The position numbers and the translations under genes are program-made. The notes beneath the pieces are model-generated. The model did no database searches, was not told the DNA's origin, and saw nothing but the letters and a program-made list of their open reading frames with translations. A stretch of DNA of 64,000 nt from an uncultured Spirochaetales bacterium (lineage in GTDB: Bacteria > Spirochaetota > Spirochaetia > Sphaerochaetales > Sphaerochaetaceae): the NCBI GenBank assembly GCA_944390865.1, contig CALXRC010000002.1, positions 1-64,000 of the forward strand. The letters run 5' to 3'. How positions within the stretch are numbered: the stretch's first letter is position 1; the number at the start of each line of letters is the position of its first letter. This document shows, piece by piece, positions 1 to 64,000 of this stretch.

Positions 1-140
1 GTGTTCTCCGGAGGAGCGGAAGTCAGCCTTCGATACCTCGTATGAGATATGGAAGCTTTCTGCGAAACGCCCTGAGAAGGGAAAGAGCCCGGAAGCTCCA
101 TCTTCTAAGCGTCAGCGAAGGATGGGGTAGTTCACATACA
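1..140 (+). mobile_element. Probable right end of an IS200/IS605 TnpB-type element (TnpB C-terminus and guide-RNA scaffold), partial
   Basis: Seen: frame 2 is open from base 2 to a TAG at 128-130 (42 codons, basic, ending KRQRRMG). The same DNA can fold into hairpins: CCCT-GAGA-AGGG near 70, and a longer stem at about 98-127 pairing CCATCTTC with GAAGGATGG. The structured part ends GGGGTAGTTCAC. Known: in TnpB elements the 3' end of tnpB overlaps the reRNA, whose last stem-loop lies just before the element boundary. Inference: this is the tail of such an element whose body lies left of the window, with the boundary near 130-140. An antisense ORF here has no family resemblance. It could instead be an unrelated structured 3' end; the match is by pattern and memory only. 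Confidence 0.4.
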
Positions 141-278
141 GGCACGCACAGTGATTTGTTTTGACAGACTTTCATCAACCCAAACATGCTTCCGCTTTTC
201 ATAGCAATGTAATCACTGCCTGCATGTAAGCCGCAGCTCAATCACTCTTAGAGCAGCTGAAAAACAGAGCAAGAGCCT

Positions 279-303
279 CAGACAGTTTTCCAGCTGTCGT
301 CTG
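279..303 (-). terminator. Weak stem-loop downstream of the lipoprotein gene
   Basis: CAGACAG pairs with CTGTC-G-TCTG around a short loop, directly after the lipoprotein stop codon on the minus strand. There is only a mixed T-rich stretch after it, so it may be a weak intrinsic terminator. Confidence 0.3.
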
Positions 304-305
304 AA

Positions 306-1253
306 TTAATTTGCATTTTCATTATCTGGAGGATCTGGCAAATCATCAGGATTTACAATCCATTTTTCGCTTACAGATTCTTTGATGTATCCTGTTATTT
401 GTTCAGGACGCACAGGAGAATCAATCTCAACAGAATCATTTTCATCCGGATATTGAATGAAGCGATCATTCTTATGATAAAGAACCTTGAGATCAATCTG
501 AGTCCTCTTTGTTTTCTCTTCATCAGAGAATTCTTCCCAGTATCCTTCCATCTTCTTGATAAGCTCTTTCCCCATTTCAATATCAGCAGCAGGTTTTTCG
601 CCAAATGAAATTAGATCTTCCTCATCACCATTCATTGGATTCAGATTAAAAATTTCTGTCGTAAGAACGCCTGTTGCATTCTCATCTGAATGAGCATAGC
701 CACGACCAATTACGTTAAGAGAATATTCTCCTTCAAGTATCGATGCCATTGCGGAGTATGACGTATAGTCACCATCAATGGTCTTTTCTACATTGTCATA
801 TTTAATGTCGTCAGCATTGAATACGATAAAATGATAACTGTCAAAAGCAGATCCCTTTGATACCTGGATAAGATCAATCAGACCTGCCTTTGTGTCATAA
901 GTGATCTCAATTGCCATATCTTCGCCTGTTCCTTCATAAGTGAAAACACCATTCTCTTCCGTCCAAGTGAAATCAACTTTTGTTCCAAGGACATCGACAT
1001 CTGCAATTTCACTGCTGCCGGTTGTGTCGTCAAATCCAACAAGAGCAAAGCCGCCTATCATGTACTTATACATCAGGAACAGATTATCCTGCGGCTGGCC
1101 ATCGGATTCAGCACTCCTTGATTGTGCACTCATGCCGCTTAGAAAAACAGGAACAGGAGCTTGTGCAGATGAGCTAACTTCAGGCGTAGAGCCGTTGCAT
1201 GAAACAAAAAACATGAGCATTGCCAGGAGGAAGAGAGAAACAGTTTTTTTCAT
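306..1253 (-). CDS. Putative lipoprotein of unknown function
   Basis: I do not recognise the family. The 315-aa product starts MKKTVSLFLLAMLMFF and has a lipobox ending VSC at about residue 19, so it should be lipidated and exported (lnt is present at 55.3-57 kb). After a Ser/Pro/Ala-rich linker the mature part is acidic, with alternating polar/hydrophobic stretches that suggest beta structure, and it ends in a Pro/Asp-rich tail. The ATG at 1253 was chosen because it begins the signal peptide. A longer in-frame ORF to 1304 reads straight through a poly-G tract and encodes no signal peptide. There is no ordinary Shine-Dalgarno; the poly-G run sits about 13 nt upstream of the ATG. Genes on either side give no functional hint. 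Confidence 0.7.
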   Translation of the reverse strand: MKKTVSLFLLAMLMFFVSCNGSTPEVSSSAQAPVPVFLSGMSAQSRSAESDGQPQDNLFLMYKYMIGGFALVGFDDTTGSSEIADVDVLGTKVDFTWTEENGVFTYEGTGEDMAIEITYDTKAGLIDLIQVSKGSAFDSYHFIVFNADDIKYDNVEKTIDGDYTSYSAMASILEGEYSLNVIGRGYAHSDENATGVLTTEIFNLNPMNGDEEDLISFGEKPAADIEMGKELIKKMEGYWEEFSDEEKTKRTQIDLKVLYHKNDRFIQYPDENDSVEIDSPVRPEQITGYIKESVSEKWIVNPDDLPDPPDNENAN

Positions 1254-1266
1254 AAAAGACAAATTA

Positions 1267-1275
1267 CCCCCCCCC
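1267..1275 (-). repeat. Homopolymeric tract of nine G (coding strand) upstream of the lipoprotein gene
   Basis: Nine consecutive C on the plus strand are nine G on the coding strand, 13 nt before the chosen start codon. Such tracts slip during replication. In Treponema pallidum poly-G tracts upstream of tpr genes are known to change expression. Here the run occupies the ribosome-binding position, so a length change would alter RBS spacing or promoter geometry. Confidence 0.6.
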
Positions 1276-1460
1276 ATGAAATAAGTCAAGGAATGACAAG
1301 CCATTCCTCTTTTTAAGCATGAATGTCATGCGCTGTTCACCTGCTTCTGTCCTGTTCAGAAACAGGTCTGACATGTCTTTAAAAAGGTGCGCTAAGCAAG
1401 CTGGTCAGAAGACTGGATGCATTGCAATGACAGCCTCTGCTGCATCAGGCAGACATTTAA

Positions 1461-1487
1461 TGGTGCCAGAAGAGCATCCTGGCACCA
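1461..1487 (-). terminator. Stem-loop after the MFS gene
   Basis: A perfect 9-bp stem, TGGTGCCAG with CTGGCACCA around a 9-nt loop, begins 8 nt after the stop of the minus-strand MFS gene. It is followed by TTAAATG rather than a clean T run, so it is a moderate terminator candidate. Confidence 0.5.
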
Positions 1488-1495
1488 TCATTTTC

Positions 1496-2767
1496 TCAGT
1501 CGTCCAGTTCTCTCATCGCTTTCAAGGATGAAAAGATTATGCAAACAGCAACCCCGCAGAAGCCTATTACGGCAAAGAGCATGGCCGCACCGCTTCCCTT
1601 TCCAGAGCCGAAGAGCGTGTGCAGGACAGATGACTCAGTGTGAAGCATGAAAGGTTCAAACACTTTATCCACAAGAAGGCCTCCTGCTGCATAGCCTGCA
1701 GGAATTGATCCAAACTGCATCATATTTCTTATGCTGTACACTCTGGCCTGCATCTCCTGCGGAACTGCCAGCCTCATCAGCGCATCAAGATTCGCATTCA
1801 TCACAGGAATGCACAGCCAGCCGGCAAAGGCACCGGCAAACCACATCGCAGGCGAAGAACTGAATGCAAGCACGAAGTTCTCGCTGCTCATTGAGATGAA
1901 CAGGGAGATGACTATCACGCGCACTCTGCGGCGCGGTGCACTCAGCATAGCAGCAGCGATGCCGGACAGAAGCATTGCAGCACCGGCAGCAGAATTGATG
2001 GCTGCAAGCACTGTTTCTTCTGCCTTCTCCAGTATCAGGGCCGGCAATGCGGCATTATATATTGATGCAATGAAGTTTATACAGCCGAGAAACAGTATTA
2101 TCTCGACCAGACCTGTGTGAGTTCTGAGAAAGCCGGCACCCTCGCGAAGGCTCTTGCTGAAGCTCTCCTTCTCTGCTTCCTTCTTCTTTTCTTCCGGTAT
2201 CCTGACTAGGAAAAGGAGCGAGGCAGAAGCAGCCAGGTACGACAGCAGATCTGCCATGATGACAGCATCCAGTCCCCATAAAGTATAAACAGCTGTTGCC
2301 GCAGCCGGACCGGCAAGCGAGATCACCGCGTTTGACAGACTTCTCAGGCCTCCGGCTTTCTGAATCTTGTCATCCGGAGTGACAAGAGTGACTGCGACAT
2401 CGCTGGCAGGTGCCTGAAAAGCCTGCATGAGTCCATTGAGACAGTTTGACAGATAGACAAAACCAAGCGTCAGGGATCCTGCAGCATGGCACAGCCCGAC
2501 TGCAAGCGTGCAGACAGCTGCAGCAGTGTCGGCGAAAAGGATGAGGGCTTTCTTATTCCTCCTCTCGCATACAACTCCGGCAGGAATGCTGAAAATGATG
2601 TACGGTACATAGACAGAAACAGTCAGCATGCTTACGGCAAAGGCTGAGCCTGTTTCAGAATAAGCCCAGAGCGAAAGCGCAAAGGGCGTGAGCGACGAGC
2701 CGAAACGCGACAGACTCTGACCAAGCCAGAGTATGATGAGGCTCCTGTATGATTTGTAATTATGCAT
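1496..2767 (-). CDS. MFS transporter, MFS_3 (macrolide-efflux-like) type
   Basis: A 423-aa integral membrane protein with about 12 hydrophobic helices. It starts MHNYKSYRSLIILWLGQ, and the segment WLGQSLSRFGSSLTPFAL resembles the first helix of MefA/EntS-like drug and siderophore exporters. The loop CERRNKKALIL after helix 2 corresponds to MFS motif A in degenerate form. The start at 2767 is supported by AGGAGC 7 nt upstream; an in-frame extension to 2857 adds a non-conserved leader. It lies downstream of the two-gene ABC exporter on the same strand and could share its transcript (127-nt gap). Efflux of a small hydrophobic compound is the usual role. The substrate is not predictable. Confidence 0.75.
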   Translation of the reverse strand: MHNYKSYRSLIILWLGQSLSRFGSSLTPFALSLWAYSETGSAFAVSMLTVSVYVPYIIFSIPAGVVCERRNKKALILFADTAAAVCTLAVGLCHAAGSLTLGFVYLSNCLNGLMQAFQAPASDVAVTLVTPDDKIQKAGGLRSLSNAVISLAGPAAATAVYTLWGLDAVIMADLLSYLAASASLLFLVRIPEEKKKEAEKESFSKSLREGAGFLRTHTGLVEIILFLGCINFIASIYNAALPALILEKAEETVLAAINSAAGAAMLLSGIAAAMLSAPRRRVRVIVISLFISMSSENFVLAFSSSPAMWFAGAFAGWLCIPVMNANLDALMRLAVPQEMQARVYSIRNMMQFGSIPAGYAAGGLLVDKVFEPFMLHTESSVLHTLFGSGKGSGAAMLFAVIGFCGVAVCIIFSSLKAMRELDD

Positions 2768-2893
2768 TGCTTTGCTCCTGAAAAGTATTTCGTCAAGCAA
2801 AGCCTGTCGGACTCTTGATACTGCTCCCTGGCAGGCAGTCCGCTTCAGGCCATGCAAGGAGCTGATGCAATGCAGAGTATCATGTTTCCTCCC

Positions 2894-4624
2894 TCAGTCT
2901 GCTGATGCAAACTGGCTGGTATACAGTTCATGATAGAAACCGCCCTTCGCAAGAAGCTCGTCATGGCTTCCTGCCTCCACGATGTCTCCATCACGCATTA
3001 CAAGAATAATATCACTATTGCGGATTGTTGACAGCCTGTGCGCGACAACAAAGCTTGTACGGCCTTCAGTCATCGCACTGAATGACTTCTGAATCAGCTG
3101 TTCTGTCCTCGTGTCGATATTGCTTGTAGCCTCATCGAGTATCAGCAGATCCGGCAGGTCGATCATGCAGCGTGCAATGGAAATAAGCTGCCGCTCTCCT
3201 GCTGACAAGAGCCCTTCATCATCACTGAGCACAGTATCGTAGCCTTTCTCCAGTCTCATTATGATATTATGCACATGGGCTTTTCTGCAGGCTTCAATGA
3301 CTTCATCGTCAGTGAAGCTGCGTCCCATAGTGACATTGTCACGCACGCTCGCATTACGTATGAACGAATCCTGAAGCACAGTGCCGAAGGACTTTCTCAG
3401 GCTGCTCAGCCTGATATCCCGGATGGGGATTCCATCAATCAGGATTGAGCCGGAACCCGCCTCATAATACCTCATCAGCAGGTTGATCACAGTGCTCTTT
3501 CCGGCACCTGTCGGGCCTACTATGGCAACATGCTGTCCTTTCCTTATTGACAGAGAGAAGTCCTTTATCAGGTTCTGCCCCTCAACATAAGAGAAAGACA
3601 CATTCCTGAACTCCACATCCAGCGCACCGTCGGAAAGCACCGCTGTCCCGCTGTCCTCAATTTCCTTCTCATCCAGAAGTGAAAAGACGCGTGAAGCACA
3701 GACTATGGCATTCTGGAGCTCTGTTATGACGCCGGTGATGTCATTGAATGGCTTGGTATACTGGTTTGCATAGGCCAGTGCGCTGACCAGACCTCCCGCC
3801 GTGAGACGGGATGCAAGCACAAGCAGGCTGCCCGAGAATGCCGCACAGGCATATACAATGCTGTTGACAGCTCTTGTCACGGGATTGACAAGCGAAGAAT
3901 AGAAAGTCCCCTTCCAGGAACTCTGCGCCCAGGCTTCATTCACTGAATCGAAATTCCTCTGACAGGTTTCCTGCAGGTTGTAGCAGATGACTTCCGCACT
4001 GTCCGAGATGTACTCGTCTGTCAGATCTGTCTGCACGCTGCGCTTTTCCGCCGTGGCCTTGAAATGTTTGTGCGTCTTGCGCGCAATGAAGGCCGCCACT
4101 ACCAGTGACAGCGGGCTCAGCAGAATGACAACCAGAGCAATGATGAAGTCAAGGGAAAAGAGATAACAGACAGTGACAAGGATTGTCAGCGCAGCCGTGA
4201 AGAACTGGCTGAAGCCCAGCAGAAGTCCGTCAGAGACCTGGTCAACATCCGTTATGATTCTGGCGACAATATCACCCTGGCGGTGAGAATCAAGACAGCT
4301 GAACGGAAGCACCTGGAGCTTTCGGAAAGCATCTGCCCTCATATCCCCTGAAAGCCTGTACACAATCCTGTTGTTCAGTCTGGACAGAAGATACTGGCTG
4401 AAAAAGCATACAGCTGCCGTTATCAGGATGAGAACGAGCTGAGAGAAGAGAGAAGCAAAGTCCACCAGCCCTTCACCAAGCAGAAGATCGACAGCCCGTC
4501 CGGCTGCCAGCGGGATGTAGAGAGAGGCAATGACATAGACAAAGGCCATCAGAAGCGACAGCACAAACTCAAGCGTGTATCGTCTCAGATAGAAAAGGCA
4601 GCGCTTCAGTGTCTCTTTATACAT
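2894..4624 (-). CDS. ABC exporter half-transporter with consensus ATPase site (heterodimer subunit)
   Basis: 576 aa: an N-terminal six-helix membrane domain (about 1-310) followed by an ATPase domain. Walker A is GPTGAGKST, Walker B is LLILDEATS with the catalytic Glu, and the switch is VVAHRLSTI with His. The signature is LSAGE instead of LSGGQ. Its partner, encoded immediately upstream, has the opposite defects, so this subunit supplies the catalytic Walker B of the working site. RBS AAGGAGG lies 7 nt before ATG, and the gene overlaps its partner by 8 nt, indicating translational coupling. Inference: a LmrCD/TmrAB-type heterodimeric multidrug or lipid exporter in the inner membrane. Confidence 0.88.
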   Translation of the reverse strand: MYKETLKRCLFYLRRYTLEFVLSLLMAFVYVIASLYIPLAAGRAVDLLLGEGLVDFASLFSQLVLILITAAVCFFSQYLLSRLNNRIVYRLSGDMRADAFRKLQVLPFSCLDSHRQGDIVARIITDVDQVSDGLLLGFSQFFTAALTILVTVCYLFSLDFIIALVVILLSPLSLVVAAFIARKTHKHFKATAEKRSVQTDLTDEYISDSAEVICYNLQETCQRNFDSVNEAWAQSSWKGTFYSSLVNPVTRAVNSIVYACAAFSGSLLVLASRLTAGGLVSALAYANQYTKPFNDITGVITELQNAIVCASRVFSLLDEKEIEDSGTAVLSDGALDVEFRNVSFSYVEGQNLIKDFSLSIRKGQHVAIVGPTGAGKSTVINLLMRYYEAGSGSILIDGIPIRDIRLSSLRKSFGTVLQDSFIRNASVRDNVTMGRSFTDDEVIEACRKAHVHNIIMRLEKGYDTVLSDDEGLLSAGERQLISIARCMIDLPDLLILDEATSNIDTRTEQLIQKSFSAMTEGRTSFVVAHRLSTIRNSDIILVMRDGDIVEAGSHDELLAKGGFYHELYTSQFASAD

Positions 4625-6335
4625 TTTCTGCCTCCTTCTCGAACTGCGTGTAATAAATCTCCCTGTAGACCTGGCTGCTTTCCATCAGCTGGGCATGGGT
4701 GCCGGCAGCACTTACACAGCCGTTTTCCAGCAGCAGGATCTTATCGGCATTGAGGACCGATGAGGCACGCTGTGAGATAATGACCTTTGTCAGCTTTCTC
4801 TGTCCGACAGCAGCCCTGACACGGGCATCCGTCACATAATCAAGAGCAGAAAAACTGTCATCCAGAATCAGTATCTTTCCGCCATGAACAAGACCTCTGG
4901 CAATGGACAGGCGCTGGCGCTGTCCTCCTGAGAAGTTCCTGCCTCCGGCTTCAACTGCAGAATCAAGTCCCTTCTCGCTTACGAAATCCCAGGCCTGAGC
5001 GTCTTCAAGAGCCTGTCTGATGTCATCATCGCCGGCATCAGGGCGGGCCAGCAGCATGTTGCTCCTGATTGTGCCCGTAAAGAGCCTTGCCTTCTGCAGC
5101 ACAAGAGAAACATTGTCATGAAGGGTTCTCAGACTGTATGCACACACCGGCTTGCCGAAAAGACTGACCTGACCGCTGTCCGCATCATACAGACGTGCAA
5201 TGAGGGCCCCGAGAGTGGACTTCCCGCTGCCTGTCGCTCCGATAATCCCAAGTGTCTGACCCTTTTTGAGAGAGAAAGAGACATCCTTAAGCACAGGTTC
5301 ACTGTCCTTGTTGTAGCTGAATGTGACATTCCTGAACTCAATCGCCGTATCCGCATCATCATCAACAGTGCAAAGACTTCCGTCAGCCATTGTGCTGTCC
5401 ATATTGAACACGGCCTCAACGCGTCTGGCACTGGCAATGGCCTTTGTTATGGTCTGAATCAGAGAAGCCAGCTTTATCAGCTCGACAAGAATCTGGTTCA
5501 TGTAATTGAACAGTGCGACCACACTGCCCTGCGACAAGGTGCCGCAGTCGACGCGTATGCCGCCGTACCAGATCACGGCAATGATGCCGAGATTCACTAT
5601 GAAGCTGGTAAGAGGATTAGTCAGAGCAGAAATTGCCGAGGCTCCGAGCTGCATCCTGACAAGGCTGCTGTTTGCCTTCTCAAAGCTTTTCTTTTCCTCT
5701 TCCTGCAGGTTGAAGGCCCTGAGGACCCTTGCGCCGCTGCAGTTTTCCCTTGTCTGGGCAATTAGTCCGTCCTGTCTTCCCTGTACAGACCTGAAGCGCG
5801 GCACAGTGATCCTGAGAAGGATGTAGACGATGACAGACAGCAGAGGGATGATGAGTGCGAAGATGAGGCCGGCCTTGAGGTCAACGGCAAACGCCATGAC
5901 GGCTGCACCGGCAACGACAAAAGGAGAGCGCAGCAGCAGCCGCAGCGTCATATTGACACCTGACTGGACCTGGTTCATGTCTCCTGTCATTCTGTTGATC
6001 AGTCCGGCAAGGCCTGTCTTCGAGCAGTCTGCAAGGCTCAGTGATTCAATCTTCCTGAACAGGCCCGCCTTGGCATCTCTGGCAAACAGGGCTGCCGCCC
6101 TGGCGGAAAAATACTGTGCGGTCACAGAGACGGCAAGTCCTGTAAAGGCAAGTGCGAACAGCAGTGCAGTCATGCGGATGATGTAAGGAACATCATGCAC
6201 GGCAAGCCCGTTGTCGATGATGGATGCGACAACCAGGGGCACAAAGAGCTCAAGCAGGGCCTCAAACAACTTGAACAAAGGAGCGAGCACGCACTCCTTT
6301 GCATATTTTCTCAGATACGAAAACAGATGACTCAT
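4617..6335 (-). CDS. ABC exporter half-transporter with degenerate ATPase site (heterodimer subunit)
   Basis: 572 aa with an N-terminal transmembrane domain and a C-terminal ATPase domain. Walker A is GATGSGKST and the signature is the good FSGGQ. Walker B ends LILDDS (Asp in place of the catalytic Glu) and the switch reads IISQRAS (Gln for His). In a heterodimer this gives one degenerate site (this Walker B with the partner's LSAGE) and one consensus site (the partner's Walker B with this SGGQ). The start at 6335 follows GGAGAG by about 8 nt; an 11-codon upstream extension is unlikely. First gene of the pair, 36 nt after lysK. Confidence 0.88.
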   Translation of the reverse strand: MSHLFSYLRKYAKECVLAPLFKLFEALLELFVPLVVASIIDNGLAVHDVPYIIRMTALLFALAFTGLAVSVTAQYFSARAAALFARDAKAGLFRKIESLSLADCSKTGLAGLINRMTGDMNQVQSGVNMTLRLLLRSPFVVAGAAVMAFAVDLKAGLIFALIIPLLSVIVYILLRITVPRFRSVQGRQDGLIAQTRENCSGARVLRAFNLQEEEKKSFEKANSSLVRMQLGASAISALTNPLTSFIVNLGIIAVIWYGGIRVDCGTLSQGSVVALFNYMNQILVELIKLASLIQTITKAIASARRVEAVFNMDSTMADGSLCTVDDDADTAIEFRNVTFSYNKDSEPVLKDVSFSLKKGQTLGIIGATGSGKSTLGALIARLYDADSGQVSLFGKPVCAYSLRTLHDNVSLVLQKARLFTGTIRSNMLLARPDAGDDDIRQALEDAQAWDFVSEKGLDSAVEAGGRNFSGGQRQRLSIARGLVHGGKILILDDSFSALDYVTDARVRAAVGQRKLTKVIISQRASSVLNADKILLLENGCVSAAGTHAQLMESSQVYREIYYTQFEKEAENV

Positions 6336-6371
6336 ACCCTTCTCTCCTGTCCGGCAGCCGAAGCGCACATC

Positions 6372-7949
6372 TCAGTAACGGGAGAGAATTGAATCAAGTT
6401 TTTCTTTTGAGCAGGCCTTGAGGAAACCGGCAAGCTTCGGACCGCGCTCCCTGCCGATCAGGACTTTGTAGACAACTGTGAAGAATTCCGCATTCTCAAT
6501 GCCGTTGTCCGAGCAGGCTTTGTAAATATAGTTGGCAAAATCCTTCTCGCTTGTATTGTCAAGATAATCGGCAATGTAGCCCCTCAGATCCCTGAGAGCC
6601 GCCCTCTGGCTGTCAGTCAGTTCAACAGGCTCGCTGCTTTCATCCGCAAGTGAGAATCTGAAATCCTCCGGAGCGAATGTCGTGATCCAGTTCCAGGCAC
6701 AGCGGCAGCGGACCTCCAGACGCGCTCTCTGGCTCTCTGTAATGCCTTCAAGACTGTCAAGGACCGCCTCAATGTCGCCTGAGTGAATCTGCAGCAGGTT
6801 GCAAAGGTGGCGGAAAGGAATCTGATAGCCGGGCTCTGACGGAATATCCTCGCTGACCTGGCTGAGCTCGTAGATTCTCTTCTCCTTCTCCTTTCTCTTC
6901 TCATTGACGTTCATCAGGCCGAAGTAAATGCGCTCGCAGTTGTCATAATCCTCATAAATCTTCAGCACATCAAGGTCAAAGGAAATCGCAAACTCCGTAT
7001 TTGGTCTGGTGGAGACAAAGAGGTAGCGGCAGACTTCCGGCGTGTACACCTCAAGCACATCGTACAGGCTGATGACCTCTCCAGAAGACGAAGAGATCTT
7101 TCCGCCCCTTCCCTTGATTGATATGAAGTCATACTGGAATGAGACAGGAGCCTCTCCGCCGAAGAGCTTCACGATCTTCCGGGAAGTGTCGAAGGAGCCG
7201 CCCTCACTGTGATGATCCTTTCCTGCAGGTTCGAAGTCAACGCCTTCACGGGCCCATCTCATCGGCCAGTCGACACGCCATGGCAGCTTCGCATACGGCG
7301 TCGTCCTCAAGTCGATTGTCTCTTCCTGCCCTGTAGAATCGTCACGGTATGTGAGGCCATATTCTCCGTCCCAGCCGAGCACCGTCGTCGTATCCTTGTC
7401 AGTGAAGGAGGAGAAGACAGAGACAGGCCACCATGACTCATCAAGAGGCGCCGTGCGGAACTCATTCAGAATTTCCCTGATATCGTCCTTCACTTCCAGA
7501 GCGCGCCTGATGCCGTCAGCATAGAGGCTGCTTCTGTAACGTGAAGCCTGGTAAATGTACTCCGGATTCACGCCGACAACGGGAAGGATCTTCTCAACAT
7601 CAAGCTCATTCTTTCTGGCATAGCTTTCCGTCTCGCCAGTGGTATCGGGAACCAGCGTGATCGGCTTTCGCAGATAAGTCTCGAGCACTTCAGGCTGAGG
7701 CATGTTCTTCGGAACCTTTCTGAAGACATCATAATCGTCCCAGCTGTATATGAAGCGCACCTTCTTTCCCATTGCCCTCAGGGCCCTTACAACCAGCTCT
7801 ACAGAGATGATCTCCCTGAAGTTTCCGATATGGACAGTGCCTGACGGCGTAATGCCGCTTGCACAGGTATAAAGTTCCTTGTCACCCTTCTCTCTTATGA
7901 TCTTTGCGGCGTATATATCCGCCCAGTGTGTTGAATTATTCTCGCTCAT
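6372..7949 (-). CDS. lysK: Class I lysyl-tRNA synthetase
   Basis: 525 aa, close to the usual length of the class I (archaeal/spirochaetal) LysRS. It charges tRNA-Lys in the cytoplasm. The Rossmann-fold signatures are present: HIGN at residues 40-43 and KISSS at 284-288 (the KMSKS equivalent). A C-terminal helical anticodon-binding region follows. Most bacteria use the unrelated class II LysS; class I enzymes are found in spirochaetes, alphaproteobacteria and a few others, so the gene is a useful taxonomic marker. The start codon at 7949 is the only good ATG before conserved sequence; the RBS is weak. It is divergent from the rlpA-like gene. Confidence 0.96.
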   Translation of the reverse strand: MSENNSTHWADIYAAKIIREKGDKELYTCASGITPSGTVHIGNFREIISVELVVRALRAMGKKVRFIYSWDDYDVFRKVPKNMPQPEVLETYLRKPITLVPDTTGETESYARKNELDVEKILPVVGVNPEYIYQASRYRSSLYADGIRRALEVKDDIREILNEFRTAPLDESWWPVSVFSSFTDKDTTTVLGWDGEYGLTYRDDSTGQEETIDLRTTPYAKLPWRVDWPMRWAREGVDFEPAGKDHHSEGGSFDTSRKIVKLFGGEAPVSFQYDFISIKGRGGKISSSSGEVISLYDVLEVYTPEVCRYLFVSTRPNTEFAISFDLDVLKIYEDYDNCERIYFGLMNVNEKRKEKEKRIYELSQVSEDIPSEPGYQIPFRHLCNLLQIHSGDIEAVLDSLEGITESQRARLEVRCRCAWNWITTFAPEDFRFSLADESSEPVELTDSQRAALRDLRGYIADYLDNTSEKDFANYIYKACSDNGIENAEFFTVVYKVLIGRERGPKLAGFLKACSKEKLDSILSRY

Positions 7950-8029
7950 AGCCTGAATTATGACAAAGACAGGTCATAATTGCAATTAAGAACTTTTTTC
8001 CTGCCTTTCTTCATGGTATCTTGAATTCT

Positions 8030-8650
8030 ATGAAGAAACTGAGCCTTTTACTGTTCTTTCTTTTGTCCGCAGTCCTGCTTTGTGCCTCGCAGCAGGGGCT
8101 TGCCAGCTGGTATACCTGTGACAGACCAGACGCGCTTACCGCAAATGGCGAGATCTTTGACAGCAGCGCACTGACCGCCGCCCACAGGGACCTGACATTC
8201 GGCACAATCGTACGCGTCACCAGCAGCTCAAACGGGAAAAGCATAGAAGTCAGAATCAACGACAGAGGCCCCTATGTCGCCGGCAGGATAATCGACCTCA
8301 CTCCGGAAGGAGCCCGGCAGCTTGGATTTTATGAAGAAGGGATCACGCCTGTCACTGTTGAGGTCATCAGCACTCCGGCCCAGCCAGAGAGCGAGTACGT
8401 CAGAGGCGAGGAGACTGGCTGGTACACAGTCCAGATCGGCTCATACACAAACACTGCAAATGCCTGGACAGTGTATGAGAACATAAGGTCAGCCGGACTG
8501 AAGCCGACAGCAGAGATCATAAGCGATTCCATGCTGCGCATCAGCGTCGGGAATGTGCAGGCTTACAGGCTTCAGTCTGTGCTGGACAGCCTTGCAGGCA
8601 TTGGAATACAGGAACCACTTGTCAGAGGAGCACGCAGCCCCTATCTTTGA
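8030..8650 (+). CDS. rlpA: RlpA-like septal ring protein with SPOR domain
   Basis: 206 aa with a signal peptide (MKKLSLLLFFLLSAVLLCAS; it could also be lipidated at that Cys). The RlpA double-psi beta-barrel follows: GLASWY, LTAAHRDLTFGT, and VRINDRGPYVAGRIIDL, which are the family's most conserved segments. A C-terminal SPOR domain (about 135-200, GWYTVQIGSYTNTANA) binds denuded septal peptidoglycan. Known: RlpA proteins are lytic transglycosylases or septal ring factors that help daughter-cell separation. The ATG at 8030 was chosen over an upstream TTG at 8021 because it starts the signal peptide. No clear Shine-Dalgarno. The next gene follows after 5 nt. Confidence 0.85.
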   Translation: MKKLSLLLFFLLSAVLLCASQQGLASWYTCDRPDALTANGEIFDSSALTAAHRDLTFGTIVRVTSSSNGKSIEVRINDRGPYVAGRIIDLTPEGARQLGFYEEGITPVTVEVISTPAQPESEYVRGEETGWYTVQIGSYTNTANAWTVYENIRSAGLKPTAEIISDSMLRISVGNVQAYRLQSVLDSLAGIGIQEPLVRGARSPYL

Positions 8651-8655
8651 CTGGT

Positions 8656-9171
8656 ATGTTCTCATACAGCTGGAAACTGCTTTTTCTGATCGCAATCCTG
8701 CATATCGCAGCATCATTCTTCATAAACCGCCTGAGCTACAGGAGACTGGCTTCCCTCAGGCTCTTTCTCAGCACAAAGAGCTGGGAGCATGACGGCGAAA
8801 TCTACAACACAATATTCCGGATCAGGCTCTGGAAGGACTACGTGCCAAGTGCAGGACCTTTTGACAAGAAGGATCTGAAAGGAGACAGCGCAGCCTACCT
8901 GTCTGTGTTCATCCTTGAGACTGTGAGAGCAGAGATCGCACACATTGTCTGTCTCGCACTCTCATGGTTTGTCATCCTGTCAGCAAAAGAGACGGTCAGC
9001 TGGGCTCTTCCTGTTTTCTTCACAGTCATCAACCTCCCCTGCATTCTCATTCAGCGCTACAACCGCCCGCGCTTTGAAAGGCTGCTCAAAAAAAGGAAAA
9101 GCCCTCTCATAATCCCAGAAGAGGAGTCTGGAGGGCTGACTGACAGAGTCAGAAGTCTAAGAAGAAAGTGA
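8656..9171 (+). CDS. Small membrane protein resembling CrtO-type glycosyl acyltransferases
   Basis: 171 aa with an N-terminal hydrophobic helix, a central soluble segment and two or three C-terminal helices. The pattern RLWKDYVPSAGPFDKKDL, then ETVRAEIAHIVC, then NLPCILIQRYNRPRFERL matches, from memory, the glycosyl-4,4'-diaponeurosporenoate acyltransferase (CrtO) family. No carotenoid genes are visible, so the substrate may be another membrane glycolipid. It follows the RlpA gene by 5 nt, suggesting a cell-envelope operon. Its 3' end overlaps the convergent beta-barrel gene by 23 nt. Family assignment is fairly sure; function is not. Confidence 0.65.
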   Translation: MFSYSWKLLFLIAILHIAASFFINRLSYRRLASLRLFLSTKSWEHDGEIYNTIFRIRLWKDYVPSAGPFDKKDLKGDSAAYLSVFILETVRAEIAHIVCLALSWFVILSAKETVSWALPVFFTVINLPCILIQRYNRPRFERLLKKRKSPLIIPEEESGGLTDRVRSLRRK

Positions 9172-10306
9172 AGCTGCCGGTGATGTTGACATCAGGTCCG
9201 TCAGTGAATTTGTCACCCCTGAAGAGATATGCGACCTGATAGCCAAGGTCAATGAAGTCAAAAAAGCTCACAGTAACCTGAATTCCCGTGCTCATCAGGA
9301 AATTGTCGCCCTTGAGATCAGTGTTGAAATAGTTTCCTGTGCCCCAGCCTGCATCAAAGAAGAGATTGATGCGGGGGAATATCGCATGCCAGTCAGGACC
9401 GGACAGCCTTACATCGAAGTTGTTAACGACTGTGAACTGTGTGTTGTATGTCCAGCTGTTGTAGCCCCTGACCTTGCGTCCGAGAGAGACCGGATACTGG
9501 GCGTAGACAGGCACTTCATCCCCGTCAGTCCAGTTCACATTGAACCTGTCGATGAGAGTGATGCTGAAAAGATGGTTTCCGTCTTCCACAAAGCTGTAAG
9601 GAGACCATGAACCCACAGCATTGAAGGTCAGGCTGTAGTAATCCGCAATGCCGTCCAGCGCCCTGTTCAGTGCAAGAGGCGCCCAGAGAGCCTCAGCTGA
9701 GGCTTCAAAGCCGTTGCTGTACATTTTCTGGTCATCCATCATGTCAATCAGGACAGCTGCGGTGAAAGCCGTGCCCAGATGCTGTCTGTCTCCTCTCAGA
9801 TCAGGATAGATGCTGCCCTGATAATCAGAGCCTCCCAGATAGTCATCCAGACTGTCAATCACGTCATCTCCATTGTTGTCGCGCACCGAACCGGTCCTGA
9901 AGGAGTCAATGTTCCTGTCATAGCGTCCTGTGTAGCCGACAGACAGCGTGACAAGATCTTTTCCGTCAACAGTTGAATCAAAAAAGCCCTGTGACAGCCT
10001 GACTGTCCAGTCAAGCCTGACTGTATCCCAGATCAGAGGATTGGTTCTGATCACTTCGCCTGTCTGTGGATCCTGCCAGACCTTTCTCTGGCTGTAGCCG
10101 CCTCCGACAAGCAGATCCAGCTGCGTCATGTGCCCGTCAATCAGGCTCAGGCCGTTAAAGCCTGCCCCAAGGCTCGCATAAGTCGGCAGGAAGCCTCCGA
10201 GAACTTCGGAATGCTGGTCAATGCCGCCGAAGACAAACTCCACATCAGCGCTGAGACTGACGGCTGCACAGACAGAAACAATCAGCAGAACAAGTATTTT
10301 TTTCAT
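9149..10306 (-). CDS. Predicted outer-membrane beta-barrel protein
   Basis: 385 aa with a cleavable signal peptide (MKKILVLLIVSVCAAVSLSA). The mature chain is glycine/aromatic-rich with alternating residues typical of beta-strands, and it ends FTFFLDF, the terminal aromatic signature recognised by the BAM machinery. A DNNGDDVIDSLDDYLGG segment resembles a calcium-binding loop. The start at 10306 follows AAGGGG. A GTG 18 nt earlier overlaps the stop of the upstream MFS gene, so the two are probably cotranscribed. No closer family recognised; it may be a porin or a surface-antigen-like protein. Confidence 0.65.
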   Translation of the reverse strand: MKKILVLLIVSVCAAVSLSADVEFVFGGIDQHSEVLGGFLPTYASLGAGFNGLSLIDGHMTQLDLLVGGGYSQRKVWQDPQTGEVIRTNPLIWDTVRLDWTVRLSQGFFDSTVDGKDLVTLSVGYTGRYDRNIDSFRTGSVRDNNGDDVIDSLDDYLGGSDYQGSIYPDLRGDRQHLGTAFTAAVLIDMMDDQKMYSNGFEASAEALWAPLALNRALDGIADYYSLTFNAVGSWSPYSFVEDGNHLFSITLIDRFNVNWTDGDEVPVYAQYPVSLGRKVRGYNSWTYNTQFTVVNNFDVRLSGPDWHAIFPRINLFFDAGWGTGNYFNTDLKGDNFLMSTGIQVTVSFFDFIDLGYQVAYLFRGDKFTDGPDVNITGSFTFFLDF

Positions 10307-10323
10307 CTTTTTCCCCTTTTTCA

Positions 10324-11619
10324 CTATTTTACTTCAAGATCGTCCGGCTCACCCCTGTCAACCTTCTTCATCGTGAAGAAGGCCGCTGCCATAAAGAAGG
10401 CAGTGAAGAGAAAGAGCGCCGGATAACCGAACAGATCAATGCAGCCTCCGGAGATCGGCGGAGCAATGATGCTGGCGGCCTGGCTGAAAAAGTAGTACAG
10501 GCCTGTATAAATTCCAACTGTGCTGTAAGTGCTCATCTGCCAGAGCATCGGGAAGGAGTTTGTGACAACGGAAACCCAGAAGACTCCGAACAGGAACAGC
10601 AGGAGCCAGAACGTGAGCAGCCGCGGCACAGCGGCCCAGGAAGCAGAGATGTAGCTGTGGGCAAAGACAAGCACAGTGACAGCCGCCAGAAGCGCCAGGG
10701 AAACCCTGATTGTCTTCTTCCTGCCAAAGCGGTGCGCAACCTTGCCGGAAGGAATCGCGAAGATAGCGTAGGCAATGCCGACCATGCCGGCAGCAAGGCT
10801 GGCTGTTCCGGAAGAAGTGCCCAGCACCTCAACGCTGTACAGTCCGACAAACGGAAGGACTCCCTGGTATGCGATGAACCAGCAAAGCAGGGAGATCAGA
10901 ATGAACAGAGCACTTTTGTCCTTTTGCGCAAAGACAATTTTCAGGCTCTTCAGCACAGGCTCCTTTTTCTCAGAGGAGGACTCCTTTGCGACTGCGGAGT
11001 TCTTTTCCTTTACAAAGATGAAAAGAAGGATGACCGCAGCAATGACAAAGACTGAAGCGACGGGGAAAGCGAGTATGTTGTTCACGCTCTCTCCTGAAGG
11101 CAGTGTGATATACACATCCATAAGACGGGCAAGGGCAATTGTTCCGAGTATTGTGGCAATGCCGCCCATTGTGTTGATCACGCCGTTGGCCTCCGAACGA
11201 AGATCGGCAGGAACCATGTCCGGCATGAGGGCGACCACAGGGCCTCTCACCGCCTGTTTCGACAGGTTGAAGATGAAGACCGCCGCGATGAGCAGCCAGA
11301 GAGAAGAAAGCGCTGAGAACGGGATCAGGGCGAAAAGCAGGGCTGCGGCAGGCAGGAAGCTTATGATATAAGGCATCCTTCGCCCTATTCTGGTGCTGGA
11401 CCTGTCGCTGAGGGCAGAAAACAGCGGGATCATGAATATGGCCAGAACATTGTCAAAGGTCATGATCAGACCGATAACTGTGCTGCTGTCAATGTAGCGT
11501 GCAAGAAAGATGGGAATATAAGTATCGTAAAGAGGATCCATCAGCCCCATTGTGAAAAAGCCGAGTCCGATAAGAAAGGTTGTCAGATAATATCCCTTCA
11601 GGCTCTTTTTCTCTGCCAT
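10324..11619 (-). CDS. MFS transporter, SLC45/GPH sugar-transporter-like
   Basis: 431 aa with 12 predicted helices. The conserved loop DRSSTRIGRRMPYI after helix 2 is typical of the SLC45/sucrose and GPH-like branch of the major facilitator superfamily. The helix 4-5 loop has RGPVVALMPDMVP, also typical. Probable role: sugar or glycoside uptake or efflux across the inner membrane. The beta-barrel gene follows immediately and could form the outer-membrane partner. The start ATG at 11619 lies only 20 nt from the stop of iscB. Its own RBS is poor and its original upstream region has been displaced by the IscB element. Confidence 0.78.
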   Translation of the reverse strand: MAEKKSLKGYYLTTFLIGLGFFTMGLMDPLYDTYIPIFLARYIDSSTVIGLIMTFDNVLAIFMIPLFSALSDRSSTRIGRRMPYIISFLPAAALLFALIPFSALSSLWLLIAAVFIFNLSKQAVRGPVVALMPDMVPADLRSEANGVINTMGGIATILGTIALARLMDVYITLPSGESVNNILAFPVASVFVIAAVILLFIFVKEKNSAVAKESSSEKKEPVLKSLKIVFAQKDKSALFILISLLCWFIAYQGVLPFVGLYSVEVLGTSSGTASLAAGMVGIAYAIFAIPSGKVAHRFGRKKTIRVSLALLAAVTVLVFAHSYISASWAAVPRLLTFWLLLFLFGVFWVSVVTNSFPMLWQMSTYSTVGIYTGLYYFFSQAASIIAPPISGGCIDLFGYPALFLFTAFFMAAAFFTMKKVDRGEPDDLEVK

Positions 11620-11639
11620 AAAATCGCCGCAGGGTACTC

Positions 11640-11653
11640 CTATGCTTGCATAG
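11640..11653. repeat. Perfect palindrome at the right end of the IscB element
   Basis: CTATGC-TT-GCATAG overlaps the iscB stop codon. IS200/IS605-type elements end in subterminal hairpins recognised by TnpA, so this may mark the element's right end. The exact boundary between here and the MFS start codon at 11619 cannot be fixed without an empty site. Confidence 0.4.
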
Positions 11654-12893
11654 GGGATGAATGCGGCACCCTCCTTGTATAGATTCTTGTCTTTGCATGC
11701 TCAACGAGCACGGTCTTTCTCATTAAGACGTATTTCGAAACCGTTCCATCAGCGTATCTGAGGTTCAGCCTTCCGTCGGACTTCCTCGCAGCCACCAGTG
11801 CCCCCTTCCCGTCATGAAGACAGATGTCGTATCGCTGGTATCCTCTGATGTATCTTGGACCCTGCTGGTTCTGCCTTCTCCCTCCCTTCTTCAAGTTGTC
11901 CTTACAGAGTTTCCTGTTGTGGCAGCGTACCTTCAGGATGTCGTAGATATCGTCACATCTTGAAGCGTGAAGGTTCCCAGCGATGCAGAAGGCGTCGTCC
12001 GCATGGCTCTTCCCGAGGCCGAGGCTGTTCCTCACGTGGTTCGTGATGTAGCCGTAGGTCTGCGTTACGGGGATATCAGGATGCGCAGCCCTGACCTTGT
12101 CGAGGAGGAACCAGCGCATCGTCGACATCTCTGTCGCGCCTTTGAAGCCTTTGTTTTCAGGGAAGGGGATGTCCAATGGACTCTTTCCATTGTGGTGGTT
12201 CGTGTGGCATTTTTCGCAGAGCGTGATGAGGTTGGCCGGCCGGTCGGAGCCTCCATCCTTGAGCTGGACGATGTGGTGGACTTCCAGGTGCTCATAGCTG
12301 CCACAGTTCCAACAGGTGAAATTGTCCCTTGCCTTCACATACGCCTTGACGTTCTTGTAGCCCCGTTGCTCCCCCTCCTGATAACGCTTGCCTTCGATGT
12401 CCTCGTCCTTGATACGCTGTATGTCGAAGGATGCCGTCTCGATGACGGTCTTTGAGACGGGGAGGATGGAGCACACGTCATTGATGACATTCACATGAGA
12501 GCGGATCTTAGTCTCCATCGTGGGGGTGAGCCAGCCCTTGGGACGCTTCCTGTTGTCGAAGCGGGGCTTCCTGTGCCTCAGACGGGAACGTCTTGACCGC
12601 CTTGATTCCCGTCTTGCCGTCATGAGCTTGGGGACATCATCCCTTAACGCGACTTCCGCACTGAAAAGCTCTTCCTTCTCCGTCGATGCCGAGAGCCCGA
12701 CATGCTTCGAGCCGGCATCCACGCCGAGCGTCACAGGCTGTGTGCAATGGGTCTGCGGCTCGTAGAGGAGCTGGATTGTGAAGGGCGAGCGCTTTACGAC
12801 CTTCGCCTGTTTGCGTCTCAGAAGCCACTTCACCTTGCCGTACCTCTTTGTAGGCATCAGCGGCCTTCCTTCCTTGTCGATGATGTAGACCAT
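11640..12893 (-). CDS. iscB: IscB RNA-guided nuclease (Cas9 ancestor family)
   Basis: 417 aa, compact as expected for IscB. Order from the Met at 12893: PLMP domain (RPLMP at 10-14); RuvC-I GVDAGSK with Asp59; Arg-rich bridge helix (RRESRRSRRSRLRHRKPRF, about 94-112); RuvC-II with Glu152 (VIETASFD); HNH domain with CxxC at 194/197, HH at 206-207, Asn221 and CxxC at 226/229; RuvC-III KSHADDA with His297 and Asp299/300; C-terminal TAM/target-interacting domain. All catalytic residues of both nuclease centres appear intact. AAGGAGGA precedes two in-frame ATGs (12896 and 12893). An ORF extension to 13127 runs through the RNA gene and is not protein. No TnpA is adjacent. Known: IscB uses an omega-RNA to cut double-stranded DNA. 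Confidence 0.93.
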   Translation of the reverse strand: MVYIIDKEGRPLMPTKRYGKVKWLLRRKQAKVVKRSPFTIQLLYEPQTHCTQPVTLGVDAGSKHVGLSASTEKEELFSAEVALRDDVPKLMTARRESRRSRRSRLRHRKPRFDNRKRPKGWLTPTMETKIRSHVNVINDVCSILPVSKTVIETASFDIQRIKDEDIEGKRYQEGEQRGYKNVKAYVKARDNFTCWNCGSYEHLEVHHIVQLKDGGSDRPANLITLCEKCHTNHHNGKSPLDIPFPENKGFKGATEMSTMRWFLLDKVRAAHPDIPVTQTYGYITNHVRNSLGLGKSHADDAFCIAGNLHASRCDDIYDILKVRCHNRKLCKDNLKKGGRRQNQQGPRYIRGYQRYDICLHDGKGALVAARKSDGRLNLRYADGTVSKYVLMRKTVLVEHAKTRIYTRRVPHSSPMQA

Positions 12894-12896
12894 CAT

Positions 12897-13188
12897 TCCT
12901 CCTTGACCTCGATTGAGGTAATGCCGGATTACTCCGGTCGCCGGGCCTCTCTCCCGGCTATCCCAGGCCGATGTTGTCCCGGGGTTTACTGCCAGCCGCA
13001 CGGCCCCCTCCCGTGAGGGCGTTTGACGGCAGGCCGCAGAGCAGGGGGCTGGGACGCGCCTTGCGGCTTGCACCCCCTGGTGCCTATATATTCCCGGGCA
13101 ACGTAGTTCAGGACGGATGTCCTTCACTCCGGCTGATCACCTTGGGCACAAGCCCCTATCCTTGGATAGCGGGTCGGTGACATGAAAA
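12897..13188 (-). ncRNA. Omega-RNA of IscB (scaffold upstream of iscB, guide at its 5' end)
   Basis: This 290-nt gene-free, GC-rich stretch lies immediately upstream of iscB on the same strand, the expected place for the omega-RNA. Reading the minus strand from about 13183 it has successive hairpins: CTATCC-AA-GGATAG, GGGC-TTGT-GCCC, GGAC-ATCC-GTCC, GCACC/GGGTGC, GCC-GCAA-GGC, CCCTC-ACGG-GAGGG, GCCGGG/CCCGGC and CCTC-AATC-GAGG just before the iscB RBS. The scaffold appears to start near GTCACCGACCC. The bases 5' of it (about 13184-13200, GGAGCGTTTTTCAT) would be the guide, copied from flanking host DNA. The exact ends are inference. Confidence 0.8.
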
Positions 13189-13270
13189 ACGCTCCTTTCA
13201 GCACTGTATCACAGACTGGGGACTCGTGTCGTTGCAAGTAAGGCAAAAAAAAGGTAAAACATCCAGCTGT

Positions 13271-14299
13271 ATGATAAAATCCCGAGCAGATTTGGAAACG
13301 AAGCTTCACCTCACAGACAGAGAGAAGGCCTGGTTTGAAAACCCTTCAGGCCTGCCCCTTCTCATCTCCCGGCCGCTCTTTGACCTCATCGATCCTGATG
13401 ACATGAATGATCCGGTGAGGAAACAGTTTGTGCCGGATGTCAGGGAAAACGACAAGTCGGCCTCCCTTGATCCGCTTGCCGAGACTGAGCACTCCGTATC
13501 AAAGCGCATCATACACCGCTATGAGCACCGCATAGCATTCCTGACGACAGACCGCTGCTTTTCCTACTGCCGCCACTGTTTCAGACGCCGCTTCACGGCA
13601 AAGGAAAGCGGTGCAGTAACAGAGCGTGAGATTGATGAGGCCGCAAGTTATCTTGAGGCTCACGAAGAAGTGTACGAGGTGCTGCTCACCGGAGGCGACA
13701 TGTTCACTCTTTCTGACAGAATGATAGAGTACATGCTTTCCACTCTGCGCAGGAAGCGCAAGGACCTTGTGCTGAGACTGTGCACAAGGGCGAACATCTC
13801 CTTTCCGCAGCGCTTCACGCCAGAACTGATGCAGATAATAGAAAAGGCAAATGAGGAAGGCCCTCTTTACCTGATGACCCACTACAACCACCCTGCAGAG
13901 CTGACGCCTGAAAGCCTTGCATCCGTAAAGGCCTTTACCAGACTCGGAATTGCCTGTTTCAATCAGACAGTGCTCCTCAGAGGCGTCAACGACAATGCGG
14001 ACACGCTTGAAAAGCTCTGCGTAAGGCTTCTTGCCAGCAGGATAAAGCCCTACTACCTGTTCCAGTGTGACCTGGTTGAGGGGACGGCTCATCTGAGAGT
14101 GCCGTTGGCAAAAGGACTTGAGATTGAGAAAGAACTGAGAAAGAGACTGTCTGGACTCGCAATGCCTCAGTACACGATTGACCTGCCTGAAGGAGGAGGA
14201 AAAGTGATACTGACTGAACAGCATCTCATCTCAAGAGATGATGAGACTTTCACATTCACCACGCCTGAAGGAGAAATCAGGCATTACCCTGCAAATTGA
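13271..14299 (+). CDS. KamA-family radical SAM protein (lysine 2,3-aminomutase / EpmB-like)
   Basis: 342 aa, the length of EpmB and short KamA proteins. The radical SAM cluster CFSYCRHC (CxxxCxxC) is followed by FRRRFTAKE and then by LLTGGDMFTLSD, TRANISFPQRFTPEL, NQTVLLRGVND and PYYLFQCDLVEGTAHLR, all hallmark KamA segments. Known members convert lysine to beta-lysine, either as free amino acid or for modification of elongation factor P Lys34. No efp, epmA or lysine fermentation genes are in the window, so which reaction applies is open. The ATG at 13271 is preferred over a GTG at 13226. An A8 tract lies between them. The promoter region borders the IscB element. Confidence 0.85.
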   Translation: MIKSRADLETKLHLTDREKAWFENPSGLPLLISRPLFDLIDPDDMNDPVRKQFVPDVRENDKSASLDPLAETEHSVSKRIIHRYEHRIAFLTTDRCFSYCRHCFRRRFTAKESGAVTEREIDEAASYLEAHEEVYEVLLTGGDMFTLSDRMIEYMLSTLRRKRKDLVLRLCTRANISFPQRFTPELMQIIEKANEEGPLYLMTHYNHPAELTPESLASVKAFTRLGIACFNQTVLLRGVNDNADTLEKLCVRLLASRIKPYYLFQCDLVEGTAHLRVPLAKGLEIEKELRKRLSGLAMPQYTIDLPEGGGKVILTEQHLISRDDETFTFTTPEGEIRHYPAN

Positions 14300-14300
14300 A

Positions 14301-14324
14301 AGAGGGCTCCGGAAAGAGCCCTCT
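14301..14324. terminator. Bidirectional intrinsic terminator
   Basis: Perfect 9-bp stem AGAGGGCTC/GAGCCCTCT with a 6-nt loop, between the convergent kamA-like and repeat-protein genes. It is followed by GTCTTGTCTT on the plus strand and by TTCAATTTG on the minus strand, so it can end both transcripts. Confidence 0.8.
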
Positions 14325-14345
14325 GTCTTGTCTTATCAGGCAGTC

Positions 14346-15299
14346 TCACTGTGCAAGCGAGTTCAGCAGAGACTGGATGGCACCCTGTCTCTCGGCCTCT
14401 CTCACCGCCTGATATGAATCCTCACTCCTCACGACCGGGCTTGAGGTGAAATCCGGAGCTGAGATCACTGCAGCCTGCCTGTTAAGCTGGGCGGAAATCT
14501 CATCAAGAGCAGAAGCCTTCGCCTTTTCAATCAGGCTGTCAACCTCATCCTGAGTAAGCATCTGGGACTCGAGTGCTGAGATCTGGCTGTCTGTATAAGC
14601 ATTGGAAGAGGCAATCACTGCATCGATTTCCTTCTGCACTGTTGCGCTGACACTGTCAAGGATTGCCTGAGTGTCAATCGTGCCGACATAGTCCATCACA
14701 TCCTGATAGATTGCGTCGCTGACGGTCTGGGTCAGTGCTTCAGTATCGACAGCGGCACCTGCAAGTTCCGTGCGGATGATCTCGAGCAGAGCATCATAGT
14801 TGGCATCAACATATGCATTGATCTCATTATTGATAGTCTCCTCAAGCAGGCTGTAATTGGCATCGACATAAGCTGTGATCGCATCGTTGACAGTCTGTGT
14901 GAGCAGACTCATGTTTGAACTGACGTAATCATCGATGCAGGAGACAACGATGCTGTTGATCTGATCCAGATTGTCCTGGACATAGGCTGACACATAATCT
15001 TCAACAGCAGACTGAACTGCAGGCTCAATGCCGGATGCGACTTCAGAGACAAAGGCATCATCTGCTGCTACAGCATCAGCTACAGCTGAGATGAAGTCCT
15101 GATCAGCTGCCAGAGACTGAGCGATTTCCCCACTGTCCACAGTATTGTCTGCAGCAACAAGTCCCTGGGCCTGCCGGGCTCTGGCCTGTTCCAGCAGCTC
15201 ACTGTTGCTGCCTGGACGGACTGTCCAGAGAACAAGAAATACGGCAACAGCCAGAACGGCTGTAATACTCAACAAAACAATACGAGAAGACTTACCCAT
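14346..15299 (-). CDS. Membrane-anchored acidic protein with four 19-residue helical repeats
   Basis: 317 aa, no known family recognised. One N-terminal transmembrane helix (about 8-26) is followed by a long acidic, Ala/Ser/Val-rich, mostly helical domain that should face the periplasm. Residues 106-181 form four tandem repeats of exactly 19 residues, each starting Tyr-Val (Y106, Y125, Y144, Y163) with consensus YVxxNxxLLxxxINxxIxA. Weaker helical sequence continues to about 280. The ORF overlaps the end of coaE by 8 nt and has AGAGG 8 nt before its ATG, so it is translated with coaE. The repeats suggest a coiled-coil or elongated rod. Function unknown. Confidence 0.75.
   Translation of the reverse strand: MGKSSRIVLLSITAVLAVAVFLVLWTVRPGSNSELLEQARARQAQGLVAADNTVDSGEIAQSLAADQDFISAVADAVAADDAFVSEVASGIEPAVQSAVEDYVSAYVQDNLDQINSIVVSCIDDYVSSNMSLLTQTVNDAITAYVDANYSLLEETINNEINAYVDANYDALLEIIRTELAGAAVDTEALTQTVSDAIYQDVMDYVGTIDTQAILDSVSATVQKEIDAVIASSNAYTDSQISALESQMLTQDEVDSLIEKAKASALDEISAQLNRQAAVISAPDFTSSPVVRSEDSYQAVREAERQGAIQSLLNSLAQ
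14757..14984 (-). repeat. Four tandem 57-bp (19-codon) repeats within the membrane-anchored protein
   Basis: Encodes residues 106-181. The repeats are exact in length and divergent in sequence; copies 3 and 4 both begin YVDANY and are most alike, suggesting recent duplication of that unit. Confidence 0.7.
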
Positions 15300-15885
15300 A
15301 AACGTAACCTCTGTCTAAGAGTGTAGCATAATAAAAATCAAGTTGTCGATAAAGATATTCCCTGTCTTTATCATTAAGGATCGTTATTACTCTTTTGCCG
15401 CTATTAAATAAACTCTGCCCGATATCACTCTGGCTGGCCTCCCTGCGCATAAAGGCCTCTTCCGAGATGCCGTCACGCTGCAGTGCGCGCATGCATCTCT
15501 GCTCAAGAGGGGCATAGAAATACAGAATCTCGCCGCACAGGCGGACAAGATCCATTTTCTCCAGAAGCGCGCAGTTTATCAGGCCCCATTCATGACAGGA
15601 GACAAAGTCCTCAGTCCTCTTCTTCATCCAGGGATGGCTGATTGAATTGAGCTTCTCAAGCTGCTCAGGGTGTCCGAAGACAATCCGGGAAAGCTTTTTC
15701 CTGTCCACCTGCCCCTCACCGTTCAGGACAGAGGGAGAGAAAGCTTCCACAATTCTTTCTTTCTGGGCAATCAGGGCCTCATGCCCGAGCCTGTCAACAT
15801 CAAGCACCTGCAGTCCGCGCTGCGAAAACCACTCAGCCGCTGCATCCTTGCCGGCACAGCTTCTGCCTGTAAGTCCTATTATCAT
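15292..15885 (-). CDS. coaE: Dephospho-CoA kinase
   Basis: 197 aa. Last step of coenzyme A synthesis: phosphorylation of the 3'-hydroxyl of dephospho-CoA. The P-loop is GLTGRSCAGKD and is followed by VLDVDRLGHEAL, INCALLEKMDL (family core: PLLFE) and the LID-like QRCMRALQRDGIS. The P-loop is unusual because Asp14 stands where Ser/Thr normally coordinates Mg2+. The ATG at 15885 overlaps the polA stop (TGATG), with GGGGA upstream; an in-frame start at 15903 lies inside polA. In an operon with polA upstream and the repeat protein downstream. Confidence 0.82.
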   Translation of the reverse strand: MIIGLTGRSCAGKDAAAEWFSQRGLQVLDVDRLGHEALIAQKERIVEAFSPSVLNGEGQVDRKKLSRIVFGHPEQLEKLNSISHPWMKKRTEDFVSCHEWGLINCALLEKMDLVRLCGEILYFYAPLEQRCMRALQRDGISEEAFMRREASQSDIGQSLFNSGKRVITILNDKDREYLYRQLDFYYATLLDRGYVYG

Positions 15886-18755
15886 CAGTGCATATCCCCC
15901 CATCGCTGTGCTGACTCAATGCCTACTCTCAGAGGAACAGAAAGCTTTTCAGCTCCCTCCATCTCAGTGCGCACGAGGGCCTTGATCCTGTCAAGTTCCT
16001 CAGGGGGAACTTCGAAAATCAGCTCATCATGCACCTGAAGCAGCATTCTGGTCTTATAGCCGCCCGCCTTCAGGGCCTCTGCTATGCTTATCATGGCCTT
16101 CTTCATCAGCTCAGCGGCAGAGCCCTGAATGATCGTGTTCAGCGCGACACGCTCAGCAGCAGCGGCAACTGTCTTGTTGCGGCTGTTGATTCCCATCACA
16201 GTGCGCTCATGACCACCGAGAGTGCGCACAAAGCCCTTCTCTCTGGCTTCGCAGACGACCTTGTCCACGTAGGAGCGGACCTGATGATAGCGCTCAAAAT
16301 ACTTTTCAATGAAAGTCTTCGCATCAGAGCGGCTGATTCCAAGCTCTCCGGAAAGGCGGAAGGCCGACATGCCGTACATGATTCCGAAGTTGATTGTCTT
16401 GGCTATCCTGCGCTGATCGGCAGTGACCTCCTCAGGAGACCTGTCGAAGATGAGGCTTGCAGTATAGCGGTGGACATCTCCTCCTTCGATGAAGGCCTTC
16501 CTCAGCTCCTCATCCTGAGACATGTGGGCCAGGACCACCAGCTCAATCTGGGAATAGTCAGCAGACAGGAAGAGCCAGCCGTCCTGAGCACAGAAAGCAG
16601 AGCGTATCAGCCTACCGTCTTCACTGCGGATCGGGATGTTCTGCAGATTCGGATTCTTGCTTGAAAGCCTTCCAGTAGCTGTTCCCGTCTGCAGGAACGA
16701 GGTATGAATCCTGTCATTTTCATCACACATCAGAGGAAGAGTGTCAACATAGGTGCCCAGAAGCTTTGACACTGAGCGGTAGGAGAGAATCCTGTTGATT
16801 ATCGGGTGCTCTCCCTTCAGGGCCTCAAGCGTATCTGTGGCTGTGGAATAGCCGCGCTGCGTGCGTTTCCCGCTCTGCAGTCCGAGCTCCTCAAACAGCA
16901 CAGCTCCGAGCTGCTGGGTGCTGTTGATGTTGAACTCATGGCCGGCATCGGCCCAGATCTCCTTCTCCAGCTGGCTCTGGCGGAGCGAGAACTTCTCATC
17001 AAGCTCCTTCATGAATGCCCTGTCAAGATGTACGCCGGCCTCCTCCATGCCCGCAAGCACCCTGATCAGTCCGTTCTCATATGTCTCATAAACTGAAAGC
17101 AGGCCGCGCTTCTCCAGCTCAGACCTGAAGTGAAGATAAAGCCGGTAAGCAAGATCAGCATCCTCAGCAGAATACTTCAGGGCAATGTCCGCGGGGACTG
17201 CGGAGAAATCCTCGCCGTGAGGGACAATATCATCATAACTCACTGCCTCATAGGCCAGATAACGCAGGGCAAGGGCTTCAAGGCTGTAGCCGGGAGCCGA
17301 GGAATCCAGCAGCCATGCCATAAGCATGGTGTCGAAAAGAGGCACGGCATCGCAGCCGAGGTGATGCAGCACCTGAAGGTCGAACTTGAGATTCTGGCCG
17401 ACAAGTTTCAGCCTGCCGCTGGAAAACCACTTGTCAAACAAGGCCACGGCATCAGACAGGCTCAGGTAGTCCTGTCCTGCGGCCTTCAGGGGGCAGTAGA
17501 AGGCTTTCTTCTTCTCATAAGAGAAAGAAAAGGCCACAAGATCAGCATTTCTCGCATCAAGGCTGCTTGTCTCTGTGTCAAAGGCAATGACCCCGCCTGC
17601 CCTGCAGGCATCCTCAAAATAGGCATCTATTGTCCTGATGTCGTCAAGCTGTCTGTATTCGCCCAGTCCGAGAAGGCTCCTGTCCTGACAGAGATCCTTT
17701 GAAGGGCTGTCCTCTTCTGCAATGGCAGCCGCCTTCTCCTTCACTTCTGCCTTATACCCTGAAGCAAGCGCAGAAGCCGTCTTGGCCAGCGAGGTGCAGT
17801 TATGCTTTCTGAAAATGTCCACAGCACTCTGATAGTCAATCGTGCTTGTCATGAACTCAGGACTGTCAAAGGTATCAAGCGTGAAGACATCAAGCCTGAG
17901 CCTGACCAGCTCTCTGGAAAGCAGCGCGCTCTCTTTTCCGCTTTCAAGCTTTTCCCTGAGTCCTTTCGGCAGAGAGTCCAGATGGCGGTAAATCCCGTCA
18001 AGGGAAACATATTCCTCCAGCAGCTTCACAGCTCCCTTTTCTCCTATTCCCCTGACTCCGGGAACATTGTCAGAACTGTCGCCGAGCAGCGAAAGGTAGT
18101 CAACGATCTGGGAGGGAAGAATGCCAAATTCCTGTCTGACTTCCTCAGGCCCGAAAAGAGTGTATTTCGGCTGGTTCTTCTTCGGCGGACGCAGTGCGCT
18201 GACACGCTCATCAACAAGCTGCAGCAGGTCCTTGTCGCCAGTGACCATCACTGTCTCAATGCCCAGGCGGGAGGCATTAGCGCAAAGTGTGGCGATGAGA
18301 TCATCAGCCTCAAAGCCCTCTTTTGCCATATAAGGGATATTCAGCCTGTCAAGCGCATCCATGATGAGGGGCACCTGAGAGTGCAGATCCTGCGGGGCAG
18401 CCTCCCTGTTTGCCTTATACGGGGCATACATCTTGTGCCTGAATGTCGGCCCCTTGCTGTCCATGGCTATGACAAAATAATCAAACTTATACTCACGGAT
18501 CAGCATGAATATTGTGTTGAAAAAGCCGAAGAAGGCGGAAACGTTGTTGCCTTCTCCATCTGTCAGCGGGCGGGTCAGAAAGGCGAAATAGCTGCGGTAG
18601 ATCAGCGAATAGCCGTCTATGATGTACAGCTTCTTTCCGTTCAGAGGCGCAAGATGCGGCTTATCTTCCTTCTTTTCCTTTTTCTCCGGTTTTTCCATCA
18701 CAGTCTGAGCCAGCTTTTCCTGGTCAAGGTCTTCTTCGCTGAACAGTTCGTCCAT
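15885..18755 (-). CDS. polA: DNA polymerase I
   Basis: 956 aa. A 40-residue charged Lys/Glu N-terminal extension precedes the 5'-3' exonuclease domain (IDGYSLIYRSYFAF, EADDLIATL, VTGDKDLLQLV). Next is a 3'-5' exonuclease domain with an intact FDTET motif, so proofreading is probably active. The C-terminal polymerase has SADYSQIEL, the O-helix RRIAKTINFGIMYG and QVHDELIFEV. It processes Okazaki fragments and repairs DNA. The ATG at 18755 was chosen because GGAG lies 8 nt upstream; a TTG at 18776 lies inside the preceding gene. Four nt separate it from the upstream hydrolase gene, and it overlaps coaE. Confidence 0.96.
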   Translation of the reverse strand: MDELFSEEDLDQEKLAQTVMEKPEKKEKKEDKPHLAPLNGKKLYIIDGYSLIYRSYFAFLTRPLTDGEGNNVSAFFGFFNTIFMLIREYKFDYFVIAMDSKGPTFRHKMYAPYKANREAAPQDLHSQVPLIMDALDRLNIPYMAKEGFEADDLIATLCANASRLGIETVMVTGDKDLLQLVDERVSALRPPKKNQPKYTLFGPEEVRQEFGILPSQIVDYLSLLGDSSDNVPGVRGIGEKGAVKLLEEYVSLDGIYRHLDSLPKGLREKLESGKESALLSRELVRLRLDVFTLDTFDSPEFMTSTIDYQSAVDIFRKHNCTSLAKTASALASGYKAEVKEKAAAIAEEDSPSKDLCQDRSLLGLGEYRQLDDIRTIDAYFEDACRAGGVIAFDTETSSLDARNADLVAFSFSYEKKKAFYCPLKAAGQDYLSLSDAVALFDKWFSSGRLKLVGQNLKFDLQVLHHLGCDAVPLFDTMLMAWLLDSSAPGYSLEALALRYLAYEAVSYDDIVPHGEDFSAVPADIALKYSAEDADLAYRLYLHFRSELEKRGLLSVYETYENGLIRVLAGMEEAGVHLDRAFMKELDEKFSLRQSQLEKEIWADAGHEFNINSTQQLGAVLFEELGLQSGKRTQRGYSTATDTLEALKGEHPIINRILSYRSVSKLLGTYVDTLPLMCDENDRIHTSFLQTGTATGRLSSKNPNLQNIPIRSEDGRLIRSAFCAQDGWLFLSADYSQIELVVLAHMSQDEELRKAFIEGGDVHRYTASLIFDRSPEEVTADQRRIAKTINFGIMYGMSAFRLSGELGISRSDAKTFIEKYFERYHQVRSYVDKVVCEAREKGFVRTLGGHERTVMGINSRNKTVAAAAERVALNTIIQGSAAELMKKAMISIAEALKAGGYKTRMLLQVHDELIFEVPPEELDRIKALVRTEMEGAEKLSVPLRVGIESAQRWGDMH

Positions 18756-18759
18756 AGCA

Positions 18760-19527
18760 TCACTCCAGATTCTCAAGTCTCAGTCCGTCATAGGCGCTGA
18801 AGGCGTCGGGATAAAGCGAATCAATTTCGCTGCAGCTTGTCTCATGATTGATATGGGTAAAGTAAATCGTCTCTGCCCCTATCCTCTTTCCGGCATCATA
18901 AGCCTCCTGGAAGCAGAAATGGGCGCCATGAGGTCTCTTTCTCAGTCCGCCTATTGCCAGAATGCGCACTCCCTTCAGGGCATCAAAGACTTCATCCGGG
19001 ATATAAGTGCAGTCTGTGATGTAAGCAAAGGAGGAAAACCTGTAGCCGTAAATAGGCATGTGAGTCATCCTTCCATGCTCGACAGGAAGAGGAATGACGT
19101 TTATGCCGGCAATGCTGACGCTTTCAAGCGGAGCAAGCTCGACAGCACACAGATGAGGATTGCCCGGATAGGAGCTTTCATCAAAGGCATAGCTGTAGTG
19201 CGTCTCAATATACTTCAGCGTAGGTCCGTTGGAATAGACAGTCATGTTCTTCTTCTGGGAGAAGACCCTCAGGTCATCAATGCCGGAAAGATGATCTGCA
19301 TGGGAATGTGTGTACAGCACAGCATCCAGATGATCAATATTCTCCCTCAGGAGCTGAAGCCTGAACTCGTATCCTGTATCAACGACAATCCTGCTGCCCC
19401 TGTCCTCCACAAGAATCGAGGAACGGTAGCGCTTGTCCCTGCTGTCAGTGCTGGTGCATACCGGACAATGGCAGCCTATCACAGGAATACCGTGGCTTGT
19501 GCCTGTTCCCAGAAATGTAACTCTCAT
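18760..19527 (-). CDS. MBL-fold metal-dependent hydrolase, PhnP-like
   Basis: 255 aa. Starts MRVTFLGTGTSHGIPVIGC; the CHCPVC motif near residue 19 resembles the PhnP structural zinc site. The metallo-beta-lactamase motif HSHADHLSG sits near residue 95, with further metal ligands PVEHGRM and ITDCTY. PhnP enzymes are cyclic phosphodiesterases; related proteins act on cyclic nucleotides or lipoate-type substrates. No phn genes are nearby, so the substrate is unknown. First gene of the run to polA and coaE. Confidence 0.8.
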   Translation of the reverse strand: MRVTFLGTGTSHGIPVIGCHCPVCTSTDSRDKRYRSSILVEDRGSRIVVDTGYEFRLQLLRENIDHLDAVLYTHSHADHLSGIDDLRVFSQKKNMTVYSNGPTLKYIETHYSYAFDESSYPGNPHLCAVELAPLESVSIAGINVIPLPVEHGRMTHMPIYGYRFSSFAYITDCTYIPDEVFDALKGVRILAIGGLRKRPHGAHFCFQEAYDAGKRIGAETIYFTHINHETSCSEIDSLYPDAFSAYDGLRLENLE

Positions 19528-19579
19528 AATGCGTACATGTTACCACACAAACTGCTCTTGAGAACAGGCGGAGAGCGGC

Positions 19580-21475
19580 TCAGCCCTTCCAGATCTCAGA
19601 TGAGGCATCCGAAGGCATTCTCCAGTCTGAGCGCGGAGACAGGGTCACAGAGCCGACCTTAGGGCCATCAGGCAGACAGGAACGCTTGAACTGCTGACTG
19701 AAGAAGCGCCTGAAGAAATTATCCAGCCATTTGTCAATGACAGGGCGTTCATAGACCTCCTCAAAAGTCTGATAAGCCAGCCGCCTGATCTTCTCCTTCG
19801 AGAATGAACAGCGCACAAAATAATAGAGGAAGAAATCATGCAGCTCATACGGACCGACCAGGTCTTCTGTCACCTGCCTTATTGTGCCGTCCTCATTTGC
19901 AGGAAGGAGCTCAGGAGATACAGGCGTGTCCAGAATATCATAAAGGACAGCGCCGCTGGCTGAGAAATCAGAAGAGGCGAACCAGCGTACAAGATAGCGC
20001 ACAAGCGTCTTGGGAACCGAAGCGTTGACTGCGTACATGCTCATGTGATCACCGTTGTATGTGGCCCATCCGAGCGCCAGCTCCGACAGATCGCCGGTTC
20101 CGATGACAAGAGATCCTGTCTTGTTTGCCAGATCCATCAGCACCTGCGTCCTTTCCCTGGCCTGAGCATTCTCATATGTCACATCGTAGCAGTCCTCAGC
20201 CTGTCCTATGTCCCTGAAGTGAGACAGCACTGAGGCCTTGATATCAATCTCGCTGAAAGAGACGCCGAGTGAGCCTGCAAGGAGCTTCGCATTATTGTTC
20301 GTGCGCTTTGTCGTCCCGAAGCAGGGCATTGTGACAGCCAGGATATCCTTTCTGTCCCTGGAAAGAAGATCGAAAGCCTTTACAGTCACAAGCAGCGCCA
20401 GAGTTGAGTCAAGACCGCCTGACAGTCCGATGACAGCACCCCTGGCTCCTGTGTGCTGCAGCCGCTTCTTCAGGCCGAGCGCCTGAAGACGGATGATCTT
20501 CTCACAGCGTTTTGCCACCTCGCCTTCATCAGCAGGGACAAAGGGAAAGCGCGGATACTTTCTTGTCAGCCAGGTGCTGTCCAGGTCAAAGTGCGTCTCA
20601 ATGCTCACATATCCAGATACGGCAGAGCCGGGGAAAGTGGAATGCTTCATCCTCTCGCCTGCGAGGAAGGAAAGGTCAAGCTCGCTTTCAAGGATCGTGC
20701 CGGTCTCAAAATTCTGCTGGGCAAGAATTCTTCCATTTTCAGCGATGAGGCTGTGGCCTGTGAAGACCATATCGGTTGAGCTCTCGCCCTCTCCCGCTCC
20801 CGCGTATACATAGCCACAGATCAGGCGGGCGCTCTGCATTGAGACAAGCGCCTGCCTGTACTCACTCTTTCCGATGATCTCGTCGCTTGCCGAGAGATTC
20901 GCAATGACAGTGGCACCTGCCATGGCATGACGGACAGACGGGCTGTCCGCAACCCAGAGATCCTCACAGATCTCAACAGCAAGGACAAAGTCCCTCATGC
21001 TGTCGCAGCGGATCAGGATATCGGTCCCGAAAGGCACGCGGCTGTCACCAAAGGGGATTTCAGTCACCTGACTGGGGGCTGGAGAAAACCAGCGTCCCTC
21101 GTAAAACTCTCCGTAAGTGGGAATGTTCTTTTTGGGGATAAAGGCCAGGACACGGCCGTGATGGACAACGGCTGCGCTGTTGTAGAGCTTGGAGCCGCAT
21201 CGCAGAGGAAGGCCGAGGACAGAAAGCACGTCTGTATCCCGGCTCTGGCGGCAGATCTCCTTCAGGCCTTCCATGGCGCTGTCAAGCAGATCTGAGGAAA
21301 AGACCAGATCGCCAAGGGTATAGCCGGTAATGCACAGCTCGGGAAAGACAAGAAGCTTGATCTTCTTCTCCTGGGCAGAACGGATAAGGCCGACAATCTT
21401 CTCCACATTGTCAGCAACGCCAGCAACACTCACATAAGGGCTCACGGCCCCTGTCTTCAAATAGCCGTCTTTCAT
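19580..21475 (-). CDS. nadE: Glutamine-dependent NAD+ synthetase
   Basis: 631 aa, two domains. The N-terminal nitrilase-type glutaminase has the Glu-Lys-Cys triad (FPELC Glu46, FIPKKNIPTYGEFYEGRWF, VEICEDLW). The C-terminal synthetase carries the PP-loop GLSGGLDSTLALL and the GTGDLSELALGW segment. It amidates nicotinic acid adenine dinucleotide with glutamine-derived ammonia. Length and both active centres are complete. Start at 21475; no strong RBS. It is divergent from the GH2 gene with an 88-nt gap. Confidence 0.95.
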   Translation of the reverse strand: MKDGYLKTGAVSPYVSVAGVADNVEKIVGLIRSAQEKKIKLLVFPELCITGYTLGDLVFSSDLLDSAMEGLKEICRQSRDTDVLSVLGLPLRCGSKLYNSAAVVHHGRVLAFIPKKNIPTYGEFYEGRWFSPAPSQVTEIPFGDSRVPFGTDILIRCDSMRDFVLAVEICEDLWVADSPSVRHAMAGATVIANLSASDEIIGKSEYRQALVSMQSARLICGYVYAGAGEGESSTDMVFTGHSLIAENGRILAQQNFETGTILESELDLSFLAGERMKHSTFPGSAVSGYVSIETHFDLDSTWLTRKYPRFPFVPADEGEVAKRCEKIIRLQALGLKKRLQHTGARGAVIGLSGGLDSTLALLVTVKAFDLLSRDRKDILAVTMPCFGTTKRTNNNAKLLAGSLGVSFSEIDIKASVLSHFRDIGQAEDCYDVTYENAQARERTQVLMDLANKTGSLVIGTGDLSELALGWATYNGDHMSMYAVNASVPKTLVRYLVRWFASSDFSASGAVLYDILDTPVSPELLPANEDGTIRQVTEDLVGPYELHDFFLYYFVRCSFSKEKIRRLAYQTFEEVYERPVIDKWLDNFFRRFFSQQFKRSCLPDGPKVGSVTLSPRSDWRMPSDASSEIWKG

Positions 21476-21528
21476 ACTAGCCTGAGTTTAGCACAATAGC
21501 CGAAAGGATACAGCAGGAAGAAAACTTT

Positions 21529-21556
21529 TTGCTTTTGGTTTTTCTGCTGATATACT
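21529..21556 (+). promoter_or_regulatory. Sigma-70-type promoter of the GH2 gene
   Basis: -35 TTGCTT (21529-21534), 16-nt spacer, -10 TATACT (21551-21556). The start codon at 21564 is only 7 nt beyond the -10 box and has no Shine-Dalgarno, so the predicted transcript would begin at or next to the ATG (leaderless). Confidence 0.5.
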
Positions 21557-21563
21557 CTATGTT

Positions 21564-23975
21564 ATGAACACAATAACACTTGACGGGACCTGGCATCTCA
21601 GGGCCCTCGATAAAGATATCATCCGCTCCTGCTGCCCGCGCCTGGACGGCACAGAGCTTGAGTTCACCCTTCCAAATGACATTCACTCAGTACTTCTTGA
21701 CCATGGCCTGATTGACGACCCCTTCACCGGACAGAACGCCCTCAAAAGCAGCTTCATAACAAAAACAGGCTGGCAGATGCGCAAGAGTTTTTCCTTCAGC
21801 AGGACTCAGGGACAGCGCACAGTCCTCTCCCTGTCAGGACTGGACTGCATCGCCTCAGTCAGCCTGAACGGAAACACAGTAGGCCAGGCAGACAATGCTT
21901 TCAGACGCTGGCTGATGGATGTGACAAATGAACTCAGAGACGGGGAAAATGAACTGGTGATAACGTTTTCCGCCCTTGATGAGGAAATTGACAGGCTGAA
22001 AAGAGAGGGAAAGAATCTCAGGCCGGCAAGCCTTGTCAGGAAGTCAGCAAGGCATTTCGGGCCCTACTCCATCACTCCTGAAGGCATTTACGAACCAGTA
22101 AGGCTCATCAGCGACGAAGTCCTGTTTGTAAAGAGCTGGAACTGCATTCCGCGCCTTGTCAGCCACAACTGGATAATGAAGGTCGAGATCACGGCTGATG
22201 TCTTCTGTGAGGCTGATGTCAGCTTCTCAGTATCTGTTGCGATGCGCACTGAACAGACAGTGACGCACGTGAGGAGGGGGCAGGAAAATTACTCGTTCAC
22301 ATTCACAATACCTGAAGAGGACGTGGCAAGATGGGAGCCTGCGGGCATGGGAGGACAGCACCTCTACCCCCTGGACATCACGTTCGCATCCTACAGCGAC
22401 AAGAGAATGATTGCCTTCAGGACTGTCAGCCTCGTAAGCGAAGAAGACAGCGCAGGCAGGTCTTTCATCCTGCTTGTCAATGACAGGCCAGTATTCATAA
22501 AGGGAATGATCTGGACCGGCCTTGACATACTTCCCTCAAGGCTGAATCCCACACGCTGCATCAGGGCGCTTCAGAGCGCACAGCGCTGCGGCATCAATGC
22601 GATCCGCGTTCACTGCAGCAGCGCCTATGAAAGCGAACTCTTCTACGACAGCTGCGACAGACTCGGACTTCTTGTCTGGCAGGACTTCATGTTTGATGAG
22701 GCAGAGTACAGTCTGAGTGAGGCTTTCATGAAGAATGTGGAAGAGGAAGTCAGGTACCAGACACTCAGGCTCATGAGCCATCCGTGTCTTGCCCTCTTCT
22801 GCGCCGGAGGCTCACCTGCAATTGCGGATCTTGATGCAAAGCAGGCTGTCAGCTATGACAGGCTGAACTACGCTGTCATAGAGCGCACGGTGAAAAGCCT
22901 TTCGCCAGATGCTGTCTACGTGCCTCACTCCCTGGCGGAGAGTCCTGACACCACAGTACGCACTCATAACAGTCCGTCATGGGGACTGAGCAGCTGCCTG
23001 GACGAGGAAAGCCTGGCAGTCATCAGCAGCGAAGAAGGCCCAGTGCCGCGCTTTGTCTGTGCAGTTTCATTCCCCTCCTTCCCGTCTCTCTCAACGATAA
23101 GCGGCTACTGCGAAGAGAAGGAGATAAACATCGCGGCAGACAGCATGATGAAGCATCAGAGCAGGACAGGAGTCTTCGAACTCATTGTCTCCTCCATTCT
23201 CGAGCATTACCGCTTCCCTGACAGCCTCGAGAAGATGGTCTATCTGTCTCAGGTAAGCCAGGCAGACATCATCTCCCGCATAATGGACAACCTGAGAAGC
23301 AGGAGTCCGCTGTGCTCCGGCGTCTTCATAAAGTCACTGACATCAAACTTCCCGGCCGCTGATGAGAGCGCTGTCGAATACTCCGGCAAATGGAAGATGC
23401 TGATGTATCAGCTGAGGAACATATTTGCTCCCATCACCACAATCTGCATAAGACAGGACAGGAAGATCCGCGTGATGGCCCAGAACGACACAGGTCAGGA
23501 GACAGAAGTCAAAGTCTCCGTGAAGTTCTCATCCTTCCATGGAGACAAGCTGAAAATGCAGGTTTTCAGAAAAGTGCTGCCCCCTCACAGCCTGACTGCT
23601 GTCAGCAGCACAGACTATTCGTTTATTAAGGACACCAGTGAGGCCTTTGCCTATGTCAAGCTCTCAACTCCCGACATCTACAGGGAAGATCTGGTCCTGC
23701 TTGAGGAGCCCAAGCGCTGCCATTTCAGGGATCCGGAGCTGAAAGTGGATGTTGCAAGGAACGGCAGGAATTTCCTTTGCACCGTCAGCTGCACCTGTCC
23801 TGCCTTCCTTGTCTGTCTGGATGCCGGTTCTCTGAAAGGCTTCTTCAGCGAAAACCTCTTCTCAATCCGTCCCACAGCCCAGAAGCTTGTGACATTCTTC
23901 AGTGAAGAGGACATTTCCATTGAGGAGTTCAAAGCCAGCCTCACGACCTTTGACCTTTACAAGGCAGGAACCTGA
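21564..23975 (+). CDS. GH2 beta-mannosidase-like protein lacking both catalytic glutamates
   Basis: 803 aa, the normal length of a GH2 beta-mannosidase, uninterrupted. N-terminal sugar-binding jelly-roll (TLDGTWHL, GLDCIASVSLNG), immunoglobulin-like middle domain, then the TIM-barrel region (VFIKGMIWTGLDILPSR, YDSCDRLGLLVWQDFMF). Where family members have LWCGNNEN (acid/base Glu), this reads LFCAGGSP, with Ser417 in place of Glu. Where they have SEFGFQSFPS (nucleophile Glu), it reads CAVSFPSFPS, with Ala500. Surrounding motifs are retained, so the alignment is convincing. No sugar transporter is adjacent; a small hydrolase lies convergently downstream. It may be a carbohydrate-binding pseudoenzyme or a repurposed enzyme. 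No signal peptide, so cytoplasmic. Confidence 0.82.
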   Translation: MNTITLDGTWHLRALDKDIIRSCCPRLDGTELEFTLPNDIHSVLLDHGLIDDPFTGQNALKSSFITKTGWQMRKSFSFSRTQGQRTVLSLSGLDCIASVSLNGNTVGQADNAFRRWLMDVTNELRDGENELVITFSALDEEIDRLKREGKNLRPASLVRKSARHFGPYSITPEGIYEPVRLISDEVLFVKSWNCIPRLVSHNWIMKVEITADVFCEADVSFSVSVAMRTEQTVTHVRRGQENYSFTFTIPEEDVARWEPAGMGGQHLYPLDITFASYSDKRMIAFRTVSLVSEEDSAGRSFILLVNDRPVFIKGMIWTGLDILPSRLNPTRCIRALQSAQRCGINAIRVHCSSAYESELFYDSCDRLGLLVWQDFMFDEAEYSLSEAFMKNVEEEVRYQTLRLMSHPCLALFCAGGSPAIADLDAKQAVSYDRLNYAVIERTVKSLSPDAVYVPHSLAESPDTTVRTHNSPSWGLSSCLDEESLAVISSEEGPVPRFVCAVSFPSFPSLSTISGYCEEKEINIAADSMMKHQSRTGVFELIVSSILEHYRFPDSLEKMVYLSQVSQADIISRIMDNLRSRSPLCSGVFIKSLTSNFPAADESAVEYSGKWKMLMYQLRNIFAPITTICIRQDRKIRVMAQNDTGQETEVKVSVKFSSFHGDKLKMQVFRKVLPPHSLTAVSSTDYSFIKDTSEAFAYVKLSTPDIYREDLVLLEEPKRCHFRDPELKVDVARNGRNFLCTVSCTCPAFLVCLDAGSLKGFFSENLFSIRPTAQKLVTFFSEEDISIEEFKASLTTFDLYKAGT

Positions 23976-24010
23976 AGCAGAGGAAGCCGGGCGTGACGGC
24001 TTCCTCCTTT

Positions 24011-24571
24011 TTACTGCCGGCGGGTGAATACAGTCTGCTCTGATTCAGCAATAAGGGGCATCAGGCGGCTGATCAGGCTGCCGTAAACACTCTCGTCTGC
24101 CTTCAGGCTGTGATCAAGGTCATGAAGGATGAACAGAGGCACAGCGTGCTCACAGGCCCAGGCTTCAAGTCTTTCTGCTGAAACGACAGCATCCTTTCCG
24201 CCTGCGGCAATGGCAAGTATCTTCTGCCTGTCATCAAACCCGGCAAGCGAGTCCAGGGGCGGAGTGAGGAGGATATGAACAGCCGGCACATTCATCAGAG
24301 CGGCCCACCTTCCTGCTGTGTGGCAGCCAAGGCTCTTTGAGATGACAAGAGGGTGCTCAGGAAGGTCCACGCCCATAAGTGCATGGATGGAAAATCCCAG
24401 GGAGATGTCCACAGCCTGATCAACTGTCTTAATCGGCTTGAAAGGAATCGAGCCGACCCAGTCGACAGGGAATATGCTGATGCCTTGTTCTGCAAGCCGG
24501 GAGAAAAGCATCTTCATCAGCTTTTCTGTGTGGCCCCATCCTGTTCCAGGGAAAAATATGCCATTCATCAT
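24011..24571 (-). CDS. Small alpha/beta-hydrolase-fold protein
   Basis: 186 aa. It has the look of a short alpha/beta hydrolase: an N-terminal strand and oxyanion-type loop (GIFFPGTGWGH), a nucleophile-elbow-like VISKSLGCHTAG with Ser in a SxSxG-type turn, and a C-terminal LFILHDLDHSL whose His could complete the triad. The ATG at 24571 follows GTGAGGG. It is convergent with the GH2 gene and downstream of the TRAP operon, separated by a terminator. Substrate unknown. Confidence 0.6.
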   Translation of the reverse strand: MMNGIFFPGTGWGHTEKLMKMLFSRLAEQGISIFPVDWVGSIPFKPIKTVDQAVDISLGFSIHALMGVDLPEHPLVISKSLGCHTAGRWAALMNVPAVHILLTPPLDSLAGFDDRQKILAIAAGGKDAVVSAERLEAWACEHAVPLFILHDLDHSLKADESVYGSLISRLMPLIAESEQTVFTRRQ

Positions 24572-24685
24572 TGCCCTCACCAGAAATGAAAAATCTTTCA
24601 GACTTAAGTTTCAGATACCTCCAATCATAAGGCAGTGAAAGCAGAAAGGAAAGCAAAATACTGTTTTTCTCAGCCGGCAGGGCAA

Positions 24686-24714
24686 ACAAAAACTGGATGC
24701 CGGCCGGCATCCAG
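24686..24714 (-). terminator. Intrinsic terminator of the TRAP operon
   Basis: A perfect 11-bp inverted repeat (CTGGATGCCGG and its complement, 24693-24714) begins 23 nt after the dctM stop and is followed on the minus strand by TTTTTGTTTG. Confidence 0.85.
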
Positions 24715-24737
24715 TCCTGATGTACCCAATCCTTGAA

Positions 24738-26084
24738 TCAATAACCGAACAGACCCGGCTTCAGGTAGAAAGGCACGTAAGTCACAAGCAGAAGTCCGAT
24801 GACCATGACTGCAAAGAGAGGAATCATCTTCTTTGCAGTATCTTCGAGGCTTGTCTTACCTACTGCACATCCGACAAAGAGAGCGGAACCTACAGGAGGT
24901 GTGCACAGACCGATTGCCAGGTTGAAGATAAGCACGATGCCGAAGTGCACTGTGCTCATGCCGAGCTGAGTGACAACAGGCAGCAGGATCGGAGTCATGA
25001 TCATGATAAGCGGAGCCATGTCCATGAAGCATCCGAGCACGAGCAGCAGCACGTTGATGATGAGCAGCAGGGCAAATGCATTGTCAGTGATTCCGATCAG
25101 GCCGTTTGTGATGCCTTCAGGAATTCTCAGCCTTGTCATCATGTAGGCGAAAGCCTTTGCAGAGGCAATGAGGGTGAGAACAACGGCAAGGGTCTTGAGT
25201 GAGTTCTTGATGACCTTTCCGAAGTCTCTGACCTTTGCCTTCCTGAAGACGAAGTAAGTCAGGATGAATGTATAGAAACATGCAACTGCGGAGCTTTCTG
25301 TTGCAGTGAACACGCCGGCACCTGTTCCGACAAGGATGATGACAAGCGTGAACATAGGCAGGATTGCCTCACCCACGACCTTCATGCAGGGACCGAACTT
25401 GAACTTTCCGTTCTCGTCGTGTCCGATCCATCTGACTTTCTCATCCTTGAACATCTTCTCTCCCTTGGGGAAGTTGTACTTCTTGCCAAGCAGGAAACAG
25501 ATGAGCATGAAGCCCAGTCCAAGGCCGATGCCGGGCACAAAGCCTGCATAGAACAGCTGTCCGATGGAGACGCCGCCGCCTGCAGCCAGTGCGTAAATGA
25601 CCATGTTATGTGATGGCGGGATAAGAACGCCCTGACAGGCTGTGGTGACTGTAAGGCCTACGCAGAACTCTCTGTCATAGCCCTGCTTCTCCATCATAGG
25701 AATGACAACAGAGCCAAGTGATGAGACATCAGCTACGGCAGAACCTGAAATGCCGCCGAAGAACATGGAGTCAAGACAGTTCACATAGGCAAGACCGCCG
25801 CGGAAGCGTCCTACAGCGAGGTTTGCCAGGTTGACGATCTTGTCTGATATCTCGCCCACCGCCATGATTTCACCCATTACGATGAAGAACGGAATTGCCA
25901 GCATGGTGAAGTTGCTCACACCATCGACCATCATTCTGATAATAGTTGTCGGATTGGTTCCCGGAATCAGCAGCATTGATGCAAAGGTTGAGATCAGCAT
26001 TGCAAATGTTACCGGAACCTTGACCATCATGAGAAGGAAGAATCCGCCAATAAGGATAATTCCTGCAAGTACATTAGTATCCAT
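24738..26084 (-). CDS. TRAP transporter large permease subunit (DctM family)
   Basis: 448 aa with about 12 hydrophobic segments and no soluble domain. Diagnostic DctM segments include FFIVMGEIMAVGEI, DSMFFGGISGSAVADVSSLG, IPPSHNMVIYALAAG and FNLAIGLCTPPVGSALFVGC. It forms the sodium-driven translocation channel of a tripartite ATP-independent periplasmic transporter. Its ATG overlaps the stop of the small subunit gene (TGATG), so the two are coupled. Third gene of the dctP-dctQ-dctM operon. TRAP systems usually import organic acids; the substrate is not readable here. Confidence 0.93.
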   Translation of the reverse strand: MDTNVLAGIILIGGFFLLMMVKVPVTFAMLISTFASMLLIPGTNPTTIIRMMVDGVSNFTMLAIPFFIVMGEIMAVGEISDKIVNLANLAVGRFRGGLAYVNCLDSMFFGGISGSAVADVSSLGSVVIPMMEKQGYDREFCVGLTVTTACQGVLIPPSHNMVIYALAAGGGVSIGQLFYAGFVPGIGLGLGFMLICFLLGKKYNFPKGEKMFKDEKVRWIGHDENGKFKFGPCMKVVGEAILPMFTLVIILVGTGAGVFTATESSAVACFYTFILTYFVFRKAKVRDFGKVIKNSLKTLAVVLTLIASAKAFAYMMTRLRIPEGITNGLIGITDNAFALLLIINVLLLVLGCFMDMAPLIMIMTPILLPVVTQLGMSTVHFGIVLIFNLAIGLCTPPVGSALFVGCAVGKTSLEDTAKKMIPLFAVMVIGLLLVTYVPFYLKPGLFGY

Positions 26085-26737
26085 CAGTGATTTCCTCCAT
26101 GTGCTGCGATTTCAGCCTGCTGCTCTTTGACAAGCTCCTGATAGTCAATTTCCTTCTCGCTGTAGAGAAGATCATCCGGATCAAGAACGCGGAAGAGGAA
26201 CAGGAGTGAGTCAAATGTCATCAGGAAGCCTCCAAGCGGAGCCGGGATATACTGGATCCAGGTCGGCCAGCCTGTCATCGGCAGGAAGCCGGGGCGGAGC
26301 CTTGCGATAAACATTATTCCATAGTAGAAAATGATGATTCCACAGATGAGTGTGGAAAAATCAGCAAGAAAGTCCATGAACTTTCTCATTTTTCCGTCTT
26401 TCTTGAATCTGTTGTACAGTATTGTGACGGAAATGTGCATATGGTCTCTTACACCAATTGCACAGGCGAGGAAGGAGAAAAGCACAACCAGCAGTCTGGG
26501 TACTTCTTCAGCCCACTCAATGCCTGAGTTAAAGCAGAAACGGAGCACTACGTTCATGAAGACTGTGCATAACATGATAATGACCGCAATCTGGGCGATT
26601 GTGAGCATTACCTTGTGACACCAGTGATTCACAAGAATGATGTAGGCTTTGAATGGAACTCCGTTTGGATAATCTGCTTTGTTGATCTTGAGTTTGTTTT
26701 CAATAAGATACTTTTCCCATTTAGATCCAGAACTCAT
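26084..26737 (-). CDS. TRAP transporter small permease subunit (DctQ family)
   Basis: 217 aa with four predicted helices. Diagnostic features are the central FCFNSGIEWAEEVPRLLVV and GVRDHMHISVTI segments. An unusually long N-terminal cytoplasmic stretch (about 30 residues) and a charged C-terminal tail flank the helices. It bridges the large permease and the binding protein. RBS TGGAGGAT precedes ATG by about 5 nt. It lies 78 nt downstream of the binding-protein gene; the gap holds a stem-loop. Confidence 0.9.
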   Translation of the reverse strand: MSSGSKWEKYLIENKLKINKADYPNGVPFKAYIILVNHWCHKVMLTIAQIAVIIMLCTVFMNVVLRFCFNSGIEWAEEVPRLLVVLFSFLACAIGVRDHMHISVTILYNRFKKDGKMRKFMDFLADFSTLICGIIIFYYGIMFIARLRPGFLPMTGWPTWIQYIPAPLGGFLMTFDSLLFLFRVLDPDDLLYSEKEIDYQELVKEQQAEIAAHGGNH

Positions 26738-26762
26738 TCATATCCTCCAAATATAACCGACA

Positions 26763-26790
26763 GTAGGGGAAAGCTTTCACTCTCCCCTAC
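26763..26790 (-). terminator. Intercistronic stem-loop between dctP and dctQ
   Basis: GTAGGGGA pairs perfectly with TCCCCTAC around a 12-nt loop, between the binding-protein and permease genes, with no T run. Such hairpins commonly raise binding-protein mRNA level relative to permease by blocking 3' decay or by partial termination. Confidence 0.6.
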
Positions 26791-26815
26791 AGCCCTTCGT
26801 TGACAAACTCAGATC

Positions 26816-27871
26816 TTAAAGACCTGTGTTGATGATCTCCTGGATCATGTCCTCATAGCCGGCGCCGTACTCTTCATAGATAGGTGCCATTCTGTCCTGG
26901 AACTCCTGAATCTGCTCTGTTGTAGGCTCGTAGACTGTTACGCCTGCTGCAACGACCTTCTCGCGTGAGGACTCTTCTCTGAGTGCCCACTGCTCGATCT
27001 CGTATTCCTGAGTTTCCTTTGCACATTCCTTGATGATTTCCCAGTCCTCTGCACTTACCTTGTCGATGACTGCTTCTGAAGCGAGGAGGATTTCAGGAAC
27101 TCTTGTGTGTCCGTCGAGGATGAAGTATGGAGCTGCCTCATAGTCGCCCATTGACTCATATGTCGGCCAGTTGTTCTCAGCACCGTCAATGGTTCCCTGG
27201 CTGATAGCTGAATAGACTTCGTTAGGACCGATGCCTGTGACACCGTTGCCTCCGAGAAGGCTGACCATCTCAACCATCATTGCATTGTTCTGGAGTCTGA
27301 TCTTGAGACCGGCCATGTCAGCAACAGACTGGACAGGTGTTGTTGTGTAGAAGTTTCTGGCGCCTGCGTCATAGTAGCAAAGACCTACAAGGCCGGAACC
27401 GGAAGCCTGAATCTCATCAAGCATCTGCTGTCCGATAGGTCCGTTGAGAACCTGCCACATGTGATCGCCGTCCCTGTAGAGGTAAGGAAGCTGGATGACA
27501 TTGAGGGAAGGAACATAAGAAGCGACAGGAGAAGCAGAGACACGTGCGAAATCAAGGTCGCCGATCTGCAGGGCTTCGATAGAACCGGTCTCCTCACCAT
27601 ACAGTGTGCCGCCGGAATATACGTCAATAGTGACTCTTCCTTCTGTTCTCTCTTCAACGAGCTCAGCAAATCTGTAGTCGGCAAGTGTTGTCGGATATCC
27701 TTCTGCGTGAACCTCAGAAAGAACAAGTGTCACAGCTTTTGCAGGAGCTGAACTGGCAGATGCTGTTGTTGAACCGGTTGATGAGCTTGAAGATGATGCC
27801 TCATCACCACCGGAACAAGAAGGCACTAAAATCAAGACAAGAGCCAGAAGTAAAGCGAAAACTTTCTTCAT
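26816..27871 (-). CDS. TRAP transporter substrate-binding lipoprotein (DctP family)
   Basis: 351 aa. Lipoprotein signal peptide (MKKVFALLLALVLILVPSC, lipobox VPSC at about residue 19), a Ser/Thr/Ala linker, then the DctP fold: VLSEVHAEGYPTT, FAELVEERTEGRV, the family's conserved Arg in LKIRLQNNAMMVE and VYSAISQGTIDGAENNWPTY. The conserved Arg normally binds the substrate carboxylate. Anchored in a membrane, it delivers ligand to the DctQM permease. RBS GGAGGAAA precedes ATG. It has its own promoter with an overlapping palindrome upstream. Confidence 0.93.
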   Translation of the reverse strand: MKKVFALLLALVLILVPSCSGGDEASSSSSSTGSTTASASSAPAKAVTLVLSEVHAEGYPTTLADYRFAELVEERTEGRVTIDVYSGGTLYGEETGSIEALQIGDLDFARVSASPVASYVPSLNVIQLPYLYRDGDHMWQVLNGPIGQQMLDEIQASGSGLVGLCYYDAGARNFYTTTPVQSVADMAGLKIRLQNNAMMVEMVSLLGGNGVTGIGPNEVYSAISQGTIDGAENNWPTYESMGDYEAAPYFILDGHTRVPEILLASEAVIDKVSAEDWEIIKECAKETQEYEIEQWALREESSREKVVAAGVTVYEPTTEQIQEFQDRMAPIYEEYGAGYEDMIQEIINTGL

Positions 27872-27912
27872 TGGGATTTTTCCTCCAATTGTGTTTGTTT
27901 TTTAACCAACGT

Positions 27913-27927
27913 GTAAACGTTGTTTAC
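27913..27927. promoter_or_regulatory. Probable repressor operator of the TRAP operon
   Basis: Perfect inverted repeat GTAAAC-GTT-GTTTAC, directly downstream of the -10 box of the dctP promoter, where a bound protein would block transcription start. The half-site resembles LacI/GalR-family operators (TGTAAACG type). No regulator gene of that kind is in the window. Confidence 0.6.
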
Positions 27928-27928
27928 C

Positions 27929-27958
27929 ATTATAGACAGGTAATCAGAATTTGTGCAA
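27929..27958 (-). promoter_or_regulatory. Sigma-70 promoter of the TRAP operon
   Basis: On the minus strand: -35 TTGCAC (27953-27958), 18-nt spacer, -10 TATAAT (27929-27934). It lies 57 nt upstream of the dctP start codon. Confidence 0.7.
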
Positions 27959-28246
27959 ATATTTTTTAATATTTTAGTATTTTTGTGAATTGTGTACTTT
28001 TATCCTCAACATTTATGACAATCTAAAAAGAAATTTGACCATACAGAGCCTTTCACTCCTTCTGTGATGAAACGCCGAAGTTCCAGACCGGGGCCGGAGG
28101 TCTTCCTGAACTGCTGCGGTTTTCATTTTAATGAATATTTAATGAATTTTTTTGCAGAAAATGTTCCTTCCCTATTTGATAAGCCGGGTAAAATCCTATA
28201 AAGTACAGCCTGAAATTACATAAATCAAATTAAACGGGGGTTTAAA
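27959..28246. promoter_or_regulatory. Upstream region of gdhA with direct repeats and a weak promoter
   Basis: AT-rich gene-free stretch. Two copies of TTTAATGAAT lie 11 bp apart (28127-28136 and 28138-28147), upstream of a possible promoter, TTGATA (28176-28181) and TATAAA (28197-28202). The 15-nt spacer is short. GGGGG precedes the gdhA ATG by about 7 nt. No ORF or RNA was recognised in the rest. Confidence 0.4.
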
Positions 28247-29605
28247 ATGAATCAGGTGACAGAGAAAATCTATCAGCATGTATGCCAGCTGGATCCGGAT
28301 CAGAAAGAGTTCCAGCAGGCTGTTTACACCTTCCTGCTGTCAATGGACAAGATCGTTGATGAACTGCCTGAAGTGACTTACCACAAGGTGATTGAGCGCA
28401 TGGTCGAGCCGGAAAGAGCAGTTATCTTCCGCGTCCCATGGATGGACGATGAAGGCCGCCTTCAGATCAACCGAGGCTTCAGGATCCAGCAGTCATCAGC
28501 ACTCGGCCCGTATAAGGGCGGTCTGCGCTTCCACCCCTCTGTGAATCTCTCTATCATGAAGTTCCTTGCTTTCGAGCAGGTTTTCAAAAACAGCCTCACA
28601 GGCCTGCCGATGGGCGGCGGAAAAGGAGGAAGCGACTTCAATCCCAAGGGAAAGAGCGATGCTGAGGTGATGAGGTTCTGCCAGAGCTTCATGAGCGAGC
28701 TTTTCCGCCATATCGGACCTGACACAGACGTCCCTGCCGGTGATATCGGAGTCGGCGGCCGCGAGATCGGCTATCTTTTCGGACAGTACAAGAGACTCAC
28801 AAACTCCTTCACAGGTGTCCTGACAGGAAAGGGTCAGACCTTCGGAGGCTCCCTGATCCGTCCTGAAGCCACAGGCTACGGCCTCGTCTACTTCTGCAAT
28901 GAGATCCTCAAGGGAGAAGGAAAGACACTTGAAGGCAAGACCTGCCTTGTCTCTGGAAGCGGAAACGTAGCACAGTTCACAGTTGAGAAGCTGAATGCGT
29001 TCGGAGCAAAGGTCGTCACCCTCTCTGATTCAAGCGGCATGATTTATGACCCTGAGGGAATCAGCAGCGAAAAGCTTGCCTATGTGAAGCAGCTCAAGAA
29101 CGTGAAGAGAGGAAGAATACACGAATATGCTGAGAAGTATAAGGGTGTTACATATGTTGCACGCGAAGGAGCCGGCGCAAATCCAGTCTGGGACATCAAG
29201 GCGGATTACGCCTTCCCATGCGCGACTCAGAATGAGATCAGCCTTGAAGACGCACAGAACCTGGTGAAGAACGGAATCCAGCTTGTCGGAGAAGGAGCAA
29301 ACATGCCATGCACGGCTGAAGCGGAAAAGCTTTTCATCGAGAAAGGCGTCTATCTTGCTCCCGCAAAGGCAGCCAATGCAGGAGGCGTCGCTGTCTCAGG
29401 ACTTGAGATGAGCCAGAACTCAATGCGCCTCAGGTGGACAAGCGAGGAAGTCGACCAGCGCCTTCAGGGCATCATGAAAGGAATCTACTCAGCCTGCTCC
29501 GCTGCCGCCGACAGGTACAGCGAGCACAACAATTTCGTCGATGGCGCAAACATCGCAGGCTTCCTCAAGGTGGCCGATGCAATGATTGCCCAGGGCTATG
29601 TATGA
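28247..29605 (+). CDS. gdhA: NADP-type glutamate dehydrogenase
   Basis: 452 aa, the usual length of the hexameric bacterial enzyme. It interconverts 2-oxoglutarate plus ammonia and glutamate. Seen: GPYKGGLRFHPSV, GLPMGGGKGGSDFNPKG with the catalytic lysine, PAGDIGVGGREIGY, and the Rossmann dinucleotide-binding segment CLVSGSGNVAQF. Length and motifs favour the NADPH-dependent, ammonia-assimilating form. It is transcribed alone; a strong terminator follows. It is divergent from the TRAP operon. Confidence 0.95.
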   Translation: MNQVTEKIYQHVCQLDPDQKEFQQAVYTFLLSMDKIVDELPEVTYHKVIERMVEPERAVIFRVPWMDDEGRLQINRGFRIQQSSALGPYKGGLRFHPSVNLSIMKFLAFEQVFKNSLTGLPMGGGKGGSDFNPKGKSDAEVMRFCQSFMSELFRHIGPDTDVPAGDIGVGGREIGYLFGQYKRLTNSFTGVLTGKGQTFGGSLIRPEATGYGLVYFCNEILKGEGKTLEGKTCLVSGSGNVAQFTVEKLNAFGAKVVTLSDSSGMIYDPEGISSEKLAYVKQLKNVKRGRIHEYAEKYKGVTYVAREGAGANPVWDIKADYAFPCATQNEISLEDAQNLVKNGIQLVGEGANMPCTAEAEKLFIEKGVYLAPAKAANAGGVAVSGLEMSQNSMRLRWTSEEVDQRLQGIMKGIYSACSAAADRYSEHNNFVDGANIAGFLKVADAMIAQGYV

Positions 29606-29637
29606 TGCAATTTTTCCTGAAATGAGCTATATACAGC

Positions 29638-29665
29638 AGAGGACCCTGCCGGGGTCCTCTCTTTG
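29638..29665 (+). terminator. Intrinsic terminator of gdhA
   Basis: Perfect 9-bp stem AGAGGACCC/GGGTCCTCT (29638-29660) with a short loop, followed by CTTTG. It lies 33 nt after the gdhA stop. Confidence 0.8.
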
Positions 29666-29680
29666 TGAGAGGGAGAAAAA

Positions 29681-31198
29681 GTGAAGAGAACTGGATTTGA
29701 CAACAGCAAGTACCTGAGAGAACAGGCCGGCTATATTCTTGAGAGAGTTGAGAAGAGCGAAGGAAGGCTCTATGTGGAATGCGGAGGAAAGCTCCTGTTT
29801 GACTACCATGCATCACGTGTGCTGCCGGGCTTTGAACCGTCAGTCAAGATGAGAGTCTTTGAAAGTCTCAAGGACAAGATCGAGGTGCTCATCTGCATCT
29901 ATGCCGGCGACATTGAGAGAAGAAAAATCAGATCTGACTTCGGCATTTCATATGACAGCGACGTATTCAAGATGATAGATGATTTCTCATCATACGGCCT
30001 GAAATGCAGCAAGGTCGTGATCACACGTTATGAGAACCAGCCGGCCGCAGCCCTGTTCAAGCAGAAAATCGAAAGCAAGGGCATCAGCTGCTACACGCAT
30101 ACAGCGACCCCGGGCTACCCCTCAGACATTGATGTCGTCGTCTCTGACGAGGGGTATGGAAAGAATCCGTACATTCCTGTCGAGCGCCCTATCGTGCTGG
30201 TCACGGCTCCCGGTCCCGGCAGCGGAAAGCTGGCGACATGCCTGAATCAGATGTATCACGAATACAGAATGGGCATGAAATGCTCTTATTCTAAGTTCGA
30301 GACCTTCCCTGTCTGGAACCTCCCGCTTGACCATCCTGTAAACATAGCCTATGAGGCTGCGACTGCAGATATCGGAGATGTGAACCTCATCGATCACTTC
30401 CACCTTCAGGCCTACAATGAGATTGCAGTCAACTACTCGCGTGATCTGGAGGCCTTCCCCCTGCTCAGGCGCATTCTTGAGCGCATCACGAACACGACCT
30501 GCCCGTACAAGTCTCCGACAGACATGGGCGTAAACAGGATCGGTTTCGGCATTGTCGATGATGAAGTCTGCCGCGAGGCCGGAAGGCAGGAGATTATAAG
30601 AAGATACCTCTCGACCCGCGTCCAGTATGCACAGGGAATGGCAAGCGAGGAGACGCTGGAGCGCTCGCGCGCCATCCTTGACAAGGCAGGCCTCGTGCCT
30701 GAGGACAGAGCTGTCGTTCCGGCTGCCAACAGAGCGCTGGAAGACTGCATTGCACGCCACAAGGAAGGCAACAAGGGCACGATATGCGCAGCTGCGCTTG
30801 AGACTGCAGGAGGAATCATGGTCACCGGCCACAACTCACCTCTGATGCACGCAGGCTCAGCTGTCGTGCTCAACGCGCTCAAGGCGCTTGCCGGCATACC
30901 GAAGAACATCATGCTGATCAGCCCTTCCGTCATTGATGCCATCACAAGGATGAAGCGCGATGTGCTGCGCGGACGGGGTGTCTCGCTGAACATCGATGAG
31001 ATCCTAAGCTGCCTTGCGATGAGCTCAACGACAAACGAGGCAGCGGAAAAGGCCATGAAGTGCCTGCCTGATCTGGCAGAGGCAGAGGTGCATTTCACCC
31101 ATATCCCGTCAGCAGGCGACACCATCGGACTGAGGAAACTCGGAATAAACGTGACCAGCGAGCCGCGCTTCCCTTCCAAAAACATTTACAATCCCTGA
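29681..31198 (+). CDS. DUF1846 family protein
   Basis: 505 aa, full length for this conserved but poorly characterised family, found mostly in Firmicutes and some host-associated bacteria. From memory, RTGFDNSKYLREQ at the start, FGISYDSDVF, PIVLVTAPGPGSGKLATC and HPVNIAYEAATADIGDVN are family hallmarks. The GPGSGK stretch looks like a phosphate-binding loop, suggesting nucleotide use. Soluble, no signal peptide. GTG start at 29681 with GGGAG 6 nt upstream. It sits between terminators, so it is a single-gene unit next to gdhA and an amino-acid symporter. Function unknown. Confidence 0.85.
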   Translation: MKRTGFDNSKYLREQAGYILERVEKSEGRLYVECGGKLLFDYHASRVLPGFEPSVKMRVFESLKDKIEVLICIYAGDIERRKIRSDFGISYDSDVFKMIDDFSSYGLKCSKVVITRYENQPAAALFKQKIESKGISCYTHTATPGYPSDIDVVVSDEGYGKNPYIPVERPIVLVTAPGPGSGKLATCLNQMYHEYRMGMKCSYSKFETFPVWNLPLDHPVNIAYEAATADIGDVNLIDHFHLQAYNEIAVNYSRDLEAFPLLRRILERITNTTCPYKSPTDMGVNRIGFGIVDDEVCREAGRQEIIRRYLSTRVQYAQGMASEETLERSRAILDKAGLVPEDRAVVPAANRALEDCIARHKEGNKGTICAAALETAGGIMVTGHNSPLMHAGSAVVLNALKALAGIPKNIMLISPSVIDAITRMKRDVLRGRGVSLNIDEILSCLAMSSTTNEAAEKAMKCLPDLAEAEVHFTHIPSAGDTIGLRKLGINVTSEPRFPSKNIYNP

Positions 31199-31204
31199 AG
31201 ACAG

Positions 31205-31238
31205 GAGGCAGAGACTGATAGACAGTCCTGCCTCTTTT
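31205..31238 (+). terminator. Intrinsic terminator of the DUF1846 gene
   Basis: GAGGCAG-A-GACTG pairs with CAGTC-CTGCCTC (one bulge, 5-nt loop) and is followed by TTTTG. Confidence 0.8.
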
Positions 31239-31297
31239 GTTTAAGGTACTTTCTGTTGTCTTTTTGAAACACACTTGGAGAGGAAGAAAAAGGAAAA

Positions 31298-32680
31298 ATG
31301 GAAAAACGTGAAAATCTGGCCAGCAGAATCGGATTCATCCTGCTGAGCGCCGGCTGCGCCATCGGCCTTGGCAATGTATGGCGCTTTCCCTACATTACCG
31401 GAAAGAACGGAGGCGCCGCCTTTGTTCTGATCTATCTGCTCTTTCTTGTAATACTCGGTCTGCCTATCATGATCATGGAGTTCTCAATCGGAAGAGCTTC
31501 GCAGCAGAATATAGGGCTAAGTCTCAGAACGCTTGAGTCCAAAGGGACAAAGTGGCATTTCTACAGCCCTGTCGCCATCGCAGGCAACTACCTGCTGATG
31601 ATGTTCTACACAACAATCGCAGGCTGGCTGCTGTACTATTTCTACTCATCAGTCATCGGAGACATGAAGGCTATGACAAGCACTGATGTCAGCGCATTCT
31701 TCTCGCAGCTGACGCTGAATCCGGTCCTGCAGATCTTCTGGATGGTGATTGCCGTCTCCGTATGTATGGCCGTCGTATCACAGGGCCTTCAGAAAGGAGT
31801 CGAGAAGATCACAAAGATCATGATGCTCTGCCTGTTCGCAATCATCATCGTCCTGGCAGTGCGCAGCTGCATGCTTCCCGGCAGCAGGGAGGGCCTGCTG
31901 TTCTACATTCTGCCTGATTTCTCGAAAATGGCGGAGATCGGAATCGGAACAGTGGTCTATGAAGCGCTTGGACAGTCGTTCTTCACTCTTTCAATCGGCA
32001 TCGGCGCAATGTCAATCTTCGGCTCTTACATTGGAAGGGAGCACCGCCTTGCAGGAGAATCTGTAAGAATCATCTGTCTGGACACCTTCGTCGCCCTGTG
32101 CTCAGGCTTCATCATCTTCCCTGCCTGCTCAGCCTTCTCCATTGAGGCAGGACAGGGACCGTCCCTGATCTTCGTGACACTGCCCAACATTTTTGCGCAG
32201 ATGGCAGGAGGCTCACTGTGGGGAGGACTCTTTTTCCTGTTCATGAGCTTTGCGGCGCTGACAACAGTCATTGCCGTCTTCGAGAACATCATTGCCTACT
32301 GGATGGACTGCCGCGGCTGGAGCAGGAAGAAGGCATGCACATTCAACTTCTTCTTCATCATCGCGCTCTCGCTGCCCTGCATCTTCGGCTACAATCTGCT
32401 TTCAGGCTTCCAGCCTTTCGGAGAAGGAAGCGCAGTTCTTGATCTTGAGGACTTCATCGTCAGCAATCTCATCCTGCCTTTCGGCTCCCTGCTTTTCCTT
32501 CTCTTCTGCACCCAGCGCTACGGCTGGGGCTTTGAGAACTTCATAAAGGAAGCAAATATGGGAGATGGTCTCAGATTCCCCCGCTGGGCACGCTTCTACT
32601 GCACCTGGATCATGCCGCTGATCATCATAGTGATCATGGCAAAAGGCATCTTTGACAAATTTGCCCCGCTTTTTGGCTGA
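31298..32680 (+). CDS. Sodium-dependent neurotransmitter:sodium symporter (SNF/NSS) family transporter
   Basis: 460 aa with 11-12 predicted helices, the compact bacterial type. The first helix has the family signature SAGCAIGLGNVWRFPYITGKNGG, whose unwound GLGNVWRFP region binds sodium and substrate; IMIMEFSIG follows. The motif AALTTVIAVFENI in helix 8 also fits. Bacterial homologues (LeuT, TnaT, Tyt1) import amino acids with Na+. The neighbouring gdhA fits amino-acid use but does not identify the substrate. Its own terminator follows. Confidence 0.93.
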   Translation: MEKRENLASRIGFILLSAGCAIGLGNVWRFPYITGKNGGAAFVLIYLLFLVILGLPIMIMEFSIGRASQQNIGLSLRTLESKGTKWHFYSPVAIAGNYLLMMFYTTIAGWLLYYFYSSVIGDMKAMTSTDVSAFFSQLTLNPVLQIFWMVIAVSVCMAVVSQGLQKGVEKITKIMMLCLFAIIIVLAVRSCMLPGSREGLLFYILPDFSKMAEIGIGTVVYEALGQSFFTLSIGIGAMSIFGSYIGREHRLAGESVRIICLDTFVALCSGFIIFPACSAFSIEAGQGPSLIFVTLPNIFAQMAGGSLWGGLFFLFMSFAALTTVIAVFENIIAYWMDCRGWSRKKACTFNFFFIIALSLPCIFGYNLLSGFQPFGEGSAVLDLEDFIVSNLILPFGSLLFLLFCTQRYGWGFENFIKEANMGDGLRFPRWARFYCTWIMPLIIIVIMAKGIFDKFAPLFG

Positions 32681-32690
32681 ACTTGACACG

Positions 32691-32718
32691 GAGCCTGTTG
32701 ACGGCAGGCTCCTATTTT
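32691..32718 (+). terminator. Intrinsic terminator of the symporter gene
   Basis: Perfect 7-bp stem GAGCCTG/CAGGCTC with a 7-nt loop, followed by CTATTTTG. It starts 10 nt after the symporter stop. Confidence 0.75.
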
Positions 32719-32735
32719 GCAAAATTATTTCACGT

Positions 32736-33068
32736 ATGAATATCAAGACATTCTCAGACAAGACAGGTATTGATTACGACAAACTCGTTGAGGACTTCTG
32801 CGGAGACACAGCACTTTTAAGACAGAAGATCCTCTCCTTCCCCTCAGACTGCAACCTTGCGGGCCTGAAGAAGGCAATAAAAGAGAATGATGAAGCAGCT
32901 GTGCGGTCAATAGCCCACAGGATAAGGAAGAGCGCCGAAGCCCTGTCGCTTGCCGAGACAGCCAGACTCGCAAAGAAGCTGGAAGACAGTCAGCCTGACC
33001 GTTTCAGGTCATTTCTTGAGCCTCTCGAAAAAGAAATTTCTTTTTGTGAGAAGGCGCTGAAAGACTGA
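32736..33068 (+). CDS. HPt-domain (histidine phosphotransfer) protein, stand-alone
   Basis: 110 aa, essentially one helical-bundle domain. The segment VRSIAHRIRKSAEALSLAETARLAKKLE has the HPt pattern: a phospho-accepting His (AHRIRKSA) followed by helix-breaking and pairing residues. The canonical Lys-Gly after the His is replaced by Arg-Lys. HPt proteins shuttle phosphate between hybrid kinases and response regulators, but no kinase or regulator gene is nearby, so it is an orphan. Start ATG 32736; an in-frame extension to 32652 lies inside the symporter. No clear RBS. Confidence 0.65.
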   Translation: MNIKTFSDKTGIDYDKLVEDFCGDTALLRQKILSFPSDCNLAGLKKAIKENDEAAVRSIAHRIRKSAEALSLAETARLAKKLEDSQPDRFRSFLEPLEKEISFCEKALKD

Positions 33069-33089
33069 AAACAGCGATTTGAAACGTTT

Positions 33090-33110
33090 AATGCCTGTTT
33101 CTGGCATTTT
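33090..33110 (+). terminator. Weak terminator after the HPt gene
   Basis: A 6-bp stem AATGCC/GGCATT with a 7-nt loop followed by TTTAG, 21 nt after the HPt stop. Confidence 0.45.
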
Positions 33111-33149
33111 AGCTGACACTGTTCAGTTTTTTGTAAACAAAACAAACAC

Positions 33150-33178
33150 TTGACAGTGCCTTAAAAATGCATTTAGAT
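33150..33178 (+). promoter_or_regulatory. Sigma-70-like promoter in a gene-free region
   Basis: -35 TTGACA (33150-33155, consensus), 17-nt spacer, -10 TTAGAT (33173-33178). No ORF follows; the next element is a strong terminator about 65 nt downstream. Confidence 0.55.
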
Positions 33179-33184
33179 AGTTCT

Positions 33185-33280
33185 AACATTCAAAAAGAGT
33201 TCTTTTTTGGACGTGCAAGATTCCTCCATTCGAAGAATACGGATCCTCTCCGCAGAAAACAGCGGGGAGGATTTCTTTTT
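33185..33280 (+). ncRNA. Candidate small RNA (about 95 nt)
   Basis: Between a promoter at 33150-33178 and a terminator at 33243-33280 lies a short unit with no ORF. It can form a 7-bp hairpin (AAAAAGA/TCTTTTT near 33195-33210), leaves a pyrimidine stretch GATTCCTCCATTC unpaired, and ends in the terminator stem. The CCTCC could pair with Shine-Dalgarno sequences, as in trans-acting sRNAs. It has none of the conserved features of SRP RNA, 6S RNA or tmRNA. It is a prediction from signals only. Confidence 0.4.
33243..33280 (+). terminator. Strong intrinsic terminator
   Basis: ATCCTC-T-CCGC pairs with GCGG-G-GAGGAT (about 10 bp, 8-nt loop), followed by TTCTTTTT. It ends the candidate small RNA. 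Confidence 0.85.
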
Positions 33281-33343
33281 GAAAAGCGTTTATGACGCAG
33301 CAGCCGCATCCGGACATGAAAGAGGAAAACACTGGCAGGGATG

Positions 33344-33376
33344 AAAAAATCCCTGCAGACGCAAGGACTGCAGGGA
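33344..33376 (-). terminator. Intrinsic terminator of the gntP-glycerate kinase operon
   Basis: Perfect 9-bp stem TCCCTGCAG/CTGCAGGGA (33350-33376) followed on the minus strand by TTTTTTC. It lies just after the kinase stop codon. Confidence 0.85.
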
Positions 33377-33384
33377 CGATACGT

Positions 33385-34521
33385 TCACTCGCCTTTTACT
33401 GATTTTATGAAACGGACAATGTTGTCCATTGTCAGCGCCATATCGCTCTCAGCGCGCAGGCGGGCTTCCTTATAGGGAACAGCCACTCTGTTGATAGAGA
33501 AAATGCCGGTCACGCCCTCATCGTATGCGGCATCGATATCATCTGCGATATCGCCGACCACAGCGATGACAGGCACACCGAGACGCTTTGCCTTGCGGGC
33601 AACGCCGATGACAACCTTTCCTCTGAGCGACTGGCTGTCAATCTTGCCTTCTCCGGTGAAGATCCAGTCAGCACCGCGTGCAAGGTCATCAAAACCTGTC
33701 ACATCAAGGACAGTGTCGATTCCCATCTGGAGTCTTGCATTGAAGAAAGCCTTCATGCCTCCGCCCATTCCGCCGGCAGCACCGCTTCCGGGAATGGCCT
33801 GAAGATCGATGCCAAGCTGGCTCTCAACAAGAGAAGAGAGCTTTTTCATTCTCTCGTCAAGAAAGCTCACCATCTCTTCATCAGCCCCTTTCTGAGGCCC
33901 GTAGACAGCAGCTGCTCCAGAAGGACCGTAGAACGGGTTGTCAATGTCGCACATGGCAGTGATTTCCAGCTTACTCACGCTCTCATCCATCGTCGAAAGA
34001 TCAATTGAAGCTATCCTGTCCAGTGTGGCTCCTGTCGGAACAAAAGACTTTCCCTCCCCGTCAAGGAAGGTGACGCCGCAGGCGGCAGCCGCGCCGCAGC
34101 CTGCATCATTGGTTGCAGAGCCGCCAAGACCTATGACAATGCGGCCAGCACCTTTTTTTGCCGCATCAAGTATGAGCTCGCCGACGCCGTATGTGGTTGT
34201 CTTCGACGGATCTTTCCTGTCTCCGACAAGAGGAAGCCCTGAAGATGCGGCCATCTCTATGACTGCTGTATTGTCTGGCAGAAGACCATAGAAACTGTCA
34301 ATCTCTTCTCCCCACGGCCCCTGAGTCCTGATGCTTATCTTCTCTCCGCCCAGAGCGGTAAGGAAGGAGTCTACACTGCCCTCCCCGCCGTCGGCGACGG
34401 GGATGCTGACAATCTGGCACTCAGGCCAGTACTTCAGAATCTGAGCCTTCATGACAGCTATGATTCTGGAACTGGACATCGTGCCCTTGAATGAATCCGG
34501 AATGAGAACAGCCTTTCTCAT
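33385..34521 (-). CDS. Glycerate kinase (GarK/GlxK family)
   Basis: 378 aa, family length. It phosphorylates D-glycerate, most likely to 2-phosphoglycerate. Seen: the N-terminal VLIPDSFKGTMSS, PVADGGEGSVDSF, GLGGSATNDAGCGAA and the C-terminal DWIFTGEGKIDSQSLRGKV, all conserved in this kinase family. It is the second gene of an operon with a GntP-type permease 8 nt upstream, pointing to uptake and use of glycerate or a related sugar acid. A strong terminator follows. Confidence 0.93.
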   Translation of the reverse strand: MRKAVLIPDSFKGTMSSSRIIAVMKAQILKYWPECQIVSIPVADGGEGSVDSFLTALGGEKISIRTQGPWGEEIDSFYGLLPDNTAVIEMAASSGLPLVGDRKDPSKTTTYGVGELILDAAKKGAGRIVIGLGGSATNDAGCGAAAACGVTFLDGEGKSFVPTGATLDRIASIDLSTMDESVSKLEITAMCDIDNPFYGPSGAAAVYGPQKGADEEMVSFLDERMKKLSSLVESQLGIDLQAIPGSGAAGGMGGGMKAFFNARLQMGIDTVLDVTGFDDLARGADWIFTGEGKIDSQSLRGKVVIGVARKAKRLGVPVIAVVGDIADDIDAAYDEGVTGIFSINRVAVPYKEARLRAESDMALTMDNIVRFIKSVKGE

Positions 34522-34529
34522 GCGCTGCC

Positions 34530-35903
34530 TCAGATCAGGAAGAGAGAGAGAATGAAGACGAAGATCATTCCGACAACACCCATGATGCCTGTCATTGCGG
34601 ACTGAGTCTTATAGCCGTCCTCCATCTCGATATGACCAAACTTCGTGACAACCCAGAAGTAAGAATCGTTTGCATGAGAGACCGTCATTGCACCGGCTGC
34701 GATGGCCATGACAGTCAGGACGCCTGCCATAGGTGTGCTGAGGCCGAGCAGGTTCATCATTGAACCCGGATCTGTGATCATGCCCATGATGCCGGCAGTT
34801 GTTGTCAGTGCAACAGTTGAAGAACCCTGGGCAGTCTTCAGGATGGCTGAGACGATGAACGGGAAGAAGATTCCGATTGTTGAAAGCACTGCCGCATGCT
34901 CCTGCATGTACCCTACAAAGCCAGCTTCAGAGATAACGCGGCCGAGAACACCGCCGGCAGCTGTGATGAAGAGAATCGGACCTACTGTCTTGAGAGTATC
35001 ATCAACGATTGAGTAGAAGTCCTTCATCTGCTTGCGCTGTGCAAGAAGGATGACGCCGAAGACTGTTCCGATTGCAAGTGCGATGATAGGTGTGCCGATG
35101 AAGGCAAAGAAAGTTGCTGCGGGACCTGTCCATCCAGCCATTGAGGAGATAGATCCGATAGCCATTGCGATGATAGGAACAATAATGGGAGCAAGGGCCA
35201 TGAAGCCGTTCGGGAGCTTGCCGAAGCTCTTGAGCAGCTTCTCATACTCCTCCTGACTGACTTCGTTCTGATCCTCAACTGTCTTGACCCTCTTTCCAAT
35301 GTAATTCGCATAGAAATATGCGGCGATGAGACATGGAATAGAGACAAGGGCGCCGATGCCCATGACAAGCAGCAGATGGTCACCCACTCCGAGAGAGCTG
35401 GCTGCAGCAATCGGGCCCGGTGTAGGCGGAATGAATACGTGTGATGTATAAAGGCCTGCGGACAGAGCCACTGTGAGAGCTACAGAAGAATAGCCTGTGC
35501 GCTTCTGCAGTGCACCTCTGATCGGATCCAGGATAACAAAGCCTGAATCGCAGAAGACAGGGATTGAGACCACCCAGCCCATAAGCTCGACAGCGATGTC
35601 GGGATGCTTCTTTCCAACAAGCTTCACAACCATTTCCGCAAGCTTGAGAGCACCTCCCGTCTTCTCAAGCATCGTTCCGATCAGTGCGCCCAGAATGATG
35701 ACAATGCCAATGCTGGAGAATGTTCCGCTGAAGCCTGCGCCGATCATTGTAGGTATATTCGCAAGCGGAATACCTACGACAATCGCAAGAATCAGGGAGA
35801 TTCCCATAAGGGCGATAAAAGGATGCAGCTTGAACTTGCTGATTGCAACGATCATCACGACAATAGCGATAACGAATGAAATGATAAGACCGATACCACT
35901 CAT
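34530..35903 (-). CDS. GntP-family permease (gluconate/glycerate-type sugar acid transporter)
   Basis: 457 aa with about 12-14 hydrophobic segments. GntP family segments include GAGFSGTFSSIGIVIILGALIG, SIPVFCDSGFVIL, HVFIPPTPGPIAAA and the C-terminal ALTTTAGIMG and SHANDSYFWVV. It is a proton-coupled sugar-acid importer in the inner membrane. Next to glycerate kinase, glycerate is a plausible substrate; gluconate-type acids are the alternative. The ATG at 35903 has AAGGAGGT 9 nt upstream; the longer ORF to 36074 is not supported. Confidence 0.92.
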   Translation of the reverse strand: MSGIGLIISFVIAIVVMIVAISKFKLHPFIALMGISLILAIVVGIPLANIPTMIGAGFSGTFSSIGIVIILGALIGTMLEKTGGALKLAEMVVKLVGKKHPDIAVELMGWVVSIPVFCDSGFVILDPIRGALQKRTGYSSVALTVALSAGLYTSHVFIPPTPGPIAAASSLGVGDHLLLVMGIGALVSIPCLIAAYFYANYIGKRVKTVEDQNEVSQEEYEKLLKSFGKLPNGFMALAPIIVPIIAMAIGSISSMAGWTGPAATFFAFIGTPIIALAIGTVFGVILLAQRKQMKDFYSIVDDTLKTVGPILFITAAGGVLGRVISEAGFVGYMQEHAAVLSTIGIFFPFIVSAILKTAQGSSTVALTTTAGIMGMITDPGSMMNLLGLSTPMAGVLTVMAIAAGAMTVSHANDSYFWVVTKFGHIEMEDGYKTQSAMTGIMGVVGMIFVFILSLFLI

Positions 35904-36207
35904 CTTGTCATACCTCCTTAACAGATGTGTGTCTTTGATGCTATTCTGAGGCCGCTTTTTCCACTTTTCAAGTAAAATCTGCTTTCTGTTTTTAAACTGA
36001 AGGTGATTTTTCAGCACCGCCTTCCGGCTGAGGAAGATGACGGTCCGCCTCATGGGGAGAATATTTTTCCACATGCATTGCGGACAGAAGATTCACCGTG
36101 CGTACACATTCAGGCACATAAACCACACTAAATTACACTAAGCAAATATTTCAGCTACGCTCAAACTTCAAGCCCAGTCACAATACTTGGCCTGTGAGGT
36201 AATAATC
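35904..36207. promoter_or_regulatory. Divergent intergenic region between gntP and the efflux operon
   Basis: About 300 nt without a gene. Two direct repeats of ACACTAA lie 10 bp apart at 36125-36131 and 36135-36141, about 67 nt upstream of the tolC start: possible regulator half-sites. I could not identify a convincing promoter for either operon, and I saw no RNA gene. Confidence 0.35.
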
Positions 36208-37524
36208 ATGAAGAAAAGATTATTGGCAGCCAGCCTGATGTCACTCTTTCTCAGTCTGTCTGTCTTTGCAGCCGGGACGGTGACTCTGGAAGAAGCGCTG
36301 GCCAGCGCTGAAGAGAACAACACTGATCTGGCCTCAGCAAAAGTCACGCTTGAGACGACAATAAGAAGCAACAGCCTCAGCTCTTCCCTGATTCCTGACA
36401 TTTCACTGGAAGGAGGACTGAGCTGGGACAATATGAGCCTGATAGACCAGAATGCGGGTTCAGGTTCTGGCAGCCTCTACTTCGGCATCTCCTGGGATAT
36501 CTCAAGCGGCATTCTCGCTGACAGCAGGGTGAAGAGCCTGAACCAGGACAATGCAGTGCTTACATACATGCTTCAGGCCGAGAGCGTTGAGGAAGCAGTC
36601 ACCCTGGCCTACTGGAACCTGTCCCTTTCAAAGAGCCAGGCGGAAAGCGCGCAGATGGCTGTCCAGTCGGCACAGGAAACGCTTGACTCAGTACAGGCCG
36701 CTTACGATGCAGGCCAGGCAGACGAGCTTGAGCTGAGCACAGCCAGGCTTGACGTGCTCAATTACCAGTATGAGGCAAGTGTCTATGAAAACAACCTGGA
36801 TCTGGCCTATACGGCCTTCAGCCAGCTGACCGGCATCCAGACAAGGGATTTCGAGCTTGAGGACAGGATGGACATTCCAGTGCTTGACCTGCCCTCTGCA
36901 GACGAGCTGGTCAGCACAGGAAGCACAAACAGCACCCAGCTGCAGTCACTGAGAAAGCAGGTTGAGATCGCAAAGGCGGAAACAAGCAGGACAAGGGCAG
37001 AAAATCAGCTGCCGAGCCTGACGCTGAGAGCCTCATACGGCCTCGGTTCAGCGGCCTCTGTATCAGCTTTTGATGACCTGTGGCATGATAACGCGTCTGT
37101 CTCTGTCGGCATCTCCATCCCTGTATCCAGCTGGATTCCCGGTTCAAGCGGCGATATCGCAGTCAAGACAAGCAAGGACAATGAAAAGCTTGCGGCAATC
37201 GCACTCGAGGCAGGAGTTGATGACCTTTACTATTCAATTGAAGAAGATCTGCTGACACTGCAGCAGACATCGCAGGCCCTTGAAATCGCAGAAGAAAGCC
37301 TCGCACTCTCACAGACCACATATGATCTTGTACAGCAGCGCTATGAGGCAGGCTATGTCTCAATTGACGATCTGTCGGATGCAAGACGGGATCTGCTGAA
37401 TGCCCGGCTTACCCTCAACCAGAGCGAAGTCAGCCAGCTCATCGCACTGTACAGCCTTTCCTTTGATACAGGAGTAAGCACCGATGAACTGATCTCAACA
37501 TATTCAGCACAGGAGCAGAACTGA
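36208..37524 (+). CDS. TolC-family outer-membrane efflux protein
   Basis: 438 aa with signal peptide MKKRLLAASLMSLFLSLSVFA. Two internally similar halves of long helices are rich in Glu/Ala/Leu/Gln (for example SLSKSQAESAQMAVQSAQ and LLNARLTLNQSEVSQ), typical of the TolC alpha-barrel. It should form the outer-membrane duct for the RND pump encoded downstream. The ATG at 36208 has GAGGT 8 nt upstream; a TTG at 36187 would add 7 residues before the signal peptide. It is the first gene of a three-gene operon with 1-nt gaps. Confidence 0.88.
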   Translation: MKKRLLAASLMSLFLSLSVFAAGTVTLEEALASAEENNTDLASAKVTLETTIRSNSLSSSLIPDISLEGGLSWDNMSLIDQNAGSGSGSLYFGISWDISSGILADSRVKSLNQDNAVLTYMLQAESVEEAVTLAYWNLSLSKSQAESAQMAVQSAQETLDSVQAAYDAGQADELELSTARLDVLNYQYEASVYENNLDLAYTAFSQLTGIQTRDFELEDRMDIPVLDLPSADELVSTGSTNSTQLQSLRKQVEIAKAETSRTRAENQLPSLTLRASYGLGSAASVSAFDDLWHDNASVSVGISIPVSSWIPGSSGDIAVKTSKDNEKLAAIALEAGVDDLYYSIEEDLLTLQQTSQALEIAEESLALSQTTYDLVQQRYEAGYVSIDDLSDARRDLLNARLTLNQSEVSQLIALYSLSFDTGVSTDELISTYSAQEQN

Positions 37525-37525
37525 A

Positions 37526-38467
37526 ATGGATAAAGAAAAGTCAAAGAAGAAATCACCATTTGATGTGATCATGAGCCTCATTATGACAGCAGTCTGTGTT
37601 GTCACAGGCATCGTAATAATCATTAACGTCACAGCCGGACAGGAGCAGACACTGGCTGTCAATACAGCACAGGAGGCAGCAAGCACCGTGAATGTCTCAG
37701 TTGAGACAGCCGCTTACTCAGACTTCTCAACCTATACAAAGCTTTTCGGCGACATAGTCACGGACAGCGCTCCTGTCGCCATTTACCCTGATGTCTCAGG
37801 CGAGATCACAAGCATAAACGTGAAGCGCGGAGACAGAGTCGAACAGGGAGACGTCATCGCTGCTGTTGACCAGTCACGCCCCGGCTACAACTACCAGGCC
37901 AGTCCAGTGGCCAGCACAGTCAGCGGAGAGGTCCTTTCAGTCGATGCGGCTGCGGGAGATACAGTCCAGACGACAAGTTCCATCATCACTGTGCTGCTTG
38001 ATGAGGAGCTGAAAATAGAGACCACTGTTCCAGAGCGCTATATCTCTTCTCTTGCACTCGGGAACAGCTCTACATTCACAGTCACGGCCTGGCCTGAAAA
38101 GACATACAGCGCCACATTGTCATACATTGCCCCTGTCGTTGACACAGACACACGCACTGTGACGATCGAGCTGACGATCGATGAGGAACAGACAGGCCTG
38201 CTTGAAGGCATGTTCGCCACAGTCAGTCTTGAGACAGAAAGAATTGAAAATGTGATAACTGTGCCAAGTTCAGCCATCAGCAGCGACAACAGGGGACAGT
38301 ACGTCCTGACAGTCAGCGACGGCATCGCAGCCAAGGTTTATGTTGAGACGGGAAGCTCTGACGGAACACGCACTGTCATCACTTCAGGCCTGAACGGAGG
38401 AGAACAGGTCATTACGGCAGGAAGCGCCAGCGAGAACAGCGCCGTCTCCATCGTAGAGGAGAACTAA
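37526..38467 (+). CDS. Periplasmic adaptor (membrane fusion protein, HlyD/AcrA family)
   Basis: 313 aa. Single N-terminal helix (about 13-35), then the adaptor architecture: barrel-sandwich halves (YPDVSGEITSINVKRGDRVEQGDVI and ASTVSGEVLSVDAAAGDTV), a beta-barrel domain and a membrane-proximal domain. The helical hairpin between the lipoyl halves is almost absent, so this is the short-hairpin type. It links the RND pump to the TolC-like duct. One nt separates it from each neighbour. The protein has a membrane anchor rather than a lipobox. Confidence 0.87.
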   Translation: MDKEKSKKKSPFDVIMSLIMTAVCVVTGIVIIINVTAGQEQTLAVNTAQEAASTVNVSVETAAYSDFSTYTKLFGDIVTDSAPVAIYPDVSGEITSINVKRGDRVEQGDVIAAVDQSRPGYNYQASPVASTVSGEVLSVDAAAGDTVQTTSSIITVLLDEELKIETTVPERYISSLALGNSSTFTVTAWPEKTYSATLSYIAPVVDTDTRTVTIELTIDEEQTGLLEGMFATVSLETERIENVITVPSSAISSDNRGQYVLTVSDGIAAKVYVETGSSDGTRTVITSGLNGGEQVITAGSASENSAVSIVEEN

Positions 38468-38468
38468 T

Positions 38469-41400
38469 ATGAAAATATCGGAACTGTCGGTAAGGCGTCC
38501 GGTTCTGATGACGATGGTCTATGTCCTCATCGCCATCATTGCCGCAGTATATATTTTACAGCTCGACATAGCCCTCATTCCGGATACTGATCTGCCCGTC
38601 ATCTCTGTCATAGTCGACTGCGATGATGCAGGCCCCGAACTTATTGAGCAGCAGGTCGCCCGTCCGCTTGAAAACGCGCTCTCATCAATTGAGAACCTTG
38701 AGGACATCACAAGCATGTCAAGCGAAGGCAGCTGCTTTGTGGTGCTTGAGTTCGCATACGGCACAAATCTCGATGATGCAGAAGAAGATGTCAACAGCTC
38801 GATCACAATGCTGACCCGTTCGCTCCCTGACTGGGCAGGCAGCCCTCAGGTCATGAGAATGGACTCTATCAACACATCACAGGTGATGACGCTCTCTGTC
38901 ACAGGAGATTATGACATAGAGACACTGCAGCAGATAGCTGAGGATGACATTTCTCCTCTCATTGAAAGAATCGATGGCGTTGCAGACACTGATGTCTACG
39001 GTGGTTCTTCTGTCGTATACGAGGTGCAGGTTCATGCAGACAGAATGGAAGCTTTCGGACTCTCCTTCTCCGACATCTCATCTGCCCTGAGTGCCCGGGA
39101 TGTCCAGAGCACAGCCGGAGAGATTACGGAAAACGGCACCGACTATCAGATAGCACTTGATGAACGTTATGCCGACATGACGGAAATTGAGAACACAGTC
39201 ATCACCACCGTGAACGGCACTCCGATACGCATCAGCGATGTGGCAGATGTCGTACAGACAAGCGATGACAACAGCAGAGAGTCATATATTGACGGCGAGC
39301 CTGTCGTCTCGATTTCTGTGACTGCAAGCTCAGACAGCAATGAGACAACTGTCGCCGGCAGCATAAGAGAAGCCCTCCCGTCAATAAGGGAAGCTCTGCC
39401 TGAAGGAATCAGCCTTGAAATCCAGAGAGACCAGACTGAGATGATCACCGATACAATGGGCGAGGTCTGCAACTCAGCCTGGCAGGGCGTCGTGCTTGCG
39501 GCTGCAGTCATCTTCATCTTCCTCAGGGGATTCAAGACAACTCTCATCATCTCGCTTTCCATGCCGATCTGCATCCTGATAACACTGATGTGCATGTCCA
39601 TCGCAGGAATAAGCGTCAACAGCATGTCAATGGCAGGCCTCATCCTCGGCATCGGCATGATTGTGGATGCCTCCATCATCATTCTTGAGAACACATACTC
39701 ATTCCGTCTCAAGGGAGAGCAGAGCGCTGTTGCAGCCATTCTGGGCAGCAAGGACATGTTCAATGCCATTCTCGGTTCGACCCTGACCACGATCTGCGTG
39801 TTCCTGCCTCTGCTTATCTACAAGAATGAGCTTGAGATGATAGGAATAATGTTCCAGGACATGATCATAACAGTCTGTCTTTCACTGGGCTGCTCGCTCT
39901 TTGTCGCAGTCACGCTCGTGCCTGCGCTGTGCGGCTCGATCCTTAAAATCAACACAAGGACCCAGCGGCCTCTCAGGATCAGGCTGTTCAGGGCGGTTGA
40001 TGATGTTATGGTGAAGGCAGAGGACAAGCTGAGGGATGCCTATGCCCGGCTGCTGTCATTCTTCCTTGACCACAAGGCCATGCTCATCATTCCTCTTGTC
40101 CTCCTGTTCACGCTCTCCGTGATCAGCCTTGGCAATGTCGGACTGTCGCTGACACCTCAGATGACGAGTGACGATTCAGTGTCCCTGACACTGTCAATGG
40201 ATCCCGGAACCTCATCTGAAGTGATCAGGGAAAGAGTCTTTGCAATGCAGGATGTCTTTCTTGAGGTGCTTCCGGCAGAAGCCTATGAGTCAATCAGCCT
40301 CAGCACAGGCTCCGGCATGGGTTCAAGTGCCACTGGAAGCATCACTGTGAACCTGCCTGACATCACAATGCAGACATACAGCGCAAGTGAGGTTGAGAAC
40401 ATCATCAGGCCTTATCTCAATACAGCGGCCGATGAGAGCTGGACATTCTCCGGCAGCAGGGGAATGGGCTCCAATGCGATTGACGTGGAGATCAGAAGCA
40501 CTGACACAGAGCTTGCCCGCCAGACAGCCGATGAAATTGTCCGCATTCTCAGAATGGTTGAAGGCACAGACAATGTCGAGAGCGATCTGGACAACGGTGC
40601 GCCTCAGATTGTCGTCAGAATGAAAGACGATGAGGCCCAGGCTCTCGGCGTCACAAACTCTGGCATAAGCTCAGCACTGACTACTGCCCTGTCAGGCACG
40701 ACTGCTGTCGAGATCACGACCTTCAGCTCTGACACGACTTACGATCTTGATGTGGTGCTCTCAGGCGATGACCTGACAGGCATCAGCGGCCTGAACAGCA
40801 TCCTCATCCCGACATTGTCAGGCTCCTTTGTCCGCCTTGACACAGTGGCTGAACTTGAGACGACATCCGCACCTCTCACGATAACAAGAGAGAACAAGGA
40901 ACGCGTCAACCATGTCACAGCCGATGCCCTCGAAGGCTACAGTTCAAGCGATCTGCAGGCTGCGGTCAATGAGGCACTGGATACCTATCTTGTAGTGCCG
41001 GAAGGCGTGACTATAACCCAGGCAGGAGAGATGGCGGACTTTGCCAGCTACGGCCCTGTTCTGGTCATCATCGTCCTGCTGGCGCTCTTCCTGGTCTATG
41101 CGGTCATGGCGGCACAGTTCGAGTCGCTCGTTGATCCGTTCATCATCTTTGCGACAATCCCGCTGCTGCTGATCGGCGTCGTCTTCATACACATTGTGTA
41201 CAATCAGGACTTCACGCTGTTCTCGCTGGTCGGAATAATTGCACTTATCGGTGTTGTCGTAAACAACGGAATCGTTCTGGTCGACTGGATCAACCGTCTT
41301 GTCAGGGTTGAGCGAATGGGAGTCAGGGAAGCCTGCCTGTCAGCAGCAAGGTCAAGGCTGCGCCCTATCCTCATGACAACGCTGACAACGATTCTGGGCC

Positions 41401-41624
41401 TGATTCCTCTGGCCTTCTTCCCTGGAGAAGGAACGGAAATGATACAGCCTATTGCACTGACCTTTGTCGGAGGCATTACGACAGGCGCCTTCCTGACGCT
41501 GCTCCTTTCTCCTGTGCTGTACAGCATATTCAACAGAAAGAGAGCGCTTAATGTGGATAAACCAGACTCCCTGCAGAACCAGCTCCTCGAATACGACGAG
41601 CGCGTGCGCAAAGGTCTGATTTAA
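38469..41624 (+). CDS. RND-family efflux transporter (AcrB/HAE type)
   Basis: 1051 aa, typical length, with two repeats of one helix, a large periplasmic loop and five to six helices. N-terminus MKISELSVRRPVLMTMVYVLI and IALIPDTDLPVISV match the family. Helix 4 reads GIGMIVDASIIILEN, where AcrB-like pumps usually have two adjacent Asp; only one is present, as in the subgroup common in Gram-positive-like and spirochaetal pumps. With the upstream adaptor and TolC it forms a tripartite proton-driven exporter. The substrate is not predictable. A strong terminator follows. Confidence 0.93.
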   Translation: MKISELSVRRPVLMTMVYVLIAIIAAVYILQLDIALIPDTDLPVISVIVDCDDAGPELIEQQVARPLENALSSIENLEDITSMSSEGSCFVVLEFAYGTNLDDAEEDVNSSITMLTRSLPDWAGSPQVMRMDSINTSQVMTLSVTGDYDIETLQQIAEDDISPLIERIDGVADTDVYGGSSVVYEVQVHADRMEAFGLSFSDISSALSARDVQSTAGEITENGTDYQIALDERYADMTEIENTVITTVNGTPIRISDVADVVQTSDDNSRESYIDGEPVVSISVTASSDSNETTVAGSIREALPSIREALPEGISLEIQRDQTEMITDTMGEVCNSAWQGVVLAAAVIFIFLRGFKTTLIISLSMPICILITLMCMSIAGISVNSMSMAGLILGIGMIVDASIIILENTYSFRLKGEQSAVAAILGSKDMFNAILGSTLTTICVFLPLLIYKNELEMIGIMFQDMIITVCLSLGCSLFVAVTLVPALCGSILKINTRTQRPLRIRLFRAVDDVMVKAEDKLRDAYARLLSFFLDHKAMLIIPLVLLFTLSVISLGNVGLSLTPQMTSDDSVSLTLSMDPGTSSEVIRERVFAMQDVFLEVLPAEAYESISLSTGSGMGSSATGSITVNLPDITMQTYSASEVENIIRPYLNTAADESWTFSGSRGMGSNAIDVEIRSTDTELARQTADEIVRILRMVEGTDNVESDLDNGAPQIVVRMKDDEAQALGVTNSGISSALTTALSGTTAVEITTFSSDTTYDLDVVLSGDDLTGISGLNSILIPTLSGSFVRLDTVAELETTSAPLTITRENKERVNHVTADALEGYSSSDLQAAVNEALDTYLVVPEGVTITQAGEMADFASYGPVLVIIVLLALFLVYAVMAAQFESLVDPFIIFATIPLLLIGVVFIHIVYNQDFTLFSLVGIIALIGVVVNNGIVLVDWINRLVRVERMGVREACLSAARSRLRPILMTTLTTILGLIPLAFFPGEGTEMIQPIALTFVGGITTGAFLTLLLSPVLYSIFNRKRALNVDKPDSLQNQLLEYDERVRKGLI

Positions 41625-41645
41625 AAAAAAACTCATATCCCCTTC

Positions 41646-41680
41646 GCGGGCTGGAGAGTATCTCCCGCCCGCTCTTTTTT
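41646..41680 (+). terminator. Intrinsic terminator of the efflux operon
   Basis: GCGGGC-T-GGAGA pairs with TCTCC-C-GCCCGC around a 3-nt loop (41646-41672), followed by TCTTTTTT. It starts 22 nt after the RND stop. Confidence 0.9.
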
Positions 41681-41694
41681 AAGTGAGGACAGGA

Positions 41695-41736
41695 GAAAAT
41701 AAACAAAGGCTGTCAGTCTCTCCCGGCTGACAGCCT
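41695..41736 (-). terminator. Intrinsic terminator downstream of the hsp20 pair
   Basis: Perfect 10-bp stem AGGCTGTCAG/CTGACAGCCT (41707-41736) with a 10-nt loop, followed on the minus strand by TTGTTTATTTTC. Confidence 0.8.
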
Positions 41737-41803
41737 CTGATGCTCTGACGGAGCAATGTTGTGAGCAGCCTCCGTCCTTTGTATCTTTTCTCTTTGCTTT
41801 ATC

Positions 41804-42217
41804 TTATCTGCTGATCTTGACTTCTATCCTTCTTGGCTGAACCTCTGCCTTCTTCGGAATCGTCACAAGCAGTATGCCGCTCTTGTAATCAGCACTGATC
41901 TTGTCTTCTTCCACTCCTTCCGGCAGCGAGAAGCTCCTCCTGAAGGCCGGCATGCTTATCTCTCTTGCCAGGTACTCCCTGTCCTTGTCCGCCTTCATCT
42001 CTTCTGCGCTTATCGTCAGCACATGCTTGTCCACATGCAGCTTCACTGCCTCCTCATCATAGCCTGCCACCTCCAGCTCTATGATGTATGCTTCCTTTGT
42101 CTCATACACATCTGCAGGCGGGAACCTCCTCCCGCTGTCTGTCCATGTGCTGAACAGATCATTAAACACTGAATCCAGTCCCCATACCGGGTCAGATGTT
42201 CTGTAATAGTATCTCAT
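41804..42217 (-). CDS. Small heat-shock protein, Hsp20 family (second of two)
   Basis: 137 aa with an alpha-crystallin domain (about 35-135): FPPADVYETKEAYIIELEVAGYDEE, FRRSFSLPEGVEEDKISADYKSGILLVTIPK, and the C-terminal RRIEVKI in place of the usual IxI tail. It holds unfolding proteins in the cytoplasm. It lies 20 nt downstream of a second Hsp20 gene, with which it shares the same layout; they probably arose by duplication and may form mixed oligomers. Confidence 0.9.
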   Translation of the reverse strand: MRYYYRTSDPVWGLDSVFNDLFSTWTDSGRRFPPADVYETKEAYIIELEVAGYDEEAVKLHVDKHVLTISAEEMKADKDREYLAREISMPAFRRSFSLPEGVEEDKISADYKSGILLVTIPKKAEVQPRRIEVKISR

Positions 42218-42237
42218 CTTCTCTCTCCTCCTGTCTC

Positions 42238-42660
42238 TCAGCCGATCTTAACTTCGATCTTTCTCGGCTCCTGTTTTGCCTTCTTCGCTATCTCTATGCT
42301 CAGTATCCCTCTCTTCATGCTGGCACTGAGCTTCTCCTCATCTGCATCCTCCGGAAGCGTGAATGCCCTCTCAAAGCTGCTCACCCTTCTCTCCCTGAGC
42401 AGATACTTCTTCTCCTCTTCTTCACTGTGCCTCTCTTTCTCCTCTCCTCTGAGGTGAAGCACATGATCTTCCACATAGATGCTTATTGCATCCTCATCGT
42501 ATCCGGGAACTGCCGCCTGTATCAGGTAGGACTCCTTTCCCTCGCTTATGTCAACGCTCGGCATTCTTCTGTCTGAATAGGAAGAAAAGAAAGAATCAAA
42601 CATTTTATCCATTTCCTTCATCATGTTTCTCTGTACTCTTGCTATGCTGTTGTCTGCCAT
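42238..42660 (-). CDS. Small heat-shock protein, Hsp20 family (first of two)
   Basis: 140 aa, alpha-crystallin domain about 35-138: MPSVDISEGKESYLIQAAVPGYDED, ERAFTLPEDADEEKLSASMKRGILSIEIAKK, ending RKIEVKIG. The N-terminus (MADNSIARVQRNMMKEMDKMFDSFF) is helical, as in many Hsp20 proteins. AGGAGG precedes ATG by about 9 nt. I saw no CIRCE element and no clear heat-shock promoter in the 225 nt upstream. First gene of the pair. Confidence 0.9.
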   Translation of the reverse strand: MADNSIARVQRNMMKEMDKMFDSFFSSYSDRRMPSVDISEGKESYLIQAAVPGYDEDAISIYVEDHVLHLRGEEKERHSEEEEKKYLLRERRVSSFERAFTLPEDADEEKLSASMKRGILSIEIAKKAKQEPRKIEVKIG

Positions 42661-42885
42661 CTTTCCGGCCTCCTGTTTTCTTGTCTTTTCTGTGCCTACA
42701 TAACAGCATGATCCATGCCAATCAGGCTAACTTGTTTAAATACAATGAATTGCTTATCAAAGACCAGATCTTGCCGCCCTGAATGGACTGCCTTTTAGTT
42801 TCCTTTTGACACAGCTGTCTCTCTCCTGCCCGGCTGCTGGGTCATTTTGATACACTGACTCCATTTTCTCATGCTTTTTTCAGGG

Positions 42886-43581
42886 TCAAAGCAGACTGCT
42901 GCTGTCCAGAAACGAGGCCAGAGTATAGCTCCGGATGGCAGAGAAGTTCAGCACCGGATGTTCGCAGATGAGGATCTTTCTGCCCTGGGCATGCTGCAGC
43001 CCTGCCAGCTCAAAGGCAAGCGACAGGCACTGGGAGCCCAGTCTTGCACTGATCACAGGCAGATTCAGGCTGACGCTCCAGCCAAGGGACATGAGATGCC
43101 TGACCACAAGCACGGCCGGATCATTCAGGCAGTAATAATAAGGGATGAGGTAAAGCTTTCCGTCAGCTGAGGTGACAGGAATAAAGAGGCCGCAGCGGGC
43201 AAAGGAAGCAAGAATCTCCCTTGTCCTGTAGAAGGTTCCAGTCCTGTGCTCTCTCATGATTGTCTTCGCACAGACAGGACTGAGCGCAGACCTGGCAAGT
43301 GTCTCATAGAGACGTCGTGCCTGACTGCCTGACAGTCCGTGAGGACAGATGATCCTTTCGAGCAGGATCAGTGATGAGACAAGATCTTCATCATTGGGGC
43401 TGAAAACAACAAGGTCGCACCATTTTCTGTCAGCCTTCAGGTTCTCAGTCTCCTCGATGACCAGCCCTTTATAAGAGCTTTTCATGAGTTCTGTCCTGAA
43501 ACGGCTGGTGCAGCGTCTGTCAGGTGCGACCAGATTGATGTTGTGCACACCGCTTTTCAGTATGGTTCTGATTCTTTCCAT
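42886..43581 (-). CDS. Hypothetical protein downstream of alaS
   Basis: 231 aa, no family recognised. No signal peptide or membrane segment. The N-terminal part (to about 75) has Rossmann-like strands (NINLVAPD, CDLVVFSPND). The middle (about 80-140, GSQARRLYETLARSALSP to EILASFARCGLFIPVT) reads like a winged-helix bundle, and a second alpha/beta part follows. ATG at 43581 chosen over a GTG 6 nt upstream; no Shine-Dalgarno. It lies 36 nt after alaS on the same strand and ends a long co-directional run. A role linked to tRNA or nucleic acid would be guesswork. Confidence 0.55.
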   Translation of the reverse strand: MERIRTILKSGVHNINLVAPDRRCTSRFRTELMKSSYKGLVIEETENLKADRKWCDLVVFSPNDEDLVSSLILLERIICPHGLSGSQARRLYETLARSALSPVCAKTIMREHRTGTFYRTREILASFARCGLFIPVTSADGKLYLIPYYYCLNDPAVLVVRHLMSLGWSVSLNLPVISARLGSQCLSLAFELAGLQHAQGRKILICEHPVLNFSAIRSYTLASFLDSSSLL

Positions 43582-43617
43582 AACCACATATACAGAAAAG
43601 CTGCGGCAAATGGCTGA

Positions 43618-45411
43618 TTACTTCTCGAGAACAGCCTTGATTCTCCTTACTCCGGCACTGGAGCTCTGCTCTTTCACGATCCTGAAGTGTCCCATTGTGC
43701 CGGTATGCTCAACGTGAGGGCCTCCGCATACTTCCTTGGAAAAATCGCCAATGGAATATACTTTGACACGCTCGCCGTACTTGGCGTCAAACTGTGCAGC
43801 AGCGCCGAGATTTCTGGCCTCGTCAACCGTCATCACCTCGCAGGTGACCGGAAGGTCTTTCTCGATCTGCTCATTGACAAGGCGTTCAACCTCGGCAAGC
43901 TCTTCCTTTGTCATCGGACGCGGGCAGTTGAAGTCAAAGCGGAGACGCTCGGCAGTGATGTTTGATCCAAGCTGCTTGACATAGCCGCCAAGCACAACCG
44001 ACAGTGCCTTGTGAAGCAGATGGGTTGCAGTGTGAAGCGCAGTAGTGGCTTCACTGTGATCCGCAAGGCCTCCCTTGAACTGCTGCTCGGCTCCTGCCCT
44101 GCTGACTTCCTGATGCTTCTGGAAGGCTTCCTCAAAGCCCTTCACATCGACATCGAAGCCATGTTCCTTTGCAAGCTCCCTTGTAATTTCAATCGGGAAG
44201 CCGTATGTGTCATAAAGCTTGAAGGCAAGCCGTCCTGAGATGGTGCGGCTGTTTCCCTTCATGAGGTTGGGGATCATCTTCTCAAACTCACGCTCACCCT
44301 TGACCAGCGTCTCAGAGAACTTTGCCTCCTCCTTCTTCAGCTCATCAAAGATGAAATCTTCCCTCTCCTTAAGCTCAGGATAGGCCTCCTGGTAAATGGA
44401 AAGCACGACTGCGGCGATTGAGGAAAGGAAGGAGTCTGTGATTCCAAGCTTCTTTCCATGTCTCACGGCTCTTCTGATCAGACGGCGCAGGATGTATCCC
44501 TGACCGACATTTGAGGGAGCCACCCCGCGCTGATCTCCAAGGATGAACACGCTTGTCCTGATATGGTCGCTGATGATCCTTATTGAGATATCATCATCTT
44601 CATTCTGGCCGTACTTCCTGCCTGTAAGCTCCTCAACCTTTGCGATGATCGGAGTGAAGACTTCTGTCTCATAGACAGACTTCTTGCCCTGAAGGATAGC
44701 GATTGTCCTCTCAATGCCCATTCCGGTATCGATGCACTTGCGCTCCATCTCGTTGTATGCGCCGCTTTCATCCTTCCTGTAGCCCATGAAGACATCATTC
44801 CAGATCTCAAAATACTTGCCGCATGAACAGCCGGGCCTGCAGTCAGGGCCGCAGGCAGGACGGCCTGTGTCAATGAACATCTCAGAATCAGGACCGCAGG
44901 GGCCGGTCTCGCCGGCAGGTCCCCACCAGTTGTCTTCCTTCGGCATGAAGTAAATACGCTCCTCAGGGATGCCGAGAGAGGCCCAGACTGAGGCCGCAAA
45001 GTCATCGCGCGGAGCATTCTCATCGCCTGCGAAGACAGTGACAGAAAGACGTGCAGGGTCAATTTCAAGATACTTTGTCAGGAATTCATAGCTGTACTCG
45101 ATAGCCTCTTTCTTGAAGTAGGCTCCAAGCGACCAGTTGCCAAGCATCTCAAAGAACGTGAGATGATGGGGATCTCCCACGCTGTCAATATCCCCGGTGC
45201 GGATGCACTTCTGGTAATCGCACAGCATCTTTCCTGCAGGATGCTCCGCTCCCAGAATGTAGGGAACAAGGGGATGCATGCCTGCTGTCGTGAACAGGAC
45301 TGTGGGGTCATTCTCCGGAATCAGCGAGGCTCCGGAAATCTGCTTATGTCCCTTGGAGACAAAAAAATCGATATAAAGCTTTCTAAGTTCGTTTGCTGTT
45401 AATGCTCTCAT
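43618..45411 (-). CDS. alaS: Alanyl-tRNA synthetase, short form without C-terminal C-Ala domain
   Basis: 597 aa against about 875 in most bacteria. Class II catalytic core: MRALTANELRKLYIDFFVSKGH, TTAGMHPLVPYILG, RKCIRTGDIDSVG-like region and GGAPDSEMF-type segment (here GPCGPDSEMFIDTG). The editing domain zinc ligands HTATHLLHKAL and CGGPHVEHTG are present. The protein stops soon after at AGVRRIKAVLEK. Known: spirochaetal AlaRS proteins lack the C-Ala domain, so this is a lineage trait rather than a truncation. It charges tRNA-Ala and clears Ser/Gly mischarging. Downstream of a dprA-like gene by 46 nt. Confidence 0.95.
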   Translation of the reverse strand: MRALTANELRKLYIDFFVSKGHKQISGASLIPENDPTVLFTTAGMHPLVPYILGAEHPAGKMLCDYQKCIRTGDIDSVGDPHHLTFFEMLGNWSLGAYFKKEAIEYSYEFLTKYLEIDPARLSVTVFAGDENAPRDDFAASVWASLGIPEERIYFMPKEDNWWGPAGETGPCGPDSEMFIDTGRPACGPDCRPGCSCGKYFEIWNDVFMGYRKDESGAYNEMERKCIDTGMGIERTIAILQGKKSVYETEVFTPIIAKVEELTGRKYGQNEDDDISIRIISDHIRTSVFILGDQRGVAPSNVGQGYILRRLIRRAVRHGKKLGITDSFLSSIAAVVLSIYQEAYPELKEREDFIFDELKKEEAKFSETLVKGEREFEKMIPNLMKGNSRTISGRLAFKLYDTYGFPIEITRELAKEHGFDVDVKGFEEAFQKHQEVSRAGAEQQFKGGLADHSEATTALHTATHLLHKALSVVLGGYVKQLGSNITAERLRFDFNCPRPMTKEELAEVERLVNEQIEKDLPVTCEVMTVDEARNLGAAAQFDAKYGERVKVYSIGDFSKEVCGGPHVEHTGTMGHFRIVKEQSSSAGVRRIKAVLEK

Positions 45412-45457
45412 CTAAGCCGGCTCCTAAAATTATCAGAAAAGAGTATATTGGTTTCTG

Positions 45458-46366
45458 TCAGAAGAGTTCAAGCTGTGTGCCCGTCTTTGTGCTGTGCACA
45501 CGCTTTTTCCTCAATCCCAGAAAGGCTGCCACATCACCTTTTTTCCTGTATGAGGAGGCGCAGCCTGACTGCATGAAGGCTCTGGCATAGTTGCCGTCTT
45601 CCCTGCTGATGCAGTTTTCGCAGACCATGATGTGCGCATTATTGGCCCTGATCCGTCCTGCCAGCTTCCAGACGGGACCTCCGTCCTTCTCGTCGAGGAT
45701 GATGAGATTGCGCGTAAGAGCCACAAGCAGGTCGTTGCGCGGCACAGTGAACCATTTCTGCGCCTTTGCGGCAGGAGAGAACGGACTGACAAGCAGGGCA
45801 AGCCCGCTGTTTGCAACACTCTCCATCAGTTCCTTCTGGCTCTCAGGCATGCACTGATGCAGCGGAGATGCAAGTGGAATGACAGTCCTGATTCTCTGGT
45901 TATAGGCATAAAGCACGCAGTATGCATCCAGCCCTGTGTCCAGCGTGCTCATCATGCAGGCACCTAGCCTCGAAAGCTCGCTGACGATGTTCACAGCATC
46001 CTGCTTCGCCTCCTGAGACGGACTGCGCTGACCCAGCAGAGTGACGGACTCTGCCCCAAGAAGGCTGAGGTCGCCGTAAGTATACAGGAAATGAATGCCG
46101 TTGAGCGAAGAAGGGAAAAGGGGGTCCTTCCAGGTGAGTATGTCATAGCTGAACGGATATGAGCTGAAGCAGTGCTTTATCCTGAGATAGGTGTCGTTGA
46201 TTTCATATATTGGCTTCTGCGTCAGTCGGCTTACCTCAGAGACAATCTGTTCAAGATCCTGCGACACGTCGCAAATGCCGGCCAGAGTGCAGAACTGCTG
46301 CCAGGCGGCCGGCTCATTGCTGGAAGAGAGGGAGAATAATGTCTCGTAGAGCAGAGCTTCATTCAC
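45458..46366 (-). CDS. DprA-like (DNA-processing/LOG-type Rossmann) protein
   Basis: 302 aa. The middle follows the DprA pattern: DPLFPSSLNGIHFLYTYGDLSLL, then VTLLGQRSPSQEA (the IVGSRxxS position), SELSRLGACMMSTLDTGLDAYC, and FTVPRNDLLVALTRNLIILDEKDGGPVWKLA, equivalent to the RN/SGSLxTA region. Divergent from typical DprA, and the winged-helix C-terminus is not obvious. DprA loads RecA on incoming single-stranded DNA; whether this one does is uncertain. Start GTG at 46366 is chosen because it overlaps the panE stop by 8 nt; the ORF continues to 46498 inside panE. Confidence 0.6.
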   Translation of the reverse strand: MNEALLYETLFSLSSSNEPAAWQQFCTLAGICDVSQDLEQIVSEVSRLTQKPIYEINDTYLRIKHCFSSYPFSYDILTWKDPLFPSSLNGIHFLYTYGDLSLLGAESVTLLGQRSPSQEAKQDAVNIVSELSRLGACMMSTLDTGLDAYCVLYAYNQRIRTVIPLASPLHQCMPESQKELMESVANSGLALLVSPFSPAAKAQKWFTVPRNDLLVALTRNLIILDEKDGGPVWKLAGRIRANNAHIMVCENCISREDGNYARAFMQSGCASSYRKKGDVAAFLGLRKKRVHSTKTGTQLELF

Positions 46367-47261
46367 GGCAGGCCCCGCTTGCGGCTTCCACCATTGTGTA
46401 AAGCATGTCGCACAGAGGTGTGGGAAGTGAATGTTTTTTTCCCAGTGCGGAAAGAGAACCCGCAAAGAAGCGGTTCTCAGTCTCCCTTCCCGCCTCAACG
46501 TCCTGAAGCATGCTTGTCTTTCCCCTCCCGTTCATGCTGCCAAGCACAGCAAAGCAGCGCTCTTCATCATAGACAGTAAGCCTGATTTCCTCAGAAAGAG
46601 CGACCGCCCTGATCTCATGGTACAGCATCCTGACAAGGCGGCGGAAGGCATTATTGTCATTCATCTGGCTGTAATCAAGCCTCATGACAGCAGAAAGAGA
46701 ATTGACAATGATGTTGAAGGCAAACTTCCACCACATGTCATGAAGAATGTCGCTGCTTATCTCATACCAGATGCCTGCCCTGTCAAACAGGCCGGCTATT
46801 GCCCTGATCCTGTCTGTGACGCGGCTGTCGCGCTCGTTGAAGATGATCTGCCCGCCTCTGGGGCTGAAGCAGTCTATCTTTCTGCCCTCCCTCACGCTTG
46901 ACAGGTTTGTGATGAAGGACCAGACCAGTCTGTCCTGACCGAAGCGTCGGGCCAGAATTTCCTCGCTTTCTATTCCGTTGAGAAGACTCATGATGACAGT
47001 CCTGCTTCCCACATGATGCTCAACCACATCCATGGCAGAAGAAAGATCCGTATTCTTGCAGGAGAGGATGATAAGGTCAGTATCGCTCTCGTCCTCCTCT
47101 GCGATGTCAAAATCATGGCGCACTCCGTTGACAGTGCAGCCAAGAGCACGGTAGCGCCCGATGCGCCCGCTGTCCATGATCAGCGCAAAAGAAGAGACAG
47201 GCTCAAGCCTGACGGCAAGCGGGCAGCCTACAGCTCCTGCTCCAAGCAATCTTACTTTCAC
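46359..47261 (-). CDS. Ketopantoate reductase family protein
   Basis: 300 aa, PanE/ApbA length. N-terminal Rossmann fold with GAGAVGCPLA, ILSCKNTDL, LLNGIES, then the all-helical domain with the catalytic Lys in MWWKFAFNI and SxxD-type residues further on. Typical members reduce 2-dehydropantoate to pantoate with NADPH for CoA synthesis; many paralogues act on other 2-oxoacids. Sequence drift (for example FSPRGGQIIF in place of the usual G-rich hairpin) leaves the substrate open. It lies between an HTH gene and the dprA-like gene. Confidence 0.82.
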   Translation of the reverse strand: MKVRLLGAGAVGCPLAVRLEPVSSFALIMDSGRIGRYRALGCTVNGVRHDFDIAEEDESDTDLIILSCKNTDLSSAMDVVEHHVGSRTVIMSLLNGIESEEILARRFGQDRLVWSFITNLSSVREGRKIDCFSPRGGQIIFNERDSRVTDRIRAIAGLFDRAGIWYEISSDILHDMWWKFAFNIIVNSLSAVMRLDYSQMNDNNAFRRLVRMLYHEIRAVALSEEIRLTVYDEERCFAVLGSMNGRGKTSMLQDVEAGRETENRFFAGSLSALGKKHSLPTPLCDMLYTMVEAASGACRE

Positions 47262-47297
47262 TTCACTCTCCTCATATGTGAGGCCGGCAGCTGCCGC

Positions 47298-47606
47298 TCA
47301 GTTTATGTCCACGATGCCCGCCTCAAGAAGGACATCCGGACAAGCTTCAAGGATTTCCATCAGCCGTGCTGCCATCGGACAGGGGACGTTCTGACTGTTT
47401 TCCCAGCTGACGACAGTGGCGAGACTGACTCCAAGGACATCGGCGAAGACAGACTGGGCAAGGTAAAGGCTCTTTCTCAGATTCTTCACCCTTGAGGCAG
47501 TCCAGTTCTCAGGAGCACGCGTGGTAATGACATTGTTCTTCTTGGTGCACTTCGACGACTTCCTGAAAAGTGCGTCTTTCACCTCATCCCTGTAGACGCT
47601 TATCAT
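47298..47606 (-). CDS. Small XRE-type helix-turn-helix DNA-binding protein
   Basis: 102 aa. A basic N-terminal part (about 1-40) is followed by a helix-turn-helix: KNLRKSLYLAQSVFADVLGVSLATVVSWENSQNVPCPMAARLMEIL, the pattern of HigA/YiaG-type regulators (helix 2 AQSVFADVLG, recognition helix LATVVSWENSQ). Its ATG overlaps the nifU stop (TGATG), so it is translated with nifU. No toxin gene is next to it. It may regulate this Fe-S cluster or be an antitoxin-like remnant. Confidence 0.75.
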   Translation of the reverse strand: MISVYRDEVKDALFRKSSKCTKKNNVITTRAPENWTASRVKNLRKSLYLAQSVFADVLGVSLATVVSWENSQNVPCPMAARLMEILEACPDVLLEAGIVDIN

Positions 47607-48223
47607 CAGTCTTTCCCGTAAATATGCTTGAAGTCTTCCAGGGCCTCAATAATCCTGTTTCTGCACTTGCCGCAGGCTGTGGAACAGCCGGTCAGCCTGC
47701 TGAGATCTTCAAAAGTCAGGGCCTTGCCTTCCTTGACAAGCTCCTCAATCTGGACATCTGTCACGCCCTTGCACTCGCAAATGATTTTCGCGACCTTTGT
47801 CTTATATGGATTGGGAAGTCCGTTTTTCTCAAGATAGTCATCGATTGCGGCTCTGAGTGCCTTGTCTCCGAGCACTGAGCAGTGGAACTTGTGCTCTGGC
47901 AGGCCTCCGAGGGCGGAGGTGATCATCTGAGGAGTGAGGTGATAAGCCTCTTCAAGGCTCATGCCGACCGCCAGCTCGCTCATCATTGACGTTGAGGCGA
48001 TGGCGCTCGCACAGCCATATGTGAGCCATCTGAGGTCGGAGATCTTTCCATCCCTGACCTTGATGCCGACTCTCATCTGATCGCCGCAGGCCAGGGAACC
48101 GACCTCGCCCACTCCGTCCGGCTGGAAATCCTCACCCTCCTTCCAGAGATTGCGGGGATTCATGAAATGATCCTTTACTGTATCTGTGTAGACCCACTGG
48201 GCCATAAAGCTGTTATTCTGCAT
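47606..48223 (-). CDS. nifU: NifU-like Fe-S scaffold protein with BFD-type [2Fe-2S] domain
   Basis: 205 aa. N-terminal IscU domain with three conserved Cys (SLACGDQM, YGCASAIASTSM, HKFHCSVLG). C-terminal BFD-like domain with CEC and CSTACGKC (about 150-195). The C-terminal Nfu domain of full NifU is missing, as in anaerobe-type proteins. It accepts sulphur from the cysteine desulfurase encoded just upstream and assembles clusters. ATG 48223 has AAGGAAGG upstream; the first in-frame codon at 48229 is TTG overlapping the nifS stop. Confidence 0.92.
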   Translation of the reverse strand: MQNNSFMAQWVYTDTVKDHFMNPRNLWKEGEDFQPDGVGEVGSLACGDQMRVGIKVRDGKISDLRWLTYGCASAIASTSMMSELAVGMSLEEAYHLTPQMITSALGGLPEHKFHCSVLGDKALRAAIDDYLEKNGLPNPYKTKVAKIICECKGVTDVQIEELVKEGKALTFEDLSRLTGCSTACGKCRNRIIEALEDFKHIYGKD

Positions 48224-48225
48224 AT

Positions 48226-49389
48226 TCAAACCTTCCTTGTTGACATTGACCTGACTCTCGCTATGATCGGCGGCAGTTTCTCTATCACATAATCAACGTC
48301 TTCCTGCGTATTGTACCTTCCCAGAGAGAAGCGGATTGACCCGTGAGCAAGCTCAACATCCAGACCGGAGGCAAGCAGCACATAGCTTGGCTCCAGGCTT
48401 CCTGTCGCACAGGCGCTTCCTGTGGACACCTCAATGCCTTCCAGATCAAGATAAAGCAGGATTGACTCTCCTTCTGCTGAAGGGAACGAAACATTCAGCG
48501 TGCCGGGCAGGCAGTGTTCCTGATTGCCGTTTATGATGACATCCGGAATGTTCTCGACAATTCCCTTTCTCAGCCGCTCTCTCAGCGACCACAGGTAATC
48601 ATGTTCCTTCTGTACATCCTGAGCAGCAAGTCTTGCAGCCTCACCCATTCCGACGATGGCAAGATTGTTGTAAGTGCCGGCACGATACCCTTTTTCCTGA
48701 TGACCTCCATGAACGAATGGAAAAACGGGTGCTGACTTTCTTACATACAGTACGCCGACGCCTTTCGGGCCGTAGAACTTGTGGGCGCTCATTGACAGAT
48801 AGTCTGCTCCGAGCTGCTTTACTGATACAGGAATCTTGCCAATGGCCTGAGTCGCATCTGTATGCATCAGGGCCCCGCACTCATGAGCCAGACGGCTGAT
48901 CTCAGCCACCGGCTGTATCGTGCCTGTCTCATTGTTGCCCGTCATGATGCTTACAAGCAGGACATCATCGCCCATCAGCTTTCTGATGCTGTCAAGCCGG
49001 ACCATGCCAGTGGAATCAACTTCCGCCTCATCAATCCTGTAACCCTTTGATCTGAGGTATTTTACAGTTTCGATGATTGAAGGGTGCTCAATTGCGCTGG
49101 TGACAATCCTGGTGCGTTTGCTGCCAGAATCAATGAGCTCCCTCGCGATATTGAACACTGTGTTGTTCGACTCGCTCGCACCGCTTGTGAAATATACTTC
49201 CTCCTTGTCTGCATCAATGAGCTGGGCGCACATCTGGCGGGCCCAGTCCACGCCTGCTCCCGCATTGCGTCCCATTGCATGCATGGATGAAGCATTGCCG
49301 TAGAGAGACTCATTGTCCCTCATTATCGATTCAACTTCTGCAGCCATCTGAGTGGTCGCATTGTTGTCTAAATATATAAATCTGTTCAT
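48226..49389 (-). CDS. nifS: Cysteine desulfurase (NifS/IscS family)
   Basis: 387 aa. PLP-dependent enzyme that removes sulphur from cysteine for Fe-S assembly. Seen: IYLDNNATTQ at the start, FTSGASESNN, HTDATQAIGKIPV, the PLP lysine in SMSAHKFYGPKG, and the catalytic Cys in STGSACATGS. Partner gene nifU follows directly. It belongs to a long co-directional run with the cysteine-cluster gene 14 nt upstream. Confidence 0.95.
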   Translation of the reverse strand: MNRFIYLDNNATTQMAAEVESIMRDNESLYGNASSMHAMGRNAGAGVDWARQMCAQLIDADKEEVYFTSGASESNNTVFNIARELIDSGSKRTRIVTSAIEHPSIIETVKYLRSKGYRIDEAEVDSTGMVRLDSIRKLMGDDVLLVSIMTGNNETGTIQPVAEISRLAHECGALMHTDATQAIGKIPVSVKQLGADYLSMSAHKFYGPKGVGVLYVRKSAPVFPFVHGGHQEKGYRAGTYNNLAIVGMGEAARLAAQDVQKEHDYLWSLRERLRKGIVENIPDVIINGNQEHCLPGTLNVSFPSAEGESILLYLDLEGIEVSTGSACATGSLEPSYVLLASGLDVELAHGSIRFSLGRYNTQEDVDYVIEKLPPIIARVRSMSTRKV

Positions 49390-49403
49390 CGGTTGAAAAC
49401 GTA

Positions 49404-49715
49404 TTATTCAATATGAGTTTCGTCAAGAGCCATCACCCACTCGCAGCGGCGGGAAAAGCGGATATGATGACGTTTTGCCCACTGGACGTAGGCACACTGG
49501 GGCGGCAGCCATTCAGCTGTCAGCGCACGCAGCAGCGTGAGCTTCCTGCATTCAGGACAGAGCCTGAAGCGCTGCGGATAGACAGAACAGGTGCTGTCCT
49601 CAGAAAGAAAGGCGCATTTCGAGCCGAGATCAAGATACCACAGCCTTTTGCCGATCTTCACCTTGCTGTGGCAGCAAAGGCCGCAGCGGCTGCATATGGA
49701 CTCCCAGTATTTCAT
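49404..49715 (-). CDS. Cysteine-cluster protein, YkgJ-like family
   Basis: 103 aa with eight or more Cys: CSRCGLCCHSKVKIG at the N-terminus, then KCAFLSEDSTCSVYPQRFRLCPEC, the layout of YkgJ/UPF0153 zinc or iron cluster proteins. A WLPPQCAYVQWAK tail carries another Cys. Function unknown; the family is often proposed to bind Fe-S or Zn. It overlaps the surE stop by 4 nt and precedes nifS by 14 nt, so a link to Fe-S biology is suggested by position. Confidence 0.78.
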   Translation of the reverse strand: MKYWESICSRCGLCCHSKVKIGKRLWYLDLGSKCAFLSEDSTCSVYPQRFRLCPECRKLTLLRALTAEWLPPQCAYVQWAKRHHIRFSRRCEWVMALDETHIE

Positions 49716-50464
49716 GAGAACATGGCTTTCGCCCTTTCGTGTGCCTTGTGATCTACAGCCGGATTTACAAGCACGACAGACAGGGCAATCAGGCCTTCCT
49801 GACAGACTTCAATGTCAGTCTTGTCGCCGGTGCGCGTCAGTGACCGGCTGACTTCTCCCTCCCTCAGCTCAAGCTGAAGCCTCGTTCCGTCATCGCTCAC
49901 CACTTCAGGATAGTCTCCGTAGAAAAGCAGGCCCAGATCTGCTGTCTCGACCTTATTTGTGAAATGCGGCGGGAAATTCAGGTTCACGAAGCTCATGCTG
50001 CCTGCAAGGCTGCAGAGTCTGTCAAGGTTTTCTGCAACGAACCTGGCGACAGACGGGAAGTCATAAGAGCCGTCCTCATCAGCCTGATGGGACACAGCAA
50101 GAGCCGGAATACCCTGGAGGACAGCCTCGCTTGCAGCAGAACACGTGCCGGAATAAAGGATGTCTGAAGAGCAGTTGTAGCCATGGTTGATCCCTGAGAT
50201 CACAAGGTCGGGAGTCCGCTTGAAAAGCCTGCCCTTAATAGAGTAGAGAATACAGTCGACAGGTGTGCCGCTGCAGTGATAGTGATTCTCGGCATACCTT
50301 GTCATGATCACAGGTCCGGACAGGCACATGGCATGACTCTGTGCAGAACGGTTTGAGGAAGGAGAGACAACCCAGACTTCATGTCCCTTTCCTGCCAGTG
50401 CCTCTTCCAGGCAGACAATGCCCTCTCTTGTATAACCATCATCATTGACTAAAAGAATTGTCAC
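49712..50464 (-). CDS. surE: 5'/3'-nucleotidase SurE
   Basis: 250 aa, family length. Seen: VTILLVNDDGYTREGI with the metal-binding Asp pair, VVSPSSNRSAQSHAM, GTPVDCILYSI and SGINHGYNCSSDILYSGTCSAASEA. It removes phosphate from nucleoside monophosphates and is linked to stationary-phase survival. The GTG start at 50464 shares 4 nt with the upstream stop (GTGA), with AAGGAG upstream; the longer ORF to 50560 lies inside the galactokinase-like gene. Confidence 0.93.
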   Translation of the reverse strand: MTILLVNDDGYTREGIVCLEEALAGKGHEVWVVSPSSNRSAQSHAMCLSGPVIMTRYAENHYHCSGTPVDCILYSIKGRLFKRTPDLVISGINHGYNCSSDILYSGTCSAASEAVLQGIPALAVSHQADEDGSYDFPSVARFVAENLDRLCSLAGSMSFVNLNFPPHFTNKVETADLGLLFYGDYPEVVSDDGTRLQLELREGEVSRSLTRTGDKTDIEVCQEGLIALSVVLVNPAVDHKAHERAKAMFS

Positions 50465-51642
50465 CTTGCGATCTCCTTGACTATATGGGCAGGTCCGCCA
50501 GGGCGGAATGGCCGTGTCTTCACAGTGAAGTCGAAGATTTTCTTGTAGTCGTCCATGCACTTTGAGAAGTTCTCTTCACCTTCCCTGTTCAGTATCATGA
50601 AAATGGAGCCGGAATCCCCGTTGCTGACATAGGAGGCGCCAAGAACGCCTTCAGTCTCGCCGGCGCGCCTGATCAGCCAGTCAACCTCAGGACAGGTCAC
50701 CTCAAAGACATCCCTCATTCCTATGTAAATATTGCTCAGGCAGCGGCCGAATGACGAGGCATCATTGTCCATCATGGCCTGGCAGCCTCTGCTCACATAC
50801 TGGCTTTCTGAAATGACATACTCGCAGGTCCTGCGGACATGCTCATCAAGCTCCTTGATGATATGGCTCTTGAGGTCCTTGACAGGATAGTTTCTCAGCT
50901 TGCAGTCTTTTCCGATATGCTTCTTGAGCTCTTTGAGGCAGAGCCTTGCATCAATGCGCTTTTCCTCAATCTCATCGCGCAGGATCTGCGGAGGCAGTGA
51001 CGGATCAACGATAATTCCGTAGTACTCCTGCTCTTCGCTGCTGACGAAGGGATAGTTCCTGATCTCGTAGTTTGATGAGAGCAGATCGAAAAAGAAGACC
51101 TTGCCTTCCTGTGCATAGCAGACTGTGATCAGGTCTCTCAGTCTTATCGATATCCCGCAGTGCTCTGTCGCGCTGTGGTAGGCGAGACGGATGTAGTCAC
51201 GCCTGTCATAGCCGAGGCCCAGAGCCTGGCTGAAGGCCATCAGCACGCCCATTATGACAGACTCGCAGACTGTGATCTGATCACAGAAAAGCAGGGCGCC
51301 CTTTATTGTGATGTCATAGCCGTGGGCAAAGTGCACGCCTTCTTCCTGAAGCGTTGTCATCACAGCCTTGATGTAGAGCGCCCATCTGTCCTCCTTGCGA
51401 GGCTTGAGCGCAGTCAGGCTGAAATGCTTCTTGTCAGAACGGGTCGCATCATACACCCTGACAGTGTTGTCCTCACGGTCAGACAAGGCGACACGGAGCC
51501 CCAGAGCTCCTGTCCCGGCAATGCAGTAGCCGTTGCAAAAATCAGAAAAGGCACCCATCAGAGTCACGACACCGGGAACTTCTGTGAGAACCTGCACCTT
51601 AGTCTTGTAGTTCAGCTCGTGGAAGGCTACTATCTTTTCCAT
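50461..51642 (-). CDS. Galactokinase-like GHMP protein with degraded catalytic motifs
   Basis: 393 aa, the length of galactokinase, with recognisable overall layout: EVPGVVTLMGAFSDF (normally PGRVNLIGEHTDY), then the ATP-loop position KGALLFCDQITVCES (normally LxxGLSSSAA), then HCGISIRLRDLIT (normally CGIMDQ), and a C-terminal GASYVSNGDSGSIFM (normally GAGFGG). The catalytic Arg, the sugar-binding Glu-His, the phosphate-binding Ser run and the catalytic Asp are replaced; Asp34 is kept. It is probably not a functional galactokinase. ATG at 51642 with GGGGCAGGA upstream. It is the first gene of a tight run with surE (4-nt overlap), suggesting a conserved role, perhaps sensing or binding. Confidence 0.72.
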   Translation of the reverse strand: MEKIVAFHELNYKTKVQVLTEVPGVVTLMGAFSDFCNGYCIAGTGALGLRVALSDREDNTVRVYDATRSDKKHFSLTALKPRKEDRWALYIKAVMTTLQEEGVHFAHGYDITIKGALLFCDQITVCESVIMGVLMAFSQALGLGYDRRDYIRLAYHSATEHCGISIRLRDLITVCYAQEGKVFFFDLLSSNYEIRNYPFVSSEEQEYYGIIVDPSLPPQILRDEIEEKRIDARLCLKELKKHIGKDCKLRNYPVKDLKSHIIKELDEHVRRTCEYVISESQYVSRGCQAMMDNDASSFGRCLSNIYIGMRDVFEVTCPEVDWLIRRAGETEGVLGASYVSNGDSGSIFMILNREGEENFSKCMDDYKKIFDFTVKTRPFRPGGPAHIVKEIAR

Positions 51643-51726
51643 TCCTGCCCCTCTTGGTTGATAAGGAAAATGATACAATGCGATGCACTTGGCATGCAAA
51701 CAAAAAAAACACAGCCGGGCAGCGCA

Positions 51727-51756
51727 TATAAAAAGCGGAGCAAAACACTCCGCTTT
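51727..51756 (-). terminator. Intrinsic terminator of rpmE
   Basis: Perfect 9-bp stem AAAGCGGAG/CTCCGCTTT (51732-51756) with a 7-nt loop, followed on the minus strand by a TTTTT run. It lies 20 nt after the rpmE stop. Confidence 0.88.
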
Positions 51757-51776
51757 CTGATTTTCCTGTTATATGC

Positions 51777-51980
51777 TCAGTCTTTCTTTGCGTATCTCTT
51801 GTTGAAGCGCTCGACACGGCCTGTTGAGTCAACAAGCTTCTGTGTGCCAGTAAAGAACGGGTGGCAGGCTGAACAGATTTCAACGCTGAGGTTCTTTGCT
51901 GTGCTCTTTGTCTTGATCACGTTGCCGCAGGAACACTTGATCTCCTGAAGCTGATAGTCTGGATGGATGTCCTTCTTCAT
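51777..51980 (-). CDS. rpmE: Ribosomal protein L31
   Basis: 67 aa. [10 protein letters not shown] start, KCSCGNV and [26 protein letters not shown]. The CxC and CxxC make the zinc-binding (C+) form of L31, which can release zinc when replaced under starvation. AAGGAGAC precedes ATG. It follows rho in the same direction, a common order in bacteria. Confidence 0.96.
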
Positions 51981-52009
51981 TTTTGTCTCCTTAGCTTTTT
52001 ATATCTCAC

Positions 52010-52031
52010 ATCTGCTGCTTTCACAGCAGAT
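52010..52031 (-). terminator. Stem-loop between rho and rpmE
   Basis: Perfect 8-bp stem ATCTGCTG/CAGCAGAT with a 6-nt loop, 7 nt after the rho stop, without a T run. Possible partial terminator or mRNA stabiliser. Confidence 0.4.
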
Positions 52032-52037
52032 CAAACA

Positions 52038-53900
52038 TCATTTGTATGATGAGCTGGCCGTGAATGCGGGGCCGGCAGCAGCACCAGTACTCATGGAGCT
52101 CAGGAATTCCTTATTATTGTGAGTTTTCCTCATCTTGTCAATCAAGAAGACTGACATGTCATTGTCATCCATATTGGCAACGGCATTGCGCAGCAGCCAC
52201 AGTCTGGCAAGCTCATCCTTGCTCAGCAGCAGGTCGTCGCGTCTCGTTCCGGACTTCTTGAGGTTGATGGCAGGGAACTTCCTGCTGTCTGCCATGCGGC
52301 GGTCGAGGACAATCTCATTGTTTCCTGTTCCCTTGAACTCCTCGAAGATGACCTCATCCATTCTGCTGCCTGTCTCTATCAGCGCAGTTGAGATGATTGT
52401 CAGGGAACCTCCGTTTTCAATGTTTCTGGCAGCACCGAAGAATCTCTTGGGCTTATGCAGGGCATTGGAATCGACACCGCCGGAAAGGATCTTTCCGGAA
52501 GCCGGCACTGTCTGGTTGTATGCACGTGCCAGTCTTGTGATGGAGTCAAGGAGAATGACCACATCCTGATGCTGCTCGACAAGGCGCTTGGCCTTCTCGA
52601 TGACCATTTCCGCAACCTGGACATGGCGTGTCGCCTGTTCATCGAAAGTGGATGCCACGACCTCGGCCTTTACATTGCGGCGCATGTCCGTGACTTCTTC
52701 AGGCCTCTCGTCGACAAGCAGGACTATGAGCTTGACTTCAGGATGGTTTGTGGTGATCGCATTGGCGATCTTCTGCATCAGCACTGTCTTTCCGGTTCTC
52801 GGAGGTGCGACAATAAGCGAGCGCTGACCCTTTCCAATCGGGCTGAAGAGATCAACGACGCGTGTTGAGAGGTCCATGTCTTCCGGCTTTGACGGATCAG
52901 AGGCATATTCAAGATGCAGCTTCTCGTCCGGAAAAAGCGGTGTCAGGGAATCAAAGGGAACACGCAGTTTGGCTTCCTGCGGACTTATTCCGTTTACCGT
53001 GATGACCCTGATCATGGCAATGAAGCGCTCGTTGTCCCTGGGACTTCTGACCTGGCCGTAGACAGTGTCTCCGGTCCTCAGTCCGCAGGCCTTGAGCATT
53101 CCGTGTGAGACATAGACGTCTTCTGTGCCTCCGACGTAGCTGTTGACCGCATAGCGGATCAGGCCATAGCCCTCAGCAAGGATCTCAAGGACTCCTTCCG
53201 TCATCAGGGCGCCGCCTGACTGGGCATGCAGTTTCGCCATCTCCCTGATGAGATCCTGCTTCCTGCAGTCAAGAATCACATCTTCGCTTATTCCCTTTTC
53301 CCTGGCCATGTGCCTGAGAGTGTCCAGAGGCAGCACTGTCAGATCAGAGATGAACAGCTTCGGGGCATCCGGATTCTCATCAAGGTTCACATCAGGAATG
53401 ACAGGCTCGCCATTCTGCACAGGAAGCCTTCTTCCTTTCTTCTGGAACTTTCCTCCGGCTGCGCTGAAGCGGGCCTTCTTGTCAGTACGGGGCGTCTGGC
53501 TGTCATCAGCCTCCTTCTGCGCCGTCTCTTCCTTTGCTTCAGCCTCCGGCGCAGCCTCAGCTGTCTCGCCTGCGCTTTCCTCAGCTGCTGTGTCAGCAGC
53601 GATGACTTCAGCAGGCACTTCCTGCTTCATGCCTTCAGCTTCAGCACTGGTCTCTGGCTCCTGTTCTGTATTCGCTTCTGCTGCCGGGATCTCCTGTGAA
53701 AAGAGATCAGCAGTCTCTTCTTTTTTCTTTGTCCGCGGTTTTCTTGTGCGCTCAGGGCTCTTCTTTGCAGGCTCTTCCCCTTCTTTCTTTGCCTTCACGC
53801 GCACTTTCACAGTGCTTTTCCTGTGAACGAGCTTCACACGCTTTGCATCTCTTTCTTCCGGCTGGCTTTCATTAATCTCAACTACATCGTCTGATGCCAT
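52038..53900 (-). CDS. rho: Transcription termination factor Rho with long N-terminal extension
   Basis: 620 aa against about 420 in E. coli. Residues 1-170 are a low-complexity Lys/Arg patch followed by an Ala/Glu-rich acidic stretch and then a second basic patch. From about 180 the normal Rho follows: [16 protein letters not shown]-binding cold-shock domain ([18 protein letters not shown]), P-loop [39 protein letters not shown] and the secondary RNA-binding loop. It terminates untranslated transcripts. Insertions of this sort are known in several phyla and can add RNA binding or phase separation. It lies between cinA and rpmE. Confidence 0.96.
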
Positions 53901-53953
53901 ATTCCGATTATCTCCAAAATAAAATATGTTTTCTGTTTAATCCGTTAACTTGA

Positions 53954-53968
53954 ATTTCATGATGAAAT
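53954..53968. repeat. Perfect palindrome in the rho leader
   Basis: ATTTCAT-G-ATGAAAT, 54-68 nt upstream of the rho start codon: either an operator or a leader hairpin. rho genes are often autoregulated in their leaders. Confidence 0.4.
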
Positions 53969-53984
53969 GTTAGGTGGAATTATC

Positions 53985-54016
53985 AGCATTGAAGGCTGTA
54001 CAGAGCCTTCTATGCT
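53985..54016 (-). terminator. Stem-loop between cinA and rho
   Basis: AGCAT-A-GAAGGCT pairs with AGCCTTC-A-ATGCT (12 bp with one mismatch, 6-nt loop), 37 nt after the cinA stop, without a clear T run. It could end the lnt-cinA transcript partially or act in rho attenuation. Confidence 0.5.
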
Positions 54017-54052
54017 GTCTGTTATACTAATTTCTGCCGCTTTTGGCAATAC

Positions 54053-55300
54053 TCAGATGTATTTCCAGGAAGCGGCAATCTCACCCAAATTCTTTCCCTC
54101 AATATAACAGCGGGAAAGAATGAGCGCTGCGTTCACGCTCTTTCTCCTGACGCTGTCGCGTCCCCAGGAAGAAAAATGGAGACAGACTGACTGACTGGGG
54201 CGGCTGGATGAAGAAAAGCCGAAGCAGACAGTGCCGACTTTTTTCCTCTCGCTCTCCGCAGGTCCGGCCACACCGGTGATCGAAAAGGCATAATCCGTGC
54301 CGGTCAGCTTCCTCACGCCGTCAGCCATCATGACAGCACATTCCTCGCTGACTGCTCCCTTTGTCTGTATGACAACCTCCTCAACGCCGAGGACATCCTG
54401 CTTGACAGAATTTGAATAGCTTACGACAGAGCCTGTGAAGAAGTCAGAGGAGCCTGCCTGCTGGGTCAGCATGCCGGAAGCCAGCCCTCCTGTGCAGCTC
54501 TCCGCACAGGAAATCGTGAGGCCGCCGCTCCTGAGGACCGCTGTCAGCTCATCAAGAGCCGTTGTGTCGCCGCTGGCTATGAGCTCAGGGCCGCATTCTG
54601 CCCTCAGGGCACTGACTGCCCTGTCCTTGTCCTCCTCGCTTCCTCCTGACAGATAGAGGGAAATCTTGTAATCCTGAAACCTTGTTCCCCAGGTCAGTTC
54701 AGGGCTGATTGCATGAGTCAGGTCTTCCAGCTTTGCCTCAGCAACGATGAAGGCGGAATACTCTCTCCTGCTGAATTCCTTATGACCTGAAAGCCCCGCA
54801 AGCATCGGGACTACCAGATTCTCAAACATCGGCTGCATCTCTCTGGGAGGTCCCGGAAGGCTTATGATGAGAGTTCCTTCAGGACTTGTACCGTAAAACC
54901 CATCTGCCGTGCCGTTGTCATTTTTCAGTCTGGAAAAGCCGCGGGGGATCAGGGTCTGCTTTTCATTCGCTCCGTGAATCTTCTCGCCCAGCTTTGCATA
55001 AAGGTCGCGCCAGCTGTCCTCATTCCGCTCAAGTGAAGATGAGGCTACTCTCGCTATGCTTTCCCTTGTCATGTCGTCGCTGGTCGGCCCGAGGCCGCCT
55101 GTGATGATGACCAGATCACTCTTTCTGACAATGGCCGAGAGAATCGAGTCTATCGTGCCGTCATCAGGGACAGCAACGATCTGGTTCATGTGAATGTCGA
55201 GTGAGGACAGGGCTCTGGAGACAAACTGGGCATGTCTGTCCTGTATTATTCCCTTCGTGAGCTCTGTGCCTATTATGATGAGACTTGCGCTGGCAATCAT
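54053..55300 (-). CDS. cinA: CinA family protein (nicotinamide-nucleotide amidase / ADP-ribose pyrophosphatase)
   Basis: 415 aa, both domains present. N-terminal MoCF/COG1058 domain: IIIGTELTKGIIQDRH, IITGGLGPTSDDMTRE, ISLPGPPREMQPMF. C-terminal amidase domain: LTISCAESCTGGLASGMLTQQAGSSDFFTGSVVSYSN and SITGVAGP. It recycles NMN in pyridine-nucleotide metabolism, alongside nadE in this window. Its ATG overlaps the lnt stop by 4 nt. Confidence 0.93.
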   Translation of the reverse strand: MIASASLIIIGTELTKGIIQDRHAQFVSRALSSLDIHMNQIVAVPDDGTIDSILSAIVRKSDLVIITGGLGPTSDDMTRESIARVASSSLERNEDSWRDLYAKLGEKIHGANEKQTLIPRGFSRLKNDNGTADGFYGTSPEGTLIISLPGPPREMQPMFENLVVPMLAGLSGHKEFSRREYSAFIVAEAKLEDLTHAISPELTWGTRFQDYKISLYLSGGSEEDKDRAVSALRAECGPELIASGDTTALDELTAVLRSGGLTISCAESCTGGLASGMLTQQAGSSDFFTGSVVSYSNSVKQDVLGVEEVVIQTKGAVSEECAVMMADGVRKLTGTDYAFSITGVAGPAESERKKVGTVCFGFSSSSRPSQSVCLHFSSWGRDSVRRKSVNAALILSRCYIEGKNLGEIAASWKYI

Positions 55301-56982
55301 GATCTGACCTTCCTTATTGCAATCAGCACGATGGCGCCTGCAAGGGCAAGGGCTGACAGGGCAATTGAGATGTAGGCAAACAGATCCGTGTGCTGGACAT
55401 AGAATGTGAGGTCAGCCTCGCTGTGAGTCTCATAGACCGGCACATCGTAAATATGATAGGTCATTCTGAACTGCTCTACGGGATCAACAATCTCGCCTGT
55501 CGGAAGGATCATGCAGGTATAGCCGCTGTTCGTGCTTCTGACCATAGTCTTTCTTGTCTCAACAGAGCGGAAGACAGCAATAGCCGCATGCTGGAATGAA
55601 GCATTCGGATCTCCGGACCAGCGGTCATTTGTCATGTTGAGGATCAGGTCCGCACCATTTCTGACAAATTCCGCATTGATGTCTCCGAACACATCCTCAT
55701 AGCAGATCGGAGTGGAGAAATGCACGCCGTCTGACTCAAAGACGACAGGTTCGTCTCCCTCTTCCCACCAGTTGTAGTCAAGAGAGACAAGTATGTCATA
55801 AAGCCAGGGCAGCTGTCTCTGATAAGGGAAGTGCTCTGTGAACGGAACCAAATGCTGCTTCGCATAGCTCTGCTTGATCTGGCCGTCATCGAAAAGGATG
55901 ACAGTGTTGTAGTCGACTCTGTTGAGTTCCCCTGTCTGCGGATCAATCGGCGGCTTGTCCGGATCGGCCAGGACACCGCGGGGATTGCCTGTGACAAGAG
56001 GTCTGCCCAGTTCCTCGGCAAAGGCCACAAAGCGGCGCACCAGCTCTGCCGTCTCCTCGTTTCCGATTGTATTGCCCACACCTTCATACGAATAGTTCAT
56101 ATGCCACCATACAGAAGGAATGAAGGCGGTCTCTGACCAGACGACAATATCAGGATCATCGCGCAGTGCCTCAAGGGAAAGGCGCCTGAGATTGTTGAAG
56201 TTTCTCAGGTAGGTCTGATAGCCGCCCTGCCATGAGTCATGGTTATGCTGGACCGTCGCGACGCGCCAGGTCCTGTCAGGTTCTCTGGCCTCCTGCCCGG
56301 AAAGGCTCACAAAGCCGTATCCAAGCCACAGGGCAAAGAGGATTGCATAGACAATAATGAAGACAAGACTCTTTCTGAGATAGTGAAGGAATGAAGGATC
56401 CCTGCCGGCAAAGATTCCTGCCAGATACCAGCCGGCCCAGGCCTGGGGGAGTATCATCATGATGATGATGCCCCAGATTCCCGTGATGTCTGCAATCTGG
56501 ATCAGCGGAAGATAGTCGTACAGAGCATAGCAGATCGTGCCGTATGGATAGCCGGCAAACCAGATCTGCGACAGATAGGCATAGCTCACCCAGATGAGGG
56601 CCTGAGCGATATATGCGTACTGTCTGAAGGCGCTGCAGGCCAGCTTCAGAGCCAGGAAGAGGAAGATCATCTCCCCTCCCTTTATAATGGTGACTATGTA
56701 GATGGCCCCGGGGTGGAAGCCCGGCAGCCAGTAATTGAAGAAGCAGTAAAAGGCAACTCCGAACAGGAAGCCATAGGCCCACACAGCCTTCCAGCTTGTG
56801 TTTGCGATGACAGCAAAGACCGGAATGAGGGCAAAAAACGCTATCCAGCCCCAGCCAGTCTCAGTCACAAAGCCCGGGAAAGCCAGGGAAAGAATGAAAG
56901 CACTGATAATTAAAGTCAAGACCTCAGAACAGTATGTCCTGAGGCCTCTTTTCTCATAGAAGTTTCTCAACTTGAAAAACAC
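55297..56982 (-). CDS. lnt: Apolipoprotein N-acyltransferase
   Basis: 561 aa. About eight hydrophobic segments with a nitrilase-fold periplasmic domain (about 240-530). The catalytic triad is visible: Glu284 (VVWSETAF), Lys375 (YAKQHLVPFTE) and Cys427 (TPICYEDVFGD). It adds the third acyl chain to lipoproteins, so the lipoproteins predicted here are probably triacylated. It overlaps cinA by 4 nt and starts 7 nt after the HU gene, indicating one transcript. Confidence 0.94.
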   Translation of the reverse strand: MFFKLRNFYEKRGLRTYCSEVLTLIISAFILSLAFPGFVTETGWGWIAFFALIPVFAVIANTSWKAVWAYGFLFGVAFYCFFNYWLPGFHPGAIYIVTIIKGGEMIFLFLALKLACSAFRQYAYIAQALIWVSYAYLSQIWFAGYPYGTICYALYDYLPLIQIADITGIWGIIIMMILPQAWAGWYLAGIFAGRDPSFLHYLRKSLVFIIVYAILFALWLGYGFVSLSGQEAREPDRTWRVATVQHNHDSWQGGYQTYLRNFNNLRRLSLEALRDDPDIVVWSETAFIPSVWWHMNYSYEGVGNTIGNEETAELVRRFVAFAEELGRPLVTGNPRGVLADPDKPPIDPQTGELNRVDYNTVILFDDGQIKQSYAKQHLVPFTEHFPYQRQLPWLYDILVSLDYNWWEEGDEPVVFESDGVHFSTPICYEDVFGDINAEFVRNGADLILNMTNDRWSGDPNASFQHAAIAVFRSVETRKTMVRSTNSGYTCMILPTGEIVDPVEQFRMTYHIYDVPVYETHSEADLTFYVQHTDLFAYISIALSALALAGAIVLIAIRKVRS

Positions 56983-56988
56983 TCCAAC

Positions 56989-57309
56989 TTACTCAAAATC
57001 TTTTGACTGGGAATCACGCAGATTCCACACGGCATCCTTCAGCTCCTTGCCGGGGCGGAAGATGGCAACACCGTGAGTCTCAACAGCCACGATGTCCCCT
57101 GTCTTGGGATTGCGTGCCTTCTCACGGCCCTTGCGTGTTCTGATTTCGAAGGTGCCGAAGCCTCTCAGCTCAATAATCTTATCATCCTTCAGGCCATCCT
57201 TGATTTCCTCGAACAGCTCATCAATGACCTCATGGATGTCACTGCGGGCGAAACCAAGCTTGTTGTGAAGGTTTTCAATCATCGCAGCCTTAGTCAGTTT
57301 CTCTTCCAT
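56989..57309 (-). CDS. HU-family nucleoid DNA-binding protein
   Basis: 106 aa, slightly longer than the usual 90. KAAMIENLHNKLGFARSDIHEVIDELFEEIKDGL dimerisation helices, then RGFGTFEIRTRKGREKARNPKTGD beta-arm and VAIFRPGKELKDAV. A 12-residue tail extends beyond the core. It compacts and bends DNA. It lies between rpsT (29 nt upstream) and lnt. Confidence 0.93.
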   Translation of the reverse strand: MEEKLTKAAMIENLHNKLGFARSDIHEVIDELFEEIKDGLKDDKIIELRGFGTFEIRTRKGREKARNPKTGDIVAVETHGVAIFRPGKELKDAVWNLRDSQSKDFE

Positions 57310-57338
57310 AGTTCCTTACACACTCCTGACCAGAATAA

Positions 57339-57599
57339 TTAAGCAAGCTTTGCAAATGCCTTGTACATGCGGGACTTCTTTCTGCTGGCTGTGTTTCTGT
57401 GCATCACGCCATTGCCTGCAGCAGTATCGAGAAGCTTGAAGCTAAGAGCCATTGCCTCCTGTGCAGCAGCCTTGTCACCTGCCAGACATGCAGCATTGAA
57501 CTTCTTCACTGCTGTGCGGACTGTGCTCTTGGCCTGACGATTATGCATTCTTCTCTTGGCATTCTGGCGCTCTCTTTTCTCAGCTGACTTGTTAGACAC
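57339..57599 (-). CDS. rpsT: Ribosomal protein S20
   Basis: 86 aa. Classic S20 pattern: KSAEKRERQNAKRRMHNRQAKSTVRTAVKKF and GVMHRNTASRKKSRMYKAF. It binds 16S rRNA early in 30S assembly. It has its own promoter and a leader hairpin; the HU gene follows by 29 nt. Confidence 0.96.
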   Translation of the reverse strand: MSNKSAEKRERQNAKRRMHNRQAKSTVRTAVKKFNAACLAGDKAAAQEAMALSFKLLDTAAGNGVMHRNTASRKKSRMYKAFAKLA

Positions 57600-57654
57600 G
57601 CTAAATTCCTCCGTATATCACTTTCGTTATAAATATTTAGGATAATAGTTTCCC

Positions 57655-57671
57655 GCAGCCTCATGGGCTGC
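57655..57671 (-). promoter_or_regulatory. Leader stem-loop upstream of rpsT
   Basis: GCAGCC/GGCTGC stem with a 5-nt loop at the 5' end of the predicted rpsT leader, with no T run. Could be a structure for S20 autoregulation or transcript stability. Confidence 0.35.
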
Positions 57672-57679
57672 GTCTACCT

Positions 57680-57708
57680 AAACTATCATAAAGGCTAACT
57701 TGGGTCAA
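57680..57708 (-). promoter_or_regulatory. Sigma-70-type promoter of rpsT
   Basis: On the minus strand: -35 TTGACC (57703-57708), 17-nt spacer, -10 TAGTTT (57680-57685). The leader to the rpsT ATG is about 75 nt. Confidence 0.5.
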
Positions 57709-57736
57709 TACAAAAATTTACACATCTTTGCTGAAT

Positions 57737-58804
57737 TTACTGGTCGCTGTCAAACAGTTCAGCCAGATAGTCCTCGCTGATGTACCAGTGACCGTCGTCC
57801 TCTCCGAGGCAGAACTCGTCAACAGGCACATAGAGCGTTCTGTTCTCGGATGCGGTGAGCACAATCTGGCGCGACAGGATATTGACTTCACTCACGCGCC
57901 ACAGCTCTCCTTCTATCCTGACCCTGCTGCCCTCGCTCGGCATATGGGCCTTCTCCTCAACATAATAGTCGTACTCAAAGCCAAGGCAGCAAAGCAGCCT
58001 GCCGCACGGCCCTGATATCTTCAGTGAGTTGAGACTGAGGTTCTGTTCCTTTGCCATTTTGATCGACACCGGCTGCATTTTGTCCGTAATGCTGTGGCAG
58101 CAGTAATCCCTGCCGCAGACAGAAAGGCCTCCGATCAGCCTGCTCTCATCCCTTACGCCCACCTGGCGCAGTTCTATCCTCATCTTGAATACGGAGACAA
58201 GATCCTTGACCAGATCACGGAAATCAACCCTCTCATCCGCAGTGAAGAAAAAGATCACCTTGTTCTCCCCGAGCAGAAAGTGTGTAGTGATGAGCTTCAT
58301 CTTGAGCTTATGCTTTGCTATCTTCTCCCTGCAGATGATCAGCGCCCTGTCTTCTTTTGCCGTGTTCTCAGCGTATCTGGCCATTTCAGCCGGAGTCGCA
58401 AGATGATCTATCCAGTCAACATTGCCAGTGACACGGATCTTGTGCGGCTCTTTCGCTGTCTGGCAGCCAAGGCAGCTGTCGCACTGATGTGCCTCAGCGG
58501 CATTCCAGTCTATCGCATCCCCTTCTTCCTCATTCTCATCCATGCTGCCGAAGTGAAGACAGGCTCCGCGCACATCAGGGTCTCCTGCCCTGTAAGCGCT
58601 CTCCTCATCCGGAGCAGGAGACACGATAAAGCCCAGGTCCTGGCCGAATCTGGTCTCGTATACGACAGGAGTGCCTGCATAAAGCACGCTGTCCCAGGCA
58701 GCCAGCGATATATCATTATAGGAAGGATTCTTCACCACATAGACGTAAGCGAATTCATCCTCTGTCCTTTCCTTTTTCTTTTTCATATCAATAGAAATTA
58801 ACAT
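57737..58804 (-). CDS. PSP1 C-terminal domain protein (YaaT/RicT-like)
   Basis: 355 aa. The PSP1 domain is clear: VVYETRFGQDLGFIV, KLITTHFLLGENKVIFFFTADERVDFRDLVKDL, MRIELRQVGVRDESRLIGGLSVCGRDYCCHS and GPCGRLLCCLGFEYDYYVEE. Two Cys-rich stretches (CDSCLGCQ; CGRDYCC/CGRLLCC) could hold an Fe-S cluster, as in the RicAFT complex of Bacillus. Roles in RNA maturation or sporulation are known there; none is known for spirochaetes. ATG at 58804 with GAGAGAG upstream. It is divergent from dus. Confidence 0.85.
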   Translation of the reverse strand: MLISIDMKKKKERTEDEFAYVYVVKNPSYNDISLAAWDSVLYAGTPVVYETRFGQDLGFIVSPAPDEESAYRAGDPDVRGACLHFGSMDENEEEGDAIDWNAAEAHQCDSCLGCQTAKEPHKIRVTGNVDWIDHLATPAEMARYAENTAKEDRALIICREKIAKHKLKMKLITTHFLLGENKVIFFFTADERVDFRDLVKDLVSVFKMRIELRQVGVRDESRLIGGLSVCGRDYCCHSITDKMQPVSIKMAKEQNLSLNSLKISGPCGRLLCCLGFEYDYYVEEKAHMPSEGSRVRIEGELWRVSEVNILSRQIVLTASENRTLYVPVDEFCLGEDDGHWYISEDYLAELFDSDQ

Positions 58805-58871
58805 ATTGCTCTCTCTCAAAGCAAGGTTTGTCTTGGCAAAGGCCGCGTTTTCTGTTTTCATCAAGGCTGTC

Positions 58872-59834
58872 ATGCAAATAAAGAATCTGGTTTTCGAATC
58901 CCCGTTTTTCCTTGCACCCCTGGCAGGCTACACAGATGCCCCTTTCCGTCACATCGCTCATGACTGGCACTCTGCCTGCGCGGTAACGGAAATGGTCAGC
59001 GCCGAGGGACTTGCCAGGAACAGCGGAAAAACAGAGGACCTGCTTGCCCGCTATGAAGGCGAAGAAAAACTCATTGTCCAGCTCTTTGCCCCGTCAAGGG
59101 ATCCGGTGCAGCGCTGCCTTGACAGACTGCTGAAGCACGATCCGGCAATGATTGACATAAACTGCGGCTGCCCGGTGCCGAAGGTCGTGAAGACAGGTGC
59201 CGGAAGTGCAATGATGAGGCATATTGACGATATTTATGACATTGTCTCCTTTCTCTGTGCAAACGCCGGCTGCCCTGTAAGCGTGAAGTTCCGTCTTGGC
59301 TGGGACTCCGGCAGCATCAACTGGCCGGAGTTCGCCTCTGCCTGCGCCAGCGCAGGAGCGTCAATGCTGACTCTGCATGCCCGCACAAGAAGCCAGATGT
59401 ACAGCGGGAAGGCAGACTGGACGCAGATCAGAAAGCTGAAGGAAATGTTCAGGGACACTGATGTGAAGATCTTCGCTTCCGGAGATCTCTTTACAGCAGA
59501 AGACGGCATCAGCGTGATGAGACAGACCGGCTGCGACGGCGTGATGTTCGCCCGCGGCGCTATCGGGAACCCCTTCATATTCACCAGGGCAGAAGAGCTG
59601 CTAAAGGGGAACAGCAGAGTCATCTCGACAGATGAGATCAGAAACACGATGCTCCGCCACCTTGACTACATGATTGAGCATTACGGAAGCGAGGTGGGCT
59701 GCCGGGACATGAGAAAGCATGCCGTTCACTATGTGAAGGGTCTGGCGGAAGCCTCGCGGGTGAAGGCTGTCATAAACAGTGCGAGGACAAGGCAGGACTA
59801 TCTGGAAGCCCTGTCGCTGCTGGAAGACATATAA
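58872..59834 (+). CDS. dus: tRNA-dihydrouridine synthase
   Basis: 320 aa. FMN-dependent reduction of uridine in tRNA D-loops. Seen: FFLAPLAGYTDAPFRHIAHDW, INCGCPVPKVVKTGAGSAMM with the catalytic Cys, VKFRLGWD, LHARTRSQMYSGKADW, GDGVMFARGAIGNPFIF-type segment (CDGVMFARGAIGNPF) and KHAVHYVKG. ATG at 58872 begins MQIKNLVF; an upstream in-frame stretch to 58806 overlaps the divergent gene's control region and is not needed. Confidence 0.93.
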   Translation: MQIKNLVFESPFFLAPLAGYTDAPFRHIAHDWHSACAVTEMVSAEGLARNSGKTEDLLARYEGEEKLIVQLFAPSRDPVQRCLDRLLKHDPAMIDINCGCPVPKVVKTGAGSAMMRHIDDIYDIVSFLCANAGCPVSVKFRLGWDSGSINWPEFASACASAGASMLTLHARTRSQMYSGKADWTQIRKLKEMFRDTDVKIFASGDLFTAEDGISVMRQTGCDGVMFARGAIGNPFIFTRAEELLKGNSRVISTDEIRNTMLRHLDYMIEHYGSEVGCRDMRKHAVHYVKGLAEASRVKAVINSARTRQDYLEALSLLEDI

Positions 59835-59849
59835 TCAGAGAAAAAATAT

Positions 59850-59878
59850 TTGTTTTTCACTTTGGCAGACTGTAAAAT
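59850..59878 (+). promoter_or_regulatory. Sigma-70-type promoter of the PurD-like gene
   Basis: -35 TTGTTT (59850-59855), 17-nt spacer, -10 TAAAAT (59873-59878). The start codon lies 38 nt after the -10 box, preceded by AAGGAGGA. Confidence 0.55.
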
Positions 59879-59915
59879 GTAGTCAGCAGGATAATTTCCG
59901 CAAGGAGGAAAGGCT

Positions 59916-61190
59916 ATGCGAGTGCTGATTCTTGGTTCAGGTGCTAAAGACCATGCCATTGCCTGGTGGTTTTCCCAGAGCAACTTTCTGGGTGAGCTTT
60001 TCATTGCGCCTGGCAATGTCGCGACAAGCCGCTTCGCAACCAACTGCGATATAGACCCCTCCGATCCTGTCGAAGTCTACGAGACCTGCCTTGAGAACAA
60101 GATAGACTTTGTATTCATCGGAACAGAGGCTCCTCTGTTCACAGGCGTCATTGATTACCTCAATGAGCGCGGAATTGCGACTTTCGGTGCTCCGCGCAGG
60201 GCGCTGAAGCTGGAAGCAGACAGGAACTTCGCCAGGGCATTCACTGACAGGCATAACATTCTCACTCCCAGAAGGAATCTCTTTGAGACGAAACAGGCGC
60301 TTGAGAAATTCCTATCGCGCCACAGCGGAGAGCATTTTGTACTGAAGTCAAACACGCTTGCTCCAAGCAGGATCATGCTGGACTCAAGCGACAGCACTGC
60401 CCTGCTGAGCTTTGCGGACAGGCTTTTCGAGAGAGGACCTGTACTGCTTGAAGAACACATAAAGGGCGTGCATCTCACAGCGACGATACTTGTCGACAAC
60501 AACGGCTACTTCGCCCTGCCGCTGACTTCTGACTACATGTACTCCAGCGAGGAGGATGGCCTGCCGACCGGAGGCATGGGCTCAGTCTGCCCCATAGCCC
60601 TCTCGCAGGATATCTATCAGACAATCAGGGAGATGGTGATTGAGCCCACCATCTATGCCATGAAAGTCGAAAGGCTCTCTTACAAGGGAGTGCTGACGAT
60701 ATCAATCATACTGAATGATGACAACATTCCTGTCGTCGTTGACTACCACGTGCGCTTCAATGACCCCGCGACTCAGGCGATGGTTCCGCTGATCCGAAAC
60801 GACATTGTCAGTCTGCTTGATGCAATGCAGGAAGACAGGCTGTCCGGCGAAAAGCTGCTGCTCAAGGACGGATGCACGGTAGCTGTGGTGATTGCAAGCG
60901 AGAACTATCCCATGAATCCGGCAACAGGCAGGACGGTCAGGCCGATAAGCCCGCTGCTTCTGTACAACACGCTGTCAGAGCTGCCTCTTGTCTTCACGGG
61001 AGCTGTAAGCGGAACGAAGGAAGATGAGCTGAAGACAAGCGGAGGCCGCTGCTTCACCATCGTAGGGCGCGGAGAGACCATCAACAAGGCAAACGAAGAG
61101 GCATACCGCTATGTCAGCGCGTTCAGCTTTGAAGGAGCATGGTACCGTCCTGACATCGGCAACGCTTTCATGATCCAGAACGAGAACTAG
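59916..61190 (+). CDS. PurD-like ATP-grasp protein with altered active-site motifs
   Basis: 424 aa, the size of phosphoribosylamine-glycine ligase. The N-terminus MRVLILGSGAKDHAIAW, APGN and GAPRRALKLEADRNFARAFT align with PurD, as does LPTGGMGSVCP. The ATP-grasp core differs: FVLKSNTLAPSRIML where PurD has VIKADGLAAGKGV; TSDYMYSSEEDG where it has TSQDHKRxxDxDxGPN; VVDYHVRFNDPATQ where it has VIEFNxRFGDPETQ (metal ligand Glu to Asp276, Asn to His278). No purine-synthesis genes are near. It may be a divergent ligase with another substrate. RBS AAGGAGGA. Its end overlaps rlmB by 4 nt. Confidence 0.75.
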   Translation: MRVLILGSGAKDHAIAWWFSQSNFLGELFIAPGNVATSRFATNCDIDPSDPVEVYETCLENKIDFVFIGTEAPLFTGVIDYLNERGIATFGAPRRALKLEADRNFARAFTDRHNILTPRRNLFETKQALEKFLSRHSGEHFVLKSNTLAPSRIMLDSSDSTALLSFADRLFERGPVLLEEHIKGVHLTATILVDNNGYFALPLTSDYMYSSEEDGLPTGGMGSVCPIALSQDIYQTIREMVIEPTIYAMKVERLSYKGVLTISIILNDDNIPVVVDYHVRFNDPATQAMVPLIRNDIVSLLDAMQEDRLSGEKLLLKDGCTVAVVIASENYPMNPATGRTVRPISPLLLYNTLSELPLVFTGAVSGTKEDELKTSGGRCFTIVGRGETINKANEEAYRYVSAFSFEGAWYRPDIGNAFMIQNEN

Positions 61191-61930
61191 CCCCTTGTGC
61201 GCCTGAATTCATACATCAGGATGCCTGCGGCCACTGAGACATTGAGTGAATCAATGTGCCCGCGCATCGGGATGCTCGCCATAATATCGCACTTCTTTCT
61301 CACCAGCTGGCTGATGCCGTCGCCTTCCGAGCCCATGACAATGGCTGTGCGCGCGGCCCACTCAGTGCTGTAGCTGTCCTGTCCGTTCATGTCAGCACCG
61401 TAAATCCAGAAGCCGTTCTTCTTGAGAAGGTCAATTTCTCTGGAAAGGTTTGTCACGACAGACAGGGTGACGTACTGGGCAGCGCCTGATGAGACTTTGA
61501 CAACAGTCTCGTTGGCCTGGACGCTTCTGCGCTCAGGAATGATGACGAGGTCTGCGCCGAACTGGTCGGCTGAACGGAGTATGGCTCCAAGGTTATGCGG
61601 ATCGGTGATGCCGTCAAGAATGAGGACAAGTGCGCTCTGGTCCTCGGCCAGGGATGCACAGAACTGGCTCACGGTAGTCTCCCTGAGATGGCTCGCACCC
61701 CTTCTCGGACCGCCGAGGTCAAGAACAGCGCCGCGCACATCCGCTCCGGGAATCATCTGTTCAAGCTCTGTCCTGCTGAGCTTTTTTACTGCAACTTTCC
61801 CGGTCAGCATTGCCTGACGCTCAAGGGAGGCAAGAGAATTCAGTCCGCGCTGGATATACAGCGTGCTGCCGGCTGCAGCCTTCTTCAAGGCTTCCTCAAT
61901 CGCATGATGTCCGTAAACTTTTTCACCCAT
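61187..61930 (-). CDS. rlmB: SpoU-family 23S rRNA 2'-O-methyltransferase (RlmB-like)
   Basis: 247 aa. Substrate-binding N-terminal domain (VYGHHAIEEALKK), then the SPOUT knot: LILDGITDPHNLGAILRSADQFGA, IVMGSEGDGISQLVRKKCD, IPMRGHIDSLNVSVAAGILMYE, the three SpoU motifs. Typical members methylate G2251 of 23S rRNA; TrmH-type tRNA targets are possible. ATG 61930 chosen; a TTG at 61957 adds 9 poor residues. It is convergent with the PurD-like gene. Confidence 0.88.
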   Translation of the reverse strand: MGEKVYGHHAIEEALKKAAAGSTLYIQRGLNSLASLERQAMLTGKVAVKKLSRTELEQMIPGADVRGAVLDLGGPRRGASHLRETTVSQFCASLAEDQSALVLILDGITDPHNLGAILRSADQFGADLVIIPERRSVQANETVVKVSSGAAQYVTLSVVTNLSREIDLLKKNGFWIYGADMNGQDSYSTEWAARTAIVMGSEGDGISQLVRKKCDIMASIPMRGHIDSLNVSVAAGILMYEFRRTRG

Positions 61931-61971
61931 AACAAAGCTGACAATATCCAGAATCAAGCTGTTTGGTCAAG

Positions 61972-62002
61972 AGAAAAAAAAGCTGCCGCATTTACTGCGG
62001 CA
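61972..62002 (-). terminator. Intrinsic terminator of the dnaK-dnaJ transcript
   Basis: Perfect 7-bp stem TGCCGCA/TGCGGCA with a 5-nt loop (61984-62002) followed on the minus strand by GCTTTTTTTT. It starts 8 nt after the dnaJ stop. Confidence 0.9.
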
Positions 62003-62010
62003 ACATGCAT

Positions 62011-63123
62011 TTATCGCTCAAAAGGTATCGGATCGGGACTCTTGTCCTCTCCGAGCGCCTGCTGGAGTTCCTTCATCAGGCTCCTCGCCTTGAGGCCCAG
62101 ATGCTTGGGCGTCTCAACCAGCACTGTTAGATACATATCTCCCCTGTCATCAGGATTTCCCTTGAAAGCAGGAACGCCTCTGTTTTTCAGGCGGAGGCTC
62201 TTTCCTGACTGGATGCCGGCAGGAATGGATACACGGACCTTGCCTCCCTCCACGACAGGAACCTCGATCTCACAGCCCAGGGCTGCCTGCGTAAAGGAAA
62301 TCGGAACCTGAAGGAAAACGTTTCTGCCCTCACGGACAAAGTATTTGTCTTCCTTGACCCGCACAAAAATGATGAGATCACCGGCCGGTCCTCCGTTGGG
62401 TCCTGCATTGCCCTTGCCTCTCAGCACGAGCTTCGTGCCGTCATCTGTGCCGCAGGGAATTGAGACCGAAAGCTTTTCGCTCTTTTTAGTCAGCCCTGTT
62501 CCATGACAGCTTGCGCACGGATTGTCGATCACCTGACCGCGGCCATGGCAGGTCGGACAGGTTGACGCCATCTGGAAAAATCCGTTTCCGCGGGCAACCT
62601 GGCCGCTTCCGTGGCAGGTCGGGCAGGTCTTCTGTCCGCTGCCTCCGCTGCCGGAACAGGCCGGACAGGCCTCATCATGCGAATAGGAGACATCGACCTT
62701 GGTTCCGAAAATCGCATCCTTGAACGAGACTGTTACAGAGTATTGCAGAGAGGCGCCGCGCACCACGCTCGCACCGGAAGAGGAACGAGTGCGTCCGCCG
62801 CCTCCGAAGAAAGAATCAAAAATATCGCCAAAACCGCCGAAGCCAGAGAAGATATCGGAAAAGTCACGGTAGACATTGGAATAATTTCCGGCTCCTCCCT
62901 CGACTCCCGCAAAGCCGAACTGATCATAGTTCTGCCTCTTGGTCTTGTCTGAAAGGATCTCGTAAGCTTCACTTGCCTCCTTGAACCGCTCCTCGGCAGC
63001 CTTATCATCCGGATGGGTATCAGGATGGTTGGCCATGGCGATCTTCCTGTAAGCTTTCTTTATTTCCTCCTCTGTGGCGTTTTTGGAAACACCAAGCACT
63101 TCATAATAATCTCTTTTAGCCAT
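62011..63123 (-). CDS. dnaJ: Chaperone DnaJ
   Basis: 370 aa. J-domain MAKRDYYEVLGVSKNATEEEIKKAYRKIAMANHPDTHPDD with HPD at 34-36. Gly/Phe-rich linker, four CxxCxGxG zinc modules (CPACSGSG, CPTCHGSG, CPTCHGRG, CASCHGTG), and a C-terminal substrate-binding domain. It delivers unfolded clients to DnaK. ATG at 63123 preceded by AGGGGTG. It follows dnaK, separated by a stem-loop. Confidence 0.97.
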   Translation of the reverse strand: MAKRDYYEVLGVSKNATEEEIKKAYRKIAMANHPDTHPDDKAAEERFKEASEAYEILSDKTKRQNYDQFGFAGVEGGAGNYSNVYRDFSDIFSGFGGFGDIFDSFFGGGGRTRSSSGASVVRGASLQYSVTVSFKDAIFGTKVDVSYSHDEACPACSGSGGSGQKTCPTCHGSGQVARGNGFFQMASTCPTCHGRGQVIDNPCASCHGTGLTKKSEKLSVSIPCGTDDGTKLVLRGKGNAGPNGGPAGDLIIFVRVKEDKYFVREGRNVFLQVPISFTQAALGCEIEVPVVEGGKVRVSIPAGIQSGKSLRLKNRGVPAFKGNPDDRGDMYLTVLVETPKHLGLKARSLMKELQQALGEDKSPDPIPFER

Positions 63124-63140
63124 GTTCACCCCTTACAAAA

Positions 63141-63165
63141 CATGCCGGCAACCTCAGCCGGCATG
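63141..63165 (-). terminator. Intercistronic stem-loop between dnaK and dnaJ
   Basis: Perfect 9-bp stem CATGCCGGC/GCCGGCATG with a 7-nt loop, followed on the minus strand by TTTTG. Probably a partial terminator that keeps DnaJ below DnaK level. Confidence 0.7.
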
Positions 63166-63189
63166 CTTCGCTCTCATTATACAGAAAGC

Positions 63190-64000
63190 TTATTTTACTT
63201 CCTCATAATCAGCATCGACAGCGTCATCTGTGGATCCGGATGAACCTGCTGATGCATCCTGGCCTGAGGCAGAAGCGTCCGCACCTGAGCCTGTGCCCGC
63301 ATTCTGCTGCTGGGCCTGAGCGGCTTCATAGACCTTCTGTCCGAGTTCCATGGATGCCTGCTGTACAGCATCTGTCTTTGCCTTAAGCTCCTCGGCAGTT
63401 GCGCCGGAAGAAGCCAGGGTGTCTTTAAGGGCCTTCAGTGCATCCTCGATCTTTGCCTTTTCGGAAGCACTCACCTTGTCGCCGTACTCCTTGAGAGCCT
63501 TCTCTGTGGCATAGACAACGCTCTCAGCATTGTTTTTTGCCTCGATCTGCTCTCTGAGCTTCTTGTCCTCAGCCTGATGGGCTTCAGCATCCTTTACCAT
63601 CTTCTCGATCTCGGATTCAGATAGTCCGCTGGAAGTCTCAATCCTGATCTTCTGCTCCTTGCCTGTTCCCAGATCCTTTGCGCTTACATGGACAATGCCG
63701 TTGGCGTCAATGTCGAAAGTAACCTCAATCTGAGGTACTCCTCTCGGAGCTGCAGGAATGCCGACAAGGTCGAACTTGCCCAGAGTCCTGTTCTGGCTTG
63801 CAAGCTCACGCTCGCCCTGAAGGACATGAATCGAGACAGCGGTCTGTCCATCTGCGGCAGTTGAGAAGATCTGGCTCTTCTTTGTAGGAATAGTGGTGTT
63901 TCTCTCAATGAGCTTTGTGTTCACGCCGCCAAGCGTCTCAATGCCGAGAGAAAGCGGAGTGACATCAAGCAGAAGCACGTCCTTGACATCTCCCTTGAGG
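63190..64000 (-). CDS. dnaK: Chaperone DnaK, C-terminal part (runs off the window)
   Basis: About 269 residues of the C-terminal half are visible; the ATPase domain lies beyond base 64000. Seen: [19 protein letters not shown], the hinge to the substrate-binding domain; [52 protein letters not shown]; the helical lid; and an Ala/Ser/Gly-rich tail ending [12 protein letters not shown], the EEVK/D end typical of DnaK. It folds proteins in the cytoplasm with DnaJ. Confidence 0.96.

What the first reader, a model, noticed from the sequence alone, without database searches (positions are those of the whole stretch)
11640..13200. Compact, apparently intact IscB nuclease with its omega-RNA readable upstream
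The 417-aa protein keeps every expected element: PLMP motif, RuvC Asp59, Glu152 and Asp299/300, bridge helix, HNH His206/207 and both zinc CxxC pairs. The 290 nt upstream fold into a string of at least eight hairpins on the same strand. Functional IscB-omega-RNA pairs are still few, and a spirochaetal one at this size would be a new compact RNA-guided nuclease candidate.
Basis: partly seen in the sequence, partly recalled or inferred. Interest (0 to 1): 0.75.

Follow-up and report, generated by a model that had tools for sequence, protein, structure and literature searches.

The report
IscB transposon inserted at start codon
This is an intact member of a known family of mobile, RNA-guided DNA-cutting systems (IscB with its guide RNA, an ancestor-type of Cas9); the less expected part is that this copy and most of its relatives sit exactly between a host gene's ribosome-binding site and its start codon.

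Summary
The 417-aa protein is an IscB (NCBIfam guided_IscB, 325.7 bits against a cut-off of 175) with the RuvC and HNH catalytic residues in place. The 225 nt upstream are a full-length Rfam HEARO RNA (the omega-RNA; 88.3 bits, gathering score 83). A 93%-identical copy at another site in a second spirochaete defines a 1,562-bp element (11620-13181, minus strand). dN/dS between these copies is 0.18, so the gene has been kept functional. As a system this is a known kind: the size is ordinary (active MG35-1 is 429 aa) and there are several copies in this genus. The element lies exactly before the start codon of an MFS transporter and separates it from its ribosome-binding site, which now forms the predicted guide. 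In two spirochaete genera, 24 of 24 resolved right ends abut ATG(A/G), and 19 of 24 are native gene starts (recR, ligA, xerC, hflC, recG, rsfS, mutS2 and others), against about 3% by chance. The same arrangement appears in other phyla. The predicted TAM is therefore ATGR. I found no report of this in the open-access library, but key papers were not available. RNA expression and cleavage are inferred, not shown.

The parts
11620..13181 (-). whole mobile element, 1562 bp (13181 may be a flank base)
   Evidence: homology to L063/L011 (93.3% over win 13181..11612, different flanks on both sides); length
12957..13181 (-). omega-RNA scaffold (HEARO RNA)
   Evidence: Rfam RF02033, 88.3 bits, model 1-211 complete
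13182..13198 (-). predicted guide segment, AAAGGAGCGTTTTTCAT; it is the orphaned ribosome-binding site and spacer of the MFS gene
   Evidence: lies directly 5' of HEARO; only perfect copy in the genome; guide position inferred from published IscB geometry
13192..13198 (-). orphaned Shine-Dalgarno AAAGGAG
   Evidence: sequence; anti-SD pairing of the left flank -9.0 kcal/mol
11640..12893 (-). IscB coding sequence, 417 aa, including stop at 11640-11642
   Evidence: dN/dS 0.18 against the L063/G011 copy
11639..11654 (-). right-end hairpin CCTATGCAAGCATAGG (IS200/IS605-type candidate)
   Evidence: sequence; the last 50 nt of the element fold at -18.8 kcal/mol
11616..11619 (-). predicted TAM / target motif ATGG, which is also the start codon of the MFS gene
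   Evidence: 24 of 24 resolved right ends abut ATG(A/G)
10324..11619 (-). host MFS transporter gene whose start codon abuts the element
   Evidence: orthologues in 15 other genomes of the genus align from residue 1-2; NCBIfam MFS matches

Best explanation
The locus is a non-autonomous IS200/IS605-like element made of an omega-RNA (HEARO) and an intact IscB nuclease, inserted exactly in front of the start codon (ATGG) of an MFS transporter gene. Most likely mechanism: the upstream transcript runs through the old 5' leader, the omega-RNA, iscB and the MFS gene. The last ~16 nt of the leader, carrying the orphaned ribosome-binding site, become the guide. IscB with this RNA recognises the unoccupied site (leader sequence followed by the TAM ATGG) and cuts it, so that the element is restored or kept there after a transposase acting in trans has excised it. 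Shown: protein family, catalytic residues, RNA family, element ends, selection on the protein, insertion at the start codon, absence of the element at this gene pair in relatives. Inferred: transcription, guide use, TAM, cleavage, trans-acting Y1 transposase.
For: IscB equivalog match 325.7 bits; PDB relatives OgeuIscB and others at E about 1e-48; full-length HEARO above the gathering score. The 93% copy elsewhere has different flanks on both sides. dN/dS is 0.18. The kamA-MFS pair is adjacent without the element in nine genus members, 71-115 nt apart. The MFS protein aligns from residue 1-2 in all 15 other genomes. The left flank ends in AAAGGAG plus spacer. Start-codon insertion is found in 19 of 24 spirochaete elements and in eight annotated plasmid elements from other groups. 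Y1 transposase genes exist elsewhere in the genome. No second guide match with a TAM occurs in the genome.
Against: No expression or cleavage data. The HEARO score is only 5 bits above the gathering score. No same-species genome without the element was available, so the empty site is inferred from relatives with diverged intergenic DNA. The guide and TAM rest on flanking DNA and published geometry. No transposase is encoded in the element. The AlphaFold model was too poor to use (mean pLDDT 41.5).
Confidence: 0.9

Rival explanations
1. The element is a decaying or domesticated remnant: the RNA or nuclease no longer works, and its position before the MFS start is an accident without function.
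For: The HEARO score is lower than that of most relatives (88.3 bits against up to 143.6); HEARO-only and truncated copies are common.
Against: Catalytic residues intact; dN/dS 0.18 between copies at different sites; the RNA matches model positions 1-211 and differs from the L063 copy at only 7 of 225 positions.
Confidence: 0.07
2. The element has been co-opted as a regulator of the MFS gene, with the omega-RNA-IscB complex binding the promoter or leader rather than acting for its own spread.
For: Insertion inside the leader, same strand, guide made of the leader sequence.
Against: The nuclease is not inactivated, unlike the known nuclease-dead TnpB-derived repressors (own knowledge). Sites differ between genomes: no HEARO match of another genome of the genus lies at the MFS gene. 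The occupied site lacks guide plus TAM in register.
Confidence: 0.05
3. About the start-codon bias only (compatible with the best explanation): it is survivorship. The transposase needs just ATGR, insertions inside genes are lost, and insertions before a start remain because translation still reaches the gene by coupling to iscB.
For: In every intact-iscB element examined the iscB stop lies 20-24 nt before, or overlaps, the flanking ATG; a few insertions inside genes do exist (G015:C49, G008:C28, G397:C31).
Against: Intergenic ATGR sites that are not starts should be common among survivors, but only one was seen (G000:C4). Even with 15% of permissible sites being starts, 19 of 24 has P about 4e-12.
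Confidence: 0.5

Closest known systems
IscB-omegaRNA (OMEGA) systems, e.g. OgeuIscB (PDB 7XHT)
   Same: PLMP, arginine-rich bridge helix, split RuvC with an HNH insert, guide RNA encoded directly upstream, no large REC lobe
   Different: 417 aa instead of 496; a second CxxC pair in the HNH domain; predicted TAM ATGR; spirochaetal host
HEARO elements (Rfam RF02033; MG35-1, 429 aa, PMC9755519)
   Same: RNA family, architecture and size
   Different: Nothing categorical. Precise insertion at start codons is documented here for this lineage; from memory, earlier work on HEARO named ATGA/GTGA as the integration motif, which could not be checked
IS200/IS605 elements with TnpB
   Same: Terminal hairpin, fixed short target motif, accessory RNA-guided nuclease, non-autonomous copies
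   Different: The guide comes from the left flank and the motif lies on the right; no tnpA in the element
TnpB-derived nuclease-dead repressors (TldR)
   Same: RNA-guided protein with a guide matching a gene's leader region
   Different: Here the nuclease residues are intact and the position is not conserved between species

Membership tests
IscB | Full-length match to the IscB protein family above the curated cut-off | tested here: met
   NF040563 325.7 bits, cut-off 175, residues 3-306
IscB | PLMP domain, RuvC D-E-H/D residues, HNH His residues, arginine-rich bridge helix | tested here: met
   Alignment to OgeuIscB chains; invariant columns across A1
IscB | Guide RNA (omega-RNA) encoded just upstream on the same strand | tested here: met
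   HEARO RF02033 at 12957-13181 (-), full length
IscB | RNA-guided, TAM-dependent DNA cleavage | not testable with these tools
   needs biochemistry
HEARO RNA (RF02033) | Score at or above the curators' gathering score over the whole model | tested here: met
   88.3 bits against 83, model 1-211, not truncated
IS200/IS605-like mobile element | Discrete ends, present at different sites in relatives, absent at this site in relatives | tested here: met
   L063; element-free kamA-MFS pairs
IS200/IS605-like mobile element | Fixed short motif at one end | tested here: met
   24 of 24 right ends abut ATG(A/G)
IS200/IS605-like mobile element | Own Y1 transposase | tested here: not met
   no tnpA in the 1562-bp element; Y1 matches lie elsewhere in the genome. 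Typical for IscB elements, which are only sparsely found next to TnpA (PMC9755519); so it is called IS200/IS605-like, not an autonomous member
Nuclease-dead RNA-guided repressor | Loss of catalytic residues | tested here: not met
   catalytic residues intact

The most novel reading that the evidence does not exclude
IscB/HEARO elements of this lineage are start-codon specialists. They recognise ATGR, settle between a gene's ribosome-binding site and its start codon in the gene's own orientation, turn the gene's leader into their guide, and keep the gene translated by coupling it to iscB (the stop lies 20-24 nt before, or overlaps, the host ATG). Guides containing a ribosome-binding site could in turn favour other gene starts as new targets.
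Probability: 0.4. Interest if true: 0.65.

Novelty: new member of a known kind. Interest (0 to 1): 0.42.

Why it matters
The nuclease itself is one more IscB. The placement matters more. It gives a specific predicted TAM (ATGR) and guide for testing. It suggests how such elements can sit in front of housekeeping genes such as ligA, recR and recG without killing the host. It also suggests that host promoters drive omega-RNA production. If the start-codon habit proves to be targeting rather than survival, it would be a new answer to how small transposons avoid harming their hosts.

Tried and rejected
(1) 'The element brings its own ribosome-binding site for the host gene': right ends show no anti-SD enrichment over other ATGR sites (P 0.86). 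Rejected as a general rule; some ends, including the three HEARO-only copies with a resolved end, do carry a candidate SD. (2) An AlphaFold2 model from a 3-row alignment: mean pLDDT 41.5, not used. (3) A viral-contig scan for relatives: none. (4) Literature searches for start-codon insertion of IscB/HEARO/IS605: none found; the 2009, 2015 and 2021 primary papers are not held. (5) A second genomic target for the guide: the nearest has 2 mismatches and is not followed by ATGR. (6) G008:C28 first looked like a gene start but, judged by eye from the flanking ORF (a YczE-like gene), is probably inside the gene; it is counted against.

Full report
Observation. The minus-strand ORF at 11640-12893 encodes a 417-aa protein. 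It matches Pfam RRXRR over residues 3-175 and HNH over 195-236, and the NCBIfam equivalog guided_IscB at 325.7 bits against a cut-off of 175. The closest solved structures are IscB proteins (E about 1e-48 to 1e-49). Read off that alignment, the RuvC residues Asp59, Glu152, His297 and Asp300 and the HNH pair His206/207 are all present. The RNA upstream is not merely a run of hairpins: it is a complete match to Rfam HEARO (RF02033) at 12957-13181, 88.3 bits, E 1.6e-16.

Element ends. A search of one genome per species found a 92%-identical protein in an uncultured Spirochaetales bacterium (L063; the same locus as G011:C10). DNA identity is 93.3% from window 13181 to 11612. On the left it stops at the first HEARO base. 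On the right it runs to ...GCGGCGATTT(T/C) plus the shared ATGGC. The element is therefore 11620-13181, 1562 bp, with a hairpin CCTATGCAAGCATAGG near its right end. The flanks of the two copies are unrelated, so the element is or was mobile. dN/dS between the two IscB genes is 0.18 (55.5 synonymous and 39.5 nonsynonymous differences), so the protein has been under selection since they separated. The element has no transposase; Y1 transposase genes are elsewhere in the genome.

The site. In 15 other genomes of the genus the MFS protein aligns from residue 1 or 2 of the window's version, so the ATG at 11619 is the native start. In nine of them the kamA-like gene and the MFS gene are divergent neighbours 71-115 nt apart with nothing between (sequences). 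In the window they are 1606 nt apart, that is 44 nt once the element is subtracted. Just left of the element stands AAAGGAGCGTTTTTCAT, a ribosome-binding site and spacer now cut off from its start codon. By the published geometry of IscB (guide at the 5' end of the omega-RNA, TAM 3' of the target), this segment is the guide and ATGG is the TAM. The guide has one perfect match in the genome, at the element itself; the nearest other has two mismatches and is not followed by ATGR.

Is the site a coincidence? I collected HEARO elements from this genus and a neighbouring genus of the same family. For 24 the right end is resolved, in most families by loss of homology between copies. All 24 abut ATG followed by A (17) or G (7), and then A or C. 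In 19 of 24 the ATG is the start of a gene. For nine of these I checked that family profiles begin near residue 1: RecR 2 to 5, LigA 5 to 1, XerC 10 to 2, HflC 8 to 5, purine nucleoside phosphorylase 4 to 5, RecG 3 to 6, RsfS 10 to 3, MutS2 8 to 3, and a MATE transporter 15 to 9 (protein residue to profile position); the MFS start rests and the remaining nine on inspection of the translated ORFs. Known neighbours are split by the element: ybaB|recR, hflK|hflC, tctC|tctB, yqeK|rsfS (neighbour names by inspection). One more element (G405:C11) sits inside an Rpn-like gene at what looks like the internal start of the RpnS antitoxin, a known gene-within-gene start (PMC10327210). Exceptions are G000:C4 (not a gene start), G015:C49, G008:C28 and G397:C31 (inside genes). 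ATGR occurs 21.7 times per kb over both strands, so at roughly one gene per kb about 3% are gene starts; 19 of 24 has P about 4e-25 at 3%, and 4e-12 even if 15% of tolerable sites were starts. Independently of any gene call, the 20 nt left of the elements pair with the anti-Shine-Dalgarno better than the 20 nt before other ATGR sites in the same loci (median -7.9 against -3.3 kcal/mol, P 4e-6, n = 21).

Beyond spirochaetes. Among 21 plasmid or phage loci with related IscB genes, eight have the annotated start of the next gene exactly at the element end: Finegoldia, Anoxybacillus (thioredoxin gene), Cetobacterium, Pseudoalteromonas, Deinococcus (between parA and parB), Campylobacter, Polaromonas and Pseudomonas veronii. 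About nine do not (for example Ligilactobacillus, Clostridioides, Nostoc) and four are unclear. All eleven loci of this set that were scanned against Rfam carried a HEARO match; the other ten were not scanned. The habit is thus widespread but not universal.

How the host gene survives. The first idea, that the element brings a ribosome-binding site, failed as a general rule. Instead, among the spirochaete elements with an intact gene that were measured, the iscB stop lies 20-24 nt before the flanking ATG, or overlaps it as TGATG or ATGA; overlaps of the same sort are seen in Pseudoalteromonas, Campylobacter and Polaromonas. Overlapping stop and start codons and translational coupling by termination-reinitiation are described for bacteria (PMC6728339, abstract), so coupling of the host gene to iscB translation is a reasonable inference. 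It is not shown. The three HEARO-only copies with a resolved end (before hflC, rsfS and an aminotransferase-like gene) do carry SD-like motifs (-5.8 to -7.0 kcal/mol), as would be expected where there is no iscB to couple to; three cases are few.

What is known and what is new. The system is a new member of a known kind. Its size is ordinary: MG35-1 is 429 aa and active (PMC9755519), and relatives here are mostly 400-450 aa. From memory, the first description of HEARO gave ATGA or GTGA as the integration motif, which is consistent; that paper is not held and may already mention start codons. The library searches I could run found no such report. Targeting and survivorship are not separated by these data; I regard them as about equally likely.

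Noticed in passing
L108 (G000:C4:28079-29594) and L133 (G000:C18:1-1026): Two further IscB copies in the same genome, about 50% and 45% identical to the window's; the second is cut by a contig end and abuts a FecCD-like permease start.
   Followed up: partly
L115, L127, L149: HEARO-only, MITE-like copies of about 355-360 bp without iscB, placed before hflC, an aminotransferase-like gene and rsfS, with Shine-Dalgarno-like motifs at their right ends.
   Followed up: partly
L110, L145, L148, L144, L108, L133: In this element family the iscB stop codon TGA takes its A from the flanking ATG (TTTG|ATGA), so the ORF end is completed by the insertion site.
   Followed up: partly
L144 (G405:C11): Element inserted inside an Rpn-like nuclease gene at the apparent internal ribosome-binding site and start of the C-terminal RpnS-like ORF.
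   Followed up: partly
L126 and L128 (G005): Two iscB genes differing by only two nucleotides at different sites (a Wzz-like gene and ligA), suggesting very recent transposition.
   Followed up: no
L116, L117, L120, L122, L123, L124, L147, L150, L153: Many HEARO copies lie at or near contig ends, so multi-copy elements probably break these assemblies and copy numbers are underestimates.
   Followed up: no
L148:476-660: Weak match to Rfam Ysr141 (45.1 bits, gathering 196); probably chance.
   Followed up: no
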